Assembly: GCA_025054835.1 (NCBI GenBank) | Contig: JANWZQ010000010.1 | Coordinates: 1-64,000, forward strand | Source of the DNA: Chthonomonadaceae bacterium | Lineage (GTDB): Bacteria > Armatimonadota > Chthonomonadetes > Chthonomonadales > Chthonomonadaceae | Direction of reading: 5' to 3' | Length of the DNA stretch: 64,000 nt | In this document: piece by piece, positions 1 through 64,000 of the stretch | Layout: each line of letters begins with the position of its first letter | Numbering within the stretch: the first letter of the stretch is position 1 | Position numbers and translations under genes: made by a program | Notes under the pieces: generated by a model | What the model saw: only the letters and a program-made list of their open reading frames with translations | Databases searched by the model: none | What the model was told of the DNA's origin: nothing

Positions 1-102
1 GGTCATGCCCCTCACGGGGATTGAAACTGCTAAACGCTCGCGTTTTAAACTTCTTAGAATTTTCCGTAGCAATGAGGTCATGCCCCTCACGGGGATTGAA
101 AT
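1..102 (+). CRISPR. Trailing end of a CRISPR array (two repeats, one spacer)
   Basis: A 26-base core is repeated exactly at 1-26 and 76-101. It contains the partial palindrome CCCCTCACGGGG and ends ATTGAAA. The first copy continues with C at 27, giving the ATTGAAAC end common in type I and III repeats; the second has T at 102. The second repeat probably begins near 66, so the spacer is about 38 bases. No third copy follows, so the C-to-T change fits a degenerate terminal repeat and the leader should lie left of the window. Positions 103-184 hold no repeat and only the ribosome binding site of the next gene. No cas genes are present. Confidence 0.85.
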
Positions 103-184
103 GGCGAGTGTTAGAGCAGGGATCCACTAATGCCCCGCAGAAAAAGCAGGCGATAGAGCACCCGACCTGTAGTTGGAGGAACGC

Positions 185-2467
185 TTGATCCTGCCTTTCT
201 TAGTTGGGGTTGCAGTGGCGCTCACGCACGATCTGCCAGCTGGTAGTGCTCCGGAGCCTGTAGCCCTGCTGCACTTCCCGGACCGTTTCCACGCATACGT
301 CTGGCGTAACTGGACAGTGGTTCCAGTCGAGAGGATTGCGAAGGCAGCTGGTGTGAGTATACAGGAGGTGTTGCAAACAGGACGGGCTATGGGATTGCCA
401 GACCCACCACGCCTCTCTGCTGACTTCCAACGCCGATCTGCGCTGACCGTTATCCGCCGCAACTGGCATTTACTCCCTTACGATCAACTCTTGAAGTTGC
501 TGGGATGGACGCCGGAGCAGCTCGCCTACGCTCTGCGCGAGGACGACTTCCTCTACATCAAGCTCGGCAGTCACAAACCCCGGTGCGAGCCGCTCCGCTA
601 TCGCCCTCCGAATGAGGCAACTCGCCGGCGGCAGCGGGAGATTGCGCAGATCCTTCGAAGAGAGTTTCCCGATGGCATTCCTGCTCCTTCTGATCCCCCG
701 TTCAGCTTCGTCCGACGGCTCTCCAAACCTGCGACAGTGAAACGCAGGCCAGACACTTCCGGCCTTTTTTCACCCCGCTACTGCTATTCCTACTTCGCCC
801 TGTACGGCGATCCACTGCTGGAACCGCAAGCGGATCCCTACCCCGACGGCTACCTGCAACAACTGGCGGCAGCAGGGGTGAATGGCGTCTGGTTGCAAGC
901 AGTGCTCTACAAACTGGCGCCTTTCCCATGGAACCCCGCTCTGAGCGATCGCTGGGAAGAGCGACTGGCGAACTTGCGCCGGCTAACCCAGCGGGCGCAA
1001 CGGCATGGCATCCGTATCTACCTCTATCTCAATGAGCCACGCGCCATGCCACTCGCCTTCTACACCACGCACCCTGCACTGAAGGGCGTAACGGAGGGTG
1101 ACTACGCCGCGCTCTGCTCCAGTCATCCCGAAGTGCAGAAGTACCTTGCAGATGCTGTAGCGACCATCTGCCGTGCTGTGCCGGATCTGGGCGGCTTCTT
1201 TACGATCACTGCTTCCGAAAATCTAACCAACTGCTGGTCACATGGACAGGGCAACCAGTGTGAACGATGCCGTCTTCTCGGAATGGCAACCGTGATCGCG
1301 CAGGTCAATTATGCGATTCGGCAAGGGATCCGGCAGGCGGGAAGCCGGGCGCAGTTGATTGTCTGGGACTGGGGCTGGCCTGACGACGCAACGGAAGCGA
1401 TTCTTCGGCGCCTGCCCGACGACGTTGCCCTCCAGAGCGTCAGTGAATGGAGCTTGCCGATCCAGCGAGGCGGTGTCCCTGCTGTAATCGGTGAGTACGC
1501 TCTGTCGGCGATTGGCCCCGGACCACGCGCCCGAAAAAACTGGGAGCTGGCCCGCAAGCGTGGCATGAAAGTGCTGGCGAAGATCCAGGCAGCCAACTCA
1601 TGGGAACTCTCTGCTGTCCCTTACATCCCCGCGCTGGAGAACGTCGCGCAACACATCGCCAACCTGCGTGCAGAGAACGTGGATGGCCTGATGCTTGGCT
1701 GGACCCTAGGAGGCTACCCCTCGCCCAACCTGGAGGTAGTAGCAGTCATGGGGCGAGATCGACGGATCACACCAGAGGAAGCGATGCTGGAAGTGGCCAC
1801 GCGCCGGTTTGGAAAGGAATATGCCACCACGGTGGTGCAGGCGTGGAAGGAGTTCAGTGCTGCCTTCCGAGAGTTCCCCTTTCACATCAGCACGGTCTAC
1901 CATGCGCCACTACAGTTCGGCCCGGCGAACCTGCTGTGGGAGAAGCCAACAGGCTACCGCGCCACGATGGTCGGCTTCTGCTACGACGATCTGGATACAT
2001 GGCGTGGCCCCTACCCGACAGAGGTTTTCATTCAGCAACTGCTGCAGGTCGCAGATGGTTTTGACCGGGCTGTAGCGACCCTGCGTCACGCATTGCAGAG
2101 TCAGTCCACAACCTCGAAAGCGCATCAACGCGCCCTGCAGGAGGAAATACGAGTTGGCGAAGCAGCCGCCATCCACTTCCGCAGCACGGCAATGCAAGCA
2201 CGGTTCGTGCAGCTACGCCAGCAACTGCAAACCGCCACATCGGCCGATGACCGACGTACGATTATCTCTGCTCTGAGACATGTTCTGGATACCGAGATCG
2301 CACTGGCACGCCGGCTGCTGCAGCTGCAAGCAGCAGACTCACGGATCGGCTTCGAGGCATCCAACCAGTACTACTACCTTGGCGTGGATCTGATGGAGAA
2401 AATCCTCAACGCCTGTGACCTGCGCGACCGCTGGTTGCCCGCGCAATCGGGATCTGCCTCACGCTGA
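185..2467 (+). CDS. Glycoside-hydrolase-like TIM-barrel protein
   Basis: About 760 residues, no signal peptide. I favour TTG at 185 because GGAGGA (175-180) precedes it; an in-frame TTG at 173 has no such site. Residues about 20-130 contain a duplicated helical motif: two segments start with W/R-RNW and run through a VPxERIA/LPYDQLL-type helix. From about 195 on there is a barrel-like region (YCYSYFALYGDPL, GVNGVWLQAVLY, HGIRIYLYLNEPRAMP, GFFTITASENLTNCW, AQLIVWDWGWPDD), the kind of beta-strand pattern seen in GH20/GH-like hydrolases. Acidic residues in ITASEN and WDW are candidate catalytic groups. The C-terminal 150 residues are helical. Substrate unknown; family assignment is inference. 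Confidence 0.6.
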   Translation: MILPFLVGVAVALTHDLPAGSAPEPVALLHFPDRFHAYVWRNWTVVPVERIAKAAGVSIQEVLQTGRAMGLPDPPRLSADFQRRSALTVIRRNWHLLPYDQLLKLLGWTPEQLAYALREDDFLYIKLGSHKPRCEPLRYRPPNEATRRRQREIAQILRREFPDGIPAPSDPPFSFVRRLSKPATVKRRPDTSGLFSPRYCYSYFALYGDPLLEPQADPYPDGYLQQLAAAGVNGVWLQAVLYKLAPFPWNPALSDRWEERLANLRRLTQRAQRHGIRIYLYLNEPRAMPLAFYTTHPALKGVTEGDYAALCSSHPEVQKYLADAVATICRAVPDLGGFFTITASENLTNCWSHGQGNQCERCRLLGMATVIAQVNYAIRQGIRQAGSRAQLIVWDWGWPDDATEAILRRLPDDVALQSVSEWSLPIQRGGVPAVIGEYALSAIGPGPRARKNWELARKRGMKVLAKIQAANSWELSAVPYIPALENVAQHIANLRAENVDGLMLGWTLGGYPSPNLEVVAVMGRDRRITPEEAMLEVATRRFGKEYATTVVQAWKEFSAAFREFPFHISTVYHAPLQFGPANLLWEKPTGYRATMVGFCYDDLDTWRGPYPTEVFIQQLLQVADGFDRAVATLRHALQSQSTTSKAHQRALQEEIRVGEAAAIHFRSTAMQARFVQLRQQLQTATSADDRRTIISALRHVLDTEIALARRLLQLQAADSRIGFEASNQYYYLGVDLMEKILNACDLRDRWLPAQSGSASR

Positions 2468-2662
2468 TCTCCCGCTCTATCACGTGAAACTCATCGCGCC
2501 TACCCGATCCCAATGCTGCCATGCGACAGGAACCTCCGTCGTGCGTACGCCTCGCCATCGAGCGTTGCATAACGCGCAGCAAGTATGCGGCGCGGTGCTG
2601 GTTCGCATGCGGCAGGTCTTCGCCACGCGCAACGCAACAGAAGATGCAGGGCGTGAATTGTG

Positions 2663-2668
2663 CTAAAA
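2663..2668 (+). promoter_or_regulatory. Extended -10 element of carB, likely leaderless
   Basis: TAAAAT preceded by TGC gives an extended -10. There is no convincing -35. The expected transcription start is near 2675, only three bases before the ATG at 2678, and no Shine-Dalgarno sequence precedes that ATG. The other 195 bases between 2468 and 2662 show nothing I can name. Confidence 0.5.
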
Positions 2669-2677
2669 TGAGTTGCT

Positions 2678-4405
2678 ATGCCACGAGACACCACTATCCA
2701 GAAGGTTCTGCTCATAGGGTCCGGCCCTATAGTCATCGGTCAGGCCGCAGAGTTCGACTACGCAGGCGCACAGGCATGCCGTGCCCTCCGTGAGGAAGGC
2801 ATCTCCGTAGTGCTCATCAACTCCAATCCGGCCACCATCATGACAGACACAGAAATGGCCGACCGCGTCTACATCGAGCCACTGAACGTGGAATTCGCCG
2901 AGCGCGTGATCGCCCGGGAACGGCCGGACGGTCTCCTGCCCACCCTCGGAGGGCAGACTGGCCTGAACCTGGCAACGCAGCTCTCAGACGCCGGGATCCT
3001 GGAGAAGTACAACGTGCGCCTGCTCGGCACCCCCCTGAGCGCGATCCGTCAGGCCGAAGATCGGGAAGCGTTCCGGGAACTCATGCGGCAGATCGGCGAG
3101 CCCGTGCCAGAGTCCTGGATCGTCACCGAAGAATGGCAACTGGAGGAGCCTGCAGGCGCCGGCATCTGGCCTCTGATCGTGCGCCCTGCGTACACACTGG
3201 GAGGCACCGGAGGCGGGGTAGCACACAACCCGGATGAACTGTATGAAATTGCCAGAAAAGGCCTGGCACTTTCCATGCGGCATCAGGTCATGGTGGAACG
3301 CTACCTGGTAGGATGGAAGGAAATCGAGTACGAGGTCATGCGCGATGCGAACGATACGGCGATCACCGTGTGCAACATGGAAAATCTGGACCCCATGGGA
3401 GTGCACACCGGCGACAGTATCGTGGTAGCCCCCTCACAAACCCTCTCCGACAAAGAATACCAGATGTTGCGTACGGCCTCCCTCAAAATCATCCGGGCAC
3501 TGGGGATCGAGGGGGGGTGCAATGTACAGCTGGCTCTGGACCCGCATTCGTTCGCGTACTACGTGATCGAGGTCAACCCACGGGTCTCGCGTTCTTCGGC
3601 ACTGGCCTCCAAAGCAACCGGCTACCCGATCGCGCGGGTCTCGGCCAAAATTGCAACGGGCCTGCATCTGGACGAAATCGAAAACGCTGTGACGCGCAAA
3701 ACGCTGGCCTGCTTCGAGCCCGCACTGGACTACTGCGTGGTGAAAATTCCCCGATGGCCGTTCGATAAGTTCGTGCTCGCCGATCGACGCATCAGCACGC
3801 AGATGAAGGCAACCGGCGAAGTCATGGCGATCGACCGGAGCTTCGAAGCCGCCCTGATGAAGGCCATTCGCTCACTGGAAGTCGGCGTGTATGGCCTGTC
3901 GAACAAAACGGTGCCACAGATGAGCGATATCCAGCTGGAAGAAGCCATCCGGGTTCCCAACGACGAGCGGCTCTGGGCGATCGCAGAAGGGTTCCGGCGC
4001 GGCATGATGCTGGAAGAGATCCATGCTCTCAGCAACATCGACCCGTGGTTCCTGAGAAAGCTGCAACACCTGGTGTCGCTCGAGACACGCCTGAAGCTCA
4101 ACGGAAAAGCGATCGCGCGCATGGCCGCCCGTCTGCTGCAGGACACACGAGAGAGCGCCACACCCGCAACGGAAAATACCGGTACAGAGCACCATCTGAT
4201 CGCGCGCCTTTTGCGCGAGGCAAAGCAGGCAGGCTTCTCGGACCGCACCATCGCAGAGTTTGCAGAGGTCCCGGAGCTTCAGATCCGAGCCCTGCGCAAA
4301 CGTCTGGAAATCGTACCTATCTACAAGATGGTGGACACCTGCGCAGCAGAATTCGAGGCGGCAACCCCTTACTACTACTCCTGCTACGATCGTGAAGATG
4401 AATGA
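2678..4405 (+). CDS. carB: Carbamoyl-phosphate synthase large chain, N-terminal half only (split CarB)
   Basis: 575 residues that match the first half of CarB (usual full length about 1070). It holds the carboxyphosphate-forming ATP-grasp domain and the oligomerisation domain. Landmarks: [20 protein letters not shown] near residue 14, [65 protein letters not shown]-type metal/ATP loop, and the end [20 protein letters not shown]. It stops exactly where the second synthetase half begins in the fused enzyme. The next bases encode an unrelated protein in all frames, so this is a true split and not a frameshift. Split forms are known in some archaea and Aquifex. The C-terminal half and carA must lie elsewhere. 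Role: bicarbonate activation for pyrimidine and arginine synthesis. Confidence 0.93.
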
Positions 4406-4429
4406 CGTCGCCGTCGGGTAAGGTCAATC

Positions 4430-5413
4430 ATGCGTATCGGGCTGGACGACATCGATCCTCAGATCGCAGCTGCCACGGCGGAACGCCTGGAGGCCCCCCT
4501 GCAGGAGTTCCTGAAAGAAGACATCCACTGGGAGGGCCTGCTGCCCTGGCGGTTGCAGTGGCAGAGCCGGACCGGGAGGCTGGAGCTGCGGCGCAAGCGA
4601 GAACCCACCGGGGTAGAGCGTGCCGCATACACCCTGCGCAAGAAGCGAGATGAGCGCATGGTATGGCGCGTCCTTCTCCCGCTTCTGGGAGCACTGGTCG
4701 TGAGTGCAGGGGTATTCGGTGTACTGGACGCGACAGGCAACCTGTCCTTGCCCGGCATACTGCTGGGAATTGTGGTGCTGATAGCTGGCAGCGGCGCAGG
4801 ACTCTGGTGGTCCTGGAAGACCACACGGGCAGACCTGCGCCGCAACATAACCCCTGTGGAAATGCGAGCGGTGTTCCCGTTGCTGTCCCTGTCGCGGGCC
4901 GAGCGAACATACTGCGACGCACTGCAACTGCTGGCCGAACTGCAGGTGGATGCTTCTCTGGAACCCAACCTGAGAGAGACACTGACACAGATGAACGCAT
5001 TGCTGCAGAGCCATCGACAGATAGAAGCGCAGAAAGCGAGCCTGCTGTCTGTCATGGGCCTGCACTCGGTAAGCGCTCTGGAGTCAGAACGCAACGCTCT
5101 GGAACATCGCCTGGCTCAGACGACCGATCCGATCGCACGGCAGGCTCTGCAGCAGAGCCTGCAGATGTGTACCAACCGGCTGGAGAGCGCGCAGGAGCTG
5201 GAGCGCGGACTGGAACGCCTCAACGCACAGCAGGAGGCGATCTATCACACGCTATCCTCCACAGTCTCCGCGATCGCACGTCTGCAGGCCGTCCCCGGCG
5301 CGCATGCCGGAGTGGCAGCCGAGGAAATCGGAAGCATGATCGCCGCAATCAACGCGCAGACGCGGGCAGTAGAACAGGCAGTGGAAGAGGTTGTCCGCTT
5401 GCAACAGGAGTAG
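4430..5413 (+). CDS. Membrane protein with coiled-coil tail, function unknown
   Basis: 327 residues. A basic N-terminal segment of about 75 residues is followed by two adjacent hydrophobic helices (about 79-98 and 107-126, the second ending LWWSWK). The C-terminal 180 residues are rich in Q, E, A and L with heptad character (repeated LxxxLxxL and EALNAQQEAI-like stretches), typical of a long coiled coil. ATG at 4430 follows TAAGGT. It lies 24 bases after carB and 15 bases before the methyltransferase, so it likely shares the carB transcript. No known domain recognised. Confidence 0.75.
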   Translation: MRIGLDDIDPQIAAATAERLEAPLQEFLKEDIHWEGLLPWRLQWQSRTGRLELRRKREPTGVERAAYTLRKKRDERMVWRVLLPLLGALVVSAGVFGVLDATGNLSLPGILLGIVVLIAGSGAGLWWSWKTTRADLRRNITPVEMRAVFPLLSLSRAERTYCDALQLLAELQVDASLEPNLRETLTQMNALLQSHRQIEAQKASLLSVMGLHSVSALESERNALEHRLAQTTDPIARQALQQSLQMCTNRLESAQELERGLERLNAQQEAIYHTLSSTVSAIARLQAVPGAHAGVAAEEIGSMIAAINAQTRAVEQAVEEVVRLQQE

Positions 5414-5428
5414 ACAGGAGACCCGGGA

Positions 5429-6262
5429 ATGCATCGGGAAACACTGTGCTGGTTGCGCTGTCCGGAAGGGTGCACAGATCCTCTCGCCATAGAGACCGTC
5501 ACAACACAGGGTGATCGTGTCGAGCAGGGACGCCTGCAATGCCGGGTATGCGGACGGGCCTACACTATCGAGGAAGGCATCGCCCGTATGCTGCCATCCA
5601 CCCTGACGGAGCCCGACAGAAACGACCAGGATGCCGCCCGGAAGCGCCGGGAAATGGCGGCGCGAGATGCGCAGGTGACAGCCTACGATCGCCTGCGGGC
5701 ACTCCGGTGGTTTGGACTGGTCGAGGTGCCGGCCACGCTGGCCCTGCTGCGTCCTCGACGCGCCGACCCTGTTCTGGAGGCCGGCTGCGGCACCGGCCGG
5801 ATGACACGCACCTTTGCCACGCGATCCTGCAGGGTGGTCTCCGTGGACTACTCCCTGGAGTCATTGCGCGCATGCCGCAGGAAGCTGATCGCACAGGGCA
5901 TCACCAACGTCGACCTGATCCAGGCGGACGTGTGCGCTCTGCCTCTCCAGAGCGCTCTGTTCCCCAAAGTCGTGTCGTGCCAGGTTCTGGAGCACGTACC
6001 AACACCCGAAGCGCGTGCGCGTATGGTGGCGGAACTGGCCCGGGTAGCGCGCCCCGGAGGGGACGTCGTCATCTCGGCCTACCAGCACTCCGTGTTCACA
6101 CAACTGTGGGACCGCAAAGAGGGAGAACATGCCGGCGGGATCTATTACTACCGATTCTCACGCCCGGAACTGGAACAGTTGCTGTCGCACTCCCTGAAAG
6201 TACGGCGCATGACGGGCGCACTGGTGTATCACTATCTGGCACACTGCCAGAAAGGAGCATAG
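5429..6262 (+). CDS. SAM-dependent class I methyltransferase with N-terminal Trm112-like zinc ribbon
   Basis: 277 residues. Residues about 7-50 hold two Cys pairs (LRCPEGC and CRVCG) ahead of GIARML, as in Trm112-like zinc ribbons that precede some methyltransferases. The Rossmann core follows: motif I VLEAGCGTGRMTR near residue 112, the acidic end of beta-2 (VSVDYS), and ADVCALPL before motif IV (VSCQVLEHV), as in the Methyltransf_11/UbiE type. CAGGAG lies ahead of the ATG. Substrate cannot be told. The stop codon directly abuts the next start, so the two genes are probably coupled. Confidence 0.82.
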   Translation: MHRETLCWLRCPEGCTDPLAIETVTTQGDRVEQGRLQCRVCGRAYTIEEGIARMLPSTLTEPDRNDQDAARKRREMAARDAQVTAYDRLRALRWFGLVEVPATLALLRPRRADPVLEAGCGTGRMTRTFATRSCRVVSVDYSLESLRACRRKLIAQGITNVDLIQADVCALPLQSALFPKVVSCQVLEHVPTPEARARMVAELARVARPGGDVVISAYQHSVFTQLWDRKEGEHAGGIYYYRFSRPELEQLLSHSLKVRRMTGALVYHYLAHCQKGA

Positions 6263-6913
6263 ATGTCGGATCTGTCTGTGGGTGGCGGACCACGTCCCGA
6301 GCGACGGGCCACCCTGCGTCTGGGCCAGCGAGAACTGAGCCTGATTTCGCTGGCCGTAATCGCGCTGAGCGTGGCGCTCGTGGGCTTCTTCGGCTATCGA
6401 ATCTTCCTGAACTTCAAGGTGACTCGCAACCTGATTGTAGCGGAGAACAACCTGCGCGCCCTGTACACGGCCATGCGTGGCTACGCGCAGGACTGGGAAG
6501 GGCGCCTGCCCGACGCAGATCGGTGGGTGGAGCAGACGCTGGGATACCTGTCCGCCCCCCGGGGAATGGGTGGTGGCCCGCAGGCGTACCTGCAGGGCCC
6601 CGCAGATTCTGGCACTGTGGGCTACGCCTACAACGAGCTGGCATCGGGGTACAACGTGGAAACCGGAAAGAACGCAAAGGGAGAGGTTGTGAACCCGGGG
6701 CAGCTGATCCTGCTGATCGAACGACCGGGCGTCACGCCGGAACAGAGCGCTACCGTGCGTATCCCGTTGCAAACCAACCTGCAGGCGCGCGATGCCCTGG
6801 AGAAAGAACTGGCTTTCCCACACAACTCGGATGATACGGAGAACGCGACGACAGTGGTGCTGTACGCCAACGGTCGGGTACAACGGTTGATCCGCCGGGA
6901 CTTCAAGTTCTGA
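6263..6913 (+). CDS. Single-pass membrane protein with pseudopilin-like domain
   Basis: 216 residues. A transmembrane helix at about 30-53 (LISLAVIALSVALVGFFGYR) follows a charged N-terminus. The following region (ENNLRALYTAMRGYAQDWEG, RLPDADRWVEQTLGYL) resembles the alpha-helix and loop of GspG/H-X9-DG pseudopilins, but there is no prepilin peptidase site (no G-F-T-L-I-E). The end carries a VLYANGRVQRL-type strand like the tail of those proteins. It starts right after the upstream TAG, with AGGAG inside the upstream gene. A membrane-anchored relative of pseudopilins is the best reading; role unknown. Confidence 0.7.
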   Translation: MSDLSVGGGPRPERRATLRLGQRELSLISLAVIALSVALVGFFGYRIFLNFKVTRNLIVAENNLRALYTAMRGYAQDWEGRLPDADRWVEQTLGYLSAPRGMGGGPQAYLQGPADSGTVGYAYNELASGYNVETGKNAKGEVVNPGQLILLIERPGVTPEQSATVRIPLQTNLQARDALEKELAFPHNSDDTENATTVVLYANGRVQRLIRRDFKF

Positions 6914-6925
6914 AAGGGCAATACC

Positions 6926-8080
6926 GTGGGAACTGCATACACACCGGGACTGAAAGTGAGCGCCCGCACACGGGTGGAGAAACTCCGTCGCCTGCCGTTG
7001 AAAGGCGAAGTGCTGGTGCGTGAAGGGGATCGGGTGACCCCGGAAACCATTGTGGCGCGCACAGAGCTGCCGGGCATCATGCAGACGCTACGCCTGGCCG
7101 AGCGGATGGGGATCGAGCCCTCCGATGTGATCGGAGCTCTGAAGGTACGGGAGGGCGACCCGGTGCAGGTTGGCGACGTGATTGCCGAAACGAAGGGTCT
7201 GTTCGGACGCTTCTTCCGCACGGAGTTCCGTTCCCCTTACGCGGGACGGGTAGAACTGATCTCCCCGGCTACGGGGCACGTGGGGATCCGTGAGAGCCCG
7301 ACTCCTGTGGAGCGAGATGCCTACATTCGGGGAACCGTGATCCGCGTGATCCCGGAAGAGGGCGTGGTTGTAGCGTGCGCCGGTGCGCTGGTGCAGGGCA
7401 TTTTCGGAGTCGGCGGCGAACGTCTCGGCGAGATACAGGTCGTAACACCGGGTCCCGACGACGCCATCACCGAGGCAACGCTCACCGGGACTCATCGAGG
7501 AAAGATCGTGGTGGGCGGGTCCAACGTGTCCGGCGCAGCACTGCGACGGGCGGCCGAGATCGGGGTTGTCGGCATTGTGGTGGGCGGTGTCGTGGATCGG
7601 GACCTGATGGACTATCTGGCGGAAGCCCTGAACCAGCCCGGATATGATATCGGCGTGGCGATCACCGGGCAGGAGCCCATTCCCTTCACACTGGTGATCA
7701 CCGAAGGCTTCGGCACGATCGCAATGGCCGAACGAACGTTCCGCCTCCTCCAATCGCTGGAGGGAATGCAGGCCTCGATCAACGGAGCAACGCAGATCCG
7801 CGCCGGAGTGATCCGTCCTGAAGTGATTGTGCCTCTGGACGATACCCCGCCGGAAACACTCCCGGATGCCGGGCGCCGCTCCGGGCAGCTGGTCGTGGGC
7901 ACACCGATCCGGGTGATCCGTGAGCCCTACTTCGGCCTTCTGGGCACCGTAACGGCACTGCCAGCGGAACTGACGCAGGTAGAGTCCGAAACATGGGTGC
8001 GGGTGTTGCAGGCACAACTTCAGGACGGCCGGGTGGTGACGGTGCCCCGGGCCAATGTGGAAATCATTGAAGCCGATTGA
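6926..8080 (+). CDS. Conserved hypothetical protein with barrel-sandwich and KOW-like segments
   Basis: 384 residues, GTG start after AAGGG. The N-terminal third has repeated short beta segments around GEVLVREGDRVTPETIVAR, KVREGDPVQVGDVIAET and SPYAGRVELISP, the pattern of biotinyl/lipoyl-like or RnfC-like barrel-sandwich folds; no biotinyl lysine motif is seen. The middle (GGSNVSGAALRRAAEIGVVG, GIVVGGVVDRDLMDYL) is alpha/beta. The last 70 residues (IRVIREPYFGLLGTVTAL ... VTVPRANVEII) look like a KOW/SH3-type barrel. Soluble, no signal peptide. Last gene of the carB run; function not known. Confidence 0.72.
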   Translation: MGTAYTPGLKVSARTRVEKLRRLPLKGEVLVREGDRVTPETIVARTELPGIMQTLRLAERMGIEPSDVIGALKVREGDPVQVGDVIAETKGLFGRFFRTEFRSPYAGRVELISPATGHVGIRESPTPVERDAYIRGTVIRVIPEEGVVVACAGALVQGIFGVGGERLGEIQVVTPGPDDAITEATLTGTHRGKIVVGGSNVSGAALRRAAEIGVVGIVVGGVVDRDLMDYLAEALNQPGYDIGVAITGQEPIPFTLVITEGFGTIAMAERTFRLLQSLEGMQASINGATQIRAGVIRPEVIVPLDDTPPETLPDAGRRSGQLVVGTPIRVIREPYFGLLGTVTALPAELTQVESETWVRVLQAQLQDGRVVTVPRANVEIIEAD

Positions 8081-8223
8081 GACACAGCCCGGCTGCCGCC
8101 GGAGAGCCCGGGAAAGCTCCCGCACGGGAATGCCGTCACAGAGCCCCTGTTCCCTTGCCACGGTCTCGACGGTACCCCGTTGCGGAACCGAAGGCAGCCA
8201 AATCTTCACTGGAGAGAGCAACG

Positions 8224-11200
8224 ATGCGCATACGAACGGGACTGCTGGCCACCGGACTGCTGACATCCTTTGCCGCGGGAGTACATGCCATGCAACCGCA
8301 TAACCTGCGATGCGAATATCTCGTGAACCCGATAGGCATCGACAGCGCAAAGCCGCGTCTGTTCTGGACTGTGACCTCCCGGCGGCGCGGAGACCTGCAG
8401 ACGGCGTACCAGATCCTGGTGGCGAGTAGCGCAGACAGACTGAATGCCAATCAGGGCGACCTCTGGGACAGCGGAATGGTACGCTCCGGCGAGAGCACGC
8501 ACATCGCATACAACGGGAAGCCACTCGTGTCCCGCCAGCGAGCGTGGTGGAAAGTACGGGTCTGGGATCGGGATGGACAGGTCTCCGAGTACAGCAGGCC
8601 AGCCTTCTGGGAGATGGGCCTGTTGCACCGGGACGACTGGCAGGCGAAATGGATCGGCCTGCCAGATGTGCGCGGAGTGGAGATGAGCAACGCAGTCCGC
8701 TGGATCTGGGTGAAAGACCCCGCAGCGCCGGACCCGACGGTGGGTGTGCGCTTCTTCCGCACCTCTCTTCTCCTGCCGGGTGGCAAGAAAGTGCAGGAAG
8801 CGCAGGCGCTGGTGCTCGCGGACAACCTGTTCGAGCTGTACATCAATGGGAGGCGGATCGCCGCGGGTTCTGGATGGCAGAACTATCATGTAGCGGACCT
8901 TACCGAGCAACTGGTTGCCGGTGAGAACGCGGTGGCGATCGTGGTGAACAACACCGATGGACCGGGTGGGCTGGCAGCGCAGATACAGGTGACTTTTGAA
9001 GACGGCACGTCGCTCCTGCTGGTGACTGACGAGCGCTGGAAAGCCTCCGCGCAACAGTTCCCGGGATGGGAGCAACGAGGCGCCAACGTCTCCGGGTGGA
9101 ACGCGCCGGAGGTGCTGGGCGCGCTGGGAATGCAACCGTGGGGCAAACCAGCCCGCTACGTTCCTCCGGGCCCTGCGCCGTTGCTGCGCCGGGAGTTCCT
9201 CGCGCCTGCGAACCTGCGCAGGGCTCGCATCTACGCCAGCGCAAAGGGCCTGTACAAACTCTTCGTGAACGGCAAACCGGTGACCAGCGACGTGTTCCGA
9301 CCCGGGTGGACCGACTACCGGAAGCGGATCCAGTATCAGAGCTATGACGTGACGGATCTGATTCGGGCCGGCAGCAGCAATGCTCTGGGCGTGATCCTGG
9401 GTGACGGCTGGTACTGCGGGCATATTGCGTGGGCGGGTCGGCGCAATTACGGTCCTGTAGCGCGTGCACTGGTGCAGCTGGAGATGGAAACGGAGGATGG
9501 CCGGATCCAGCGCGTGATCTCCGATGGAACATGGCGTGTGACACAGGGGCCGATCCTGTTTTCCGACCTGCTGATGGGCGAACACTACGATGCCCGCAAG
9601 GAGGTGCCGGGATGGAGCCTGCCGGGCATCGACGAGTCCCGATGGGACCGCCCGGAAGTAGAGCCTCTCGGGGAGGTGCCGCTGGTTGCACAGAGAGGTC
9701 CTTCGGTAGTCCAGGTAGCCGCGTTGAAACCGCTGAGCGTGACCGAAAAGCCCGGTAACACGTTCGTTTTTGATCTGGGGCAGAACATGGTCGGCTGGGC
9801 GCGCCTGAAGGTGCGCGGCCCGGCGGGCACCACAGTGCGTCTGCGCTTCGCCGAGATGCTCAATCCGGACGGAACGATCTACACGACGAACCTGCGCTCG
9901 GCCAGGGCCACCGATTACTACACGCTCAAAGGTCGGGGCGTCGAGGTGTATGAGCCCTCGTTCACGTTCCATGGCTTCCGCTACGTGGAAGTGACCGGCT
10001 ACCCGGGGAAACCGGACAGAGATGCCATCACGGGGATCGTCGTGTCGCAGGGCACCCCGCAGACGGGCACCTTTGTGTGCTCGCACCCGATGATCAACCA
10101 GCTGCAACATAACATCTTCTGGGGGCAGCGCGGAAACTATCTGGAGGTGCCCACCGACTGCCCTCAGCGCGATGAACGGCTGGGCTGGATGGGGGACGCG
10201 CAGGTGTTCATCCGGACGGCCTGCTACAACAACGATGTAGCCGGTTTCATGCAGAAGTGGGTGCAGGATGTTGTGGACGCACAATCCCCGCAGGGAGCCT
10301 TCTCCGACGTGTCGCCACGCATTGCGGCGCTCAGCGACGGAGCGCCTGCATGGGGGGACGCCGGTGTGATCGTCCCGTGGACCGTCTACCGGTTCTACGG
10401 CGACCGTCAGTTGCTGGCCACGCACTTCGATGCCATGGCACGATGGATCGAATGGATCCGGGAGGGCAACCCGGACCTGATCTGGCGCAATCGCAGCGGC
10501 AACAACTACGGGGACTGGTTGAACATCAACGCAGAAGCACCGAAGGACCTTCTGGCGACAGCCTACTTCGCCTATAGCACGCGCCTGGTGGCGAAAGCCG
10601 CCCGGGTGCTGGGCCGTACTGCAGACGCCGAGCGCTATGAGCAACTGTTCCAGCAAATTCGGAACGCATTCCAGAAGACGTTCGTGCGGCCCGATGGGCG
10701 TATCCTGAGCGCGGACGGCAAAACCGGGGACACGCAGACCTGCTACCTGCTGGCGTTGCATTTCGACCTTCTGCCCACAGAGATGCGCCCGGTCGCGGCA
10801 CGGCATCTGGTGGCGGACATCATGGAGAAACGCAACGGGCACCTGTCCACCGGTTTTGTGGGTGTGGGCTATCTGAACCCTGTGCTGACACAGATGGGCT
10901 ACCTGAATGTAGCTTACCGGTTGTTGCGGAACGACACCTTCCCGTCATGGGGGTACTCCATCAAGCACGGCGCCACAACGATCTGGGAGCGCTGGGACGG
11001 CTGGACCGCTGAAAAAGGATTTCAGGACCCGGGCATGAACTCGTTTAACCACTATGCGCTCGGCTCTGTGGGCGAGTGGCTCTACAGCACGGTGGGTGGG
11101 ATCGATCTGGACCCGGAGGTGCCCGGGTACAAACGGTTCGTGCTGCGCCCCCTCCCCGGTGGCGGATTGACGTACGCCCGGGCCACCCTGGATTCCATTC

Positions 11201-11442
11201 ACGGCCGGATTGTTAGCGACTGGAAGATCGAAAACGGGACTTTCCATTACCGGTGCACGATCCCGGCAAACACGGTAGCGACCGTGTATCTGCCGACCGG
11301 GGACCGTTCCAGCGTGCAGGAGCGAGGACGGCCAGCAGAAAAGGCGGCCGGTGTGCGTTTCCTGCGCATGGAAGGAAACGCGGCTGTTTATGAAGTGGGC
11401 TCTGGAAACTACACCTTCACCTGTGCGCTTGCCACCCCCTGA
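8224..11442 (+). CDS. Secreted alpha-L-rhamnosidase, GH78 family
   Basis: 1072 residues. The start at 8224 has GGAGAGA upstream and gives a signal peptide of about 22 residues (MRIRTGLLATGLLTSFAAGV). Domain order fits GH78: N-terminal beta-sandwich with the PRLFWT and YQILVAS motifs, carbohydrate-binding-like beta domains (residues about 150-560), an (alpha/alpha)6 catalytic barrel and a C-terminal beta domain. The catalytic hallmark DCPQRDERLGWMGDAQ lies near residue 645, and the general-base region TTIWERWDGW near 918. It should release terminal rhamnose outside the cytoplasm. Likely monocistronic; the gap 8081-8223 shows no other gene. Confidence 0.92.
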   Translation: MRIRTGLLATGLLTSFAAGVHAMQPHNLRCEYLVNPIGIDSAKPRLFWTVTSRRRGDLQTAYQILVASSADRLNANQGDLWDSGMVRSGESTHIAYNGKPLVSRQRAWWKVRVWDRDGQVSEYSRPAFWEMGLLHRDDWQAKWIGLPDVRGVEMSNAVRWIWVKDPAAPDPTVGVRFFRTSLLLPGGKKVQEAQALVLADNLFELYINGRRIAAGSGWQNYHVADLTEQLVAGENAVAIVVNNTDGPGGLAAQIQVTFEDGTSLLLVTDERWKASAQQFPGWEQRGANVSGWNAPEVLGALGMQPWGKPARYVPPGPAPLLRREFLAPANLRRARIYASAKGLYKLFVNGKPVTSDVFRPGWTDYRKRIQYQSYDVTDLIRAGSSNALGVILGDGWYCGHIAWAGRRNYGPVARALVQLEMETEDGRIQRVISDGTWRVTQGPILFSDLLMGEHYDARKEVPGWSLPGIDESRWDRPEVEPLGEVPLVAQRGPSVVQVAALKPLSVTEKPGNTFVFDLGQNMVGWARLKVRGPAGTTVRLRFAEMLNPDGTIYTTNLRSARATDYYTLKGRGVEVYEPSFTFHGFRYVEVTGYPGKPDRDAITGIVVSQGTPQTGTFVCSHPMINQLQHNIFWGQRGNYLEVPTDCPQRDERLGWMGDAQVFIRTACYNNDVAGFMQKWVQDVVDAQSPQGAFSDVSPRIAALSDGAPAWGDAGVIVPWTVYRFYGDRQLLATHFDAMARWIEWIREGNPDLIWRNRSGNNYGDWLNINAEAPKDLLATAYFAYSTRLVAKAARVLGRTADAERYEQLFQQIRNAFQKTFVRPDGRILSADGKTGDTQTCYLLALHFDLLPTEMRPVAARHLVADIMEKRNGHLSTGFVGVGYLNPVLTQMGYLNVAYRLLRNDTFPSWGYSIKHGATTIWERWDGWTAEKGFQDPGMNSFNHYALGSVGEWLYSTVGGIDLDPEVPGYKRFVLRPLPGGGLTYARATLDSIHGRIVSDWKIENGTFHYRCTIPANTVATVYLPTGDRSSVQERGRPAEKAAGVRFLRMEGNAAVYEVGSGNYTFTCALATP

Positions 11443-11547
11443 GATCTTTGCGGGTTTCCGGCACATCCGGCGGAGCGGGTTCCTGTACCACCCGTCTATC
11501 CTGTATCATAAAGATCAGAATGACCGGATCCCTGTGAGGTGACAGCA

Positions 11548-13302
11548 GTGGTCTTCACACGAATCCTACTGATCGCAGTCCTTCTAATCGGGTCCCTGCG
11601 ATGTGCCCCCGGTGGAACAGAGTCTGTGCCCCCGGCGGGATCTATTGCAGTCGGAGGCGGATGGGCCGTTGCCGGACAGGTGCTGGTGCGCCTGCGTCCA
11701 GAACAGGACACGGCTGCCGTACGATCCCGTCTGGGTACATTCGGGACGTTGCGTGCGCGCCCGGATACGCAACGGTTCTATCGTCTGGAGCTGAAGCCCG
11801 GGCTGCGCGTGGAGCGCGTGGTGCAGGAGTTGCGATCGTGGCCCGAGGTACTCTACGCGGAACCGAACTACCTGCGCTTCGCAACCTCCAACGACCCCTA
11901 CTACGTGAACAATCAGCAGTACGCGATCCACCGGATCCGCCTGACGCAGGCGTGGCCCCTCTGGAAGCCACGGCGGCAGACCGTGATAGCCGTTCTGGAC
12001 ACCGGCGTGCGTGTGGATCATCCAGACCTGAGCCAGATGATCTACCGGGACCGTGCCGGCCAGATCATCGGCTTTGATGCCGTTACTGACCGGCGAATGA
12101 CCGGATCCAACGATGCGCACGGGCATGGCACGCTCTGTGCGGGAGTCGCAACCGCGCAGACCAATAACGCCACTGGCATTGCCAGCTTCGCATGGAACGG
12201 CAATACAGCCCGCTCGGACACGTATAACTTGCGGCTGATGCCGATCAAAGTGCTGGCGGACAACGGCAGCGGTACCGACGAGGATGTAGCGCAGGGCATG
12301 ACCTGGGCGGCGGATCATGGAGCAGAAGTGCTCTCACTCAGCCTGGGCGACACGGTCTACAGCGCAGTGCTGGCCGACGCGGCGGCGTACGCGTGGAGTC
12401 GGGGGTGCGTGATCGTGGGCGCAGCGGGCAATCACGGGTCCACCACACGGTTCTACCCGGCCGCTCTACCCGAGGTGATCGCTGTGGCGGCGACTGATCA
12501 GAACGACATGCTACCCTCGTGGTCCGCACATGGCAGCTGGGTTTCTGTCTCTGCGCCCGGCGTGCAGGTACACACCACCACACGCACCAACAGCTACGTG
12601 GTGGCACATGGCACGTCCATTGCCTGCCCTCACGTGGCCGGGCTGGCCGCCTTCCTGATGGCGCACAATCCCACGCTTACCAACGCACAGATCCGGCAGG
12701 TGATCGAGAGCACTGCGACCCCCCTGCCCGCACAGGCGCGATCGATACGCCACGGCCGGATCGACGCGCACGCAGCGCTGCTGGCCGCACAATCGCCGCC
12801 ACTCACCGGGATCGTTGTACTGGATACCTGGCTGCGCGAAGACACCACGCCGAACCAGACCGGCAATCTGGTGCGCGTGTTTCTCTTCCCGGCAGGAAGC
12901 CAGCCGACTTCCGAGACAGAAGCCCTGGGGTGGGCTGATGTCCCGCTGGATGAGCGAGGGTGGTTCTCTCTGCCGTCCGGGGTTGTGCCGGATGGAACCT
13001 ACCGCGTGGGGGTGAAGCCAGTCACAGCGTACGGACTGGCCCGGCTGGTACCGGGAGATCTGGCGCTATCGGCAGCGGCACCACCTCCCGGTCCCACGGT
13101 AACTCTCCCTCTGGGCGACGCCAATCGGGACGGCAGCATCGATGTGCTGGACCTGGACCTGCTGATCCGGGCGTTCGACGCGAGTCCTGGCGATCCGCAC
13201 TGGCACCCGGGCGCGGACGTGAACGGGGATAGTATGGTGGACGTGCTGGATCTGGACCTTTTCGTGCGTCACTTCGAGCAGATTGCAGACTTTCTGCCCT
13301 GA
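11548..13302 (+). CDS. Secreted subtilisin-like serine protease (S8) with dockerin-like C-terminus
   Basis: 584 residues. GTG at 11548 follows GAGGTG with good spacing; an in-frame GTG at 11539 is the alternative. Order: hydrophobic signal (VFTRILLIAVLLIGSL), inhibitor-like propeptide (VLVRLRP ... EVLYAEPNY), catalytic domain with Asp151 (VLDTGVRVDHPDL), His191 (AHGHGTLCAG) and Ser357 (GTSIACPHVAG), then an Ig-like linker. The last 65 residues contain two calcium-loop repeats, GDANRDGSIDVLDLDLLIRA and DVNGDSMVDVLDLDLFVRH, as in type I dockerins. No cohesin or scaffoldin is seen here, so cell-surface attachment is speculative. Similar to fervidolysin-type proteases of thermophiles. Confidence 0.9.
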   Translation: MVFTRILLIAVLLIGSLRCAPGGTESVPPAGSIAVGGGWAVAGQVLVRLRPEQDTAAVRSRLGTFGTLRARPDTQRFYRLELKPGLRVERVVQELRSWPEVLYAEPNYLRFATSNDPYYVNNQQYAIHRIRLTQAWPLWKPRRQTVIAVLDTGVRVDHPDLSQMIYRDRAGQIIGFDAVTDRRMTGSNDAHGHGTLCAGVATAQTNNATGIASFAWNGNTARSDTYNLRLMPIKVLADNGSGTDEDVAQGMTWAADHGAEVLSLSLGDTVYSAVLADAAAYAWSRGCVIVGAAGNHGSTTRFYPAALPEVIAVAATDQNDMLPSWSAHGSWVSVSAPGVQVHTTTRTNSYVVAHGTSIACPHVAGLAAFLMAHNPTLTNAQIRQVIESTATPLPAQARSIRHGRIDAHAALLAAQSPPLTGIVVLDTWLREDTTPNQTGNLVRVFLFPAGSQPTSETEALGWADVPLDERGWFSLPSGVVPDGTYRVGVKPVTAYGLARLVPGDLALSAAAPPPGPTVTLPLGDANRDGSIDVLDLDLLIRAFDASPGDPHWHPGADVNGDSMVDVLDLDLFVRHFEQIADFLP

Positions 13303-13316
13303 CTGCCGATGCCCGG

Positions 13317-14405
13317 TCATCCAGCCATGCATTCGGCAAGCACAGCGCGGATCACTTCCTCCAGAGAGGCGGTTGCCAGCGCAATGGCCGTATCACAGAC
13401 ACCATAGTACAGGTAGATCTGCCCGTCCACAACCACACCGGCAGTGGGAAAGATCACGCTGGGGATGTAGAGTCCGAAGCGCTCATAGTAGGTCTCGGGC
13501 TCCATCAGGTAGTGACGGGTACGGGCCAGCACACGCGCGGGGTTCTCGCGGTCCAGGAGAGCTGCCCCCATCCGATAGCAAACCCGACGCAAGACAGGAT
13601 CCAGTGTCTCCACACCATGGTAGAACAGGAGCCATCCGTGCTCGGTGAGGATCGGGGGCGCGGCACCTCCAATGCGATTGCCCTCCCACGGGTACTCTGG
13701 CCGTAGCACCAGCACGGGCTCCGACCAGCATCGCAGGTCTTCCGAGAAGCAGAGCCAGATGCCGGGCGCGTCCGTGCCGTACTCCGGGCCGACCCACTGC
13801 AGCGGCCGGCGCAGGAGCGCGAATCGACCACCGACTTTTTCCGGAAAGAGGATCACGTCCCGATCGTCCAGATCTGGTGGCGAGACCCATACGAGGTGCT
13901 GCCAGTGCATGCGGTCGGTGGAGATGGCGATGCCGGACCGCGTGTTGTTGTCGGGGCGTCCCCCCTGCACGTTCTGAGAACCGGGGCGCCCCGGGTCCAC
14001 CGGTGCTCTCGTAACGCCCGGGAACTCACTCTCATGGGACTCGGGCACGCCGACCCCCGTGGGGTGCGAGGACCATGCAAAGGGGCGAAAGGCATAGGTC
14101 ATGTAGTAACGGCCGTCGATGCGCACCACCCGCGGGTCCTGCACACTGCCGTAGGGGCTGCCGGCCATCGCCGGAGTGAACACCGGTTGATCGGACAGGT
14201 GCGTGAAGTGCACTCCATCGTCGCTCACGAGCAGGCCGATGCTACAGTGAAAGGGACGTAGTTGCCCGGCAGCACGCTCGTACAGGTAGAAGCGCCCGTC
14301 GTCGTCCCGGATCACACCGGGGTTGAAGGTAACGGCCATGCGCCAGGGATAGATGCCGGGCGTGACGATCGGGTTCTCCGGGTGTCGTCGAAATAGCGAA
14401 CGCAT
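13317..14405 (-). CDS. GH130-family glycoside phosphorylase or hydrolase
   Basis: 362 residues from the ATG at 14405, preceded by GGAG; a TTG overlapping the wecB stop at 14447 is possible but less likely. Five-bladed propeller signatures of GH130: HPENPIVTPG, VTFNPGVIRDDDGRFYLYER, QDPRVVRIDGRYYMTY, LDDRDVILFPE, GNRIGGAAPPILTEHGWLL, FYHGV and YLYYGVCDT. Family members phosphorolyse or hydrolyse beta-mannosides using a single Asp acid (here in QDPRV). Encoded just after wecB on the same strand, so it may act on a sugar made or recycled with it. Confidence 0.85.
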   Translation of the reverse strand: MRSLFRRHPENPIVTPGIYPWRMAVTFNPGVIRDDDGRFYLYERAAGQLRPFHCSIGLLVSDDGVHFTHLSDQPVFTPAMAGSPYGSVQDPRVVRIDGRYYMTYAFRPFAWSSHPTGVGVPESHESEFPGVTRAPVDPGRPGSQNVQGGRPDNNTRSGIAISTDRMHWQHLVWVSPPDLDDRDVILFPEKVGGRFALLRRPLQWVGPEYGTDAPGIWLCFSEDLRCWSEPVLVLRPEYPWEGNRIGGAAPPILTEHGWLLFYHGVETLDPVLRRVCYRMGAALLDRENPARVLARTRHYLMEPETYYERFGLYIPSVIFPTAGVVVDGQIYLYYGVCDTAIALATASLEEVIRAVLAECMAG

Positions 14406-14443
14406 AACCTGATACTCCGCAACGCAGGAGGATTCTACCGGGC

Positions 14444-15601
14444 TCAACGCGCCATCAGCACCTGCACGATGCGTTCGGCGGCCCTGCCGTCACCGTAGGG
14501 ATTGACAGCCCGTGCCATGGCAGCGTGGGCCCGTGGGTCGGTGAGCAGACGCCGCGCTTCTGCGAGAATGGTGTCCGGATCCGTACCAACGAGCCGGGCT
14601 GTACCGGCGTCTACCCCTTCCTGCCGCTCGGTCGTGTGGCGCAGTACCAGAACCGGCACTCCCAGAGCGGGCGCCTCCTCCTGCACTCCCCCGCTGTCGG
14701 TCAGGATCAGCTGTGCGCGCTGCATCAGGCGCACAAAGGGCAGGTAGTCTGGCGGTTCGATCAGGCGCACGCGTTCCTGATGGCTCAGAATGGGAACCAG
14801 CGTCTGGCGTACGACCGGGTTCCTGTGCAGGGCGACCACCACAACGCACCCGGGGAAATCGGTGGCCAGTTGCGCAAGGGCCCGGCCAATGCGGGCCATT
14901 GGCTCGCCCCAGTTCTCGCGACGGTGCGTGGTGACCAGGATCAGCTGAGTGCCCTCTGGCAGAAGCGCGTCCAGTGTGACCAGGGCCCCCGCGTTGCTGT
15001 CCCCGATGATCTGAAAGGTAGCCCCGGTGTCCTGCACCTGCCCGTCCGCGATCATGCGGAGGGCATCGATGCTGGTATTGCCGGTCACATGAATGCGCTC
15101 TGGCGGCACGTTTTCCGCCAGCAGATGATCACGGGCCTGTGGCGTGGGAGCGAAGTGCCATGTGGCGAGCGCACCGGCAAGCCGACGGTTCATCTCTTCC
15201 GGGAAGGGATCGTAGAAGTTTCCGGTACGCAGGCCGGCCTCCACATGACCGAAGGGCACCCGGTGATAGAAGGCTGCCAGCGCGGCCACAAAGGTCGTGG
15301 TGGTATCCCCCTGTGCGAGACAGACATCGGCCGGGTGACGTTGCAGGTCCGCATCCAGCCCCTCCAGTGCGCGCGTGGTGATCTGCGCGAGCGTCTGGCC
15401 ATGTTGCATGATCTCCAGATCATGATCCGGTGTGATCTGGAAGGCGCGCAGCACCTGATCCAGCTGTTCCCGGTGCTGCCCGGTGACCACTATCCGCACC
15501 GTGAACCGATCCGGGTAGCGTTGCAACTCCTTGATGACGGGCGCCATCTTCACGGCGTCCGGCCGGGTACCGAAAACACAGAGGACGCGAGTAACAGACA
15601 T
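14444..15601 (-). CDS. wecB: UDP-N-acetylglucosamine 2-epimerase (non-hydrolysing)
   Basis: 385 residues, the normal family length. GT-B fold with the conserved start VLCVFGTRPDAVKMAPVI, TGQHREQLDQVLRAF, the AQGDTTTTFVAALAAFYHRV motif, GHVEAGLRTG, PFPEEMNRRL, HVTGNTSIDAL, TTHRRENWG and LTDSGGVQEEAPALGVP. It converts UDP-GlcNAc to UDP-ManNAc for surface polysaccharide. It lies upstream of the GH130 gene with their ends touching, so both are probably cotranscribed from the right. Confidence 0.95.
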   Translation of the reverse strand: MSVTRVLCVFGTRPDAVKMAPVIKELQRYPDRFTVRIVVTGQHREQLDQVLRAFQITPDHDLEIMQHGQTLAQITTRALEGLDADLQRHPADVCLAQGDTTTTFVAALAAFYHRVPFGHVEAGLRTGNFYDPFPEEMNRRLAGALATWHFAPTPQARDHLLAENVPPERIHVTGNTSIDALRMIADGQVQDTGATFQIIGDSNAGALVTLDALLPEGTQLILVTTHRRENWGEPMARIGRALAQLATDFPGCVVVVALHRNPVVRQTLVPILSHQERVRLIEPPDYLPFVRLMQRAQLILTDSGGVQEEAPALGVPVLVLRHTTERQEGVDAGTARLVGTDPDTILAEARRLLTDPRAHAAMARAVNPYGDGRAAERIVQVLMAR

Positions 15602-15663
15602 GGAAGGCTCTTACACGGGCGCTCCCGGAAGAACTCCCGCGTGGGGCAGGGTTCTGCAGGTCA

Positions 15664-15882
15664 TCACGAGGACTGCCGGGGCGTGGTAGTCCCGGTGCCT
15701 GCAACGGTTTCACGCCGGTTACGTAACTCAAGCGCAACGCCAACGACCGTGAGCAGCACCCCGAGGGCACCGGTGTAGGGCAGGATCCATTCCACGCGCC
15801 GGGCGAGCCATGCACCCACCCAGATGAGCGCAGAGGCCACCGTAATAATCACGCCATAGTAGATCAGTCGGTTTCTGGGCAT
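15664..15882 (-). CDS. Small two-helix membrane protein
   Basis: 72 residues from ATG at 15882, which follows AGAGGAAGCTC. Two hydrophobic helices (about LIYYGVIITVASALIWVGAW and WILPYTGALGVLLTVVGVAL) are separated by RR and followed by a Thr/Ser-rich polar tail. It precedes wecB on the same strand with a 62-base gap. No family recognised; the strong ribosome binding site and helix pattern support a real gene. Confidence 0.6.
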   Translation of the reverse strand: MPRNRLIYYGVIITVASALIWVGAWLARRVEWILPYTGALGVLLTVVGVALELRNRRETVAGTGTTTPRQSS

Positions 15883-16192
15883 GAGCTTCCTCTGCAAATG
15901 CATTTCAGATCAGCGCCGGGGCCACAGGCAACTGAACGGTACTGGAACAGTATACCTTACGTGTCCGGCATGCCGATCTGTCACACAGAAAGCGCGTATC
16001 CGTTACCACAGGCAGGGATCCTGCTGGTCCCGGGAGAATTAGTGATTGGCGCCCGACAACGCGGTCGTGCACGCCTTCCTTCCCCATCAGGGCCGGTTCC
16101 ACCGCTCTGCAACCGGCGTTCCCCGGCGCGCCCTTTCCGTGATGAAGCCAGCTATGCTCCGGTTGAAACTCGTCGCTATCGTGAGTACCGTT
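15883..16192 (+). other. 310-base divergent intergenic region
   Basis: It separates the leftward small membrane gene from the opp operon. A weak TATACC (15951-15956) reads TATACT-like on neither strand with a convincing -35. Open frames run through it from 16046 but lack a ribosome binding site. I see no repeat, hairpin terminator or RNA gene. Confidence 0.4.
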
Positions 16193-18202
16193 ATGTCCCT
16201 CCAGTTGCCTGTGCCCGTCCAGCGCCTCTGCGCGTTCCTGTTCGGTCTCGCGCTGCTGGCGCTGCATGGATGCAGTAACAACCCGTACCCGAAGTCCGAA
16301 CATCGCGCTTCCATTCTCTACCGGTCGTTTTCCGACGATCCAAAAACGCTGGACCCCAGCGTCTGCTACGTCGCGCTGGAGATCGTGGGCCTGATCTACC
16401 CATCGTTCTACCAGTACCATTACCTGAAACGTGACCCGCTGGTGCTGGAACTGGATCTGGGAGCGGAAGAGCCGGAGCGCCGGCCGATCCCGGTGACGGT
16501 CGCACAGGACGGCCGCACGATACGGCGTCAGGGAGAGGAGTGGACTTTCCGGATCAAATCCGGCCTGCGGTTTCAGGACGATCCCTGCTTCCCCGGAGGC
16601 AAAGGGCGCGAGATCACAGCCGAGGACTTCCTTTTCGCTTTCCGACGCATGGCGGACCCGTCGGTGGGTTCGCCAGTAGTCAGCTTCTTTGAGGACAAAA
16701 TCCTGGGATTTGCGGAACTGGTGCAGCAGAACCGGAAGCGCCTGGATGCGGGGCAGCCGGCCGATTACACTACTCCGATCCCCGGTTTACAGGCGCTGGA
16801 CCGATACACCTTTCGTATCCGGCTCAACCAGCCCTACCCGCAGTTGCGCTACCTGATGGCCACCTGGTTCACGGCTCCGCAGGCGTGGGAAGCGGTGGCC
16901 CGTTACGGAAAAGAGTACGCCCGCCATCCTGTCGGGTGTGGCCCATACCGACTGGCCGAGTACCAATCCAGGCGGCGCATCGTGCTGGAGCGCAACCCCA
17001 ACTATCGCGTGGAGTACTATCCTTCGGAGGGCGCACCGGGAGATCGGGAGGCCGGCCTGCTGGAGGATGCCGGGAAACGACTCCCGATGATTGAGCGGAT
17101 TGTTTACAGCTTCATGCGTGAGCCGATCACCGGGTGGAACCTGTTCCAGCAGGGCTACTTCGACGAGTGGTCGGTCAACCGGGTCAACTACAGCCAGGTG
17201 ATCAGTCCAACAGGAGGCCTCTCACCGGAGATGACGCGCAAGGGGATCCAGCTGGAACGCGAGACCAAACCCAACATCTCCTACTTCGCGTTCAATATGG
17301 AGGACCCTGTCTTTGGTGGCTACACGCCCCGAAAGCGCAAGCTACGGCAAGCCATCTCGCTGGCGCTGGACGCGCAGCAACTGCTGGATATCTTCTATCA
17401 GGGCAACGGCACCAGGGCAGAATTTCTCATTCCCCCGGGCCTTTTTGGTTACGAGTCCGATTACCGTAACCCTTACCGGCAGGCAGATCTGGAGAAGGCG
17501 CGCCAGAAGCTGGCGGAGGCCGGCTACCCCGGAGGGATCGACCCGAAGACTGGAGAGCGATTGACGCTCTACTACGAGAACCCGTACACTACCCCGGGTG
17601 GCCGGCAGTTTCTGGGCACGATCCAGAAGCAGATCGAGGCGCTGGGCATCCAGGTGATCCCGCAGACCTCACGCTTCCCGGTGTGGTACGAGAAGATCAA
17701 AAAGGGCAAGTACCAGCTCTACGACTACAACTGGCTGGCCGACTACCCGGATGCAGAGAACTTCGTCTTCCTGCTGTACGGTCCCAACAAAATCGAAGGG
17801 GGACCGAACACCTCGCGCTATGATAACCCGGAGTACAACCGGCTGTTCGAACGCATGCGCACCATGGATGACACGCCGGAACGGATGCAGATCATCCGGC
17901 AGATGCGGCAGATCGCGGTAGAGGATTGTCCGTGGATCTACCTGTACCACACGGCAGACCTGAACATCCATTACGACTGGTTGCGCAACGTGAAGCCGCA
18001 TCCAGTCGCGCTCAATACCAGCAAATACTACCGTCTGGATGCCGAGCGGCGTGCCCGGCTGCGCACCGAGTGGAACCGCCCCAACTACTGGCCGGCCATC
18101 GGACTGGTTGCGTTCCTCGTTCTGGGGTCCCTCCCGGCCGCGCAGGTCGTGCGCAATCGGAGCAGCCGACGTGTCCGTCGGGCTGGCACGGAGGCGGAAT
18201 AG
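16193..18202 (+). CDS. Oligopeptide-type ABC transporter substrate-binding lipoprotein with C-terminal transmembrane helix
   Basis: 669 residues from ATG 16193. A lipoprotein-like signal ends at LLALHGC. The body is a family 5 (OppA/DppA) solute-binding protein: YRSFSDDPKTLDPSVCY, WTFRIKSGLRFQDD, the ITAEDFLFAFRRMADP motif, HPVGCGPYRL, KRKLRQAISLALDAQQLLDI and YDYNWLADYPDAENF. It is longer than usual (about 540). The last 40 residues hold a hydrophobic helix (WPAIGLVAFLVLGSLPAAQV) and a basic tail, so the protein could be anchored at both ends. First gene of a five-gene operon. The start is not fixed by a strong ribosome binding site; ATG at 16142 is another option. Confidence 0.88.
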   Translation: MSLQLPVPVQRLCAFLFGLALLALHGCSNNPYPKSEHRASILYRSFSDDPKTLDPSVCYVALEIVGLIYPSFYQYHYLKRDPLVLELDLGAEEPERRPIPVTVAQDGRTIRRQGEEWTFRIKSGLRFQDDPCFPGGKGREITAEDFLFAFRRMADPSVGSPVVSFFEDKILGFAELVQQNRKRLDAGQPADYTTPIPGLQALDRYTFRIRLNQPYPQLRYLMATWFTAPQAWEAVARYGKEYARHPVGCGPYRLAEYQSRRRIVLERNPNYRVEYYPSEGAPGDREAGLLEDAGKRLPMIERIVYSFMREPITGWNLFQQGYFDEWSVNRVNYSQVISPTGGLSPEMTRKGIQLERETKPNISYFAFNMEDPVFGGYTPRKRKLRQAISLALDAQQLLDIFYQGNGTRAEFLIPPGLFGYESDYRNPYRQADLEKARQKLAEAGYPGGIDPKTGERLTLYYENPYTTPGGRQFLGTIQKQIEALGIQVIPQTSRFPVWYEKIKKGKYQLYDYNWLADYPDAENFVFLLYGPNKIEGGPNTSRYDNPEYNRLFERMRTMDDTPERMQIIRQMRQIAVEDCPWIYLYHTADLNIHYDWLRNVKPHPVALNTSKYYRLDAERRARLRTEWNRPNYWPAIGLVAFLVLGSLPAAQVVRNRSSRRVRRAGTEAE

Positions 18203-19144
18203 ATGTTGCGTTACGTTGTGCGCCGCGTTCTCTACGCCATCCCCATTCTGTTCGGAGTGTCCCTGATCACCTTTGTGCTCTTCTACGCTACAGTCTCCCC
18301 GGAGCAGATGGCGCGCAGCAAGCTCTCCGCCAGAAACCCGACCCCGGAGCAGATTCAGGACTGGCTCAAGCAGCATGGCTACGATAAGCCCCTGCACGTG
18401 CAGTTCCGCAAGCACATGGCGGAATTGCTGCTCCTGCGCTTCGGGAACTCGGATACTACCGGTGAGCCCATCTGGCAGATGATCCGCAACGGGGTCGGGC
18501 CGTCTGCCGTGGTGGCGTCGCTGTCGTTCTTCGCCCTGCTGATCGTCACCATCAGTCTGGCGCTGGCCGTAGCGTACTACCGTGGCACCTACGTGGACCT
18601 GTGGGGCACGTTCCTGTGCGTGATCTTGATGTCGATCACGGTGCTGGTGTATCTGATCGCAGGGCAATACCTGTTCGGCAAAGTGCTTAAATACGCCCCC
18701 CTTGCGGGCTACCGCCCCGGACTGGACGCGGCGCGCTTTGCCGTACTGCCACTGATTGTAGCGCTCTTCTCGCGCCTGGGGGCCAACGTGCGGTTCTATC
18801 GCACCGTGATGCTGGAGGAGATGCATCAGGACTACGTGCGCACCGCACGGGCCAAAGGGGTCTCGGAACGTGGCGTGCTGTTTCAGCATGTTCTGAAGAA
18901 CGCGGCAACGCCCATCCTGACCTCCGTGGTGCTGGCGATCCCGTTCCTGTTGATGGGTAGCCTGCTCACGGAGTCGTTCTTCGCAATCCCCGGTCTGGGT
19001 ACCATGCTGGTCGACGCGATCACCAATCAGGATTTCGCCGTGGTGCGCGCCATGGTGTTTCTGGGGACGATCCTGTACATCATCGGGGCAATCCTGACGG
19101 ATATCAGCTACACCCTGGTAGATCCCCGGGTGCGTCTGGAGTAG
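18203..19144 (+). CDS. Oligopeptide ABC transporter permease, OppB/DppB type
   Basis: 313 residues. The start ATG directly follows the upstream TAG, with GGAGG a few bases before. It begins MLRYVVRRVLYAIPILFGVS, as DppB/OppB proteins do. Several hydrophobic helices follow, and the ABC permease EAA loop is DYVRTARAKGVSERGVLFQHVLKNA near residue 210. The last helices include LLMGSLLTESFFAIPGLG and VRAMVFLGTILYIIGAILTD. Forms the channel with the next gene's product; paired ATPases are encoded downstream. Confidence 0.93.
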   Translation: MLRYVVRRVLYAIPILFGVSLITFVLFYATVSPEQMARSKLSARNPTPEQIQDWLKQHGYDKPLHVQFRKHMAELLLLRFGNSDTTGEPIWQMIRNGVGPSAVVASLSFFALLIVTISLALAVAYYRGTYVDLWGTFLCVILMSITVLVYLIAGQYLFGKVLKYAPLAGYRPGLDAARFAVLPLIVALFSRLGANVRFYRTVMLEEMHQDYVRTARAKGVSERGVLFQHVLKNAATPILTSVVLAIPFLLMGSLLTESFFAIPGLGTMLVDAITNQDFAVVRAMVFLGTILYIIGAILTDISYTLVDPRVRLE

Positions 19145-19157
19145 GGAGGAGACCGCT

Positions 19158-20153
19158 GTGTTGAGCAATCTCATTCCGGTGCTGGTGGTAGTCCTGATGA
19201 TCTGGACCTACTGCCGGATGCGACAGCAGCCGCTCTGGGCGGAAGCATTCCGGCGGGTGCGGCAGCGGCGCGTGGCCATGGCCTCGGTCGTTGTCATCGG
19301 GATCTACGGCGGTATCGCGTTCCTGGACAGCATCGGCTGGCAGGATGGGCGGAATGAGCCACGCAAGACGATCATTGACCGCCTGTTCCAGAAGCCCAAA
19401 GAGCGCACCTACTCGGCCCCACTGGCCACGGTCACTACCGGGGAGCCCACTCCGCATCCACTCCTCGGGCGGCATCTGCTGGGCACCGACGGCGTGGGCG
19501 AGGACGTGCTCTACCTGACCCTGAAAGGATGCCGGACAGCGATTGTGCTGGGCGGACTGACCTCGCTGATCGCAACGCCTCTGGCCCTGCTGTTTGGCAT
19601 GCTGGCCGGCTATTTCGGCAAACGTGTGGACGACGCCGTGCAGTACCTCTACACCGTGCTGGACTCCATCCCCTCTATTCTGCTGCTGATCTCCCTGCTG
19701 ATGGTTCTGGGACGTGGCCTGGACAAGATGTGCATCGCACTGGGCGTCACCTCCTGGGTGAGTTTGTGCCGCCTGACGCGCGGCGAGACGTTGCGTCACC
19801 GGGAGCGCGAGTATGTGCGTGCGGCCAGAGCGCTGGGCGTCAGCCCTATCCGCATCCTCTACCGGCACATCCTGCCGAACCTGATGCCTCTGGTCATCAT
19901 CTCCGTGACACTGGGCTTCAGCGGCCTGGTGCTGGCGGAGGCCGTGCTCTCGTATCTGCAGCTGGGCGTGGAGCCGGGAGTCGGCAGCTGGGGCAACATG
20001 ATCGACGGTGCGCGCTCGGAACTGGCCCGCGAACCGATCATCTGGTGGAACCTGACTGCAGCCTCCACAGCACTGTTCGTGCTGGTGCTGGCCCTGAACC
20101 TGCTTGGAGACGCCCTCCGCGACGCGATCGACCCGCGTCTGCGTAGCTCCTGA
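19158..20153 (+). CDS. Oligopeptide ABC transporter permease, OppC/DppC type
   Basis: 331 residues, GTG start preceded by GGAGGA at the right spacing. N-terminal helix, then a periplasmic segment with HLLGTDGVGEDVLY, the conserved site in OppC proteins (GTDxxGRDxxS type). Helices follow, and the EAA loop REYVRAARALGVSPIRILYRHI is near residue 220. The end has SYLQLGVEPGVGSWGNMI and NLLGDALRDAIDPRL, both standard for OppC. Fourteen bases after OppB and 30 before the ATPase gene. Confidence 0.93.
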   Translation: MLSNLIPVLVVVLMIWTYCRMRQQPLWAEAFRRVRQRRVAMASVVVIGIYGGIAFLDSIGWQDGRNEPRKTIIDRLFQKPKERTYSAPLATVTTGEPTPHPLLGRHLLGTDGVGEDVLYLTLKGCRTAIVLGGLTSLIATPLALLFGMLAGYFGKRVDDAVQYLYTVLDSIPSILLLISLLMVLGRGLDKMCIALGVTSWVSLCRLTRGETLRHREREYVRAARALGVSPIRILYRHILPNLMPLVIISVTLGFSGLVLAEAVLSYLQLGVEPGVGSWGNMIDGARSELAREPIIWWNLTAASTALFVLVLALNLLGDALRDAIDPRLRSS

Positions 20154-20183
20154 GCGAGCCATCCCCTCCCGGAGATCATACGG

Positions 20184-21233
20184 ATGACAGAACCCTTGCT
20201 ACGCGTGGAAGATCTCAGGACCTACTTTGACACGCCGGCGGGCACAGCCAGGGCTGTGGACGGAGTGAGCTTCTCGATCGCGCCCGGCGAGACCCTCGCG
20301 CTCGTAGGCGAGTCAGGATGCGGCAAGTCCATGACTGCGCTCTCCATCCTGCAACTGGTGCCGGAGCCGGCCGGCTACATCGCGGGCGGACACGTCTACT
20401 TTCAGGGTGTGGACCTGCTGGATTACACATGGGAAGAGATGCGTCGGGTGCGTGGGGCCGATATTGGCATGATCTTTCAGGAGCCAATGACCAGTCTGAA
20501 CCCGGTCTTCACCATTGGATGGCAGCTGATGGAAGCAATGGCCGTTCACGGCAAGGGGCGTGGGCCAGACACACGGCGCCGGGCCGTGGAGTTACTGACC
20601 CGCGTCGGACTGCCGGAACCGGAACGATTGCTGCGCCAGTACCCGCATGAACTCTCCGGCGGTATGCGGCAACGCGTGATGATCGCCATGGCCCTGGCCA
20701 ACAACCCGAAATTGCTGATCGCGGACGAGCCGACCACCGCGCTGGACGTGACCGTGCAGAAGCAGATCCTCGAGCTGATCCGGGAACTACAACAGGACTT
20801 CGGAATGGCTGTGCTGCTGATCACACACGACCTGGGGATCGTGGCCGAGGTGTCCGACACTGTCGCAGTGATGTATGCCGGGCAGATCGTGGAGTACGCG
20901 ACAACGCGCGATCTGTTCCGCGCACCGGCACATCCCTACACCCGGGCTCTGTTTGCCAGTCGCCCTTCACGCGACCAGCGCGGGCGCGATCTGATAACCA
21001 TCGAGGGGATTGTGCCTCAGGCAACCGCATGGCCCCCTGCCTGTCGTTTTGCGCCACGATGCCCTGAGCGCTGGCCGGCCTGCGAGAATGTGGCTCCTGT
21101 CTATCAGAAGCTGGCATCACCCGGTGAAGACCAGACAGGTCCGGCAGAACGTGGTGTGCGGTGCCACCTGTATCATCCGGAACTGGCCCGTACACGCCCG
21201 GAACAGCCGGCAACGCTCGAGGTGCACCCATGA
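20184..21233 (+). CDS. Oligopeptide ABC transporter ATPase, OppD type
   Basis: 349 residues. Walker [14 protein letters not shown] near residue 42, Q-loop [13 protein letters not shown], signature [15 protein letters not shown], Walker [15 protein letters not shown], switch His in [13 protein letters not shown]. The C-terminal 100 residues are the Oligo_HPY domain with the Cys-containing stretch [14 protein letters not shown] and a later RGVRCHL; in several OppD proteins such cysteines bind an FeS cluster. Preceded by GGAG. The stop overlaps the next start (ATGA). Confidence 0.94.
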
Positions 21234-22036
21234 CAGCAACGCCACTGATCTCCGTACGGAATCTGGTGAAAGAGTTCCCTGTGCGCCGGGGGCTGTTCAC
21301 GAAGCGGCAGGTCAAAGTCGCGGTAGACGGCGTGAGCTTTGACATCCAGCAGGGCACCACATTCGCCCTGGTCGGTGAGAGTGGCTCTGGCAAAACCACC
21401 GTCGGGCTGATGGTGCTGGACCTGCTCCCCCCTACACGGGGAGAGGTGCTCTACGCGGGAGAGCCGATCCATGCCCGCAAGGGCCGGGAGCGTCTGGCCC
21501 TGCGCCGGCAGATGCAGGTGGTGTTCCAGGATCCCTACGCGTCCCTCAACGCGCGCATGACCGTGGCGGAGGCCCTCACCGAGGGCATGATGATCCACCG
21601 GATCGGCGCCAGCGCCCGGGAACGACGCGAGCGCGCGGCCGAACTGCTCCGGCAGGTCAATCTGCCCCCGGAGGCACTGGACCGTTACCCGCACGAGTTC
21701 AGTGGCGGGCAACGCCAGCGGATCGCGATCGCCCGCGCGCTCTCTGTGGAGCCCGGTTTCATCGTGCTGGATGAGCCCACCAGCGCGCTGGACGTCTCGG
21801 TGCAGAGTCAGGTGCTGAACCTGCTGCGCCAGCTACAACAGGACCTTGGCCTGACCTACCTGTTCATCACGCACAACCTGGATGTGGTGGGCTATATGGC
21901 GGACGAGGTCGCTGTGATGGAGCGCGGACGGATTGTGGAACGCGGCACGGTAGACGAGATTTTCGACAATCCGCAACAGGAATACACCCGACGTCTGCTG
22001 GCCGCAGTCCCTTCCGTGGAGGCAGCGCTACGATAG
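21230..22036 (+). CDS. Oligopeptide ABC transporter ATPase, OppF type
   Basis: 268 residues from ATG 21230, which overlaps the OppD stop by four bases, a sign of translational coupling. Walker A GESGSGKTTVGLM, Q-loop VVFQDPYASLNARM, signature FSGGQRQRIAIARAL, Walker B FIVLDEPTSALDVS, switch LFITHNLDVVGYMAD. It is shorter than typical OppF (about 320) because the C-terminal Oligo_HPY extension is missing; it ends shortly after PQQEYTRRLLAAVPS. Last gene of the operon, only eight bases from the convergent trxB end, with no terminator between. Confidence 0.93.
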   Translation: MTATPLISVRNLVKEFPVRRGLFTKRQVKVAVDGVSFDIQQGTTFALVGESGSGKTTVGLMVLDLLPPTRGEVLYAGEPIHARKGRERLALRRQMQVVFQDPYASLNARMTVAEALTEGMMIHRIGASARERRERAAELLRQVNLPPEALDRYPHEFSGGQRQRIAIARALSVEPGFIVLDEPTSALDVSVQSQVLNLLRQLQQDLGLTYLFITHNLDVVGYMADEVAVMERGRIVERGTVDEIFDNPQQEYTRRLLAAVPSVEAALR

Positions 22037-22044
22037 CGCACGAA

Positions 22045-23037
22045 CTACCAGTCTGGCGCGGAGTCAGGCATACTGTCTCCCTCCGCTTCCAGCAACCGTT
22101 CGGCCTGAATGGCGGCCATGCAACCGGATCCGGCCGCAGTGACAGCCTGCCGGTACTCACTGTCCTGCACGTCGCCGGCGGCAAACACCGCGTAGCGTGA
22201 GGTGCGCACATCGTGATGTGTGACGATGTAACCCGTCGGGTCGAGTTGCAACTGCCCGACGAAGAGATCCGTGTTGGGCTTGTGCCCGATGGCGACGAAC
22301 AGGCCTTCAACGGCGAGCTCCCGGGTCTCACCGGTTTTCACATCACGCAGGGTCAGACCGGTTACTCGCTTCTGCGCCGGGTCGTGCACTTTCTCCACCA
22401 CAGAGTTCCAGACGAATGTGATTTTCGGATTGCGGAAAGCACGGTCCTGCATGATCTTGGAAGCACGGAGGGCGTCACGCCGATGGATCACGTGCACCCG
22501 GGTACAGTGATTGGTCAGGTAGATGGCCTCCTCCATGGCAGTATCGCCCCCACCAACTACCGCGACCTCCTTGCCGCGGAAAAAGAAGCCATCGCAGGTG
22601 GCACAGGCCGAAATACCCGCGCCCCCGAGCCCCCCTTCCCAGACCGGTCGCTCCTCGGGCAGTCCGAGCCACCTGGCCGAAGCCCCCGTCGCGATGATCA
22701 GCGCCCGCGCTTGATACACCTGCTCGTTCACCCAGACCCGGAAGGGTCGCTCCGAAAGATCCACGCGAGTGGCCAGATCCTCTACGATCTCGGTACCGAA
22801 GCGGAGCACCTGCTGGCGCATCCGATGCATGAGCTCGGGCCCCTGAATGCCGTGTTCGAACCCCGGGTAGTTCTCCACATCGGTTGTGATCATCAATTGC
22901 CCGCCGGCGCCCAGCAGCTCCTGCCCGCGTCCAACGCCCCCATCGATCAACAGCGGGCGCAGGTTCGCCCGGGCTGCGTACAGCGCAGCCGTGTACCCGG
23001 CAGGCCCGGAACCGAGGATGATCAACCTGTGCACCAT
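22045..23037 (-). CDS. trxB: Thioredoxin-disulfide reductase
   Basis: 330 residues from ATG 23037 (AGGAAAGG upstream); longer in-frame starts would include its own promoter. FAD motif GSGPAGYTAALYAARA at the N-terminus, redox-active ACATCDG near residue 145, NADPH motif VVGGGDTAMEEA, HRRDALRASKIMQ, and FAD end motif AVFAAGDVQDSEYRQ. It transfers electrons from NADPH to thioredoxin. No thioredoxin gene is next to it. Confidence 0.96.
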   Translation of the reverse strand: MVHRLIILGSGPAGYTAALYAARANLRPLLIDGGVGRGQELLGAGGQLMITTDVENYPGFEHGIQGPELMHRMRQQVLRFGTEIVEDLATRVDLSERPFRVWVNEQVYQARALIIATGASARWLGLPEERPVWEGGLGGAGISACATCDGFFFRGKEVAVVGGGDTAMEEAIYLTNHCTRVHVIHRRDALRASKIMQDRAFRNPKITFVWNSVVEKVHDPAQKRVTGLTLRDVKTGETRELAVEGLFVAIGHKPNTDLFVGQLQLDPTGYIVTHHDVRTSRYAVFAAGDVQDSEYRQAVTAAGSGCMAAIQAERLLEAEGDSMPDSAPDW

Positions 23038-23127
23038 GACACTCTGACCTTTCCTGTACCCCGGCACAGAACAGAACCGGTGGTGATTTTCGAGAGCGAT
23101 GTCCGGAAAACCGGAGCACCCGCCGGC

Positions 23128-23156
23128 ATTATATCCCCTGCCCTCGTCGGCGTCAA
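23128..23156 (-). promoter_or_regulatory. Sigma-70 promoter of trxB
   Basis: On the minus strand: -35 TTGACG (23151-23156), a 17-base spacer and a perfect -10 TATAAT (23128-23133). Expected start near 23121, giving a leader of about 84 bases. Confidence 0.8.
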
Positions 23157-23214
23157 GATTAACGGACGGGCGGGCCGGCAGCAAAATTTTTTTCAAAAAA
23201 TCTCCGCAAACCTC

Positions 23215-23243
23215 TTGTCAAATCTGGCTAACATTGTTATAAT
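23215..23243 (+). promoter_or_regulatory. Strong sigma-70 promoter of an unassigned RNA
   Basis: -35 TTGTCA (23215-23220), exactly 17 bases, then TATAAT (23238-23243). An A/T block (ATTTTTTTCAAAAAA, 23187-23201) sits upstream where an UP element could be. Start expected near 23250. Confidence 0.8.
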
Positions 23244-23249
23244 GAGAGC

Positions 23250-23504
23250 GACAGAACGAACTGGAACCACGCAGGAGTTGAGTGCGATAGCTCTGTGTGG
23301 AGTTCTGCAGAGTCTAGTCAGATTGTACACGGGCGCAGAGGCGTATCACAGGCAGAATTTACAGGCGTGCTACACCGACGCGGGGGGGCGTTTGGGTAGC
23401 CGTTGCCTTCCAGACCGGGGTGGCAAACAGGGAGATCGCACCGGTCTGTGAAGGTGGTCCGGGGAGGGCGACTTTCGGGGGGATGGTCGCCCTCCTCAAT
23501 TATT
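23250..23504 (+). ncRNA. Unassigned structured RNA or long structured leader
   Basis: About 250 bases start at a near-consensus promoter, contain no credible reading frame and end in a terminator-like hairpin. Visible helices: CCTTC+CAGACCGG (about 23417-23430) pairs with CCGGTCTG plus GAAGG after one bulged T (13 pairs), and CTCTG/CAGAG near 23290-23315. I could not match it to tmRNA, RNase P RNA, SRP RNA, T-box or cobalamin elements; 6S RNA or a new class remain possible. It could also be a transcription-attenuating leader of the Gfo/Idh gene at 23608. Confidence 0.5.
23463..23504 (+). terminator. Terminator-like hairpin of the unassigned RNA
   Basis: A perfect 10-pair stem GGAGGGCGAC / GTCGCCCTCC (23463-23472 with 23486-23495) around a 13-base loop is followed by TCAATTATT. 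The U tract is weak, so termination may be partial. Confidence 0.55.
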
Positions 23505-23607
23505 GTCGCCTCCGCAAAATGATGCAACAACTCCAGGCCACGTTTCCTCTTTAATCCTGAGAATTCTTCTGCATCGACTGCTTATTGTCACCACAGAAAG
23601 GTACCCT

Positions 23608-24984
23608 ATGGAGCCAGAAAAGCCTTCTCTGACCTCGCGACGACAGTTTCTCGCCCGAACCGGAGGGGCAGCAGCTTCCGTGCTCGCGGGAGTATCCCTG
23701 CCAGCTGTCCACGCGCAGGGCAGCAGTCTGATCCGGGTCGCGCTCATCGGTTGCGGTGGGCGCGGCAGCGGCGCGGCATACAACGCCCTGTCGACCAAAG
23801 GCGGGCCGATCCAGCTGGTCGCCATGGCCGATGCCTACGAAGACCGGCTCAAGAGCAGTTACCTGGGCCTGAGTAACGCGCTCAAAGACAAGGTAGACGT
23901 GCCGGAAGATCGCCGCTTCGTGGGCTTTGACGCCTACAAGCATGCCATGGACTGCCTGAAGCCCGGTGACGTAGCCATCTTCGCCACGCCCCCTGCGTTT
24001 CGCTGGGTGCACTTCCAGTACGCTTTGCAGAAGGGCCTGCACGTGTTCATGGAAAAGCCTGTTACTGTCGACGGCCCTACCAGCAAACGGATGCTGCAGA
24101 TGGCCGAAGAGGCTACCGCAAAGAACCTGAAAGTCGGGGTGGGCCTGATGTCCCGGCATGCCCGCAACCTGCAGGAATTGCAACAGCGTGTTCAGAATGG
24201 CGAGCTGGGAGAGATCCTGCTCATGCGTGGCTACCGGATGCACGGGCCTGTTGCGTTCTTTGAGTCCCGTCCCAAACCCCCCAATATCAGCGAGCTGGAG
24301 TACCAAGTGCGGCGCTTCCATAGCTTCCTCTGGGCCAGCGGCGGCGCGTTCAGCGACTTCTACATTCACATCATCGACCACCTGTGCTGGATGAAAAACG
24401 CCTGGCCAGTCAAAGCACAGGCTCTCGGGGGACGACACTACAAAACGGCACCCGACGGTACTCCGTTCGTGGACCAGAACTTCGACACCTACTCCGTGGA
24501 GTACGTCTTCGCGGACGGCACCCGTCTCCTCTTCAACGGAAGGTGCATCAACGGCGCCGAAGGGATCTACTCGAGCTACCTGCACGGCACAAAAGGCTTT
24601 GCCATCGCTTCCCGCTCTAACGACTGCGGCGGTCCGTCGGCCATCTATCGCGGGCAGGACGCTACCGGTATGCCCCTCTGGCAGTCGCGGGACAACAGTA
24701 ACCCGTATCAGAATGAGTGGGACGCGCTTATCAGCGCAATCCGCAACAACAAACCCTTCAACGAGCTGAAACGCGGCGTGGAGGCGAGCGTGGTCACCAG
24801 CATGGGACGGATGGCGGCGCACACTGGCCGGGAAATCACTTACGAGCAGATGCTCAACTGCCCGCATGAGTTCGCTCCCGGCCTGGACAGGCTTACTGCA
24901 GACAGTCCGGCTCCACTGCAGGCCGACGCGCAGGGGCGCTATCCCGTGCCAAAGCCGGGTATTCTCACTGACCGGGAGTACTGA
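23608..24984 (+). CDS. Tat-exported Gfo/Idh/MocA-family oxidoreductase
   Basis: 458 residues from ATG 23608 (GAAAGG upstream). Twin-arginine signal SRRQFLARTGGAAASVLAGV. Rossmann motif VALIGCGGRGSGAAYNAL follows, with MADAYEDR, and the family signature GLHVFMEKPVTVDGPTSKRML, where EKP carries the catalytic Lys. The C-terminal half is the Gfo/Idh dimerisation sheet domain (GGAFSDFYIHIIDHLCWMKN). Exported members of this family often oxidise sugars at C3; the DUF1080 hydrolase at 57699 and the oxidoreductase at 63786 fit such a pathway. The region 23505-23607 holds only its leader. Confidence 0.88.
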   Translation: MEPEKPSLTSRRQFLARTGGAAASVLAGVSLPAVHAQGSSLIRVALIGCGGRGSGAAYNALSTKGGPIQLVAMADAYEDRLKSSYLGLSNALKDKVDVPEDRRFVGFDAYKHAMDCLKPGDVAIFATPPAFRWVHFQYALQKGLHVFMEKPVTVDGPTSKRMLQMAEEATAKNLKVGVGLMSRHARNLQELQQRVQNGELGEILLMRGYRMHGPVAFFESRPKPPNISELEYQVRRFHSFLWASGGAFSDFYIHIIDHLCWMKNAWPVKAQALGGRHYKTAPDGTPFVDQNFDTYSVEYVFADGTRLLFNGRCINGAEGIYSSYLHGTKGFAIASRSNDCGGPSAIYRGQDATGMPLWQSRDNSNPYQNEWDALISAIRNNKPFNELKRGVEASVVTSMGRMAAHTGREITYEQMLNCPHEFAPGLDRLTADSPAPLQADAQGRYPVPKPGILTDREY

Positions 24985-25090
24985 CCCGAACGCGACGCCC
25001 GCAAATTCTCGAAGTACGCGCTGCATCCCTGATAACGCAACCCCGGCTCAGAATGGCGGTATGCGCAGGGATGCAGGCCAGGGAGAAACG

Positions 25091-25966
25091 ATGACCTGTA
25101 ACACACAACGATCGCAGGAGCGCGCTGCCGGAAGTCTCGCAGGGGGTATCCGGAAAATCCAGAAGGCAGGGAGCATTCTGATCTGCCTCGGAATGCTCCC
25201 CGCAGGGGCACAGCAGGCGGCTGCACCGAACGCAAAGATGGCCCCCTTCGTGGAGCAACTGCCGGGATCTCTGGTCAAAATCCAGATGATGCCCGTGCCG
25301 GGAGGGACCATCACCATTCGCAATCGAACCGTGAGCGTGCAACCATTCTACATGGCGCGTACCGAGACCCCGTGGGAAGCGTTCGATGTGTTTACCGATA
25401 GCGGCCCTCCTTCTCCTGCCTACGACCAGACGGAATTCCCTCCGGACGCGATCGCACGCCCCAGCAAGAGTTACATCCTGCCCGATCTGGGGTGGGGCCA
25501 CAGAGGATACCCGGTGATCAACGTCAGCTTCCTGTCCGCGCAGATGTTCTGCCGATGGCTTTCCTCGGTCACTGGCAAGAAGTATCGCCTGCCCACGGAG
25601 GCAGAGTGGGAGCTGGCCTGTCGCGCTGGCAAGAACGGGCCATGGAAGATCGACCGTGCCACTCTGGAGAAGAGCGCCTGGCACGCCGGCAATAGCGATA
25701 AGATGAGCCATCCAGTCGGCAAAAAACAACCCAACCGATATGGATTGCATGACATGCTCGGCAACGTGGGCGAATGGGCGACAGATCTGGATGGCAACCC
25801 CATTCTCTGCGGGGGCACGTTTCTGGACGGGCCAGCCAACATCGCACCTACCACGCGTCGGCGCCAGACCCCGAAGTGGCAGGAGACCGATCCACAGTTC
25901 CCCAAGAGCCGGTGGTGGCTGGCCGACGGCAAGTTCGTGGGCTTCCGGGTGGTGTGCGAGCCCTGA
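25091..25966 (+). CDS. Secreted formylglycine-generating-enzyme-like (SUMF1) domain protein
   Basis: 291 residues from ATG 25091 (GGGAGA upstream). Hydrophobic export segment around SILICLGMLPAGAQQA. FGE-sulfatase fold: VPGGTITIRNRTVSVQPFYM, ETPWEAFDVF, YPVINVSFLSAQMFCRWL, RLPTEAEWELACRAG, PNRYGLHDMLGNVGEWATD and a final GFRVVCEP. The classic RGGSW is replaced by CGGTFLD and the two active cysteines of true FGE are not evident, so this is more likely one of the many non-sulfatase family members. Follows the Gfo/Idh gene by 106 bases; its stop lies back to back with the convergent thioesterase. Confidence 0.82.
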   Translation: MTCNTQRSQERAAGSLAGGIRKIQKAGSILICLGMLPAGAQQAAAPNAKMAPFVEQLPGSLVKIQMMPVPGGTITIRNRTVSVQPFYMARTETPWEAFDVFTDSGPPSPAYDQTEFPPDAIARPSKSYILPDLGWGHRGYPVINVSFLSAQMFCRWLSSVTGKKYRLPTEAEWELACRAGKNGPWKIDRATLEKSAWHAGNSDKMSHPVGKKQPNRYGLHDMLGNVGEWATDLDGNPILCGGTFLDGPANIAPTTRRRQTPKWQETDPQFPKSRWWLADGKFVGFRVVCEP

Positions 25967-26425
25967 TCACTCCTGCGCCCCGCCCGCGCACACTCCGGGC
26001 GCAAACCGTTGCAGCAAATCGGGTGGAAACGTGCGCGGGCGCCCGTCCGGACCAACCAGCACCTGCAGAGTCTCTCCTTCCGCCAGCAACGTGGCCTCTC
26101 GCGTCACCCGGTAGCCCATTCGCAGGGTGCGGCGCGTGTGCTCTACCACATGCACCGTCACCGTGACCTCCTCATCATAACGAGCCGGGGCACGATACCG
26201 GCAGCGCGCCTCGACCACAGGCAGGAAGTATCCCGCATCTTCCATGGCCTGGTAGTCGATACCCCGCACCCGGCAGAACTCGGCGCGCGCCGCCTCGAAC
26301 CAGACGAAATAGACAGCATGGTGCGCCACACGCATCTGATCGGTCTCCGCATAGCGCACCCGCAGATGCACCTGCACTGCGGTGTCCGGTTGCTCTTCCT
26401 GATGATCAACCTGGCGTCGGATCAT
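25967..26425 (-). CDS. Acyl-CoA thioesterase, YbgC/4-hydroxybenzoyl-CoA type
   Basis: 152 residues from ATG 26425. Hotdog fold with the family motif RVRYAETDQMRVAHHAVYFVWFEAAR (catalytic Asp in ETDQM), EFCRVRGIDYQAMEDAG, LPVVEARCRYRAPARYDEEV and GETLQVLVGPDGRPR. Length fits the family. The ribosome binding site is weak. It follows the amidase on the same strand with a 13-base gap. Confidence 0.88.
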   Translation of the reverse strand: MIRRQVDHQEEQPDTAVQVHLRVRYAETDQMRVAHHAVYFVWFEAARAEFCRVRGIDYQAMEDAGYFLPVVEARCRYRAPARYDEEVTVTVHVVEHTRRTLRMGYRVTREATLLAEGETLQVLVGPDGRPRTFPPDLLQRFAPGVCAGGAQE

Positions 26426-26438
26426 GTATCGCGCAGCG

Positions 26439-27152
26439 TTACGAAACTTTCTCCTGTCTCCGGGGCAGATCTCGCTCCAGATCCGCAGGACCGTCCGGAC
26501 CGTTCGCCCCCCGATACTCCGGCAGCAGAGCCTCGATCGCCTCAGCATCGGGTGCCACAGTGGCCATCTCCTGCCAGTCACCGATTGCAATCCCCGGGGG
26601 TGTCTCCTGCTGAAGCCGTTGCACCTCCTGCGCGACCGATCTCCGGACTGCAGGCATCTGCAGACTGGCGCAGAAGGGCTTGCCCGGATCGTGATCGGAG
26701 TGTTGCGACAGCACCGGATACCGCCGGCCCGTATCTGGATGCACGAACGTGCCCTGCGGATCCAGACGGTAGCGCGCACAGAGCCGGGCCACCGCGTCCA
26801 CCAGCGCGCGCCACTGCCGCTCCGTCAGGTATGCGCGCACCACAGCCTCCGCAGGGGCCGGTGTCGCCCCCGACGGCACATACCCGGGCAGACCAATGCA
26901 GACGATGCCGAGCGTGCACCGGTTCATCCCCTCCGCCTTGCAGTGCGCCCCCATCACGTTGTCCGGACGGCCGCGCTGGATCACCCCATCCAGATCCGGG
27001 CGGTACGCCTGTCTCCCGGTCCGAACCCCGTTGAGAATGACCCGGTGGTACCCGATGCCAGACCATCCCTGCGCCCGATGCCACTGATCGATCTGTGCCG
27101 CGTCCCCGAAACGAGACGCGGACAGGTGCAACACGATCCCGCGCGGTGTCAT
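26439..27152 (-). CDS. N-acetylmuramoyl-L-alanine amidase (Amidase_2/PGRP-like)
   Basis: 237 residues from ATG 27152; an ATG eight codons upstream is possible. Zinc-amidase features: RGIVLHLSAS with the first His ligand, IDQWHRAQGWSGIGYHRVIL, NVMGAHCKAEGMNRCTLGIV, LTERQWRALVDAVARL, and the second ligand region LSQHSDHDPGKPFC. No signal peptide, as in many phage-type cell wall amidases, but no other phage genes are near. The C-terminal 50 residues are extra and acidic. Confidence 0.87.
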   Translation of the reverse strand: MTPRGIVLHLSASRFGDAAQIDQWHRAQGWSGIGYHRVILNGVRTGRQAYRPDLDGVIQRGRPDNVMGAHCKAEGMNRCTLGIVCIGLPGYVPSGATPAPAEAVVRAYLTERQWRALVDAVARLCARYRLDPQGTFVHPDTGRRYPVLSQHSDHDPGKPFCASLQMPAVRRSVAQEVQRLQQETPPGIAIGDWQEMATVAPDAEAIEALLPEYRGANGPDGPADLERDLPRRQEKVS

Positions 27153-27248
27153 ACGGTCACTCCTTTGCCACAACACTCTCGAAGGCTTCCATACTCCCCA
27201 TCACGGCTGTCGGGCCGGCAGACAGGCGCCATGACACACACCGGTAAA

Positions 27249-28148
27249 TCACGGAGAGCCACGCAACCGGGCCAGCAGAGAGGCCCAGAGCCCGGCCCTT
27301 CGTGCTGTCCCGGGGGTCCCCGGAGCCTCCTCGCGCTGTGCTCCGCGCAACAGCGTGTCTGCAGCGTCCGCATCAGGGGAGTACGCCTGCGCGGCCCGGA
27401 GCAGGCTCTCTCGCTCGGCTACGAAATCGCGCTGCACCGGACGTGCCAGCGTGATGTACTCCAGCACCTGCAACGCGCCGCGATAAACAGCACGATCGGT
27501 TCTCCCCTCGGCCTCCGCCTGACGCTGGATCTCCTGACAGAACTGATGCACGTCCCGGATCCAGCCCAGCGAGAAGCGAGAAGGGCGGGCCGCCCGGATC
27601 GCCTCCAGTCCCTGCCAGCGTTGCCGGGGAGTCAGATGGCGATCAGTGAGGATCCGATCTGTTACGGTACGCCGCTCGGACTCGTAGAGCGCGCAGAGTG
27701 CCAGCGTCGCATGATAGCGCACCAGCGCATTGGAGTCATCCAGATGCTGGCAGAGCGCGGGGACAATGGCAACCCCCATCTGTTGCAGGGCGAACGTCGC
27801 GTTCTCGCGCACTGAGGCCTTGCGGTCCCCCAGCGCGTTGCACAACGCATGGACGGCGTGAATGTCCCTGATGCTGCCGAGCGCTCTGGCCGCCTCACGC
27901 CGCACCGTGGTCATGCGGTCGTCCAGGGCCGCAATCAACGGCTCCACAGCCCATGGGTCGCCGATGATGCCCAGCGAGCGGGCTGCATTGCTGCGCACTC
28001 GCCAGTTCTCATCCTGCAGCGCGTCACAGAGGGGACGTACCGCCTCGCGGTTGCCGCGCCGTCCCAGCTTTCTTGCGGCCTCACGCCGCATGACCGGGTC
28101 ATCATCGCGCAATGCGGCCAGCCACTTACCGGTCTTCTTACTGCCCAT
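27249..28148 (-). CDS. HEAT-repeat protein
   Basis: 299 residues from ATG 28148 (GGAG ten bases upstream). The first 150 residues hold at least five HEAT/PBS-lyase-type repeats of about 31 residues, each with the pattern VRREAARALGxIxDxxAVxxLxxAL (e.g. VRSNAARSLGIIGDPWAVEP). The second half is less regular and charged. Such repeats are protein-interaction scaffolds; the partner is unknown. It lies 37 bases after the gene at 28186-29205 on the same strand. Confidence 0.85.
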   Translation of the reverse strand: MGSKKTGKWLAALRDDDPVMRREAARKLGRRGNREAVRPLCDALQDENWRVRSNAARSLGIIGDPWAVEPLIAALDDRMTTVRREAARALGSIRDIHAVHALCNALGDRKASVRENATFALQQMGVAIVPALCQHLDDSNALVRYHATLALCALYESERRTVTDRILTDRHLTPRQRWQGLEAIRAARPSRFSLGWIRDVHQFCQEIQRQAEAEGRTDRAVYRGALQVLEYITLARPVQRDFVAERESLLRAAQAYSPDADAADTLLRGAQREEAPGTPGTARRAGLWASLLARLRGSP

Positions 28149-28185
28149 GCGCGAGCATCTCCTGTCTGCAAAAGCGTGTACGGAC

Positions 28186-29205
28186 CTAGCGTGGCGGCGC
28201 GGTTGCCGTAAGGATAGGTTGCAGGGCGGCCGCGATCTCTGCCTCTCCATTCCCCAGAGAGGGCAATCGATACAGGTACCATACCTCTGTATGCGTGATG
28301 GACTCGCCCGGGGCGACGGTCTGCAGGGGCCCGAGGGTCTCCACTTCCAGGATCTGGTCGTTGGTGAAGGTCTCCGTGTTGCAGTTGTAGTCCGGGTAGG
28401 TCTTGCCCGGCTCATAGGGGAACCGCTTCAGGAAGAGCATACCGTTGCGATAGTAAGCGGCCCACCCCTGTTTGTTGAGAAAGCCGACCTTCTGCGGGGA
28501 CTTCATGCCCGGGTTCTGTTTGAGCGTCACGAAGCTGGTTCCCCACATCCACCGGGGATCTTTCATGTTGGTGTATGCCCACAGCACCATCGGCCGCACC
28601 GGCAACAGCGCCTCCGCGTGCGATTTGAACGGTTCCTGCGGGAAGATTGCGGTCCCCTCGGTGTTCATCACCGTGAGCGCCCAGCAGGCCATCTCCACAG
28701 GAAACAGACCTCTGTTGGTGAGTTTATGCACGATGGTCACCCGGGATGTCTGCGGGTCCAGCGTGATCCACATCTCCTTACCGATCCGGGTCGCCTTCTC
28801 CACAGGCTGAATGAGTTTGATGGTGTCGCCCTCGCGCTCCACCCGGATGGGCTCGTTGTCCGGCTCGTAGGTGCGCGGCATCGCTTCCGGCGCATGCCAG
28901 AGGCGATGCCCCCCGCGGATCCACCATTCTCCCAGCTCTGTCTTCGTCGTCGGGCCATTGACAGTACCGAGCACATTATCGCTCTCCTTACTGCCAACGA
29001 AAGCGTAGCGCATGATGCGCGGGCCGTAGTCGGTGGTCAGGATCAGCTCGACGGTGCCGTTACTCACACGGATGTTGTTGGGCGCACCCAGATACGCGAC
29101 CTTCTCCTCGATTTTCACCTGTGCTTCACTCCGGGCCGCGATCATACCGCAGAGAACGGTCAGCAGGGCGTACGCACCGTATCGCACATAACTGCGGGTC
29201 GTCAT
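28186..29205 (-). CDS. Secreted DUF4380-like beta-sandwich protein
   Basis: 339 residues, ATG 29205 preceded by GAGGAGG. Signal peptide ends near IAARSEAQ. The body shows a galactose-mutarotase-like pattern: VELILTTDYGPRIMRYAFVG, WWIRGGHRLWHAPEAMP, TYEPDNEPI, VTIVHKLTNRGLFPVEMACW and the late EVETLGPLQTVAPGESITHTEVWYLY. These are features I associate with DUF4380; carbohydrate binding is likely but unproven. Confidence 0.75.
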   Translation of the reverse strand: MTTRSYVRYGAYALLTVLCGMIAARSEAQVKIEEKVAYLGAPNNIRVSNGTVELILTTDYGPRIMRYAFVGSKESDNVLGTVNGPTTKTELGEWWIRGGHRLWHAPEAMPRTYEPDNEPIRVEREGDTIKLIQPVEKATRIGKEMWITLDPQTSRVTIVHKLTNRGLFPVEMACWALTVMNTEGTAIFPQEPFKSHAEALLPVRPMVLWAYTNMKDPRWMWGTSFVTLKQNPGMKSPQKVGFLNKQGWAAYYRNGMLFLKRFPYEPGKTYPDYNCNTETFTNDQILEVETLGPLQTVAPGESITHTEVWYLYRLPSLGNGEAEIAAALQPILTATAPPR

Positions 29206-29415
29206 GCAAAGTCCTCCTCACAACGCGAGTGCCGTTCCGTTTCTGTCGATAGGGCACATTTCGGCGCCAGGCACTGGTAGTCCTGCCATGCCAGCGCATC
29301 CGGCGATTCTGCCGGTGAAACGGCACAAGGAACAGGGAACAATACAGTTGCCCCGCAGCGGCTGCCGCAGAAAGTGGCACGGTGCAGGCCCACAGCGGGG
29401 CAGGGAGACCGGCTC

Positions 29416-30321
29416 ATGAAAGCACTGATACATATTGCGCACACTGCAATCCTGATGACTGTTCTGATGGCGAGTGGAATGACCGGGGCCCATGCTGCAT
29501 CCGAGGAGGAATTCCCGGCAGTCCCGGAGCTGGTGCCCGCGGGAGCGCGCCCGAATGCCCCGGTAACCGAGCGCGACCTTGCCGTCCTGCTGCCCCGCCT
29601 GGCCCGACGATGGAATGCCACACACCCGGTCTCATTCTCCGTGACCCGACCGTCCGGGGCTGTGACCCGTGTGCGTGCCCTGATGGCGGTCGTCAGGCTC
29701 GCTGTGAAAGAAGCGGAGATTGCCGCGTACCGGGATGAGATGCCGGAAGATCTGCCCCCGGACATCCAGCAGGTGCCCCTCTGGGCGCGCCCCTACCTGG
29801 CCGCCGCGACAGTGCGCGGGTGGTGGCCGGTCGATCACCCCTTTGCACCACGACAGACCGCCGACTGGCGGTTCATGGACCGCCTGCTCGCATCCATCTG
29901 CGACAGGATGGATACAGTAGACCGCGCAGGGCCTGCAACGCGCCCCAACGCATCAGAGCCAGACACGCACTACACAGGATTGATCATCGATGCGCAGGAG
30001 CTCCGGGTAGAGCGATCCATGTGCCCGCGTCTGCTCGACGAGAACGGGCAGGTGCTCTACCCCGACCCGAAGCGATTGCCGGACATGGACTTTGTGCAGG
30101 ACCGGGGAATGATGACCTACGACACGTCTGTGGAGACAGCGCGCCGGGCCGGGCGCAATCCCCTGATCATCCGGGCCATCCGGACTGCAGGCCCTGCAGG
30201 CACGGACCTGGTGGTGTCCGCTGCGGACGCAGAGCGGATCCGTGAGGCGAACCGGCGAGGCAAGTTCCTCTCGAAGTGGGCAGTGAGCGTGCTGGTCAGT
30301 CCTGTGTCGCGCAGGCCCTAG
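29416..30321 (+). CDS. Secreted protein with LPP20-like domain
   Basis: 301 residues from ATG 29416 (GGGAGA upstream). Signal peptide ends near GAHAASEEE. The C-terminal half has TGLIIDAQELRVERSMCPRL, GQVLYPDPKRLPDMDFVQDRG, NPLIIRAIRTAGPAGTDLVV and SAADAERIREANRRGKFL, typical of LPP20/FlgP-type envelope proteins. Stands alone on the plus strand; the divergent gap to the left (29206-29415) shows no clear promoter. Its TAG stop overlaps the pnuC stop in the tetranucleotide CTAG. Confidence 0.7.
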   Translation: MKALIHIAHTAILMTVLMASGMTGAHAASEEEFPAVPELVPAGARPNAPVTERDLAVLLPRLARRWNATHPVSFSVTRPSGAVTRVRALMAVVRLAVKEAEIAAYRDEMPEDLPPDIQQVPLWARPYLAAATVRGWWPVDHPFAPRQTADWRFMDRLLASICDRMDTVDRAGPATRPNASEPDTHYTGLIIDAQELRVERSMCPRLLDENGQVLYPDPKRLPDMDFVQDRGMMTYDTSVETARRAGRNPLIIRAIRTAGPAGTDLVVSAADAERIREANRRGKFLSKWAVSVLVSPVSRRP

Positions 30322-30953
30322 CATGGAGGCGATGTCCTCGCACCCCGGGCTGCCTGCTGCTCCTCATGGTAGATCTGCCACCACCGGCGAAAGCCCTGCA
30401 CCGCCATTATGGTGAACAGCAGGTACAGACCGGTTGTGACATACAGCTGCTTGACCGGGTAGATGTAGAGCACATAGAACAGATCGACACCGATCCAGAG
30501 CGCCCAGTTCTCAAAGATACGGCGCGCCTGCAGGTACTGCGCCACGATGCTGATGGCTGCGGCCGTAGCGTCCGCGTAGGGCAACGATGCATCGGTGTAG
30601 GTGCTCATCACGTACCCCAGAGATACCGAAAGCGCCACGATAGCCAGAGACCACCCGACGCGCGCCCGGGGCGTGAGCAACGATATCGGCAGAGTGATCT
30701 GTTCCGGCCCCCGGCGCGACCACATCCACCACCCGTAGAACTGCATCGGCAGGAAATAGAGCAGTTGCAGACCCGCGTCGGAGTAGAGCTTACTGGCCAG
30801 GAACACGTAGCCGTAGAAGAGGGAGCCGGCAATCCCCCAGGGCCAGGCCCAGATCTGGTTGCGCACCGCGTAGTGCACGCAGGCGAGACTGGAGACCGTG
30901 CCACACAGCTCGGCGGGGCTCATGATTGTGAACAGAGGGGCTAGAAAGTCCAT
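30318..30953 (-). CDS. pnuC: Nicotinamide mononucleotide/riboside transporter PnuC
   Basis: 211 residues from ATG 30953; a GTG five codons earlier is possible. Polytopic with the PnuC signatures WAWPWGIAGSLFYGYVFLAS, SDAGLQLLYFLPMQFYGWWMW, RIFENWALWIGVDLFYVLYI and KQLYVTTGLYLLF. It imports an NAD precursor. Its position at the end of the nine-gene redox run, 54 bases after the FeS flavoprotein, fits a link to NAD supply for the NADH-oxidising subunit. Confidence 0.9.
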   Translation of the reverse strand: MDFLAPLFTIMSPAELCGTVSSLACVHYAVRNQIWAWPWGIAGSLFYGYVFLASKLYSDAGLQLLYFLPMQFYGWWMWSRRGPEQITLPISLLTPRARVGWSLAIVALSVSLGYVMSTYTDASLPYADATAAAISIVAQYLQARRIFENWALWIGVDLFYVLYIYPVKQLYVTTGLYLLFTIMAVQGFRRWWQIYHEEQQAARGARTSPPC

Positions 30954-31007
30954 AGCGCGTAGTGGCACCGGACAGTTCGCCCCACCCCATCGATTCTCCT
31001 TCCGCCA

Positions 31008-32579
31008 TCATCCCCTGTCAGAGACGAGCACCAGTGCACCAGTCGGGCAGGCCGCGGCACAGGCACGCGCGGCAGTGCGCAGGCCGGCCTTCAGGCTCTC
31101 CCGGAAGGGCACCGCAGGATGCAGGCCGAAACCACGACCCTGCATTCCCAGGCCGAGCGTCTCTCCCTGTTCCGCGGCGATGCGCACGCAGATGCCACAC
31201 GCAATGCACTTGCCCGGTTCGAAGCGTACCTCTGGATGCGAGGTATCCACCTCAAACGCCCGTCGGGTGCCCCGGAAACGCGTCGGGTTAGCCCCGAGAC
31301 GCTCGGCGATGTCACGCAGAGCACAGGTGTCTGCCCGGGCACAGGCGCACTGCAGGCAACGCTGCGCCTCACGCTGCGCTTCCTCCGGGGTGAACCCCGC
31401 GGCACGCCCTCCAGAAGGGATCAGGCGTGGCTCCGGACTCCCGCACGCGAGGTAGGGCCGTAACTCCTCCGGCTCCAGCCGACCGGCATGCACACTGAAC
31501 TCTTTTCCTGTGCGCGAGGGGGCTACCCCGGCCAGATAGTGTCCGATGGCTTCTGCTGCGGCCCGGCCGTCAGCTACAGCACGCACCGCATGTCGCGAGG
31601 CGATGACAACAGACCCCGCGGCGAACACCCCGGGCAGACTGGTCTGCATCGTCCGACGGTCCACCCGCACTCCCTGCGCACTGCGGGCCAGACCGGCCTC
31701 CAGAAACTCCCGCTCCTGCAGGGCGCCCGTTGCCAGCAGCACGGCATGGTACTCCGCGCGCAACTGATCCAGCGATAGCTCCGCGCCAATGCGCACGTTG
31801 CCCCGGAACTCCGCGCCCATCTGCAGGATGACACGGATCTCGGCGTCCAGCACATCGCGTGGCAGGAGCTCCTCGGGCACGCCGTAGCGCAACATTCCAC
31901 CCGGGAGCGCGTGCGCATCGAACAGCGTGCAGGCGTGCCCCTGCTGCAACAGATAGTAGGCTGCTGAAAGTCCGGCGGGACCGCTCCCGATAATTGCCAC
32001 GCGTTTGCCGGTTGAGGGCGCACATGGCGGTATGTACGGATCGCCGGAGGCCAGATCATGATCCGCCACAAACCGTTTGAGCAGGCACACTGCCACCGGC
32101 CCATCGTGCCCGGCACGACGGCACCCTTTCTCACACAGCTCCGGGCAGATCCGCCCGAGTGTGGCAGGCAGAGCGATCGATCGCTTCACAGTGATGAGCG
32201 CCTCTCGGAACTGACCCGTGGCGATCTGCCGCATCATGCGTGGCGTCTCCAGATGCGCCGGGCAGACCCCCTCGCATGGCCCCACACAATCGCCCAGATG
32301 CTCGCTCAGTAGCAGCTCAATGGCGGTGCGGCGCACCGCAAGCACACTCTCGCTCTGGCTCTCCACACGCATGCCATCCACCACAGGCGTCGCACACGCA
32401 GGCATCAGGCGCGATCCCCCGTTCACGCGTACCATGCACACATAGCAGGAAGGTCGTGGCGCACGCCCGGGAAGATGACACAGCGTTGGAATAGCGATCC
32501 CGGCGGCCCGGGCCGCCTCCAGCACGGTGCTGCCCTCCGACACTGTCACGGAGATATCATCGATCGTGAGCGTGACCAC
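31008..32579 (-). CDS. FeS flavoprotein: [2Fe-2S] ferredoxin, GltD-like FAD module without NAD(P) domain, C-terminal [4Fe-4S]
   Basis: 523 residues, GTG start after AAGGAGA. Order: NuoG/HydA-like [2Fe-2S] domain (Cys34, 45, 48, 62); GltD/DPD-type Cys domain (GDCVGPCEGVCP and CPELCEKGC, Cys98-153); FAD motif IIGSGPAGLSAAYYL near 197, with GGMLRYGVPEELLP. In GltD, LLATGA and the VPGVFAGGD motif are separated by a whole NAD(P)-binding Rossmann domain; here LLATGA (281) and LPGVFAAGS (315) are about 30 residues apart, so that domain is missing. The end keeps CIACGIC and one later CP motif, enough for one [4Fe-4S] cluster; the second cluster's ligands are lost. It should relay electrons, probably from the NuoEF fusion encoded just upstream. 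Confidence 0.85.
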   Translation of the reverse strand: MVTLTIDDISVTVSEGSTVLEAARAAGIAIPTLCHLPGRAPRPSCYVCMVRVNGGSRLMPACATPVVDGMRVESQSESVLAVRRTAIELLLSEHLGDCVGPCEGVCPAHLETPRMMRQIATGQFREALITVKRSIALPATLGRICPELCEKGCRRAGHDGPVAVCLLKRFVADHDLASGDPYIPPCAPSTGKRVAIIGSGPAGLSAAYYLLQQGHACTLFDAHALPGGMLRYGVPEELLPRDVLDAEIRVILQMGAEFRGNVRIGAELSLDQLRAEYHAVLLATGALQEREFLEAGLARSAQGVRVDRRTMQTSLPGVFAAGSVVIASRHAVRAVADGRAAAEAIGHYLAGVAPSRTGKEFSVHAGRLEPEELRPYLACGSPEPRLIPSGGRAAGFTPEEAQREAQRCLQCACARADTCALRDIAERLGANPTRFRGTRRAFEVDTSHPEVRFEPGKCIACGICVRIAAEQGETLGLGMQGRGFGLHPAVPFRESLKAGLRTAARACAAACPTGALVLVSDRG

Positions 32580-32603
32580 AGAACATCTCCTTGCGCTACG
32601 ATC

Positions 32604-35006
32604 CTACTCCACTGTGATCGCCTGCACGGGGCAGGCGGCCCGGCAGGCGTCACACCGCGTACAGAGCACATCATCAACGTGGTGCGGACGCATGGGAAGC
32701 AGGGGGATGGCTCCTGTCGGACAGACCTGCGCGCAACGCGTACAGCCGAAGCACGCATCTGTCACCCGGTAATGTACCAGAGCGGCACAGCGCCCTGCCG
32801 GGCAATGTCCCTGCAGGTGCGCCTCGTACTCGTCACGGAAGTAGCGCAGCGTCGTCAGCACCGGATTGGGCGCCGTCTGCCCCAGCCCGCACAGACTGCC
32901 CATCCGCACCTGCTGCGCCAGCTCCTCCAGACGGTCCAGATCATCCCGGTGCGCTTTTCCCTGACAGAGCCGCTCCAGGATGTCCAGCAACCGGCGTGTG
33001 CCCACCCGACACAGTGTGCACTGCCCGCACGACTCTTTCTGCGTGAATTCCAGAAAGTACCGCGCGATATCCACCATGCAGTCCCGATCGTCCAGCACCA
33101 CCATCCCGCCAGATCCCATGATCGCTCCGGCTGCCTGAAGGGCCTCGTAGTCCACAGGCGTATCCGCGAGCGCAGCAGGCAAACAACCCCCACTTGGCCC
33201 TCCGATCTGTACAGCCTTGAAGGTGTGCCCGGGTGGCACGCCCCCACAGATCTCCTCCACGATCTGCCGGATGGTGACGCCCATGGGCACCTCAATCAGG
33301 CCGCCACGCACCACCCGGCCGGTCACTGAGAAGACCTTGGTGCCCTTGCTGGTAGATGTGCCGATAGCGGCGTAGGCCTGCGCGCCGTGCCGCAGGATCC
33401 ATGGCACGGCCGCGTACGTCTCCACATTATTGATACAGGTCGGATGCCCCCACAACCCCTGCTCCGCCGGGTAAGGCGGGCGTAGACGGGGCGTACCCCG
33501 TCGGCCTTCGATACTGGCGATCAGAGCCGTCTCCTCGCCGCAAACAAACGCGCCTGCCCCCTGCACCACGCGCAGACGCAACGAGAAATCGGTCCCCAGA
33601 ATGCGCTCCCCCAGTAACCCGCGCGCCTCACACCGACGGATCGCCTCCTGAACGTTGCGCACCGCCTGCGGGTACTCGGCGCGAATGTAGAGGAACCCCT
33701 CGCGCGCACCCACCGCGAACGCCGCAATCGCCATCCCCTCCAGCACCCGGTAGGGAAACGACTCCAGCAACATCCGGTCCATGAAAGCGCCAGGATCCCC
33801 CTCATCACCGTTGCAGATCACGTAGCGGATCGGGTCGTGCGCCGCACGCACTTTTGCCCATTTGATCCCGGTCGGGAAGCCCGCCCCTCCGCGCCCACGC
33901 AGGCCAGCCTCCGTGATCTCCCGGATCACCCCCTCCGGGTCAGAGGCCTCCAGACAGCGACGCAGGGCCACAAAGCCGTCCCGCGCGATGTACGAATCGA
34001 TCTCCAGAGGGGCAATCGCACCGAAGTGCTCCGTGACGATCCGCCGCTGCGGCCCGAGGTAGGCGCAAACCGGCGGGTCTCGTTTATCGACCGTATGGCG
34101 CGTGACCGGCTCCCAGGTAGCGTCGGTCAGCAAATGATCCAGCACATCGGTCCAGATCTGCCGGATACGACCCGCCAATCCAGGTGGAGAACCGTGCTGC
34201 CGCACAATGCGCTCCGCCTCCTCTGGCCGAACGCGGGCGTACAGCACAGGCTCACGACCCGGCGACACAACCTCAACCATCGGTATCAGATGGCACAGTC
34301 CGGTGCATCCCGCAGGACGTACCGTGGCGCGCGCCCCGGTGTGCCGCACGGCCTCCTGCAAGGCCTCATAGACCCGGCGAGTTCCTCCCGCCACACAGCA
34401 GGAGTCCAGAATAACCCGGAACTCGGTCTGGCCTGATGGCGCAGGTGGCATGTCAGGGACATACTCGCTGTGCGCCCGCCGCTGCCGGGCCAGAAAGTCT
34501 TTCAACGCTCCCGTCACGCAATCGGGCGTGAGATGACCGTAAAGCGCATCATCGATCTGAACAACCGGGGCCAGTGAGCAGCACCCCAGACAGGCAACCG
34601 ATTGCACTGTGAACTGGCCTTCTGGATCCGTATCCTCCCCGTCCCTCAGGCGCAGGCACCGGACCAGCGCGTCATGCACCCGTTGTGCTCCCCGGACATG
34701 GCACGCCGTGCCGTGACACACATGAACCAGGTGCTCTCCAACAGGTTGCAAGCGGAACTGCGCGTAAAACGTGCTAACCTCCAGCACGTCAGCCGGGCGG
34801 ATCCCGGTGACCTCACAGAGACGGCGCAGAGCCTCCTCGGGGAGATAGCGGTATCGTTCCTGAATGGCCTGCAACAACGGAATGAGTTGCTCCGGGCCAC
34901 TCCCCTGTTCTGCCACGCGTGCGTCCACGAACGCCGCTGGAGACAGGGGATCTGTCGCGCAGGTTCCGGTCCCGTTCGTAACGTTCGTTCCACGCGCCGT
35001 GATCAT
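32604..35006 (-). CDS. NuoE-NuoF fusion, NADH-oxidising diaphorase subunit
   Basis: 800 residues. Order: NuoE thioredoxin-like [2Fe-2S] domain (CHGTAC and CLGCC, about 1-160); a second thioredoxin-like [2Fe-2S] domain (SCCVAGG and PAGCTGLC, about 175-255); NuoF/HydB core with FMN/NADH motifs GRGGAGFPTGIKW, CNGDEGDPGAFMDR and GAGAFVCGEETALI; the N3 cluster ESCGQCTLCRVGTRR with GSLCGLGQ; and a C-terminal 2[4Fe-4S] ferredoxin (CFGCTRCAQVCP, CTRCDACRAACP). This is the layout of bifurcating hydrogenase and formate dehydrogenase beta subunits, with NuoE fused on. No hydrogenase or formate dehydrogenase catalytic subunit is nearby. Lies 24 bases before the FeS flavoprotein gene. Confidence 0.92.
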   Translation of the reverse strand: MITARGTNVTNGTGTCATDPLSPAAFVDARVAEQGSGPEQLIPLLQAIQERYRYLPEEALRRLCEVTGIRPADVLEVSTFYAQFRLQPVGEHLVHVCHGTACHVRGAQRVHDALVRCLRLRDGEDTDPEGQFTVQSVACLGCCSLAPVVQIDDALYGHLTPDCVTGALKDFLARQRRAHSEYVPDMPPAPSGQTEFRVILDSCCVAGGTRRVYEALQEAVRHTGARATVRPAGCTGLCHLIPMVEVVSPGREPVLYARVRPEEAERIVRQHGSPPGLAGRIRQIWTDVLDHLLTDATWEPVTRHTVDKRDPPVCAYLGPQRRIVTEHFGAIAPLEIDSYIARDGFVALRRCLEASDPEGVIREITEAGLRGRGGAGFPTGIKWAKVRAAHDPIRYVICNGDEGDPGAFMDRMLLESFPYRVLEGMAIAAFAVGAREGFLYIRAEYPQAVRNVQEAIRRCEARGLLGERILGTDFSLRLRVVQGAGAFVCGEETALIASIEGRRGTPRLRPPYPAEQGLWGHPTCINNVETYAAVPWILRHGAQAYAAIGTSTSKGTKVFSVTGRVVRGGLIEVPMGVTIRQIVEEICGGVPPGHTFKAVQIGGPSGGCLPAALADTPVDYEALQAAGAIMGSGGMVVLDDRDCMVDIARYFLEFTQKESCGQCTLCRVGTRRLLDILERLCQGKAHRDDLDRLEELAQQVRMGSLCGLGQTAPNPVLTTLRYFRDEYEAHLQGHCPAGRCAALVHYRVTDACFGCTRCAQVCPTGAIPLLPMRPHHVDDVLCTRCDACRAACPVQAITVE

Positions 35007-35015
35007 GAGAAAACC

Positions 35016-37064
35016 TCACTGCCCTCCAATGCAGAACAGGTGCTTCTGCCCCCGGAGGAACAACCGGCCCCGGGCCACCGCAGGAGTCGCCTGCACTTCC
35101 TCGCCCACAGAAGCCTTACCAATTAGCTGCATCGCGCCACCTGTCGTCAGCAGGTGCGTGGTTCCTTCCGTATCGGTCACGTAGAGCGTGCTTCCAAGGA
35201 TCAATGGCGACGCATGGACAGGCGCGACAGTTTCATATTCCCAGACCTTTTTGCCGGTGCGTGCATCCACGCAGATCACCAACCCCTCGCTCAGCGCCAG
35301 GTAGACGAACGCCCCGTCGGATACCGGGCTGGCAATGTCGGGCAGGCTCTCATCAAACTGCCACCCCACATGGGTCTGCGTCACGTCGCCTGTGCCATCT
35401 GGACGGATCGCCACTAGGGCAGCCCTCTGATTGCAGACAAAGACCCATCCTCCGCCCACAGCAGGCGAGGGCGCCACATCGCCGGCCATACATCGAGCAC
35501 GCCACTGCTCCCTGCCTGTCCTCGGGTCGTAGGCTATGACCCATGGATTGGCGCTCAGAACTAGCAGATCGCGGTCGCCAGCACGGATCAGCAATGGGGT
35601 CGCCCATGCGCTGGGAACCGGACGCGCCACCTCCCAGACCGTGCGGCCATCCGTCAGGGAGAGTGCGTAGAGCCGGGATTTCGCCGTGTCTTCTCCCTTG
35701 CCCTGATCCAGCGGGACAATCAGCAGGTCGGCATAGATCACTGGAGACGCAGCGTGCCCGAACGGATTCTCCGGCCGACCCAGATCGCGTGTCCACAGGA
35801 TCCGTCCTGAGGCGCTCAGGCAGACGACCAGCCCATCCGGAAACACGGCACAGACGTGCCGGCCATCGGTGACGGGCGTCGCAGGCGCGTACCCGGTCTC
35901 GGCCTGCACTTTGAGGGGTGGAGTGGAGGGGGCCGGAAGGAACGTCTGCCAGAGCAGATCGCCCTTCTCTACCGAGAAGCTGTACACGGCGCGACGGGAC
36001 GCATCGGCGCCCGTCAGAAAAATCTGATCTCCCCAGACTACAGGGGACCCGCGCCCCGGCAGGGGCACCACGGCTCTCCAGAGGATCCCGCGTCCCGTTT
36101 TCACATCCCATACGGTCGGGGCGCTCGCGCCCGGGGCGAAGCCGGCTCCGCCGCGGAATACAGGCCATTCTGCTTCTCCACCTGCGGGCAACAGCACCGT
36201 AAGGGGAGCCGGCATCGGCTCCACCCTTCCAGCCGCCGTGCTGGCCCTGGTTGCAGGCGCCTCCGCAGAGCCGTGTGTTCGCACCTCCGCACCGGCTGGC
36301 TCTCCCAGAACCGTGCCGGTTCCGGTATCACCCTGTGTGCTGACACGCCCGGCAGCAACGGCAGGTGATCGGTCGCTTGCCACAGCGTTCCCTGCACTGC
36401 CGACACTGGAAGATCCCGGTGCCGGGTTCCCATGCCTGCCATCCCTGCCCGGTTCCACAGAGGCCACAGCAGGTTGGCCCCCCTGTCCGGTACCAGCAGC
36501 GGCCGCCCGGGCGTACTCCGCTGCCCGGTCGTTGCGTGAAAGCACCGTCAGCAACAGCAGCAAGCCCGCACCAACAACCCCCACCGTGGCAACGCCACGC
36601 CGGCCCTGCACGGCCGCCATGGCAACTTCTTCTACGGTCGGAGACAGTGGCAAGGGCACGGAAGGCCGAAGGGCGCGTGCCACTTCCGTCGCCAGCAGGA
36701 ACACAACCACGCCTCCCAGCAACAGGTAGCTTCCCTGTACAGCGAAGCGCCGACTGCGGAAGTAGGCGGTCCGTATCTCACGATCCAGCCGGCGCACCTC
36801 GGCCCGGAGACGTGTGTTCTGTGGATCCCGGTTCAGATCCAGCTGCCGGCGCAACAGCTTCGGGGCGTTCAGCGGATCATAGGCCCGGCTTTTCACAGTG
36901 TTGACAGCCATCAACACAACGACCACGCAGCAGAACACCGCCGCAATCATCGCCGTGCGTACTGCAGCCAGATACCCGGCCTGCACGATCTCACGCTCCG
37001 GGAGCGTCCTGTTGCCCTCCGCCGTTGCATGAGCCGGCAGCGGCCCTCTCTCTACCTGCTCCAT
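35016..37064 (-). CDS. Membrane-anchored PQQ-type beta-propeller protein
   Basis: 682 residues, ATG 37064, overlapping the end of the upstream NosR-like gene by 13 bases. Three N-terminal hydrophobic helices (about 33-52, 110-126, 153-172), then a low-complexity Ala/Gly/Ser/Pro linker to about 300. The C-terminal 380 residues hold PQQ/BamB-like propeller repeats (ILWRAVVPL, GSPVVWGDQIFLTG, SVEKGDLLWQTFL, DARTGKKVWEYETV). No tryptophan-docking cofactor site can be asserted. A membrane-tied periplasmic propeller encoded between FeS proteins suggests a scaffold or sensor of the redox complex. Confidence 0.85.
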   Translation of the reverse strand: MEQVERGPLPAHATAEGNRTLPEREIVQAGYLAAVRTAMIAAVFCCVVVVLMAVNTVKSRAYDPLNAPKLLRRQLDLNRDPQNTRLRAEVRRLDREIRTAYFRSRRFAVQGSYLLLGGVVVFLLATEVARALRPSVPLPLSPTVEEVAMAAVQGRRGVATVGVVGAGLLLLLTVLSRNDRAAEYARAAAAGTGQGGQPAVASVEPGRDGRHGNPAPGSSSVGSAGNAVASDRSPAVAAGRVSTQGDTGTGTVLGEPAGAEVRTHGSAEAPATRASTAAGRVEPMPAPLTVLLPAGGEAEWPVFRGGAGFAPGASAPTVWDVKTGRGILWRAVVPLPGRGSPVVWGDQIFLTGADASRRAVYSFSVEKGDLLWQTFLPAPSTPPLKVQAETGYAPATPVTDGRHVCAVFPDGLVVCLSASGRILWTRDLGRPENPFGHAASPVIYADLLIVPLDQGKGEDTAKSRLYALSLTDGRTVWEVARPVPSAWATPLLIRAGDRDLLVLSANPWVIAYDPRTGREQWRARCMAGDVAPSPAVGGGWVFVCNQRAALVAIRPDGTGDVTQTHVGWQFDESLPDIASPVSDGAFVYLALSEGLVICVDARTGKKVWEYETVAPVHASPLILGSTLYVTDTEGTTHLLTTGGAMQLIGKASVGEEVQATPAVARGRLFLRGQKHLFCIGGQ

Positions 37065-38377
37065 GTCACTCCTGTCTCTCCTGTCACCCTATGCGGCAAA
37101 GAGATCGAAACCTCCCCGCGTACCGGGCAGGCGGCATAGCAGCGAGCGCAGGACAGACACGCGCCGGGGTCCGCCTCATACTCGGTGCGCCGACGCCGCA
37201 TGGCCAGCAGGATCAATCTACCGCCGACTACCAGACCGAACCATCCACCCAGCAACGTGGCGCCGATTCCGAAACGCCGGCGAACGGCCAGGGCTTCTCG
37301 ATAGAGCTCTGCTGGCGGACGGCCAGAGTTCCAGAAACCTTCGCTCGCTTCTGTCGTCTGCCACAGCTGCCCCTGCTCCTCCAGCCATACCCGCTCCGCC
37401 AGAGCGATCACCCGGTTCTGCCGGGCCAGCGCCGGGCTGGCCAGATGCCCCAGCGCACTGAACCCGATGACCAGTAGTGGTAGCAGCAGGATCAACACTG
37501 CCAGCCGCCTCCGACCGACCGGTCGGGGCTCCAAGTCCGCATTCGGCGTCACCGGGCGGATCGCGCCGAACGGACAGGCATCTGCGCATAGATGGCACTG
37601 CACACACGCAGACGGCGCGATCCGGACACGCCAGCGCGCAACCCCGGAGCAGGCGCGCAGCAACACACCGTACGGGCAGAGAAAGCGGCAGAAGGGCCGG
37701 CCAACTACCGTGGAGAGCAGTAACAGGGCTGCCCCGAACGCCATCACCGTTGCTGGCCCGCCGAACCGGAAAAAGCCCACAAACGGGTCGTACTGGCAGA
37801 AAAGGAAGCTGGTCCCGGTGGCCGCCATCAGAAGGCCGGCCCCCAGATACAGGTAAGGGATCAGGCTCAATCCCTGCTCAAGAAAAGCCGGCAAGCGACG
37901 CGAGCGGATCAGGACAAGGTCCTGCAACGCCCCCAGCGGGCATGCAGCGGCGCAGAACACGCGCCCGAAGAACAGGGCGAACACCAGGGGCAGCAGAAAG
38001 AACAGTCCCACGCTCCACGGCAGCACGTATCCCGGCTCCACCAGCGCCAGCGCTACGTTCTGTACTGCTCCAATCGAACACACGCACCCCAGACGATAGA
38101 ACCCGAAGTAGAGCAGACTGAACACAGCCAGAACCCGAACGCCGGCTCGCGATCGTGCCCCCAGCAGAAACCACGCGGTGAGCGACAGCACTGCCAGCAG
38201 GACGAGCAGATCCACGACAGTGAACACTTCCGCCCGGGGCATCGGAGCGTTCAACGGAGGCAACGCGTACCCGGAGCGGAACTCGGGCGGCGGTTGCCGC
38301 TGCTGCTCCTGCGCCCACGCCGGCACTACCGGGAACATTCCGACCAGGATCCAGATGGCTTCGCTGTAACGTCGCAT
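37052..38377 (-). CDS. NosR/NapH-like polytopic membrane iron-sulfur protein
   Basis: 441 residues with a signal-like N-terminus. Hydrophobic helices surround two CxxxCP sites, FCAAACPLGALQ (Cys142, 146) and FCRFLCPYGVLL (Cys230, 234), the hallmark of NosR, NapH and CcoG proteins. A [4Fe-4S] motif CVQCHLCADACP (258-268) follows, and a second, CLSCARCYAACPV, lies near the C-terminus. A GCVCS pair (Cys98, 100) is unusual. The periplasmic FMN-binding domain of true NosR is absent. It should carry electrons across or along the membrane to or from the Tat ferredoxin encoded one base upstream. Confidence 0.88.
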   Translation of the reverse strand: MRRYSEAIWILVGMFPVVPAWAQEQQRQPPPEFRSGYALPPLNAPMPRAEVFTVVDLLVLLAVLSLTAWFLLGARSRAGVRVLAVFSLLYFGFYRLGCVCSIGAVQNVALALVEPGYVLPWSVGLFFLLPLVFALFFGRVFCAAACPLGALQDLVLIRSRRLPAFLEQGLSLIPYLYLGAGLLMAATGTSFLFCQYDPFVGFFRFGGPATVMAFGAALLLLSTVVGRPFCRFLCPYGVLLRACSGVARWRVRIAPSACVQCHLCADACPFGAIRPVTPNADLEPRPVGRRRLAVLILLLPLLVIGFSALGHLASPALARQNRVIALAERVWLEEQGQLWQTTEASEGFWNSGRPPAELYREALAVRRRFGIGATLLGGWFGLVVGGRLILLAMRRRRTEYEADPGACLSCARCYAACPVRGEVSISLPHRVTGETGVTWSR

Positions 38378-38378
38378 C

Positions 38379-38942
38379 TCAGCGCCGCACCTCGGTCTTC
38401 ATACGATAGGGTTGTGAGACTGGCACGCGCTCCACGGCGCCCACCGGGCAGGCCAGAGCAATGGCGCATTGATTGCATCGGGCGCACAGATCCTGCCGGA
38501 TCTGCAGGAACAATGAGCCGTTACCGAAGGCATTGCATCCCTTCACGCAACGGGCACACCCGATGCACAGATCCTCGTCAATCGTCATCTCGAAGTAAGG
38601 ATCCTCTACAAAGGCCCGGCGGATCGCGTCCGTCGGACACCGGTTGTTCTCCGCAGTAGTCTCGTTGCCGCTCCGTTGATCCCGGAACAATCCGAAGCAG
38701 AGCCGGCAGTAGCCACAACTGACGTGCGCATGCAAGCACTTGACCGCCGATGGCGTGAGCACACATGCGGTAGCGCACCGCCCGCACTGAATGCACTTGA
38801 GCGGGTCGATCTGCCAGACCGTAGCCTCCGCCCGGCGCGTCACCAGACTGCCTGCAGCCATGCTGGCCGCGATCAGTCCTGCGGTCCGCGCCCCTTCCGC
38901 GAGAAACTCTCTTCGACTTTTGAGACCGCCCTTGTCCGCCAT
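38379..38942 (-). CDS. Tat-exported polyferredoxin, NapG-like
   Basis: 187 residues. Twin-arginine signal SRREFLAEGARTAGLIAASM. Four Cys clusters: Cys50-60 (CIQCGRCATAC), Cys69-82 with CGYCRLC and Cys102, Cys126-136 (CIGCARCVKGC) and Cys153-165 (CARCNQCAIALACP), enough for about four [4Fe-4S] centres. NapG-type partner of the NosR/NapH-like membrane protein, whose gene begins one base downstream. Its own start lies inside the end of the small Tat gene. Confidence 0.9.
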   Translation of the reverse strand: MADKGGLKSRREFLAEGARTAGLIAASMAAGSLVTRRAEATVWQIDPLKCIQCGRCATACVLTPSAVKCLHAHVSCGYCRLCFGLFRDQRSGNETTAENNRCPTDAIRRAFVEDPYFEMTIDEDLCIGCARCVKGCNAFGNGSLFLQIRQDLCARCNQCAIALACPVGAVERVPVSQPYRMKTEVRR

Positions 38943-39112
38943 AGCGCTACCTCACAACGGGAAGCCACCGGGCAATGCGGGCAGAAGGAGGCACGTGCAC
39001 AGGCCTCCGTACGGCGCGTCGCGAGGGCCCCGATGCCCGCCATGCCCGCCATTGCCATGGCCGCACGCCCGATGTCCGCCAGCCACTCCCTGCGCGTTCG
39101 TGTTCCTGTCAT
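38873..39112 (-). CDS. Tiny Tat-signal protein with four cysteines
   Basis: 79 residues from ATG 39112. TRRE-type twin-arginine signal (RTRREWLADIGRAAMAMAGM) followed by a short mature part with Cys38, Cys44, Cys47 and Cys53 (CPHCPVASRC). The start overlaps the stop of the NHL gene as ATGA, and the last 70 bases overlap the polyferredoxin gene in another frame. The coupling, the Tat signal and a spaced Cys set argue for a real gene. Role unknown; a metal-binding accessory to the exported FeS proteins is a guess. Confidence 0.62.
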   Translation of the reverse strand: MTGTRTRREWLADIGRAAMAMAGMAGIGALATRRTEACARASFCPHCPVASRCEVALWRTRAVSKVEESFSRKGRGPQD

Positions 39113-40116
39113 GCAGCCCTGCCTCCCGCAGGAATGAACACCCGGACGCATGCGGACTTCGCGTCCAGAACAGAGATAGAACCATCCCGACCAGCTGCCA
39201 GATCCAGCCCCAGCGTATGGCTCGGGAACACCTCCGGTGGGGCCACCACGCTCTCAAACACGCCCTGCGCGGAGTAGACCTTGACCCGGGGGATCCCCTT
39301 CTCGCAGGTCACGAAGCGCCCGTCGGGCAGCAGTGCGAAGTCCGTCGGGTTACAGCATCCGCAGAATGCGTCCAGAGAGCTGCCGGGACGGCCCCACGCG
39401 CTCACAAAGCGCCCTTCCGGCGTGTGCGTTTCAATGCGATGCTGCCCCGGGTTGGAGACCAGCACCTGCCCGTCCGGGGCAATCACCACATCCAGATGCG
39501 GACTCGGCAGGATCAGACCGGAGTAGCCACGCGTGTCATCACGCGCACCGATGCGCGATCGCACCCGGCCCTCCAGATCGCAACGCAACACGACCCGACT
39601 GCCTGCGTCCGCCACGTAGACCTCCCTGTCACCCACGGCGATCGCCGTCAGCAAACTGCGTTCGGCATGCGGATCCCAGAGAGCGACGCGGTGTCCCTGC
39701 GGCGTGTACACACCGACCCGATCGGTCAACCCCAGGTAGAGCAGCCCGTCTGGTGCGCAGGTCACACAGGTTGGCTCGGCATCCAGAGAATAACTCTCCC
39801 GAAGGCTTCCGTCCGGAGCCAATCGCACCAGCAGACGGTCCCCTACAGCATAGAGGCCGCCGTCGGGCGCCAGCGCAATGCCACGCGGCTCCTGCAATCG
39901 GAGGAACCATTGCGCTACCTGCCGGTAGCCGATACGCTCCGGCGGCACCCTTCGCAACGACTCGTACTCCGTATCCAGCGCGGCGTTGGGTGCCGGGCGG
40001 TTCGGTGTGCACCCTGCCAGAGCTCCCGTCACTACCGAGGAGAGAGACAGAAACGCGCTGGAAAGAAAGCGACGACGTGGCTCGCCATGGATCACAGCGT
40101 TCTTCCCCTCGCTCAT
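39109..40116 (-). CDS. Tat lipoprotein with NHL-type beta-propeller
   Basis: 335 residues, ATG 40116 with GGGAGGTGAT upstream inside the end of the preceding gene. Signal PRRRFLSSAFLSLSSV ends in the lipobox LAGC, so a Tat-exported lipoprotein is expected. Repeats of NHL type: PRGIALAPDGGLYAVGDR, TCVTCAPDGLLYLGLTD, AIAVGDREVYVADAGS, DVVIAPDGQVLVSNPGQHRI. The insert FCGCCNPTDFALLPDG contains three close cysteines, odd for this fold and possibly metal-binding. Translationally coupled to the tiny Tat protein. Confidence 0.85.
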   Translation of the reverse strand: MSEGKNAVIHGEPRRRFLSSAFLSLSSVVTGALAGCTPNRPAPNAALDTEYESLRRVPPERIGYRQVAQWFLRLQEPRGIALAPDGGLYAVGDRLLVRLAPDGSLRESYSLDAEPTCVTCAPDGLLYLGLTDRVGVYTPQGHRVALWDPHAERSLLTAIAVGDREVYVADAGSRVVLRCDLEGRVRSRIGARDDTRGYSGLILPSPHLDVVIAPDGQVLVSNPGQHRIETHTPEGRFVSAWGRPGSSLDAFCGCCNPTDFALLPDGRFVTCEKGIPRVKVYSAQGVFESVVAPPEVFPSHTLGLDLAAGRDGSISVLDAKSACVRVFIPAGGRAA

Positions 40117-40120
40117 ATCA

Positions 40121-41578
40121 TCACCTCCCGGACGCGCCCGGACGCGTCACATCCAGACAGATCAGGTGAGTGTAGTCGCGGGCCAGCAGGCGCCCCCCTG
40201 CCAGCGCCAGAGGCCCCCAGCACTCATGCCCCTCCAGAACCTGCGCCCTTGCCAGAGGGCGGAAGCCGGCCGGAGTCGCCTCCGCAACTGTCAGCAATCC
40301 TCGATCATTGAGCGCAAAGAGCAGGCCGTCTGCGATGAGAAATGGGCCCAGACCGAACCGATGCGCCGGCCCGCTGGACCAGACCCGCCGCCCCTGCAGA
40401 TCCAGACAGACCATCTGTCCCCCTGTGGTGATCCCGTACAGATATCCCCGGTAGAAAATGGGGGTCTGCTGCTCCGATCCGAAGACAGAGGCCGGCAAAC
40501 GGAAGAGAGTCTCCACACGAAACTCTTTGCCCTCACGACGCACCTGTAGCATCAGGCTCCCGGCGTTGTATCCCCCGGTCAGAAAGATACGTCCCTCGCC
40601 AGCGTCTACAGGGGTTGGTACCGTGGCCGTGTCGATCTTCCATTCCGTCGTCTGCCAGAGGATCCGTCCGTCCTCCGCAGCGACCCCTGCGACCCCACCG
40701 CTCCCGCAGTAGACGTACATCTTCTGCCCTCCGACGACAACGGGTAGAATCGAGGAATGGGTCATCTGCCATCGCCCGGGGTTGGGCGACTTCCAGAGCA
40801 CCCGGCCGGTAGCGAGCTCCACCGCGATCAACAGGGCGGAACCACCCGGCGCCAGGATCACCCGATCGCCGTCGATCAACGGGCACTGCCCCGCGTACCA
40901 CTCCGGAACCACCGTCCCGTATGTGCGCACCAGATCGATCTGCCAGACGGTCCGGCCGGTACGCGCATCCGCACAGAGCACATGGCATTTGGGTCCGAGA
41001 GACACCACGTACCCCCGATCCACCGCCGGCACTGTTCGGGACATACCGTGATTGCGCCGAACCTCCACAGGATAGGCGTTGCGCCACAACTCGGAGCCGT
41101 CAACCAGCGAGAAGCAGCGCAGCGTGTCCGCCTGTGCCTGCGCGTCGTAATCCAGCACGTAAACCCGGCCATCACGCACAGCAGGGCCGGCATATCCTTC
41201 CCCCAGTTGCACGGACCAGAGACGGCGGGGCCCGGACGCGTCCCATGTGCGCGCCAGAGGCACATCCTCGGTGCTGACGTTATCGCGATGCACACCTCGA
41301 AAGCCGGGCCACAGACCTGCTACGGGAGAGAAAACCGGAGTGGTAGTGAGAAGAGAGGTAGTGGTCGCAGTCACAGCAGGGGTAGATGTGGACGCTGCCG
41401 GCGCGGTCACGGTCTGTGGCACCGATGGCGCCGGTGCTACAACCGGCGGCGAGAAGCCCGGGTCGCGTTCTGGCAGGAGAGGCGTAGCGAGGTAGCCGTA
41501 CACCCAGAGGGCGCAGAGCGCGACGCCAATCGCGGCGGCACCCGCCGGGATCCCGGTTCCGATCAAGCGCGGCAACAT
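40121..41578 (-). CDS. PQQ-type beta-propeller protein with N-terminal membrane anchor
   Basis: 485 residues from ATG 41578 (GGAGGG and AGAGGG upstream). One N-terminal helix (GAAAIGVALCALWVYGYLAT), a Pro/Thr/Ser linker, then BamB/PQQ-like propeller blades (RRLWSVQLGEGYAGPAVRDG, DARTGRTVWQIDLVRT, ELATGRVLWKSPNPG, EDGRILWQTTEW). Probably the first gene of the redox operon. A weak TACACT (minus strand, 41629-41634) is the only -10-like element I see before it. Confidence 0.83.
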   Translation of the reverse strand: MLPRLIGTGIPAGAAAIGVALCALWVYGYLATPLLPERDPGFSPPVVAPAPSVPQTVTAPAASTSTPAVTATTTSLLTTTPVFSPVAGLWPGFRGVHRDNVSTEDVPLARTWDASGPRRLWSVQLGEGYAGPAVRDGRVYVLDYDAQAQADTLRCFSLVDGSELWRNAYPVEVRRNHGMSRTVPAVDRGYVVSLGPKCHVLCADARTGRTVWQIDLVRTYGTVVPEWYAGQCPLIDGDRVILAPGGSALLIAVELATGRVLWKSPNPGRWQMTHSSILPVVVGGQKMYVYCGSGGVAGVAAEDGRILWQTTEWKIDTATVPTPVDAGEGRIFLTGGYNAGSLMLQVRREGKEFRVETLFRLPASVFGSEQQTPIFYRGYLYGITTGGQMVCLDLQGRRVWSSGPAHRFGLGPFLIADGLLFALNDRGLLTVAEATPAGFRPLARAQVLEGHECWGPLALAGGRLLARDYTHLICLDVTRPGASGR

Positions 41579-41721
41579 CCCTCTGTCCCTCCAGAACCGC
41601 TGTGTGCAAGCAGCCTTCTGATAGGGACAGTGTACAGCGTGCGCCACCCGGGGCGCATCCGCGTTCCGGCGGATTTCACTCCCGGGTGGCCCGCGTGTTC
41701 CGGGTAAGATTCCAGAACCAG

Positions 41722-43071
41722 CTACAGGGTGTTGATCCCCTGCACGATGTCACCCTTGCCATTCAATTCCACCTGGTACCGGTAGCGCGGATGAGAACCG
41801 GTCTGGTTGCCCTTGTCCATGGGTCGCCCGCCATCGTCCTGTCGATCCGGCCCGATGCTGTAGAGCCGGTAACTCTCCCCGACACGCCGGTACACCAGAG
41901 AGCCGGCTCCGAAGGGATCCGCAGGCACCTGCGACAGGTACCCGGGCACGAGCTCCTGCAATTCCCGCGGGTACGCTCCCCGCTCCTGCTTGAAGGCGCG
42001 CAGGGCGAGTGCGGTCAGCAACAGGGTGTTCTGCGCCTGATTGTTCAGAAATTGGAACTGCACCGAGGCCGGTGCAGGAACCAGCGCGGAGACCAGAGGC
42101 TCCTGCGGGATTGCAGGAAACGCCCCCTGTGCGATGTAGGGCTTGCGTGCCGTCGCGATGCAGGCATCCATGAATTCCGTGTATCGCCGCATCAGGCGCT
42201 CGTTGGAGTAGAAGTGCAACCGCAGGCAGGTCACGATGCTATCCAGCTCCAACCGACTGGCCTCGTCACCCGGGTAGGTCCATTGAGAAAGCGGGTTCTG
42301 CTTCAGACGCCAGAAGGGATCCTGAAAGAAGTGGGCCATGCCGGCCTGCCCGGCCCACTTCTCTTCCTGCAAGGTGTCCGCGATGGGCACAGTGCGGGCA
42401 AGGACGCGTTCCAGGCGCGCCACAGCCCGGCGCGCCTCTTCCGCGCTCAGGTGATCCACAGCCTGCCATGCTGCCGCGCGCCCGAGGCTTTCACAGGAAA
42501 TGCCCACCAGATGCGTGATGAGCACGCCCCCCCGCGGGATCGTTGCGCCCAGCTCCACGGCATCCAGACAGCTATCCAGCGAACGGGCCCATGCGCCCCG
42601 TGCCGCATACTCTTGCGCCTCCAGCACACAGAGCTGGGCCAGATCGCGGAACGAGACCAGGTAGGGAAACATCGTATCCCAGGAACGCACAGGAGGATGG
42701 AGGTACTCCTTGCCGAAGCTCTGCCGCATCAACTCCAGCGCGGCCGCATTCTTCGCAACCAGCGAAGCCCTGAGGTTATTGGTGTCCCGGTCCTGCGGCA
42801 CGCCGGTCAGCGCGCGCTTCTGAAGCAGGTGATACAGGTTATTGATCTCCCGATGTTCCTGCACACGCTTGCCAGCCAGCACCAGCGTGTCGAAGGCGTT
42901 GGGCACGGGCATCCGGGGTTCCGGCACTGTGACGCGCGGCACATGCGTGAGATTGTGCCAGGCCAGCAGTCCGGTCAGCGCTAGAAAGCCGAGCACAGGC
43001 ACGAAACCGGGCGTCCTGCGAGAACACCTCGTGCGGCCCGCTCCCATCGATGACGTTGCAGCGTACTCCAT
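41722..43071 (-). CDS. Membrane-anchored hypothetical protein with pseudopilin-like C-terminus
   Basis: 449 residues, ATG 43071 preceded by GGGGAGG. One N-terminal helix (FVPVLGFLALTGLLAW). The central 300 residues are mostly helical with no motif I know. The last 100 (TLLLTALALRAFKQERGAYP, ELQELVPGYLSQVPADPFGAG, YRLYSIGPDRQDDGG) match the C-terminal half of GspG-type pseudopilins, including the calcium-loop-like GPDxxDDGG. It may be a fusion of an unknown helical domain with a pseudopilin-derived module. 143 bases upstream of the redox operon on the same strand. Confidence 0.75.
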   Translation of the reverse strand: MEYAATSSMGAGRTRCSRRTPGFVPVLGFLALTGLLAWHNLTHVPRVTVPEPRMPVPNAFDTLVLAGKRVQEHREINNLYHLLQKRALTGVPQDRDTNNLRASLVAKNAAALELMRQSFGKEYLHPPVRSWDTMFPYLVSFRDLAQLCVLEAQEYAARGAWARSLDSCLDAVELGATIPRGGVLITHLVGISCESLGRAAAWQAVDHLSAEEARRAVARLERVLARTVPIADTLQEEKWAGQAGMAHFFQDPFWRLKQNPLSQWTYPGDEASRLELDSIVTCLRLHFYSNERLMRRYTEFMDACIATARKPYIAQGAFPAIPQEPLVSALVPAPASVQFQFLNNQAQNTLLLTALALRAFKQERGAYPRELQELVPGYLSQVPADPFGAGSLVYRRVGESYRLYSIGPDRQDDGGRPMDKGNQTGSHPRYRYQVELNGKGDIVQGINTL

Positions 43072-43435
43072 CGCAGACCTCCCCTCGCTTCCTCACCCGC
43101 AACAGAGGAAGCACAGACCACAGGCCAGCAGGTTATAAACACCGGCCAGCTCCTCCGGGCGTAACCGGAAAGCCGGGCACAATCCGCCGGTTAGCGGATG
43201 CACTCCACAGCCCTGATTTTTACAATACGTATAAGCACAATCGCATCACGCGTCCGGGCGTCAGAGCGCCTGACAGGGCCGGGAACCATGCCCGTCTCCC
43301 GATACTTCACATAGAAAGACGTAGCAGGTGCACTGGCAGGTTCGTCTCCTTGCCCCGAAAACCCTGCCGTGCCGCTTCCGTTTCTGCAGCCCCGGGCAGA
43401 GTAATTCATTGACATCCCACATCAAGGAGACGCCA
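43072..43435 (+). other. 364-base divergent intergenic region
   Basis: It lies between the leftward helical/pseudopilin gene and the rightward protease gene. An A/T-rich stretch ATTTTTACAATACGTATAAG (43217-43236) offers TACAAT or TATAAG as -10 elements, but no -35 at 16-18 bases fits. No hairpin terminator or RNA gene recognised. Confidence 0.4.
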
Positions 43436-44752
43436 ATGCGAACCCGAACGTTGCTACCCCTTGTTCTGAGCGCACTTTTTGTCGGACAGGTGCCCCTGCA
43501 GGCCACTGCAGACGATCCCGCGCAGGCGCAGAATGCCGCTACTCCCCGTACTCTGTCCGCCAGAGAAGTGTTCGCAACCTGGAAAGACAGTGTTTTCACC
43601 ATCAAAACCAGCAGCAGCATTGGTACGGGCTTTGCCTTTGGAGCTGGCATCCTCACCTGCCACCATGTGATCAAAGACGCCAGTGAAGTGAGCGCCATGA
43701 GCAGCAATCGCCCCGAGAAGCGCCTGGAGCGCGTCATTGCACTGGACGAGAAGGTAGACGCAGCCTACTTCTTCTGCCCGGACACCGGCGCAAAGCCTGT
43801 GGAAGTCGGTGATGAGGAGAATCTCTCCGTGGGAGATCCACTCTATGTGATCGGCAGCCCGCAGGGACTCGAGCACACGCTCACGGAAGGCATCCTCTCC
43901 GCAAAGAGAACGATCGGCAATCTGGTGTACTACCAACTCTCGGCAGCCATCTCGCCCGGCAGCAGCGGAAGCCCGGTCTTCGACAAGCATGGGAAGGTGG
44001 TCGGCATGGTGATAGGCACCATAAAAGACGCGCAGCAGCTCAACTTCGCCATCAGTCTGGCCAGCATCAGAAACACCATGCAACCGGGCTTTGACCTGAA
44101 GACCGTCCTGCGCCCTGCCGCAACGGACTCTAACGGGAACTCACTCCCGTCTCCATCCACTGCCCAGAAAGCCTCTGTTCTTTGGATTCTGGAACTTGTA
44201 GCACGCTCCTCGGACCCCAATCGAGTACGGCTCGGTCAGGCACCCGATTTTTCTGTCCGTATTGTGCTCAATGATGTAGCTAGGGCCCTCGTGTCCGAGG
44301 AGACTGTTCGAGGATGGGTGCTGGCCGAACTGGCGCGCTCGGCACCCGCTGCCAAGGTGCTGACGCAGGCAGAACGAGAAGCTGCCGAGAAACGGTTGGT
44401 AGAAGGATTCAAGGCATTTTTAGCAAACCCCGTTGGAGACCCCATCCTGTTTATGGAAACGTTTATGGAAACCTGGATGGCAGCCTTTGACCAATACTCT
44501 CGCACCCTCTCAGTGTTTATAAGCAGCATGCGCGATGAGACCACAGGAACGATTTTCTGGGATGTGCAAGTGTGTTTCGAGCGGTCCGCTATTCTCGTCA
44601 GCGGGATTGCCGAGTTGACCGGGTGGGAGTCAGGGTCCCTCGGATACTTCGGCGCAGCGCACAATCCTCAGGACGTTCTGCGAAGAGCAGTTACAGGGCA
44701 GGTCCAGAAGTTCTGTGATAGTTGGGTGGTCGCCAACAGGAAAACCAGATGA
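43436..44752 (+). CDS. Secreted trypsin-like serine protease (HtrA-type fold) with unknown C-terminal domain
   Basis: 438 residues from ATG 43436 (AAGGAGA upstream), signal peptide MRTRTLLPLVLSALFVGQVP. Protease core 45-230: His77 (TCHHVI), Asp108 (EKVDAAYF) and Ser177 (PGSSGSPVF), with VGDPLYVIGSPQGLEHTLTEG as in DegP-like enzymes. There is no PDZ domain. The C-terminal 200 residues are unrelated to anything I recognise and have a lower GC content than the surroundings. Catalytic triad complete, so activity is expected in the envelope. Confidence 0.87.
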   Translation: MRTRTLLPLVLSALFVGQVPLQATADDPAQAQNAATPRTLSAREVFATWKDSVFTIKTSSSIGTGFAFGAGILTCHHVIKDASEVSAMSSNRPEKRLERVIALDEKVDAAYFFCPDTGAKPVEVGDEENLSVGDPLYVIGSPQGLEHTLTEGILSAKRTIGNLVYYQLSAAISPGSSGSPVFDKHGKVVGMVIGTIKDAQQLNFAISLASIRNTMQPGFDLKTVLRPAATDSNGNSLPSPSTAQKASVLWILELVARSSDPNRVRLGQAPDFSVRIVLNDVARALVSEETVRGWVLAELARSAPAAKVLTQAEREAAEKRLVEGFKAFLANPVGDPILFMETFMETWMAAFDQYSRTLSVFISSMRDETTGTIFWDVQVCFERSAILVSGIAELTGWESGSLGYFGAAHNPQDVLRRAVTGQVQKFCDSWVVANRKTR

Positions 44753-44806
44753 GAGGAGCATAGCCCCGCTCTGCGCTCTCTGTGCACGCTCCCCACTCGG
44801 CGTACC

Positions 44807-44838
44807 AGCGGTCGGAATGAATGCCCGTTCCGACCGCT
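44807..44838. terminator. Bidirectional hairpin between convergent genes
   Basis: Perfect 11-pair inverted repeat AGCGGTCGGAA / TTCCGACCGCT with a 10-base loop. It sits between the protease gene and the convergent M20 peptidase gene, whose stop codon it overlaps. No T run follows on either strand, so it may act as a folding barrier more than a terminator. Confidence 0.5.
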
Positions 44839-46231
44839 AGCGCGCTGGCACCGCCTCCCCGATCCGCGCCAGCAGATGCGCCAGATGGCGCGTGCCTCGC
44901 TCGAAGTCCTGCAGGCGGATGTGCTCGTTGGGCGCGTGCGCACGCAGGCCCGGATACTCGATCCCCGGACTGACCACCGGCATCCCCAGAAAGTGTGCGA
45001 ACCACCACATCGGACCGGAACCACCCACCAGAGGCGTTATCAGAGCGGGCTGGCCGTAGACCGCTTCCCCGGTCTTCGCAGCCAGATGCACCAGCGGGTG
45101 ATCCGGGTCCACACGGGCCGGTCGCTGCCCGCCCAGATACGCCACCTCGATGTCCGTGAAGCCCTGCGCGTCCAGATACGCACGCAACGCGCGATGCACC
45201 CGCTCTGGATCCTGATCCGGCACCAGACGGAAGTCCATCTTCGCGCGCGCCGTTGCTGGCAGAACCGTTTTGGCCCCCGGTCCCTGCCACCCGCTCTCGA
45301 TCCCGCACAGAGTGAGCGTCGGCTCAAACACCGCGCGCCGCCGGTACTCCAGACCGGTCGTTCGTCGGCCGCCAAGGAGCTCCCCCTCCGCAAGGCCGAA
45401 CTCCGCGCGCAGGATCGCCGCGTCGTCGGGCAACGCATCCAGCAGCTGCAGATCGCGCAACGAAGGAGGGCGCGCGTCCTCGTAGTGCCCGGGCAGCAGG
45501 ATCCGCTCGTGCCGGTCCTTCAAGGAGGCCAGCGCCCATACCAGACGCCACGCCGCGTTGGGCAGCAGCGAGCCGCCTACCCCGCTATGCGCGTCACGCG
45601 CCAGAGTGCGTACGCGCAGCTCGAAGTACGCGATGCCCCGCATACCGCAGTAGAGGAAGGGCCGATCCTGATCGTCCACGCCCCCCTCCTCCCAGATGCA
45701 GGCATCCGCGCGCAACCGCTCCCGATGCCGCTCGATGAACGCGCCCAGATGCGGACTGCCGATCTCCTCCTCACCTTCCACAAGGAACCGGACATGAAAC
45801 GGATAGGCGCCCCCATGTGCTGCGCGAACAGCCTCCAGCGCAAGCAGACGGGACAGAATGTGCCCCTTGTCATCCCCCGCGCCCCGGGCAAACGCCCGGC
45901 CATCGCGCACCGTGAGCGTGAACGGATCGCTCTCCCACAGCTCCAGCGGCTCCGCGGGCTGAACGTCGTAGTGGTTGTAGAACAGCACGGTGGGCGCATC
46001 CGATCTGTCTGCCGGCGCCTCCCCGTAGACCACCGGGGGGCCGCCGTCCGTTGGAAGCACCTGCACATCCAGACCGCGCAGGCGCATCCACTCCGCTACC
46101 TGACGGGCACAGGGCTCCAGTTCCTGCCCCTTCGCCGACACACTCGGGATCGCGCACAGCCGGGCCAGCTGCGCCAGCGCCTCCTGCTGATGCGCCACGA
46201 TATACGCATCGATCTGCGCCAGATCGGTCAT
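44837..46231 (-). CDS. M20-family metallopeptidase (dipeptidase-like)
   Basis: 464 residues from ATG 46231 (GGAGGAA upstream). Two-zinc peptidase motifs: VLFYNHYDVQP, ARGAGDDKGHILSRLLALEA, VRFLVEGEEEIGS, ACIWEEGGVDD, ARDAHSGVGGS at the lid domain, GGSGPMWWF, and the late His in HAPNEHIRL. Length and order match the dipeptidase subgroup. Cytoplasmic. Peptides brought in by the opp system would be plausible substrates, though the genes are not linked. Confidence 0.92.
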   Translation of the reverse strand: MTDLAQIDAYIVAHQQEALAQLARLCAIPSVSAKGQELEPCARQVAEWMRLRGLDVQVLPTDGGPPVVYGEAPADRSDAPTVLFYNHYDVQPAEPLELWESDPFTLTVRDGRAFARGAGDDKGHILSRLLALEAVRAAHGGAYPFHVRFLVEGEEEIGSPHLGAFIERHRERLRADACIWEEGGVDDQDRPFLYCGMRGIAYFELRVRTLARDAHSGVGGSLLPNAAWRLVWALASLKDRHERILLPGHYEDARPPSLRDLQLLDALPDDAAILRAEFGLAEGELLGGRRTTGLEYRRRAVFEPTLTLCGIESGWQGPGAKTVLPATARAKMDFRLVPDQDPERVHRALRAYLDAQGFTDIEVAYLGGQRPARVDPDHPLVHLAAKTGEAVYGQPALITPLVGGSGPMWWFAHFLGMPVVSPGIEYPGLRAHAPNEHIRLQDFERGTRHLAHLLARIGEAVPAR

Positions 46232-46256
46232 CGCTTCCTCCAGTGCCACAGAACCG

Positions 46257-46850
46257 TCAGTCCGACACCACGGCTATGCCTTCGCCGCGCGTTGCGGCCT
46301 CCGCGATCAACACGCCCAGCCGACGTACCGCCTCCGCATCCGGCAGGCGTCGGCGGAACAGTCGGCGCGCCAGATCCCGCAGGGCTTCTGCCCATCTCCA
46401 CAGCCAGAACCGCCTGCCACGGCTCCGGAGCGCGCGGGGCATCCCGGGATAGGAGCGAGCCAGCCGTACCGTCTCCTCTGCGGTCAGAAAGCCTTGCAGG
46501 CCCGGACCGGTCCCCAGCCAGGGCTCCCGGTTCTTCTGGCCGGCCAGCAACTCGGCCAGCAGCTCCGCAGCGTCCTCCGCTCCGCGCCGGCGCCCCATCG
46601 CGCTGACCACACGCGCAAAGTGCGCGTCCACCGGCACCGGATCCCCCACGCAACAGGTCATCCGCACAAAGGCGCGCCGGGCCTGCAGCAGCGAGAGGCG
46701 TTGTTCCTGCAATGCCTCGGCCAGCGCGCACACCTCCGGCGAGTCCGCAATGGCCGCCAGCGCCGCAGGAGACGTGGCCGAGCGCAACGCGGGCCGCAAT
46801 AACACGTAGCGCGCATGATCGAAACGGTAAAACCACCAGCGTACACTCAC
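46257..46850 (-). CDS. Hypothetical protein
   Basis: 197 residues from GTG 46850; AGAGG precedes closely. Arg/Ala/Leu-rich and helical, no signal peptide. Notable stretches: VRWWFYRFDHARYVLLRPAL, FVRMTCCVGDPVPVDAHFA, RRFWLWRWAEALRDLARRLF. I recognise no family. Same strand as and 25 bases upstream of the M20 peptidase gene, so cotranscribed. Codon use fits its neighbours. Confidence 0.6.
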   Translation of the reverse strand: MSVRWWFYRFDHARYVLLRPALRSATSPAALAAIADSPEVCALAEALQEQRLSLLQARRAFVRMTCCVGDPVPVDAHFARVVSAMGRRRGAEDAAELLAELLAGQKNREPWLGTGPGLQGFLTAEETVRLARSYPGMPRALRSRGRRFWLWRWAEALRDLARRLFRRRLPDAEAVRRLGVLIAEAATRGEGIAVVSD

Positions 46851-46898
46851 GCCTCTGCCGGATCCCCCTGCCGCAGAACGCGATTCTGGCGGCAAACG

Positions 46899-46927
46899 TT
46901 GACAGCATCGCGAATGTCTGCTATCAT
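46899..46927 (+). promoter_or_regulatory. Sigma-70 promoter of tRNA-Arg
   Basis: Perfect -35 TTGACA (46899-46904), 17-base spacer, -10 TATCAT (46922-46927). Start expected near 46934, nine bases before the tRNA. Confidence 0.8.
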
Positions 46928-46942
46928 ATCCCGTAAGGGAGT

Positions 46943-47015
46943 GCGCCCGTAGCTCAGCGGATAGAGCGTCTGCCTCCGGAGCAGAAGGTCGTGCGTTCGA
47001 GTCGCGCCGGGCGCG
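46943..47015 (+). tRNA. tRNA-Arg (anticodon CCG)
   Basis: 73 bases without encoded CCA. Acceptor GCGCCCG pairs with CGGGCGC; D arm GCTC..GAGC; anticodon stem TCTGC/GCAGA with loop CTCCGGA, anticodon CCG; T arm GTGCG-TTCGAGT-CGCGC. Discriminator G. Confidence 0.95.
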
Positions 47016-47068
47016 TTGTGCCATACGCAACGGTTCCCTGAACCGCCACTCCACCAACAACTGCGACC

Positions 47069-48307
47069 ATGCACGGGCACGCCGCCGCTATCGCCTTCTT
47101 CCTGACCCCCGCCGGACGTGCCCTGCTCGACGAAACTGCCGCGCTCCCTGCCGATCCCCTGATCCGCCTCGAGCGACTGCGCCGGCATCACCCGCCACCG
47201 CTCGCCGCCGCCGCGGTACAGATGTGGGAACTCCGACAACGCGCACAACGCAAGTTCCAGAACGCGGCTACCATGCTGTTCACCCCGGAGGGACTGGAGC
47301 AATCCACTGGAGATCGCATCGCTGCCTACCGCGCCGCACGCTTCCCCGATAGCATGCCTGTGCTGGACGCCTGCTGTGGCATTGGAGGCGACAGTCGCGC
47401 GCTGGCCAGTCGGGGCCCTGTCGTTGCCGTTGAGATCGATCTGGCCGCCGCGCTCTGCGCGCAGGCCAACCTGCTCGAAGCCCCGTTCTCCTGTGCAGTG
47501 CTCTGCGCCGATCTCACCACGCTTGACCTGCGCGCGTGGTCATCCCGGGGAATACGGGCCGCCTTCTTTGACCCCTCCCGCCGCCAGAGCACTCCGCATG
47601 GCGCACGTCGCCGGGTCGTGCGGGATGTGGAACACTACACGCCTCCGCTCTCTTTCCTGCACGCCCTGCGCGCTCACTTCCCCGCGCTGAGTGTCAAAGT
47701 GTCTCCTGCAGTGCCGGACTCTGTGCTTCAGGCGTTTCCCGATGCCCGTGTGGAATTCCTTTCCGATCAGGGGGAATGCAAGGAAGCGGTCCTCTGGTTC
47801 GGGCCACTCGCGGGGGCACTGCCACCCGTCCCGACCGCCACGGTCCTGCGTCCGAACGCTCCTCCGCAGCAACTGGCAGCAGAACCGGTGCCGGTATCCT
47901 GTGGCCCTCCCGGCGCCTACCTGTACGAGCCGGACCCTGCCGTGATCCGGGCCGGGGCGCACCGGGTCCTCGCCGCACAGCTGCACGGCCGCCTGCTCGC
48001 GCCGGAAATCGCCTACTTCACCACCGACTGCTGGACCCCAACGCCCTTCGGCACCGCCTACCGGATTCTGGACTGCCTGCCCTACACCCCGAAGGAAGCG
48101 CAGGCCTGGTTGCGACGCCACGGAGCACGCCTGACCGCGGTTAAAAAGCGCGGCGTGCCCCACCCGCCGGAAGCAGTCCAGCGCCGTCTGCGGAACGCGG
48201 GCGATACCGGAGTTATTCTCGTGCTCTGCCCGTACCGGGATCGCACCTTTGCCCTCTTCTGCCAGCCAGCAGAGGCCTCCACGAATCCAGCAGCGCCCAC
48301 GCGCTAG
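47069..48307 (+). CDS. Class I SAM-dependent methyltransferase with THUMP-like C-terminus
   Basis: 412 residues. N-terminal helical part (QRKFQNAATMLFTPEGLEQST), then Rossmann core with motif I VLDACCGIGGDSRALA near residue 98, VVAVEIDLAAALCAQAN, and the conserved RAAFFDPSRRQS motif IV followed by RRVVRDVEHYTPPL. The C-terminal third (YLYEPDPAVIRAGAHRVLA ... WLRRHGARLTAVKKRGV) matches the THUMP-like domain of a family of uncharacterised RNA methyltransferase-like proteins. RNA is the likely substrate, not shown. 53 bases after the tRNA. Shares the CTAG stop overlap with the next gene. Confidence 0.85.
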   Translation: MHGHAAAIAFFLTPAGRALLDETAALPADPLIRLERLRRHHPPPLAAAAVQMWELRQRAQRKFQNAATMLFTPEGLEQSTGDRIAAYRAARFPDSMPVLDACCGIGGDSRALASRGPVVAVEIDLAAALCAQANLLEAPFSCAVLCADLTTLDLRAWSSRGIRAAFFDPSRRQSTPHGARRRVVRDVEHYTPPLSFLHALRAHFPALSVKVSPAVPDSVLQAFPDARVEFLSDQGECKEAVLWFGPLAGALPPVPTATVLRPNAPPQQLAAEPVPVSCGPPGAYLYEPDPAVIRAGAHRVLAAQLHGRLLAPEIAYFTTDCWTPTPFGTAYRILDCLPYTPKEAQAWLRRHGARLTAVKKRGVPHPPEAVQRRLRNAGDTGVILVLCPYRDRTFALFCQPAEASTNPAAPTR

Positions 48308-49791
48308 AGGTAGCCCAGGTCCTCCAGACGGCGTGCCAGTTCAGCCTCCTCGTCCGGAGTATAGGCCAGCGTCTCTGTGCGTCCGGTCACAGCGCGGCGT
48401 CCCATGCCCGACGGGGGCACAATGCCAAACGCCTCCAGCACCGTCGGTGCCACATCGTACAGCGAAAGCCCGCTCACACAGTGCGCTTCCCTCCGGGACG
48501 GGACCACCCGATCGTCCTGCAGATCCTCACTCTCGGCCATCAGGAACAATCCATATTGCGCGTGATTGGCATCGTCCGGCCCGGTGTCGTTCTCCTGTGT
48601 CCAGATGGTGGAGTGCCCCACGCTTCCCACCGAGCGCCAGTGCAGGTCACCGAAGTAGACGATCAGATCCGGGGGAACGTTCCGACAGTGCGCGTAGATT
48701 CGCTCCGGACGGAAGACCCGGTTGCCCAGCGGCCGGCCCTGCGCGTCTGTCAGTGCCTCCAGCTTCGCCGTGATTTCGTTCTTGAGCGCCTCCACTTCCC
48801 CGGGAGGCACGATGCCCTCCGGCTCCCGCCCCCGCACATTCAGGAACAGACGCCCGTAGTAGCCCCCATCCCCCCAGGCCCGCGTCCGTGACCAGTCCAC
48901 CAGAGCCGGATCGAATTTCCTCACCGTGTCCACCGGCTCTTTCAGAACCAGGTACCCTTCCTGGATCAGCCACTGGTTGAAGCAGACGCCTCCGTCCATC
49001 CGTTTGGCGCCGTGATCGGAAACCACCAGCACCCGGGTGCCCGGCTCCAGCAGGGCGATCAGACGCCCGATCTCTGCATCGAGCGCCACATAGTAATCGC
49101 GGATCGCATGCTGCAACGGGTGATCCGGAATGTACCGGGGATGTTGCGGGTCGAAGAACTTCCAGAAGCCATGGTGCACCCGGTCCGGCCCCATCTCCAC
49201 CATGATGAAGAAATCCCACGGATGGTGCGTGATCAGATGACGGGCCAGCGCGAACCGGCGTTCGGTCATCGTATGGATCTCCTGCAGAAGCCGCCCCTTG
49301 TCCTCCGTGCGGAACTCCCGGGTGTCGAACAGGTACGTACCCACTACCCGCGCGATCTCCTCCTTGAGCCCCGGAGGATAGGTGTAGTCGGACTCTGTGC
49401 CGGGCGCGAGGAAGTCCGACACCAGCAACCCGTGGATCGGGCGCGGGGGGTAGGTGAGAGGCACGCCCAGAGCGATCGTGCGCTTGCCATGCTGTGCCAG
49501 CAGATCCCAGAGCGCGAGCTCACGCACCATGGCGCTGCTGGCGAACGCCAGCCCATCATAGGAGTGATCGCGCCGGTTGCGGAACCCGTAGATGCCCAGC
49601 GTGCCCGGATCCTTGCCAGTCATCATGCACATCCACGCAGGCACTGTGATGGGTGGGATCACGCTCTCCAGAGGGCCGTAGACACCACGCTCCATGATCC
49701 GGCGCAGGTGCGGCAACCGGTCGGTCCAGAGTTCAAACACAAACTCGGGCACAGCGCAATCCAGACCGATCACACAGACTTTGCGGGACAT
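48304..49791 (-). CDS. Alkaline-phosphatase-superfamily phosphodiesterase/nucleotide pyrophosphatase
   Basis: 495 residues, ATG 49791 preceded by GAGGAGCGAGG. Cytoplasmic by lack of a signal. Type I phosphodiesterase features: VIGLDCAVPEF with the first metal Asp, IPPITVPAWMCMMTGKDPG carrying the nucleophile Thr/Ser region, FFIMVEMGPDRVHHGFW, LVVSDHGAKRMDGG, and final YDVAPTVLEAFGIVPP. Members cleave phosphodiester or phosphonate bonds or transfer phospho groups; the substrate cannot be told. Related proteins are widespread in Armatimonadota and archaea. Confidence 0.87.
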   Translation of the reverse strand: MSRKVCVIGLDCAVPEFVFELWTDRLPHLRRIMERGVYGPLESVIPPITVPAWMCMMTGKDPGTLGIYGFRNRRDHSYDGLAFASSAMVRELALWDLLAQHGKRTIALGVPLTYPPRPIHGLLVSDFLAPGTESDYTYPPGLKEEIARVVGTYLFDTREFRTEDKGRLLQEIHTMTERRFALARHLITHHPWDFFIMVEMGPDRVHHGFWKFFDPQHPRYIPDHPLQHAIRDYYVALDAEIGRLIALLEPGTRVLVVSDHGAKRMDGGVCFNQWLIQEGYLVLKEPVDTVRKFDPALVDWSRTRAWGDGGYYGRLFLNVRGREPEGIVPPGEVEALKNEITAKLEALTDAQGRPLGNRVFRPERIYAHCRNVPPDLIVYFGDLHWRSVGSVGHSTIWTQENDTGPDDANHAQYGLFLMAESEDLQDDRVVPSRREAHCVSGLSLYDVAPTVLEAFGIVPPSGMGRRAVTGRTETLAYTPDEEAELARRLEDLGYL

Positions 49792-49890
49792 CCTCGCTCC
49801 TCATGATCCGCAGCATTGCGGCTATTATGGCGCAGGTGCGATCCCGCGTCAAGAGAAACCGGGCAGACGGGAGCCAGATCCTGCGCCGGC

Positions 49891-49950
49891 AAATTTAACA
49901 GAAATTTAACAGAACCCGGGTTGACTCGCGCCCGGCATTCGAGATATACT
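49891..49950 (+). promoter_or_regulatory. Promoter with 11-base tandem TTTAACAG repeat (PhoP-box-like)
   Basis: The 11-base unit AAATTTAACAG is perfectly repeated at 49891-49901 and 49902-49912. It is followed by -35 TTGACT (49921-49926), an 18-base spacer and -10 TATACT (49945-49950). Direct repeats of TTAACA at 11-base spacing are the known Bacillus PhoP box form. Expected start near 49957. Confidence 0.6.
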
Positions 49951-49956
49951 CGAAGC

Positions 49957-50062
49957 ACTAAACGAGATTTCCAAGGCAGTACCACAAATTCTCAACCGTA
50001 GAATTTGTCCGGTACGTCTGGCAGTATCAGGGCGTACTTGCGTTGCACAGTACGCCCTTTTT
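49957..50062 (+). ncRNA. Candidate small RNA or attenuated leader (about 106 bases)
   Basis: Bounded by the promoter with tandem repeats and an intrinsic terminator. It contains no reading frame. Its centre folds as GTACC + ACAAATTCT (49979-49992), a 7-base loop, AGAATTTGT, two bulged C and GGTAC (to 50015), 14 pairs. It may be a free small RNA, or the terminated leader of the PEP-CTERM gene at 50130. Confidence 0.55.
50030..50062 (+). terminator. Intrinsic terminator of the candidate small RNA
   Basis: Nine-pair stem GGGCGTACT / AGTACGCCC (50030-50038 with 50049-50057), loop TGCGTTGCAC, then five T and GTGTG. Confidence 0.8.
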
Positions 50063-50064
50063 GT

Positions 50065-50107
50065 GTGCGAAGCGCACGGTGGCGTACCTCGAGATACCAC
50101 CGTGCGC
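50065..50107 (+). promoter_or_regulatory. Two competing hairpins before the PEP-CTERM gene
   Basis: GCGCACGGTGG (50072-50082) pairs with CCACCGTGCGC (50097-50107), a perfect 11-pair arm. GTGCG (50065-50069) could instead pair with CGCAC (50073-50077) inside the same arm, so the two folds exclude each other. The AAAGGAG ribosome binding site follows six bases later. Confidence 0.5.
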
Positions 50108-50129
50108 ACAGGGAAAGGAGACAGGAAGA

Positions 50130-50855
50130 ATGCGTCTGCGTCATCTGCTGACCGCTACCACGCTCGTGCTGGCCCTGCCGGTAGCGGCTCCGGCACAGAT
50201 CATCACGTTGTGGAACTTCAACTCACCGGTGCCCGACAACAACACGTCCACAGGCACCACGGCGCCGGCCATCGGCGCCGGCACAGCCTCCCTGATCGGA
50301 GGCACCACGGCCACGTTCGCCAGCGGCACCGTCAACGGCGGCTCTACCGATCCGGCCCCCTCAGACAACAGTGGCTGGAATGTGACCAACTTCCCCACAC
50401 AGGGCACCGGAAGCGGGACTGCCGGCGTGCAGTTCCGGGTGAGCACAGTGGGCTTCTCCCGCATCGGCGTGCAGTGGGACCAGCGGCACAGTAACACCGC
50501 CTCCCGCTTCGTGCAGTTCCAGTACTCCATCGATGGCGTCAACTTCACGGCGCTGCCCACCCTGTTCGTGGGGAACGCAGGAGACACGTGGTTCAACAAC
50601 CGCTTCGTGGACCTCTCCGGCATTGCGGGCGTGAACAACAACCCCAACTTCGCGTTCCGGATCGTTTCCGTTTTCGAACCGAGCACCAGCGCCTATCGGG
50701 CCTCCAACCCCGCCAGCACCTACGCTACCACAGGCACCTGGCGCTTTGATATGGTCCGGGTGGGTGTGGTGCCCGGTCCCTCCTCGTTGCTGGTCTTCGC
50801 GTGCGGCGGCCTTGCGCCAGCCCTGACACTGCTGCGTCGCCGCCGCACGGCCTGA
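50130..50855 (+). CDS. Secreted protein with PEP-CTERM-like sorting tail
   Basis: 241 residues from ATG 50130 (AAAGGAG upstream). Signal peptide (MRLRHLLTATTLVLALPVAA). The middle is Thr/Gly/Asn-rich and beta-type (ITLWNFNSPVPDNNTS, SRIGVQWDQRHSNTA, WFNNRFVDLSGI). The tail is a variant PEP-CTERM: VPGPSSLLVF, a hydrophobic stretch GGLAPALTLL and RRRR. Exosortase would cut it and anchor the product to surface matrix; no exosortase gene is in the window. Its leader carries the terminator and hairpins at 50030-50107, so expression may depend on read-through or an internal start. Confidence 0.8.
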   Translation: MRLRHLLTATTLVLALPVAAPAQIITLWNFNSPVPDNNTSTGTTAPAIGAGTASLIGGTTATFASGTVNGGSTDPAPSDNSGWNVTNFPTQGTGSGTAGVQFRVSTVGFSRIGVQWDQRHSNTASRFVQFQYSIDGVNFTALPTLFVGNAGDTWFNNRFVDLSGIAGVNNNPNFAFRIVSVFEPSTSAYRASNPASTYATTGTWRFDMVRVGVVPGPSSLLVFACGGLAPALTLLRRRRTA

Positions 50856-50910
50856 TCGCACCCGGTCCCGGGATCTCCGGCGCTCTGGAATATCGCTGGA
50901 GAAAAACCAT

Positions 50911-50934
50911 GGCGGGTGGCTCTGGCCACCCGCC
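50911..50934 (+). terminator. Hairpin after the PEP-CTERM gene
   Basis: Perfect 10-pair stem GGCGGGTGGC / GCCACCCGCC with loop TCTG, 56 bases past the stop. No T run follows, so it is terminator-like only. Confidence 0.45.
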
Positions 50935-50963
50935 ACACTATGAAACATCTGCCTGTGGAGCCC

Positions 50964-51167
50964 CTACTCCTCCTCATGGATCTGCCGGGGCGTCTCCTCT
51001 GTCTCCTCCGTCTGCCAGTTATCACAGTCCAGCCGCTTGCAATGCAGCATCCGGCGACTGGCTCCACTGGACATCTCCACGGTCGCGATCGTCGCATAGC
51101 GACAGGAGAGGCACAAAGACGGCTCCAGCAGGCGTACGATGCGCAGTTTTGTGTTTTCGTTTTGCAT
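50964..51167 (-). CDS. Small four-cysteine zinc-ribbon-like protein
   Basis: 67 residues, ATG 51167 preceded by GAGGACAGG. Cys19/Cys22 (LCLSC) and Cys43/Cys48 (CKRLDC) frame a beta-hairpin-like segment (ATIATVEMSSGASRRML), then DNWQ and an acidic tail. The spacing fits a zinc ribbon or knuckle. I know no name for it. Upstream of it on the same strand lies the STAS gene, 109 bases away. Confidence 0.6.
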   Translation of the reverse strand: MQNENTKLRIVRLLEPSLCLSCRYATIATVEMSSGASRRMLHCKRLDCDNWQTEETEETPRQIHEEE

Positions 51168-51276
51168 GCCTGTCCTCGATATTCAGTTGTCCCGGCGGTT
51201 CAGGGCGTGATCTCTCCCCTTGCGGAGCAGTGCTCGCACACGGGTTATTCCACAATTGCACGCCGGACTCGCAAAA

Positions 51277-51702
51277 CTAATGTGCTGCGCCATCGGATCC
51301 TACCAGGCGCGTCGCCACACGGGGACCGGGCGTCACAACTGGGAGATGCAATCGGTGACAGAGCGCCTCCTCCTCTGAAGACGCCCACCCCAGTGCAGAG
51401 CCAGCTCGCGCCCGGATCATCTGCTGCACTGCAGGAAGCGCACTGATGACGTCGAGGTACCCTCGATGCGCACGTACCTGCCCGGCGATCCGCTCCAGGC
51501 TGTCCAGCCACACGGGCTGTGCCGGTGATAGCCCCTCCACACGCGTGACATCCACCAGTATCTCCAGATGCCCGGAGCGTATCAGCCGCTCAATCACCCC
51601 GGCAATCACGTGCTCCGACCGCTCGTCCCACTCCCCACGGAGCGTCAACGTTGCCACACCGCCATGCAGATGCAGTGACCACTGCAAATCCTCGCGCTCC
51701 AT
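51277..51702 (-). CDS. STAS-domain protein
   Basis: 141 residues from ATG 51702 (CAGGAGG upstream). Pattern of an anti-sigma-factor antagonist: beta-strand WSLHLHGGVATLTLRGEWD, RSEHVIAGVIERLIRSGHLE, strand ILVDVTRVEGLSPAQ and helix VWLDSLERIAGQVRAHRG. The usual phosphorylatable Ser after the D-x-S motif is not clear: here VDVTRVEGLSPA gives Ser in a shifted place. The C-terminal 40 residues are extra. A regulatory partner is not adjacent. Confidence 0.7.
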   Translation of the reverse strand: MEREDLQWSLHLHGGVATLTLRGEWDERSEHVIAGVIERLIRSGHLEILVDVTRVEGLSPAQPVWLDSLERIAGQVRAHRGYLDVISALPAVQQMIRARAGSALGWASSEEEALCHRLHLPVVTPGPRVATRLVGSDGAAH

Positions 51703-51939
51703 TGCCCGTGCCTCCTGATCCGGACTTCTGCCACTGTGAATTATCGGCCTGCACGCACGATGGCATGAGAGCACCACAACAGACAGAATTTGCATGCAAC
51801 CACTTTTACTTCCAGTTCTACTTCCAGAATGCTGTCACATCCGGCACCGCGCAACGTCTCACCTCCGTATGGTATCATGGCCGCTCACACCATGGTCGCC
51901 TTGCTCATGAGCGCCCCCGTTCTGGATGGAGGAGTGACC

Positions 51940-53829
51940 ATGTCCCTTCGGCAACGCGTTGCAACTCTCATTACCGGCGTCGTCCTCATCTGCGCCGGGC
52001 CCTGCCTGTTGCAGGCGCAACCTGCAGCCACAGCCATTGCGGCCGTAGAGTCCGGGGCAGCACCCGGGGGTGCCTCCGCAGTGCAATCGGAGATCCTGTT
52101 CGGGCAGAACATCCGGGGCCCCTATCGGCTTGGATGGAAAGGCATCCGCGCCGGCAGCGAAACCGTGGTGCGTGACGGCGTGCGCCTCGCCCGTAACGTG
52201 GACTACACGCTCGACCCGGTCAACGGGGTGCTCGCGTTCCACGAGCCCCTGCGCAGCACCTCCATGGTGCGGATCACATACCGTTGCGATACCCCGGAAG
52301 CCGCGCCCAACACCGGGCCGCTTCTCACGCACATGCAGTTCGACCTCTTCGCGGCCGGGCGCAATCGGGCGACGTTGCTCACACAGTTCCAGCCCGTTGC
52401 CGGCACCACCGGGCCCACCGTGCTGCCCCTGCTGCAACTCCACATGGGGCAGGCGCTGGGACCCGCGGACCTCTCCTCTGCACTCTGGCTGGACCTGCGT
52501 GGCGGCGACCTGTGGAACCGGAGCGCGGCCCGGATCACCGAAAGCCTGCGGTTCGGGGGTGCGGAACTGGCGCTGGGCTACACGCGGGCTGGCGCACAGT
52601 TCGCACACGGGAAGGTGGCTGGATTAACGCCGGGCAGGGAAGTGATGGAAGCCGCCGGACGATTCGCCCTGACCCCGGGCATCACCCTGAACTCCTATCT
52701 GCGCCAGACCACGGCCCTGCCGGACGACAACGCGCGCGGCCCGCAGACTGTGGAGCAGGGCGCTTCCGTGAACGCCCGGCTCAGCACAACAACCACCCTG
52801 CAGGCCGGACGTACGGAAACGCGCACTACCGCGACCGGGGACACAGGAAACGTGCGGGTGGAAGACCGGGTGCACGTGGAGAGCACGCTCGCCCCGCAGA
52901 CCCGGATCGCACTGGGGTACACGGGAACCGTCACACGCCCGGACGGAGACGCTGCCGGACCGCAAACCATCACGCAGACCGCGTCCATGGAATTCCACAC
53001 CCGCCCGAACGCGCAGTATCTGCTCACGGGCGGATACCGGAACGTGCTCGGCCCGAATGGCGCACAGGACATTGCCGGGCTGAAAGTGGAGGCCACACCC
53101 TTCAGCAGGATCCGGGACCTGCGCCTGCGGGCGGCTCTGGAAGAACGCTACACGCAGGAAGGAGCGTATCGCAATCGCGAAGCGCACGTAGAGCTACCGG
53201 TGTTGCCGTTCGCGCAGACACAGGTCACCGGTGGTGTTCGTGCGGCTGACGACCCGACAGGGGACCGCCTGATCGGACTGCTGGACGTGCGGATGCGCCC
53301 GAACCGTCACATGGAGCTCACTGGCAACGCACGTCTGCGCTCCGGTATGCGTAACGGCCTGCCCGACACGGATCTCGCCGACACCTACGTCGCCACACTC
53401 GCCATCACCCCGAACCCGCAGCTGCGGCTCACCGCCGGCTTCACGCAGAACCCCGGGTTGAACGACACGTTCCGCCGGGCCAGCCTTCGATCTATCGGGT
53501 TGGAGACCCGCTTCGGCAACGCATCCCTGCGCGGAAAATACGGCGTCGAGGACGAATACGTCGCCGCACGCCTCGCCCGCATCGCCGAAATGGCTCTGGA
53601 TCTGCGCCTCTCGCGCTGGCACTCCCTGACGACCGGTTACCAGACCCGCTCGTTCTACGGGGCCGACTGGCTCACGGAAGACACCTACTCCTTCGCCTTC
53701 CGTCATGAACTCGGCGCCCGGTTCAACCTGAGCCTCGGTGGCTCTATGACCCTGCACGGACGTAACGGCACCGTCGACAACAGCCGCACCGAGATCCGTG
53801 GAGAAGCACGCCTGGGTGTACGCTTCTAG
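51940..53829 (+). CDS. Beta-rich outer-membrane-type protein
   Basis: 629 residues from ATG 51940 (GGAGGAG upstream). Signal peptide ends near LLQAQPAATA. Residues about 60-115 form a small domain (GPYRLGWKGIRAGSETVVRD, VDYTLDPVNGVLAFHEPL, MVRITYRC). From 120 on, alternating short strands with Thr/Arg and turn residues repeat to the end (TLQAGRTETRTTATG, TRIALGYTGTVTRP, HSLTTGYQTRSFYG, FNLSLGGSMTL), and the last residue is Phe (ARLGVRF), all as in outer-membrane barrels. Specific function unknown. Confidence 0.75.
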   Translation: MSLRQRVATLITGVVLICAGPCLLQAQPAATAIAAVESGAAPGGASAVQSEILFGQNIRGPYRLGWKGIRAGSETVVRDGVRLARNVDYTLDPVNGVLAFHEPLRSTSMVRITYRCDTPEAAPNTGPLLTHMQFDLFAAGRNRATLLTQFQPVAGTTGPTVLPLLQLHMGQALGPADLSSALWLDLRGGDLWNRSAARITESLRFGGAELALGYTRAGAQFAHGKVAGLTPGREVMEAAGRFALTPGITLNSYLRQTTALPDDNARGPQTVEQGASVNARLSTTTTLQAGRTETRTTATGDTGNVRVEDRVHVESTLAPQTRIALGYTGTVTRPDGDAAGPQTITQTASMEFHTRPNAQYLLTGGYRNVLGPNGAQDIAGLKVEATPFSRIRDLRLRAALEERYTQEGAYRNREAHVELPVLPFAQTQVTGGVRAADDPTGDRLIGLLDVRMRPNRHMELTGNARLRSGMRNGLPDTDLADTYVATLAITPNPQLRLTAGFTQNPGLNDTFRRASLRSIGLETRFGNASLRGKYGVEDEYVAARLARIAEMALDLRLSRWHSLTTGYQTRSFYGADWLTEDTYSFAFRHELGARFNLSLGGSMTLHGRNGTVDNSRTEIRGEARLGVRF

Positions 53830-56291
53830 TCCTCGTCCTCCTCGTCTGGCTCCGGAGCGATCAGCGATCGCCCGGACGGGTGCAGGATCGCGCGCCGCGT
53901 GACCCCCGGATAGGGCACGCGCTCCCCCTTGATGCTGTGCCAGAGGATCCGGTTAAGCGTGTCCTCGTCCTTCAACGTCAGACGGTCCGGCTCCGAAAAA
54001 TCCAGTGCCAGCGACTTCTGCGCGCCATAGGACAGCCGGCTATTTTTCGCCTGCAGATCCACCCGCGCCGGTAGAGCCGTGTAGGGCGTGAGATCCGGCC
54101 TGCTGGTGAAACTGTTGTACAGCGGAGTCGCAGCCGCATCATACTGGCTCATGGGAGGCAACCCCAGGATCAGCTCCATGGTGCGCAGAAACGATGCCGT
54201 GGTGTAGAAAGTGCTGTCCACCTTGCGCAACCGTGTGTACGGAGAGATCACCAGCCCGACCGTGCGATGCGCATCCACATGATCCGGCCCGTTCTGCGCG
54301 TCATCCTCGATCACGAAGATGGCAAACTCCTTCCAGTACCGGCTCCGGGAGATCGTCTCCACAATCTTGCCCAGAGCCAGATCGTTGGAGGCCACACAGG
54401 CCTTCGGAGTGAAAGCGCCCGGTGTGGTGCCCCGCGTGTGATCCTCACTGAGCGCCATGATCATGAAGCGCGGCATGGTGCCGGTGCGCTCGAACTCCCG
54501 GAACTCCTCGAGGAAGATATCCACATAATCGTAGTCACGGCGGCCTGCCGCGCGCGCCTGTGCCCACTTCTCACACCGGTTCTTCTGTGTGTGGTAGTAG
54601 TACGTGCGATACGAGAGCCCCTTGCGCTCACACAGGTCCCAGATCCGGCCGGCCGGCGTGGTAGCCAGCGCCTCATTGAGGGGCGGGATGCCCCGGCCAG
54701 AATATTGCTGCGGCCACGTGCGCTGCATGAAGTCCGGCACGTAAGCCCCGTTGGACCAGTGATGCCCATCCACAGAAACCTCACCATCGCAATACAGGTT
54801 GTCCAGCAGCACAAACTCCCGCGCCAGCGCATGATGATTGGGCGTGACCTCCTCCCCGAAGAGCGTTAGATTGGGATCCCCGTTGCCAATCGGCCTGCCT
54901 GAATGGTCCTTCATATCGCCCAGCACCTGATCGTAGGTGCGGTTCTCCTTGATGATGTAGAGCACATACTTGATGGGCGATGGATCCCCGAGACGCGAAG
55001 GGATCGGATTGGTGCCGGGCCGGGGTGCGCGACGAGGTCGGTCCACATACGCATCCCGGTAGGGCGTGTTGGCCAGTGTCTGCCGGGTATAGGCAGCCAG
55101 TTGCGCCGCATCCGGGATCGGCACCGTGGAGATCAGACCGTTCAACAACTGCACAATGTAGGGATACCCGGTCGGCACCACCGGATTGATTGGCAGCTTC
55201 GTCACCGGGTTCGGCCCCGTGCCGGTGCCCTTACCACTCCCGATGAACAGGCGCTTGCCATCCGCCGACACCGCGACCGCCGTCGGGTACCACCCGGTCG
55301 GGATGAAACCGCGCACATGGCTCTGCCCGGGACGCGAAACATCCACCACCGCCACACAGTTGTTGTCGCTGTTGGCAACAAACAGCGTTTTCCCATCCGG
55401 AGCCACTGCGAGCGCGGCAGGTGTGGCCCCCGCCGGTGCCCGGGGCGTCAGACGCATGTTGATCCGCTCCTGCACCTGCCCGGTGCTCTGGTCCAGCACC
55501 ACCACGGTGTCGTCGTTCCCGCAGGACACAAACAACCGGGACCCCACACACAGCACAGCGTTGGGATGGTTCCCGACAGGAAGGACCTGTACGGTCTCCA
55601 GCGTGCCCGGGTCCAGAGCCAGCAGATTGCCTGCGGCCCACTGCGCCACATACAGCCGCGGCCTTCCCCCGTTCGCTACATAGCAGAGAGCATACGGGCG
55701 CACACCCGCTTCCAGCTTGCGCTGCACCCGCACCGATCCCTCCGGCAGAGACACAGACAGCACGATATCCAGCCCTGTGTCCGCCACATACAGCGTCCTG
55801 CCATCCGGTGCAAGCGCCAGGCCGGAGAACCAGGAGGGTGCCTGCCGAACGCTGGAACCGGGCAGCGGGATCGGCTCCCCGGGCGCGAAAGTGCCGTCCG
55901 CCTGCCGTTCGAACCGATACACCGCCAGCGAGGTCCCACCGGCCACATAAATCGTGCGGCTATCCGGCGACCAGACCAGCCCGCTCCACCCGCGAACCAG
56001 CGGCAACGACTGCCGGATCCGGCCCGTCATCGGGTCCACAAGATGCAACCGGTGCGCGGTCGCCCCCGTGTTGGTCATAGCCAGCATGGAGCCGTCAGGA
56101 CTGAGCGCGCACCCCAGCAACATATCCCCGGTCTTCTCATGACTGCCAGCTGGCGTGATCCTCCACCCGTTGTGCAGCAGAACCCCCTGTTTCTCCCGAC
56201 CGGGCCAGCGCACCTGATAGGCGGCCAGAGGCACAATCACGACCAGCGCAATCACCAGAGCCGCGAACCGATACACTGTCACAGATCTCAT
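53826..56291 (-). CDS. Membrane-anchored phosphoesterase (PF04185 type) with N-terminal beta-propeller
   Basis: 821 residues from ATG 56291, after AAGGAGG. N-terminal helix (AALVIALVVIVPLAAY). Residues about 40-430 are YVTN/NHL-type propeller repeats (SPDGSMLAMTNTGATAHRL, APDGRTLYVADTG, VAPDGKTLFVANSDNNCVAV). Residues about 490-800 are the phosphoesterase domain: YVLYIIKENRTYDQVLGDM, NHHALAREFVLLDNLYCDGE, DGHHWSNGAYVPDFMQRTW, FVIEDDAQNGPDHVDAHRT and MSQYDAAATPLYNSF. These match acid phosphatase/phospholipase C relatives. It starts beside the PhoP-box-like promoter at 56390, on the other strand. Confidence 0.88.
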   Translation of the reverse strand: MRSVTVYRFAALVIALVVIVPLAAYQVRWPGREKQGVLLHNGWRITPAGSHEKTGDMLLGCALSPDGSMLAMTNTGATAHRLHLVDPMTGRIRQSLPLVRGWSGLVWSPDSRTIYVAGGTSLAVYRFERQADGTFAPGEPIPLPGSSVRQAPSWFSGLALAPDGRTLYVADTGLDIVLSVSLPEGSVRVQRKLEAGVRPYALCYVANGGRPRLYVAQWAAGNLLALDPGTLETVQVLPVGNHPNAVLCVGSRLFVSCGNDDTVVVLDQSTGQVQERINMRLTPRAPAGATPAALAVAPDGKTLFVANSDNNCVAVVDVSRPGQSHVRGFIPTGWYPTAVAVSADGKRLFIGSGKGTGTGPNPVTKLPINPVVPTGYPYIVQLLNGLISTVPIPDAAQLAAYTRQTLANTPYRDAYVDRPRRAPRPGTNPIPSRLGDPSPIKYVLYIIKENRTYDQVLGDMKDHSGRPIGNGDPNLTLFGEEVTPNHHALAREFVLLDNLYCDGEVSVDGHHWSNGAYVPDFMQRTWPQQYSGRGIPPLNEALATTPAGRIWDLCERKGLSYRTYYYHTQKNRCEKWAQARAAGRRDYDYVDIFLEEFREFERTGTMPRFMIMALSEDHTRGTTPGAFTPKACVASNDLALGKIVETISRSRYWKEFAIFVIEDDAQNGPDHVDAHRTVGLVISPYTRLRKVDSTFYTTASFLRTMELILGLPPMSQYDAAATPLYNSFTSRPDLTPYTALPARVDLQAKNSRLSYGAQKSLALDFSEPDRLTLKDEDTLNRILWHSIKGERVPYPGVTRRAILHPSGRSLIAPEPDEEDED

Positions 56292-56389
56292 CGCGTGACC
56301 TCCTTTCCATCCCATTCCATCTGCGTACACCCTGCATTTTCCGTATGCCCCGGCGATGTCCTGCCGCCCCCAACGCTTCTCCCGCAATC

Positions 56390-56444
56390 TTAACGGAAAC
56401 TTAATTTTGCGATAACACCATTTTAAAACGGACAGAGGTATGCT
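56390..56444 (+). promoter_or_regulatory. Four 11-base-phased TTAAC-like units and a -10 element
   Basis: TTAAC (56390), TTAAT (56401), ATAAC (56412) and TTAAA (56423) start exactly 11 bases apart. -10 TATGCT lies at 56439-56444, with no separate -35. The last unit starts 16 bases before the -10, as where an activator replaces the -35. Points right to the prepilin gene, but the phosphoesterase gene diverges from the same region. Confidence 0.6.
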
Positions 56445-56543
56445 CATTGACGTCACGATCCCGGAGGGCTGGTCCTTTCGCAAGAAAGTCCGGCGGAAGT
56501 CAGTACGCGCCTCCGTCCGGACACAGACAAGGAGACACCTGTG

Positions 56544-57440
56544 ATGATACGACGTGTGCGATCCGGCTTCACGCTGATCGAACTGCTGGTGGTGATTGCA
56601 ATCATCGCCATCCTTGCTGCCATTCTCTTCCCGGTCTTCGCGCAGGCCCGCGAGTCCGCGCGCAAGGCCAGCTGTCTGTCCAACCTGCGGCAGATCAGCA
56701 CCGCAGTGTTCATGTACGCGCAGGACTACGACGAGATCCCACCGGAAACCGGATGGGACGGGCCCTGCAGCAGCCCGGTGCCCGATGCCAACGGCTACTA
56801 TGCGGTCGGCGACGCCTACTTCAGCGGCGTTTTCTCCTTCCCCATCGCGACCGCACCCTACATCAAGAACTGGCAGATCTTCTCCTGCCCCAGCGACCCG
56901 GACAAAGGCGGCTTTAACAAAACGGGCTCCTTCTGCTACGAGGCACAGCTTCTGGCGGTCAACATGCCCAACTCTTTCCCCGGCATGCGCAACGTGGTCA
57001 ACGCCATGCTCCGCTCCTTCCCGCTCTCATACGCGGGTAACTACTTCCTGAGCCAGACCTACGACCCGACCAACAACCGCGCCACCTACCGCGGGCAGAA
57101 GATGCACCCGATCTCGGCCTAAGTGTTCCCGGCCAACCTGTTCTTCGCCGCCGACGTCGGCTCGTCGGTCTCAGCAACCACCGGAACCATCTTCGCCGGG
57201 TGGTACATCGCCCCGGGCTACGGCAACGACGCAACAGGTCGGGGCCGCTGGCCCAAGGGCCGCCGCCATGCCGAGGGCCGCAACTGGATCTTCTGCGATG
57301 GCCACGCCAAGTTCCTGAAAGATCCGCCCTTCCTGCGCGCCGACGGCACCGCCAAGTCCCAGCTGGAGATCATGCTCGAATACCAGCAGCGCGGCGTCTA
57401 CACCTACCCGGAGACCACCGGCCCTGACTATCGCCGCTAA
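56544..57440 (+). pseudogene. Type IV prepilin-like protein (H-X9-DG type) interrupted by in-frame TAA
   Basis: Reading starts at ATG 56544 (or GTG 56541) after AAGGAG. Prepilin leader RRVRSG, cleavage before [20 protein letters not shown], then [20 protein letters not shown] and [15 protein letters not shown], a form typical of Armatimonadota. Codon 193 (57120-57122) is TAA. The same frame continues at once for 105 codons with the expected tail (RHAEGRNWIFCDGHAKFL), so a single base change would restore a 298-residue protein. Either a nonsense mutation, a sequencing error, or a truncated 192-residue pilin. A strong terminator follows the full-length end, which shows the original extent. Confidence 0.85.
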
Positions 57441-57483
57441 CACCCTGCAGTAATCGGCACGCTTTCGACCAACCCTCCTGATT

Positions 57484-57518
57484 GTCCCTGTCTGCTCCGC
57501 GCAGACAGGGACTTTTTT
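57484..57518 (+). terminator. Intrinsic terminator of the prepilin gene
   Basis: Eleven-pair perfect stem GTCCCTGTCTG / CAGACAGGGAC (57484-57494 with 57502-57512), 7-base loop, then six T. Confidence 0.93.
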
Positions 57519-57698
57519 CCCGCGTCCGAACCCGGAGAAATCCGACCGGAGGCAGGAGAACAACCAGCAGGCGCGCAACCATAGCCCGGAAAGTCCGCGC
57601 AGGCGCAACCCGCATGCGCCCTGTAGCACATCGAACCAGAACGATTGTTCTCCGAACGCACCGCCCTGCGCATCATCAGAAGAGAACGGAGCGCACCA

Positions 57699-58430
57699 AT
57701 GTCACTCGGATACAAAGACACACCCATCCTGCCGGACTCCGGCTACCATGTGCACGACGGCGACCGCCCGCAACCCCCCGTCGTAACCCCCGGCGCCCCG
57801 GGCACATCCGAACTCATTACACCACCCCCCTCCGACGCCATCGTGCTCTTCGACGGCACCGACCTCCGTCACTGGCGCGCACTGGACGGAGGTGAGGCCC
57901 GATGGCGCGTCGAAAACGGCTCCCTGCAGGTAGAACCCGGCACCGGGGATATTCGCACCGTGGAAAGCTTCGGGGACATCCAGCTTCACCTCGAATGGGC
58001 GGCCCCGGCCGAAGTACATGGCGAGGGGCAGGGACGGGGTAACAGCGGAGTCTTCCTCATGGACCGCTACGAGATCCAGATCCTGGACTGCTTCCAGAAC
58101 CCCACCTACGCCGACGGCACCACCGGCGCAGTCTACGGCCAGTACCCGCCCATGGTCAACGCCTGCCTCCCACCGGGCCAGTGGCAAACCTTCGACATCC
58201 TCTGGCAGGCTCCGCGCTTCGATGGAGAACAGGTCGCACGCCCGGCAACCGTCACGGTTCTGCACAACGGCGTGCTCCTCCACCTGCACCGCACGCTGCT
58301 CGGAGCAACCGGATACCGGTGCATCCCCGGGTACACCCCGCACGGCAACGGACCGATCCGCCTGCAGGACCACGGCCATCCGGTGCGTTTCCGCAACATC
58401 TGGGTACGCCGGCTGGACACGTACCTCTGA
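57699..58430 (+). CDS. DUF1080-family 3-keto-disaccharide hydrolase-like protein
   Basis: 243 residues from ATG 57699 (CGGAG upstream). Concanavalin-like fold of the family: AIVLFDGTDLRHWRALDGGE, ARWRVENGSLQVEPGTGDI, FGDIQLHLEWAAP, GNSGVFLMDRYEIQILDCFQ, GAVYGQYPP and GPIRLQDHGHPVRFRNIWVR. No signal peptide, whereas many members are exported. Members hydrolyse 3-keto glycosides made by Gfo/Idh oxidoreductases, two of which are in this window but not adjacent. Confidence 0.9.
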   Translation: MSLGYKDTPILPDSGYHVHDGDRPQPPVVTPGAPGTSELITPPPSDAIVLFDGTDLRHWRALDGGEARWRVENGSLQVEPGTGDIRTVESFGDIQLHLEWAAPAEVHGEGQGRGNSGVFLMDRYEIQILDCFQNPTYADGTTGAVYGQYPPMVNACLPPGQWQTFDILWQAPRFDGEQVARPATVTVLHNGVLLHLHRTLLGATGYRCIPGYTPHGNGPIRLQDHGHPVRFRNIWVRRLDTYL

Positions 58431-58480
58431 ACCAGAACCCGGGGCCGCAAACGGAAAGTCCGCAAAAAGAAACACAGAGA

Positions 58481-58533
58481 TTAATAAAATTTAAGAACCC
58501 CTTAAGGCAAATTTAATCTCTGCCGACTATACT
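58481..58533 (+). promoter_or_regulatory. Three 11-base-phased TTAA units and a -10 element
   Basis: TTAAG (58491), TTAAG (58502) and TTAAT (58513) start 11 bases apart; a further TTAAT at 58481 is off by one. -10 TATACT is at 58528-58533, 15 bases after the last unit starts, matching the layout at 56390 within one base. No gene with a ribosome binding site follows on this strand. Confidence 0.6.
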
Positions 58534-58539
58534 GTGGAC

Positions 58540-58627
58540 AAGCAACTCGATTGGGGTGGACGTGCGCGCTCTCGCATGTTGCGACACGGATTTCACCTCT
58601 CCTCGCACTCCAGCGAGGTTTTTTTTT
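58540..58627 (+). ncRNA. Candidate small RNA (about 88 bases)
   Basis: It lies between the TTAA-repeat promoter and a strong intrinsic terminator. Noncoding. A helix GGGGTG / CACCTC (from about 58554 and 58593) encloses GTG-CGC / GCG-A-CAC. The terminator loop ACTCCA and the 5' single-stranded part are candidate pairing regions. No family recognised. Confidence 0.6.
58601..58627 (+). terminator. Intrinsic terminator of the candidate small RNA
   Basis: Stem CCTCGC / GCGAGG with loop ACTCCA, directly followed by nine T (58619-58627). Confidence 0.9.
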
Positions 58628-58645
58628 GCCTCCCCCCAGACAGAA

Positions 58646-58673
58646 GAGGCACGTTGCACACGCAACGTGCCTC
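58646..58673. repeat. Inverted repeat after the leftward sigma-like/TPR operon
   Basis: Perfect 11-pair palindrome GAGGCACGTTG / CAACGTGCCTC with loop CACACG. It lies 46 bases past the stop of the leftward gene ending at 58719, and just after the small RNA. Probably stops or protects the leftward transcript; on that strand no T run follows. Confidence 0.5.
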
Positions 58674-58718
58674 CCGGAAATGCCAGCCCTGCTGGAACGC
58701 CGTGCCGATATAGCGGGA

Positions 58719-58955
58719 TCAGACGAGGCCCTTGCCGGTCTTCCCGTGCGTCTCCTGACCATCAGCGACACGGAAAATACGCCCCTTGCCTCCCTTGCCG
58801 TGCGTCTCCTGGCCATCCACCACGCGATGTATCCCGGGGGCCTGCCAGCGATCCTCTCGATAGGACCGCATGCCACACAGCCCGGTAAACAACACACATA
58901 TCACAGCACAGGCCAGCGCCCTGTACACCACATTCCGGGGGGATATGCCTCTCAT
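58719..58955 (-). CDS. Tiny membrane/secreted protein with 18-residue tandem repeat
   Basis: 78 residues, ATG 58955 overlapping the upstream stop as ATGA, with AAGGAAG before it. Hydrophobic segment YRALACAVICVLFTGLCG, then two copies of an 18-residue unit: RVVDGQETHGKGGKGRIF (44-61) and RVADGQETHGKTGKGLV (62-78). A lipobox is not clear (FTGLCG is possible). Translational coupling to the sigma-like/TPR gene suggests joint function. No relative known to me. Confidence 0.62.
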   Translation of the reverse strand: MRGISPRNVVYRALACAVICVLFTGLCGMRSYREDRWQAPGIHRVVDGQETHGKGGKGRIFRVADGQETHGKTGKGLV

Positions 58956-60502
58956 TGACGCTCTTCCTTTCCCAGCTCGCCGTCCAACCAGTTCCACCAC
59001 GCTACCAGATCACTGTCCCGTATCTGAAACAGGGTCCGCAGGAACTTCTCGGCGGGACACTCCGCAAGATCATTTTCCAGTACGGTGTTCAACAACTGTT
59101 GTGCTTCCCGGTAATACCGGTCTTTCACGTACGCCAGCAGCAGATTGCAGGCACGCATCGGAGTGGGCCGTTGCATGGCCAGACGAGCATAGTACGTGGC
59201 CCGCTCAATGTTCCGCTCCCGATTGCGTCCCGCGTCAAACCACGTCAGATAAATATCCGCCGCGTTGGTCGCCGCAATGTACCGATGCTCACCCGCATCG
59301 GGATGCTCCACAATACTCAGGTAAATCTTCAACGCATCGCGCAGGTTGCCTTTCTGGCTCAGCAGCACCCCGACCTCATTGAGCGCGGCCAGAAAGCGCG
59401 GATCCCGCTCATAAGCCGCGCGGTACAGACGGATAGCCTCCTCGATCCGGCCCGCACGGCGCGCCCGCTTGGCCTGCTCATACAGCTCCTGCGCCTCCGC
59501 ACACTCCGCAGTCGGATTATCACCCAGCGTGTAAGTATCCATCACACGCATGGCCTGACGCATCTCCGGAGAGGGAGGGGCCACATGCGCCACATCCCCG
59601 ACCTCGTTGACCACCGCCTCCTCCACATCATCGTCCGGATGCGGTGCGACTGCCGCACGCTCCTTCCACGAGGTGTTAAGCAGGCGACGCAACAGATCCT
59701 GCTGACGCTGGGCAGTCCAGTTTGCAGAGGGAGATGGCTTCTGGCGCACGCGGGCGCTCCTTTGTTGCGCGATCAGACGTACAAAAGGATTATCGAGTCC
59801 GCACTCTTTACGCAGAATATCCGAGAGGGCCGCACGCGCGCGGCACACAGCCTGACGCTCCCGATCGGTCTCCGGCGCGACCTTCGCACCGTTCTGCCGC
59901 TCCCGCTCGCGGGCCATATCGCGCTGCAGCGCCATCAGATAGTGAGCCGGGATCCGCTGCAACGCCCGGGCCAGTGCCCGACGGAACCGCGCGCGCTCAT
60001 CCTGATCGATCAGAACCGCCTCCGGCAGAACGTCGATCGCCTCCGTGGCCAGCGTATCACGCAATGCCAGCGCGGTGTCCTCGCTGCCGGCAATCGGCTG
60101 ATCCATGGAGATCGTAGGAACCTCGCGCCGCGCCGCGCGCTCGGCATCGCTTACCACCGAACGCACGCACCGGGCCAGATACGCCACAGGATCCGGAAAG
60201 AGCACCTCCAGCGCCGCATCAAAATCCATGCCCCGGAGGCTGGCGTCCCCCTGATACCGGCGCAGCGCCACCCGGGCCATCTTGCGGCAGGCCTCCTCCA
60301 GCGCCACATAGGCGTCGTTGGCACTCATGCGCGGAGGCAACGTGCGCCCATCCTCCAGCGTGCGTGGCGACGCGAGCAGGGTAACGGCCCGCGCACCGAA
60401 GCGACGCAGGACCGCCTCGGCCGCCTGCACCGGGTCCACTCCCACACAGATCCCCGCAGCGGGCGCGATATGCTCAGACCGATGTTTTGTTGGGGTTGCC
60501 AC
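58952..60502 (-). CDS. Sigma-factor-like N-terminus fused to TPR domain
   Basis: 516 residues, GTG 60502 preceded by AGGAGG. Residues about 60-230 are helical with features of ECF-type sigma regions (YVALEEACRKMARVALRRY, VAYLARCVRSVVSDAERAAR, then FRRALARALQRIPAHYLMAL resembling region 4), but the match is weak and promoter-binding residues cannot be assigned. Residues about 340-500 contain TPR-like repeats (AQELYEQAKRARRAGRIEEA, FLAALNEVGVLLSQKGNLRD, ATYYARLAMQ). Could be an ECF factor with a TPR sensor, or just a helical scaffold. Its promoter lies at 60635-60663. Confidence 0.6.
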   Translation of the reverse strand: MATPTKHRSEHIAPAAGICVGVDPVQAAEAVLRRFGARAVTLLASPRTLEDGRTLPPRMSANDAYVALEEACRKMARVALRRYQGDASLRGMDFDAALEVLFPDPVAYLARCVRSVVSDAERAARREVPTISMDQPIAGSEDTALALRDTLATEAIDVLPEAVLIDQDERARFRRALARALQRIPAHYLMALQRDMARERERQNGAKVAPETDRERQAVCRARAALSDILRKECGLDNPFVRLIAQQRSARVRQKPSPSANWTAQRQQDLLRRLLNTSWKERAAVAPHPDDDVEEAVVNEVGDVAHVAPPSPEMRQAMRVMDTYTLGDNPTAECAEAQELYEQAKRARRAGRIEEAIRLYRAAYERDPRFLAALNEVGVLLSQKGNLRDALKIYLSIVEHPDAGEHRYIAATNAADIYLTWFDAGRNRERNIERATYYARLAMQRPTPMRACNLLLAYVKDRYYREAQQLLNTVLENDLAECPAEKFLRTLFQIRDSDLVAWWNWLDGELGKEERQ

Positions 60503-60634
60503 GGGCTGCCTCCTGCTTCCGGGATTTCGGGATGCGCACTCCCTGCATCACTCTACGCAACACTCCCGGATCCGTGACAGCGCCGGTCCGATTTTTTTCA
60601 AAAAAACGGCACGTCTGTGCGTCTGTCGCGGTTC

Positions 60635-60663
60635 ATTATACACGCAAACCGCGCTGCAAGCAA
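60635..60663 (-). promoter_or_regulatory. Sigma-70 promoter of the sigma-like/TPR operon
   Basis: Minus strand: -35 TTGCTT (60658-60663), 17-base spacer, perfect -10 TATAAT (60635-60640). The start is near 60628, leaving a leader of about 125 bases that includes the T7-C-A7 palindrome at 60592-60606. The rest of the gap to tmk holds only TAAAAT (60783-60788), a possible tmk -10. Confidence 0.7.
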
Positions 60664-60815
60664 CACCCCCTGACCCCCTGTTCCCCTATCGGTATCGTTG
60701 CTCGCTCACAGGTGTGGAAGCAAGCAACGCACGTCCCCGGCCGGCTCTTTCCCGCCATGCAGGGATCCCGACCATGCAGAGCTAAAATGGTAGCCAGCAC
60801 ATAGAGGACAGGGAA

Positions 60816-61460
60816 ATGACAGGCCTGTTTGTAACATTCGAAGGCGTGGAAGGAGCAGGCAAAACAACGCAGGTAGCCCGATTGCGCGACGCACTCGAGC
60901 GCGACGGCTACTGCGTGACCGTCACACGCGAACCGGGCGGCGACACGCTCGCAGAAGGAGTGCGCGCCCTCCTGCTCTGTGGCGACGTAACACCACGCGC
61001 CGAACTCCTCCTGTTCCTGGCCGCACGCGCACAGAACACCGAACGGATCATCCGCCCCTGCCTCGCACAGGGCCACATCGTCCTCTGCGACCGCTTCATC
61101 GACTCCAGCGTGGCCTACCAGGGAGTCGCACGCGGATTGGGACGCGACGTGGTCGCCCGGCTCAACGCGTTCGCCACCGCACACCTGACCCCCGACATCA
61201 CCTTCCTTCTGGACCTGCCACCGGAACAGGGACTGCTCCGCATCCGCCAGGAGCAACACGACCGCATCGAGGCCGAAGGGCTCGACTTCCACATCCGGGT
61301 ACGAGAAGGATTTCTGGCAGAAGCGCAGAAAAATTCCCACAGGTTCCGCATCCTCGACGCGAACCTGCCACCGGACGCCCTGCACCGGGAAATCCTGCAA
61401 CACGTGTACCGTGTAGCAACCGGGCGGCACCTGCGCAGACGAGAAGAGAGTGAGATCTGA
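60816..61460 (+). CDS. tmk: Thymidylate kinase
   Basis: 214 residues, ATG 60816 after GAGGACAGGGA. P-loop FEGVEGAGKTTQ, TREPGGDTLAEGVR, LCDRFIDSSVAYQG (DR-Y type motif) and the LID-adjacent RIEAEGLDFHIRVREGFL. Phosphorylates dTMP to dTDP. Its stop overlaps the next start (TGATG). Pairing with the c-di-AMP receptor gene is also found in Firmicutes. Confidence 0.95.
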   Translation: MTGLFVTFEGVEGAGKTTQVARLRDALERDGYCVTVTREPGGDTLAEGVRALLLCGDVTPRAELLLFLAARAQNTERIIRPCLAQGHIVLCDRFIDSSVAYQGVARGLGRDVVARLNAFATAHLTPDITFLLDLPPEQGLLRIRQEQHDRIEAEGLDFHIRVREGFLAEAQKNSHRFRILDANLPPDALHREILQHVYRVATGRHLRRREESEI

Positions 61461-61789
61461 TGAAACTGGTGATCACCGTCGTCCACGACCGGGATAAAAA
61501 CAAAATTACCGAAGCCCTGCTGCGCAACGGGTTCAAATTCACCAAAATCGGTAGCACCGGCGGCTTCCTGCGAGAAGGCAACGTAACCCTCCTCATCGGT
61601 GTGGAAGGCAAAGAAGTCGAGAAGCTCATCCAGGTGATCCGTGAAAGCTGCAAAACCCGCGAACAGTTCGTCAACGTCCTGCCACCGGACGCCGCGCCCG
61701 TCGGAACGTTCATGCCCAGCCCGGTCAAAGTGCTCGTCGGCGGTGCCGTCTGCTTCGTCCTGGACGTCGAACGATTCGAACGCTTCTAG
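61460..61789 (+). CDS. darA: Cyclic-di-AMP receptor, DarA/PstA (YaaQ) family
   Basis: 109 residues, the family length. PII-like fold with MKLVITVVHDRDKNKITEAL, the GFKFTKIGSTGGFLREGNVT loop, LLIGVEGKEVEKLIQVI, REQFVNVLP and the closing VGGAVCFVLDVERFERF. Members bind c-di-AMP as trimers. Overlaps tmk by one base. No diadenylate cyclase is visible in the window. Confidence 0.93.
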   Translation: MKLVITVVHDRDKNKITEALLRNGFKFTKIGSTGGFLREGNVTLLIGVEGKEVEKLIQVIRESCKTREQFVNVLPPDAAPVGTFMPSPVKVLVGGAVCFVLDVERFERF

Positions 61790-61798
61790 GCCACCCCG

Positions 61799-63163
61799 AT
61801 GCCACTGGTCTTCGTGCACGGCGTCGCCGTACGCCAATCCGGCACCACACAGGAACAACAGGCAGTAGAAGCACGCAACGCCGCACTGCGCCACATCGCG
61901 TTCGCCGATCAGGTACGCCCCCCCGCACACCTGCACATCGAAAATCCCGGCTGGGGTGACCTGGGTGCCACCTTCGCATGGAACCTCGCCTCGGTCCCGA
62001 CACATCACCTGTCCCCGGCCCCGGAAACCCTGCCCCCTCCAGACGCCGGATGGCTGGCCCTGAGCGCCCCACCCCGCTCCCTCCCGAACGCAGCAACCTC
62101 CAGACACCCCCTGCTCACACTGGCCCGAACCACCTCGCTGGCACATGCCACCGACATCGCCTTCGCCGCAGCCATGACCTCCCCGCCAGCCCCCGGCCAT
62201 AGCGACGCGCTCGCCCTCCTCGCCGCCCGAACCATCGCCTACGCCGACGCCAACCCCCGGCCCGCATGGCTTCGCCACGTCCGCTCCGACTCCACCTTCC
62301 TGAAACGCCTCGTCCACGAAGCCATCCAATGGCAGAACCCGCAAGAAACCGGCACCGGGGCCACAGAGCGCGCCACCACCTGCCCGGAGGAGAGCCTGAC
62401 CGCCGCGCGAGACTGGTTGCAGGCCGGCGTGCAACAACTGGCACAGAACTGGAACACCCTCTGGCGCCACCTGCAGGACCACGCCAGCAACCGGATCGGC
62501 GACCTGAGCAGACCCCTGATCGGAGCGCTCCGACCCGCCGCAACCACCGCCATCGGCCGCTTCCTGGGCGACGTCCTCGTCTACCTCGACGAACGCGGCA
62601 CCCCGGAACACCCCGGCCCCATCGTCCGCCGGATCCTCGACGCCATCGAAACCGCCCTGCAACACCGAACCGCGGGCGACAACCGGCTCTACCTGATGGG
62701 ACACAGCATGGGCGGTAACATCCTGTACGACATCCTCACAGCCTACCGCCCCGACATCCCGTGCGACCTGCTCATCACCGTCGGATCGCAGGTAGGACTG
62801 CTGGAAGAACTCAAAATCTTCAAAAGCAGCAACCCGAACATCGGAGCCGACCGAACCATCCGCCGCGTGCCCCGCCCGCCCGGCGTCGCGCACTGGATCA
62901 ACCTGTTCGACCCGAACGACGTGCTGGGCTTCGGCACCGAAGGCATCTTCGCCGACGTCACCGACTGCGCGCTGGACATCGACACCCTGCCCCTCCTCTC
63001 GCACAACCTGTACTTCCAGCGACCACGCTTCTACGCGCGCCTGCGCGCCCACATCAACGGGGCGCTCCACACCACACGCCCCGCACAGGAAGAGACACTC
63101 GCGCCATGGCACTCTGGACACCGGAACAATGCCGGCAAGGCATCGCAGAAATTGGCCGACTGA
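61799..63163 (+). CDS. Alpha/beta-hydrolase (lipase-like)
   Basis: 454 residues. N-terminal strand MPLVFVHGVAVR with the oxyanion HG, then a long helical insertion (about 90-280). Nucleophile elbow YLMGHSMGGNILYDILTAY near residue 302, candidate acid in NLFDPNDVLGFG near 375 and His in LSHNLYF near 401. No signal peptide. Ten bases after darA without a clear ribosome binding site, so probably translated by coupling. Its last 58 bases overlap the class II aldolase start. Confidence 0.82.
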   Translation: MPLVFVHGVAVRQSGTTQEQQAVEARNAALRHIAFADQVRPPAHLHIENPGWGDLGATFAWNLASVPTHHLSPAPETLPPPDAGWLALSAPPRSLPNAATSRHPLLTLARTTSLAHATDIAFAAAMTSPPAPGHSDALALLAARTIAYADANPRPAWLRHVRSDSTFLKRLVHEAIQWQNPQETGTGATERATTCPEESLTAARDWLQAGVQQLAQNWNTLWRHLQDHASNRIGDLSRPLIGALRPAATTAIGRFLGDVLVYLDERGTPEHPGPIVRRILDAIETALQHRTAGDNRLYLMGHSMGGNILYDILTAYRPDIPCDLLITVGSQVGLLEELKIFKSSNPNIGADRTIRRVPRPPGVAHWINLFDPNDVLGFGTEGIFADVTDCALDIDTLPLLSHNLYFQRPRFYARLRAHINGALHTTRPAQEETLAPWHSGHRNNAGKASQKLAD

Positions 63164-63735
63164 TCTACGATCGACGCCTCTCCGATAGCGCCGGGGGCAA
63201 CCTGTCACAACGCGCCACCGACGGCAACATCTACATGTCCCCGCGCTACGCCGGCAGCCGCTACCACTGGCAACTGCGCCCCGACGACGTGATCTGCCTC
63301 TCGCCAGACGGACAGCTCCTGCAGGGCCACGGCGAACTCTCGCGCGAGGTACAGATGCATCTGGCCATCTACCAGGCCCTGCCCGAATGCCACGGCATCT
63401 GCCACGCACACCCCTACCACCTGCTGGTATTTGCCAGCGCCGAACTGCCCCTGCCACCACCCACAGAACAGACCGAAAAGTACGGCACCATCCCGCTGGC
63501 GCGGTTCGCCCCCTGCCACTCCCCGGACCTCGCTCGCGTGGTAGTCGAGGCCCTCCTGCCCCAGCGCGAAAAGCTGCGCAAGCACGCCATCGCCTGCCTC
63601 CTGCCACGGCACGGCATCACCATCGCCGGACGTGACCTGAACGACGCCTACGACGCATTGGAACGACTCGACGGGAGCGCCAAAATCTGGATCGATCGCG
63701 CCACCCTCCTGCGCGCCGACATCCTGCCCCGATAA
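63106..63735 (+). CDS. Class II aldolase/adducin-family protein
   Basis: 209 residues from ATG 63106, inside the hydrolase gene. Zinc-dependent aldolase pattern as in fuculose- or ribulose-phosphate enzymes: SDSAGGNLSQRA, YMSPRYAGSRY, catalytic Glu in GHGELSREVQMHLAIY, His pair in CHAHPYHLL and the later His in LLPRHGITIAG. Substrate not known; the adjacent Gfo/Idh gene suggests sugar metabolism. Confidence 0.88.
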   Translation: MALWTPEQCRQGIAEIGRLIYDRRLSDSAGGNLSQRATDGNIYMSPRYAGSRYHWQLRPDDVICLSPDGQLLQGHGELSREVQMHLAIYQALPECHGICHAHPYHLLVFASAELPLPPPTEQTEKYGTIPLARFAPCHSPDLARVVVEALLPQREKLRKHAIACLLPRHGITIAGRDLNDAYDALERLDGSAKIWIDRATLLRADILPR

Positions 63736-63785
63736 ACTACGCAACACACCGGCAGATGGCACCCAGCACAAGGAGAACATCAGAC

Positions 63786-64000
63786 ATGAGCCGAATCACA
63801 CGACGCAGTTTTCTGGAAATCTCCGCACTCACCGCAGCCGCGCTCACCGGAGCCGAATGGGCCGAACAGGCACAGGCCCGCACCCGCAAGCGCGGCATGG
63901 TCAACAACCGCATTCAGATCGCAGTCATCGGCACCAACGGACGCGGCATGGACCACGTCCGGAGCTTCGTGGAACGCGACGACGTGCAGATCGTGGCCAT
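63786..64000 (+). CDS. Tat-exported Gfo/Idh/MocA-family oxidoreductase (partial, cut by window end)
   Basis: 71 codons visible, ATG 63786 with AGGAG upstream. Twin-arginine signal TRRSFLEISALTAAALTGAE, then the Rossmann start IQIAVIGTNGRGMDHVRSFV and a beginning VQIVA. Same layout as the oxidoreductase at 23608. The rest lies beyond the window. Confidence 0.85.
   Translation, partial: MSRITRRSFLEISALTAAALTGAEWAEQAQARTRKRGMVNNRIQIAVIGTNGRGMDHVRSFVERDDVQIVA

Follow-up and report, generated by a model that had tools for sequence, protein, structure and literature searches.

Positions 58491-58627 of the window, i.e. the whole stretch of 64,000 nt of DNA analysed here, raise the question whether a TTAA repeat box can drive an RNA with no gene attached and, if so, what controls this RNA and what it acts on.

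Layout of the unit

The window (contig C125) derives from a 3.7 Mb genome (G000; 202 contigs, 97% complete). The following features were assigned:

58481-58516, plus strand: TTAA direct-repeat box with TTAA at 58481, 58491, 58502 and 58513; class Q (TTTAAG type)
58528-58533, plus strand: -10 element TATACT, 11 nt past the last TTAA; no -35 hexamer
58534-58551, plus strand: putative seed region with GACAAGCAACTCGAT at 58537-58551, antisense to ATC GAG TTG CTT GTC (IELLV)
58540-58627, plus strand: candidate small RNA of about 88 nt without a complete ORF
58553-58599, plus strand: central imperfect hairpin, GGGGTGGACGTGCGC pairing with the GACACGGATTTCACCTCT side (fold prediction)
58601-58627, plus strand: intrinsic terminator CCTCGC-ACTCCA-GCGAGG with T9 (stem 58601-58618, T9 to 58627)

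The TTAA cores at 58491, 58502 and 58513 follow each other with a period of 11, and the extra TTAA at 58481 lies 10 nt upstream. The nearest upstream gene, on the plus strand, encodes a PF06439 protein and has its end at 58430; the genes that follow on the other side lie on the opposite strand and are convergent. A perfect inverted repeat without a T run (GAGGCACGTTGC-ACA-CGCAACGTGCCTC, 58647-58674) lies in the gap that separates the small RNA from the end of this convergent operon and probably represents the operon’s 3’ hairpin.

Stop codons are absent from all frames of 58534-58627. Hence no ORF can end ahead of the terminator, and a small protein encoded by this region was rejected. Transcription probably starts near 58540, which would make the seed the unpaired 5’ end of the small RNA. 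The predicted fold of the full RNA (-30.7 kcal/mol, z -2.3) consists of 13 unpaired nt at the 5’ end, the central hairpin and the terminator. Therein the CU-rich stretch TTCACCTCTCC is paired with GGGGTGG. An earlier note on this DNA had read box, -10, about 88 noncoding bases and the T9 terminator as one transcription unit, which is confirmed by the coordinates, the stop-free frames and the terminator. The RNA has its own promoter, its own intrinsic terminator and no coding capacity, as demanded of a small RNA, and we consider 58491-58627 very probably a small RNA gene.

The box belongs to a TTTAAG-type regulon

The triple box YTTAAN6YTTAAN6YTTAA has 12 perfect matches in the 3.7 Mb genome compared to 0 for the reversed pattern and thus is not due to chance. 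Extended by 11 nt and TANNNT it still matches perfectly at seven sites of this genome, and every one of the 17 family genomes has the arrangement when one mismatch is allowed. Across these 17 genomes the box stands in register with the -10 element upstream of functionally coherent genes. The earlier note had made its reading conditional on the box being regulatory; given this recurrence, it almost certainly is.

The genes behind the boxes fall into two groups. The first is pstS, which carries the box in several genomes; direct inspection upstream of pstS revealed a box in 10 of 15 cases. The second is one of exported proteins and comprises a multihaem protein resembling cytochrome c554, an OB-fold lipoprotein that contains CPVAGCW, DUF3179 proteins and TPR lipoproteins. 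Many DUF1559 pseudopilins also have a box upstream and belong to either the pstS (Pho-type) or the second group. Position matrices were built from the pstS boxes (CTTAAC type) and the second-group boxes (TTTAAG type). Leave-one-out log-odds separate both sets cleanly, with +10.6 to +28.0 for pstS boxes and -13.2 to -30.7 for the second group. The window box scores -17.3 and is therefore of the second, TTTAAG/TTTAAT type and not a Pho box. Pho regulation of the window RNA was rejected, since the repeat is not of the CTTAAC type. No pstS, i.e. no co-regulated phosphate gene, was detected in this 97% complete genome. Pho-type boxes are present in G000 and G007, yet pstS was detected in neither whole genome.

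A further box in the window (56390-56444, plus strand) is a fourfold TTAA-type repeat with ATAA as third copy. It is followed by TATGCT 12 nt downstream and precedes a DUF1559 gene at 56541.

An OmpR/PhoB-family response regulator likely binds the window box, because PhoB and SphR typically use 8-bp sites arranged in tandem and spaced by 3-bp linkers (PMC1906773). From the boxes, two OmpR/PhoB-type regulons can be told apart in this one family of uncultured bacteria.

Other box-driven small RNAs

Among 31 genomes of the class, box, -10, 60-90 nt and T6 occur in this order in 7, compared to 0 in all 31 for the reversed control. If 60-120 nt are allowed, RNA-like units only are retrieved, two coding genes excepted. 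Nearly all box-plus-terminator units in the 31 genomes are small-RNA genes, namely family A, family B and the window RNA. This amounts to at least three box-driven small RNAs within one family of uncultured bacteria. The loci are:

C138:38279-38420, minus strand: family A copy in this genome (L030)
L056, L061, L076, L100, L105, L112, L129, L140: other family A loci
L062, L063, L064: family B, between a Pho-type box and a 258-aa gene starting right after its terminator

Family A occurs in nine genomes (G000, G003, G004, G006, G009, G012, G014, G015 and G010, the G010 copy being taken from box matches with one mismatch). Its members carry an invariant hairpin GCTC-(A/G)CTCTCC-GA(G/A)C and ATC(A/G)CCC, with GCTCACTCTCCGAGCGA..ATCACCC conserved. 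This Chthonomonadaceae family resembles the window unit in the layout of box, RNA and terminator. In contrast, its boxes are mostly of the Pho type, it has no pilin seed and it shows no sequence similarity to the window RNA (alignment p = 0.59), so that homology of the two was rejected.

Family B is found in three genomes of one genus (G001, G011, G014) and could also act as a leader or attenuator of the adjoining 258-aa gene. It exhibits an unpaired 5’ AGCARYTCGAT, a hairpin, GGATTNCAYC and a CU-rich stretch before the terminator. The 11-nt 5’ motif, GGATTNCAYC and the CU-rich stretch ahead of the terminator are likewise seen in the window RNA, whereas the box differs in type (Pho in family B, TTTAAG in the window). 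Global alignment of the window RNA with family B gives p 0.001-0.02, a two-block shuffle test p about 0.2, which is not significant. The shared motifs are suggestive, yet the resemblance is a tentative one and common descent no more than possible.

G002 contributes one further unit (L075), whose box shows a single mismatch. CU-rich stretches (CACTCTCC, CACTCTCTCC) are also found in family A and the G002 RNA. Neither the window RNA nor family A, family B or the G002 RNA matched Rfam at gathering score, and membership of the window RNA in an Rfam family was rejected. Scanning about 85,000 species genomes for a half-box plus AGCARYTCGAT returned the three family B copies and one gammaproteobacterial match. 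By the names attached to the family B matches, close relatives belong to Chthonomonadaceae, Armatimonadota, with which the many DUF1559 pseudopilin-like genes of the window genome agree. The gammaproteobacterial match (L160, a MAG) has TTTTAAC three times at a period of about 11-12, followed by AGCAGCTCGAT, and is probably a chance match.

Complementarity of the 5’ end to pseudopilin motif codons

The earlier note had proposed the 5’ part for target prediction. This part leads to IELLV, the reverse complement of 58537-58551, within the pseudopilin motif FTLIELLVV. The in-frame antisense match of 5 aa has p = 0.0002 in 20,000 dinucleotide shuffles; of the perfect 15-mer, 3 nt precede the probable start of the transcript. 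Besides the RNA itself, 13 sites with at most two mismatches to the seed exist genome-wide, compared to 3 for the reversed pattern. Eight of these 13 coincide in frame with the IELLV codons of FTLIELLVV genes, and the only perfect match is a DUF1559 gene. The genome harbours 43 DUF1559 pseudopilin-like genes. Pairing energies of 41 pilin-like starts against 102 control genes favour the pilins (p = 0.007 for the 13-nt seed, 0.027 for 21 nt). By longest complementary run, two of the 41 starts reach 10 contiguous bases (shuffle p = 0.04), a weaker test because codon choice differs among paralogues. Only a subset of the DUF1559 paralogues would be expected to pair well with the seed.

The unpaired 5’ end of family B, AGCAGTTCGAT, is antisense to IELL (p about 0.009, shuffles); in the predicted fold none of the bases of this terminal seed is paired. 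Only two positions distinguish the window seed from that of family B, one in the Glu codon (third base) and one in the Leu codon (first base), and both changes are synonymous in the target. Neither the G002 RNA nor any of four family A members examined has an antisense match to the pilin motif. The target idea arose from the data; hence its p-values are optimistic and we hold it at a little short of an even chance. In statistical terms, the window RNA exposes an unpaired seed complementary to mRNAs encoded elsewhere. Of the earlier note’s interpretation, promoter, non-coding body and terminator are well supported. Action in trans, which that note had envisaged, is no more than plausible: the antisense relation of the unpaired 5’ end to pseudopilin motif codons speaks for it, but no sequence homologue was detected.

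We tentatively suggest, at somewhat less than even odds, that the RNA carries a protein motif in antisense as its 5’ seed, namely the complement of the IELL(V) codons in the prepilin/pseudopilin leader region, and thereby can address many paralogous surface-protein mRNAs. The seeds of the two genera, differing only synonymously, would either have been retained or have arisen twice, with OmpR/PhoB-type boxes of different kinds in control. Alternatively, the RNA may be a genuine small RNA of the TTTAAG regulon with other targets, e.g. via the anti-Shine-Dalgarno-like TTCACCTCTCC, and its complementarity to pilins a matter of chance. This reading is consistent with the CU-rich stretches of family A and the G002 RNA, which have no pilin match, and with the post hoc nature of the match to the window seed. 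However, the low shuffle p-value of that match, its repetition by family B at the same place and the paired state of the CU-rich stretch in the predicted fold argue against it. We regard it as possible but less likely than not.

Neighbourhood and conservation

BLAST of the window RNA against 60 relatives revealed no homologue, only a weak 38-nt match in G045; the genus of the window genome is represented by one genome among those compared. The neighbouring stretch downstream (58719-60502, minus strand) carries the gene for a sigma-like and TPR protein of 516 aa which is conserved in all 17 family genomes. Neither box nor RNA was found beside its orthologues elsewhere. Conservation of the window RNA by synteny was rejected on this basis. 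An RNA that is not conserved while its flanks are had been named in the earlier note as evidence against the gene; this is what is seen at the family level, the genus contributing one genome to the comparison.

Behind the 516-aa gene lies a small ORF that looks secreted and has RVxDGQETHGKxGKG repeats at its end. In L083, L087, L088, L089, L092 and L094 the 516-aa orthologue likewise has a comparable small ORF next to it, containing DGQETHG or the variants DGQESHG/DGIETHG. The pair looks like a cassette of a regulator plus a signalling peptide.

Alternatively, the transcript of the PF06439 gene might run on through the RNA, which would then belong to its 3’ UTR; the promoter would be an internal one and the terminator would chiefly serve this gene. 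Gene and RNA share a strand, and a search for a terminator closer to the gene found none. A fully formed box stands between them, however, and elsewhere such boxes mark the start of transcription units, which renders this reading unlikely. Still less probable is a decaying orphan promoter with its gene lost and a short transcript without function: homologue and conserved neighbourhood are both lacking and the neighbourhood is rearranged, but both promoter elements, box and -10, are intact, a tight terminator follows and the complementarity of the 5’ end is non-random.

Proposed mechanism and comparison with known systems

Our preferred reading, to which we give close to an even chance, is a small RNA that acts in trans, is controlled by an OmpR/PhoB-type regulator and would pair with pseudopilin mRNAs and lower their expression. 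The putative response regulator would bind the TTTAAG-type triple repeat and recruit RNA polymerase to the promoter lacking a -35. The RNA would begin near 58540 and stop at the terminator. Its unpaired 5’ end may then pair with the early coding part of pseudopilin-like mRNAs, i.e. those of DUF1559 genes and of others with the motif. Small RNAs with target sites in coding sequences are known to block early elongation or to make the mRNA accessible to RNase. Here the duplex would form about 30-60 nt past the start of the coding sequence and could have either effect, and expression of the pseudopilins would presumably fall. Switching on the regulon would turn down part of a gene family dozens strong together. 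If the seed works as proposed, one RNA adjusts part of the large DUF1559 pseudopilin family via the codons of its signature motif. If true, this is a simple way of controlling families of paralogues.

The cyanobacterial Pho box consists of TTAA-cored tandem repeats with 8-bp units, a 3-bp linker and an 11-bp period, CTTAACCT (PMC1906773). Like PhoB/SphR promoters, the window box is a triple repeat of period 11 that ends 11 nt before the -10 and has no -35. The pstS genes of the family itself carry such tandem TTAA boxes, as do Pho regulon promoters. Unlike the Pho regulon, the window box type is common to cytochrome and lipoprotein genes and not to phosphate genes.

Among the papers listed in literature searches, none dealt with regulatory RNA in Armatimonadota. 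Elsewhere, GcvB is a multi-target small RNA acting on ABC-transporter mRNAs, and MicC pairs with ompD inside the coding sequence. AbcR1/2 are likewise multi-target small RNAs on ABC-transporter mRNAs (PMC3712013). The window RNA as proposed resembles GcvB and AbcR1/2 in that one RNA would address many functionally related mRNAs, and MicC-ompD in pairing within the coding sequence. In contrast to these systems, the site common to the targets of the window RNA would be the codons of a conserved protein motif in paralogues and not a shared ribosome-binding region.
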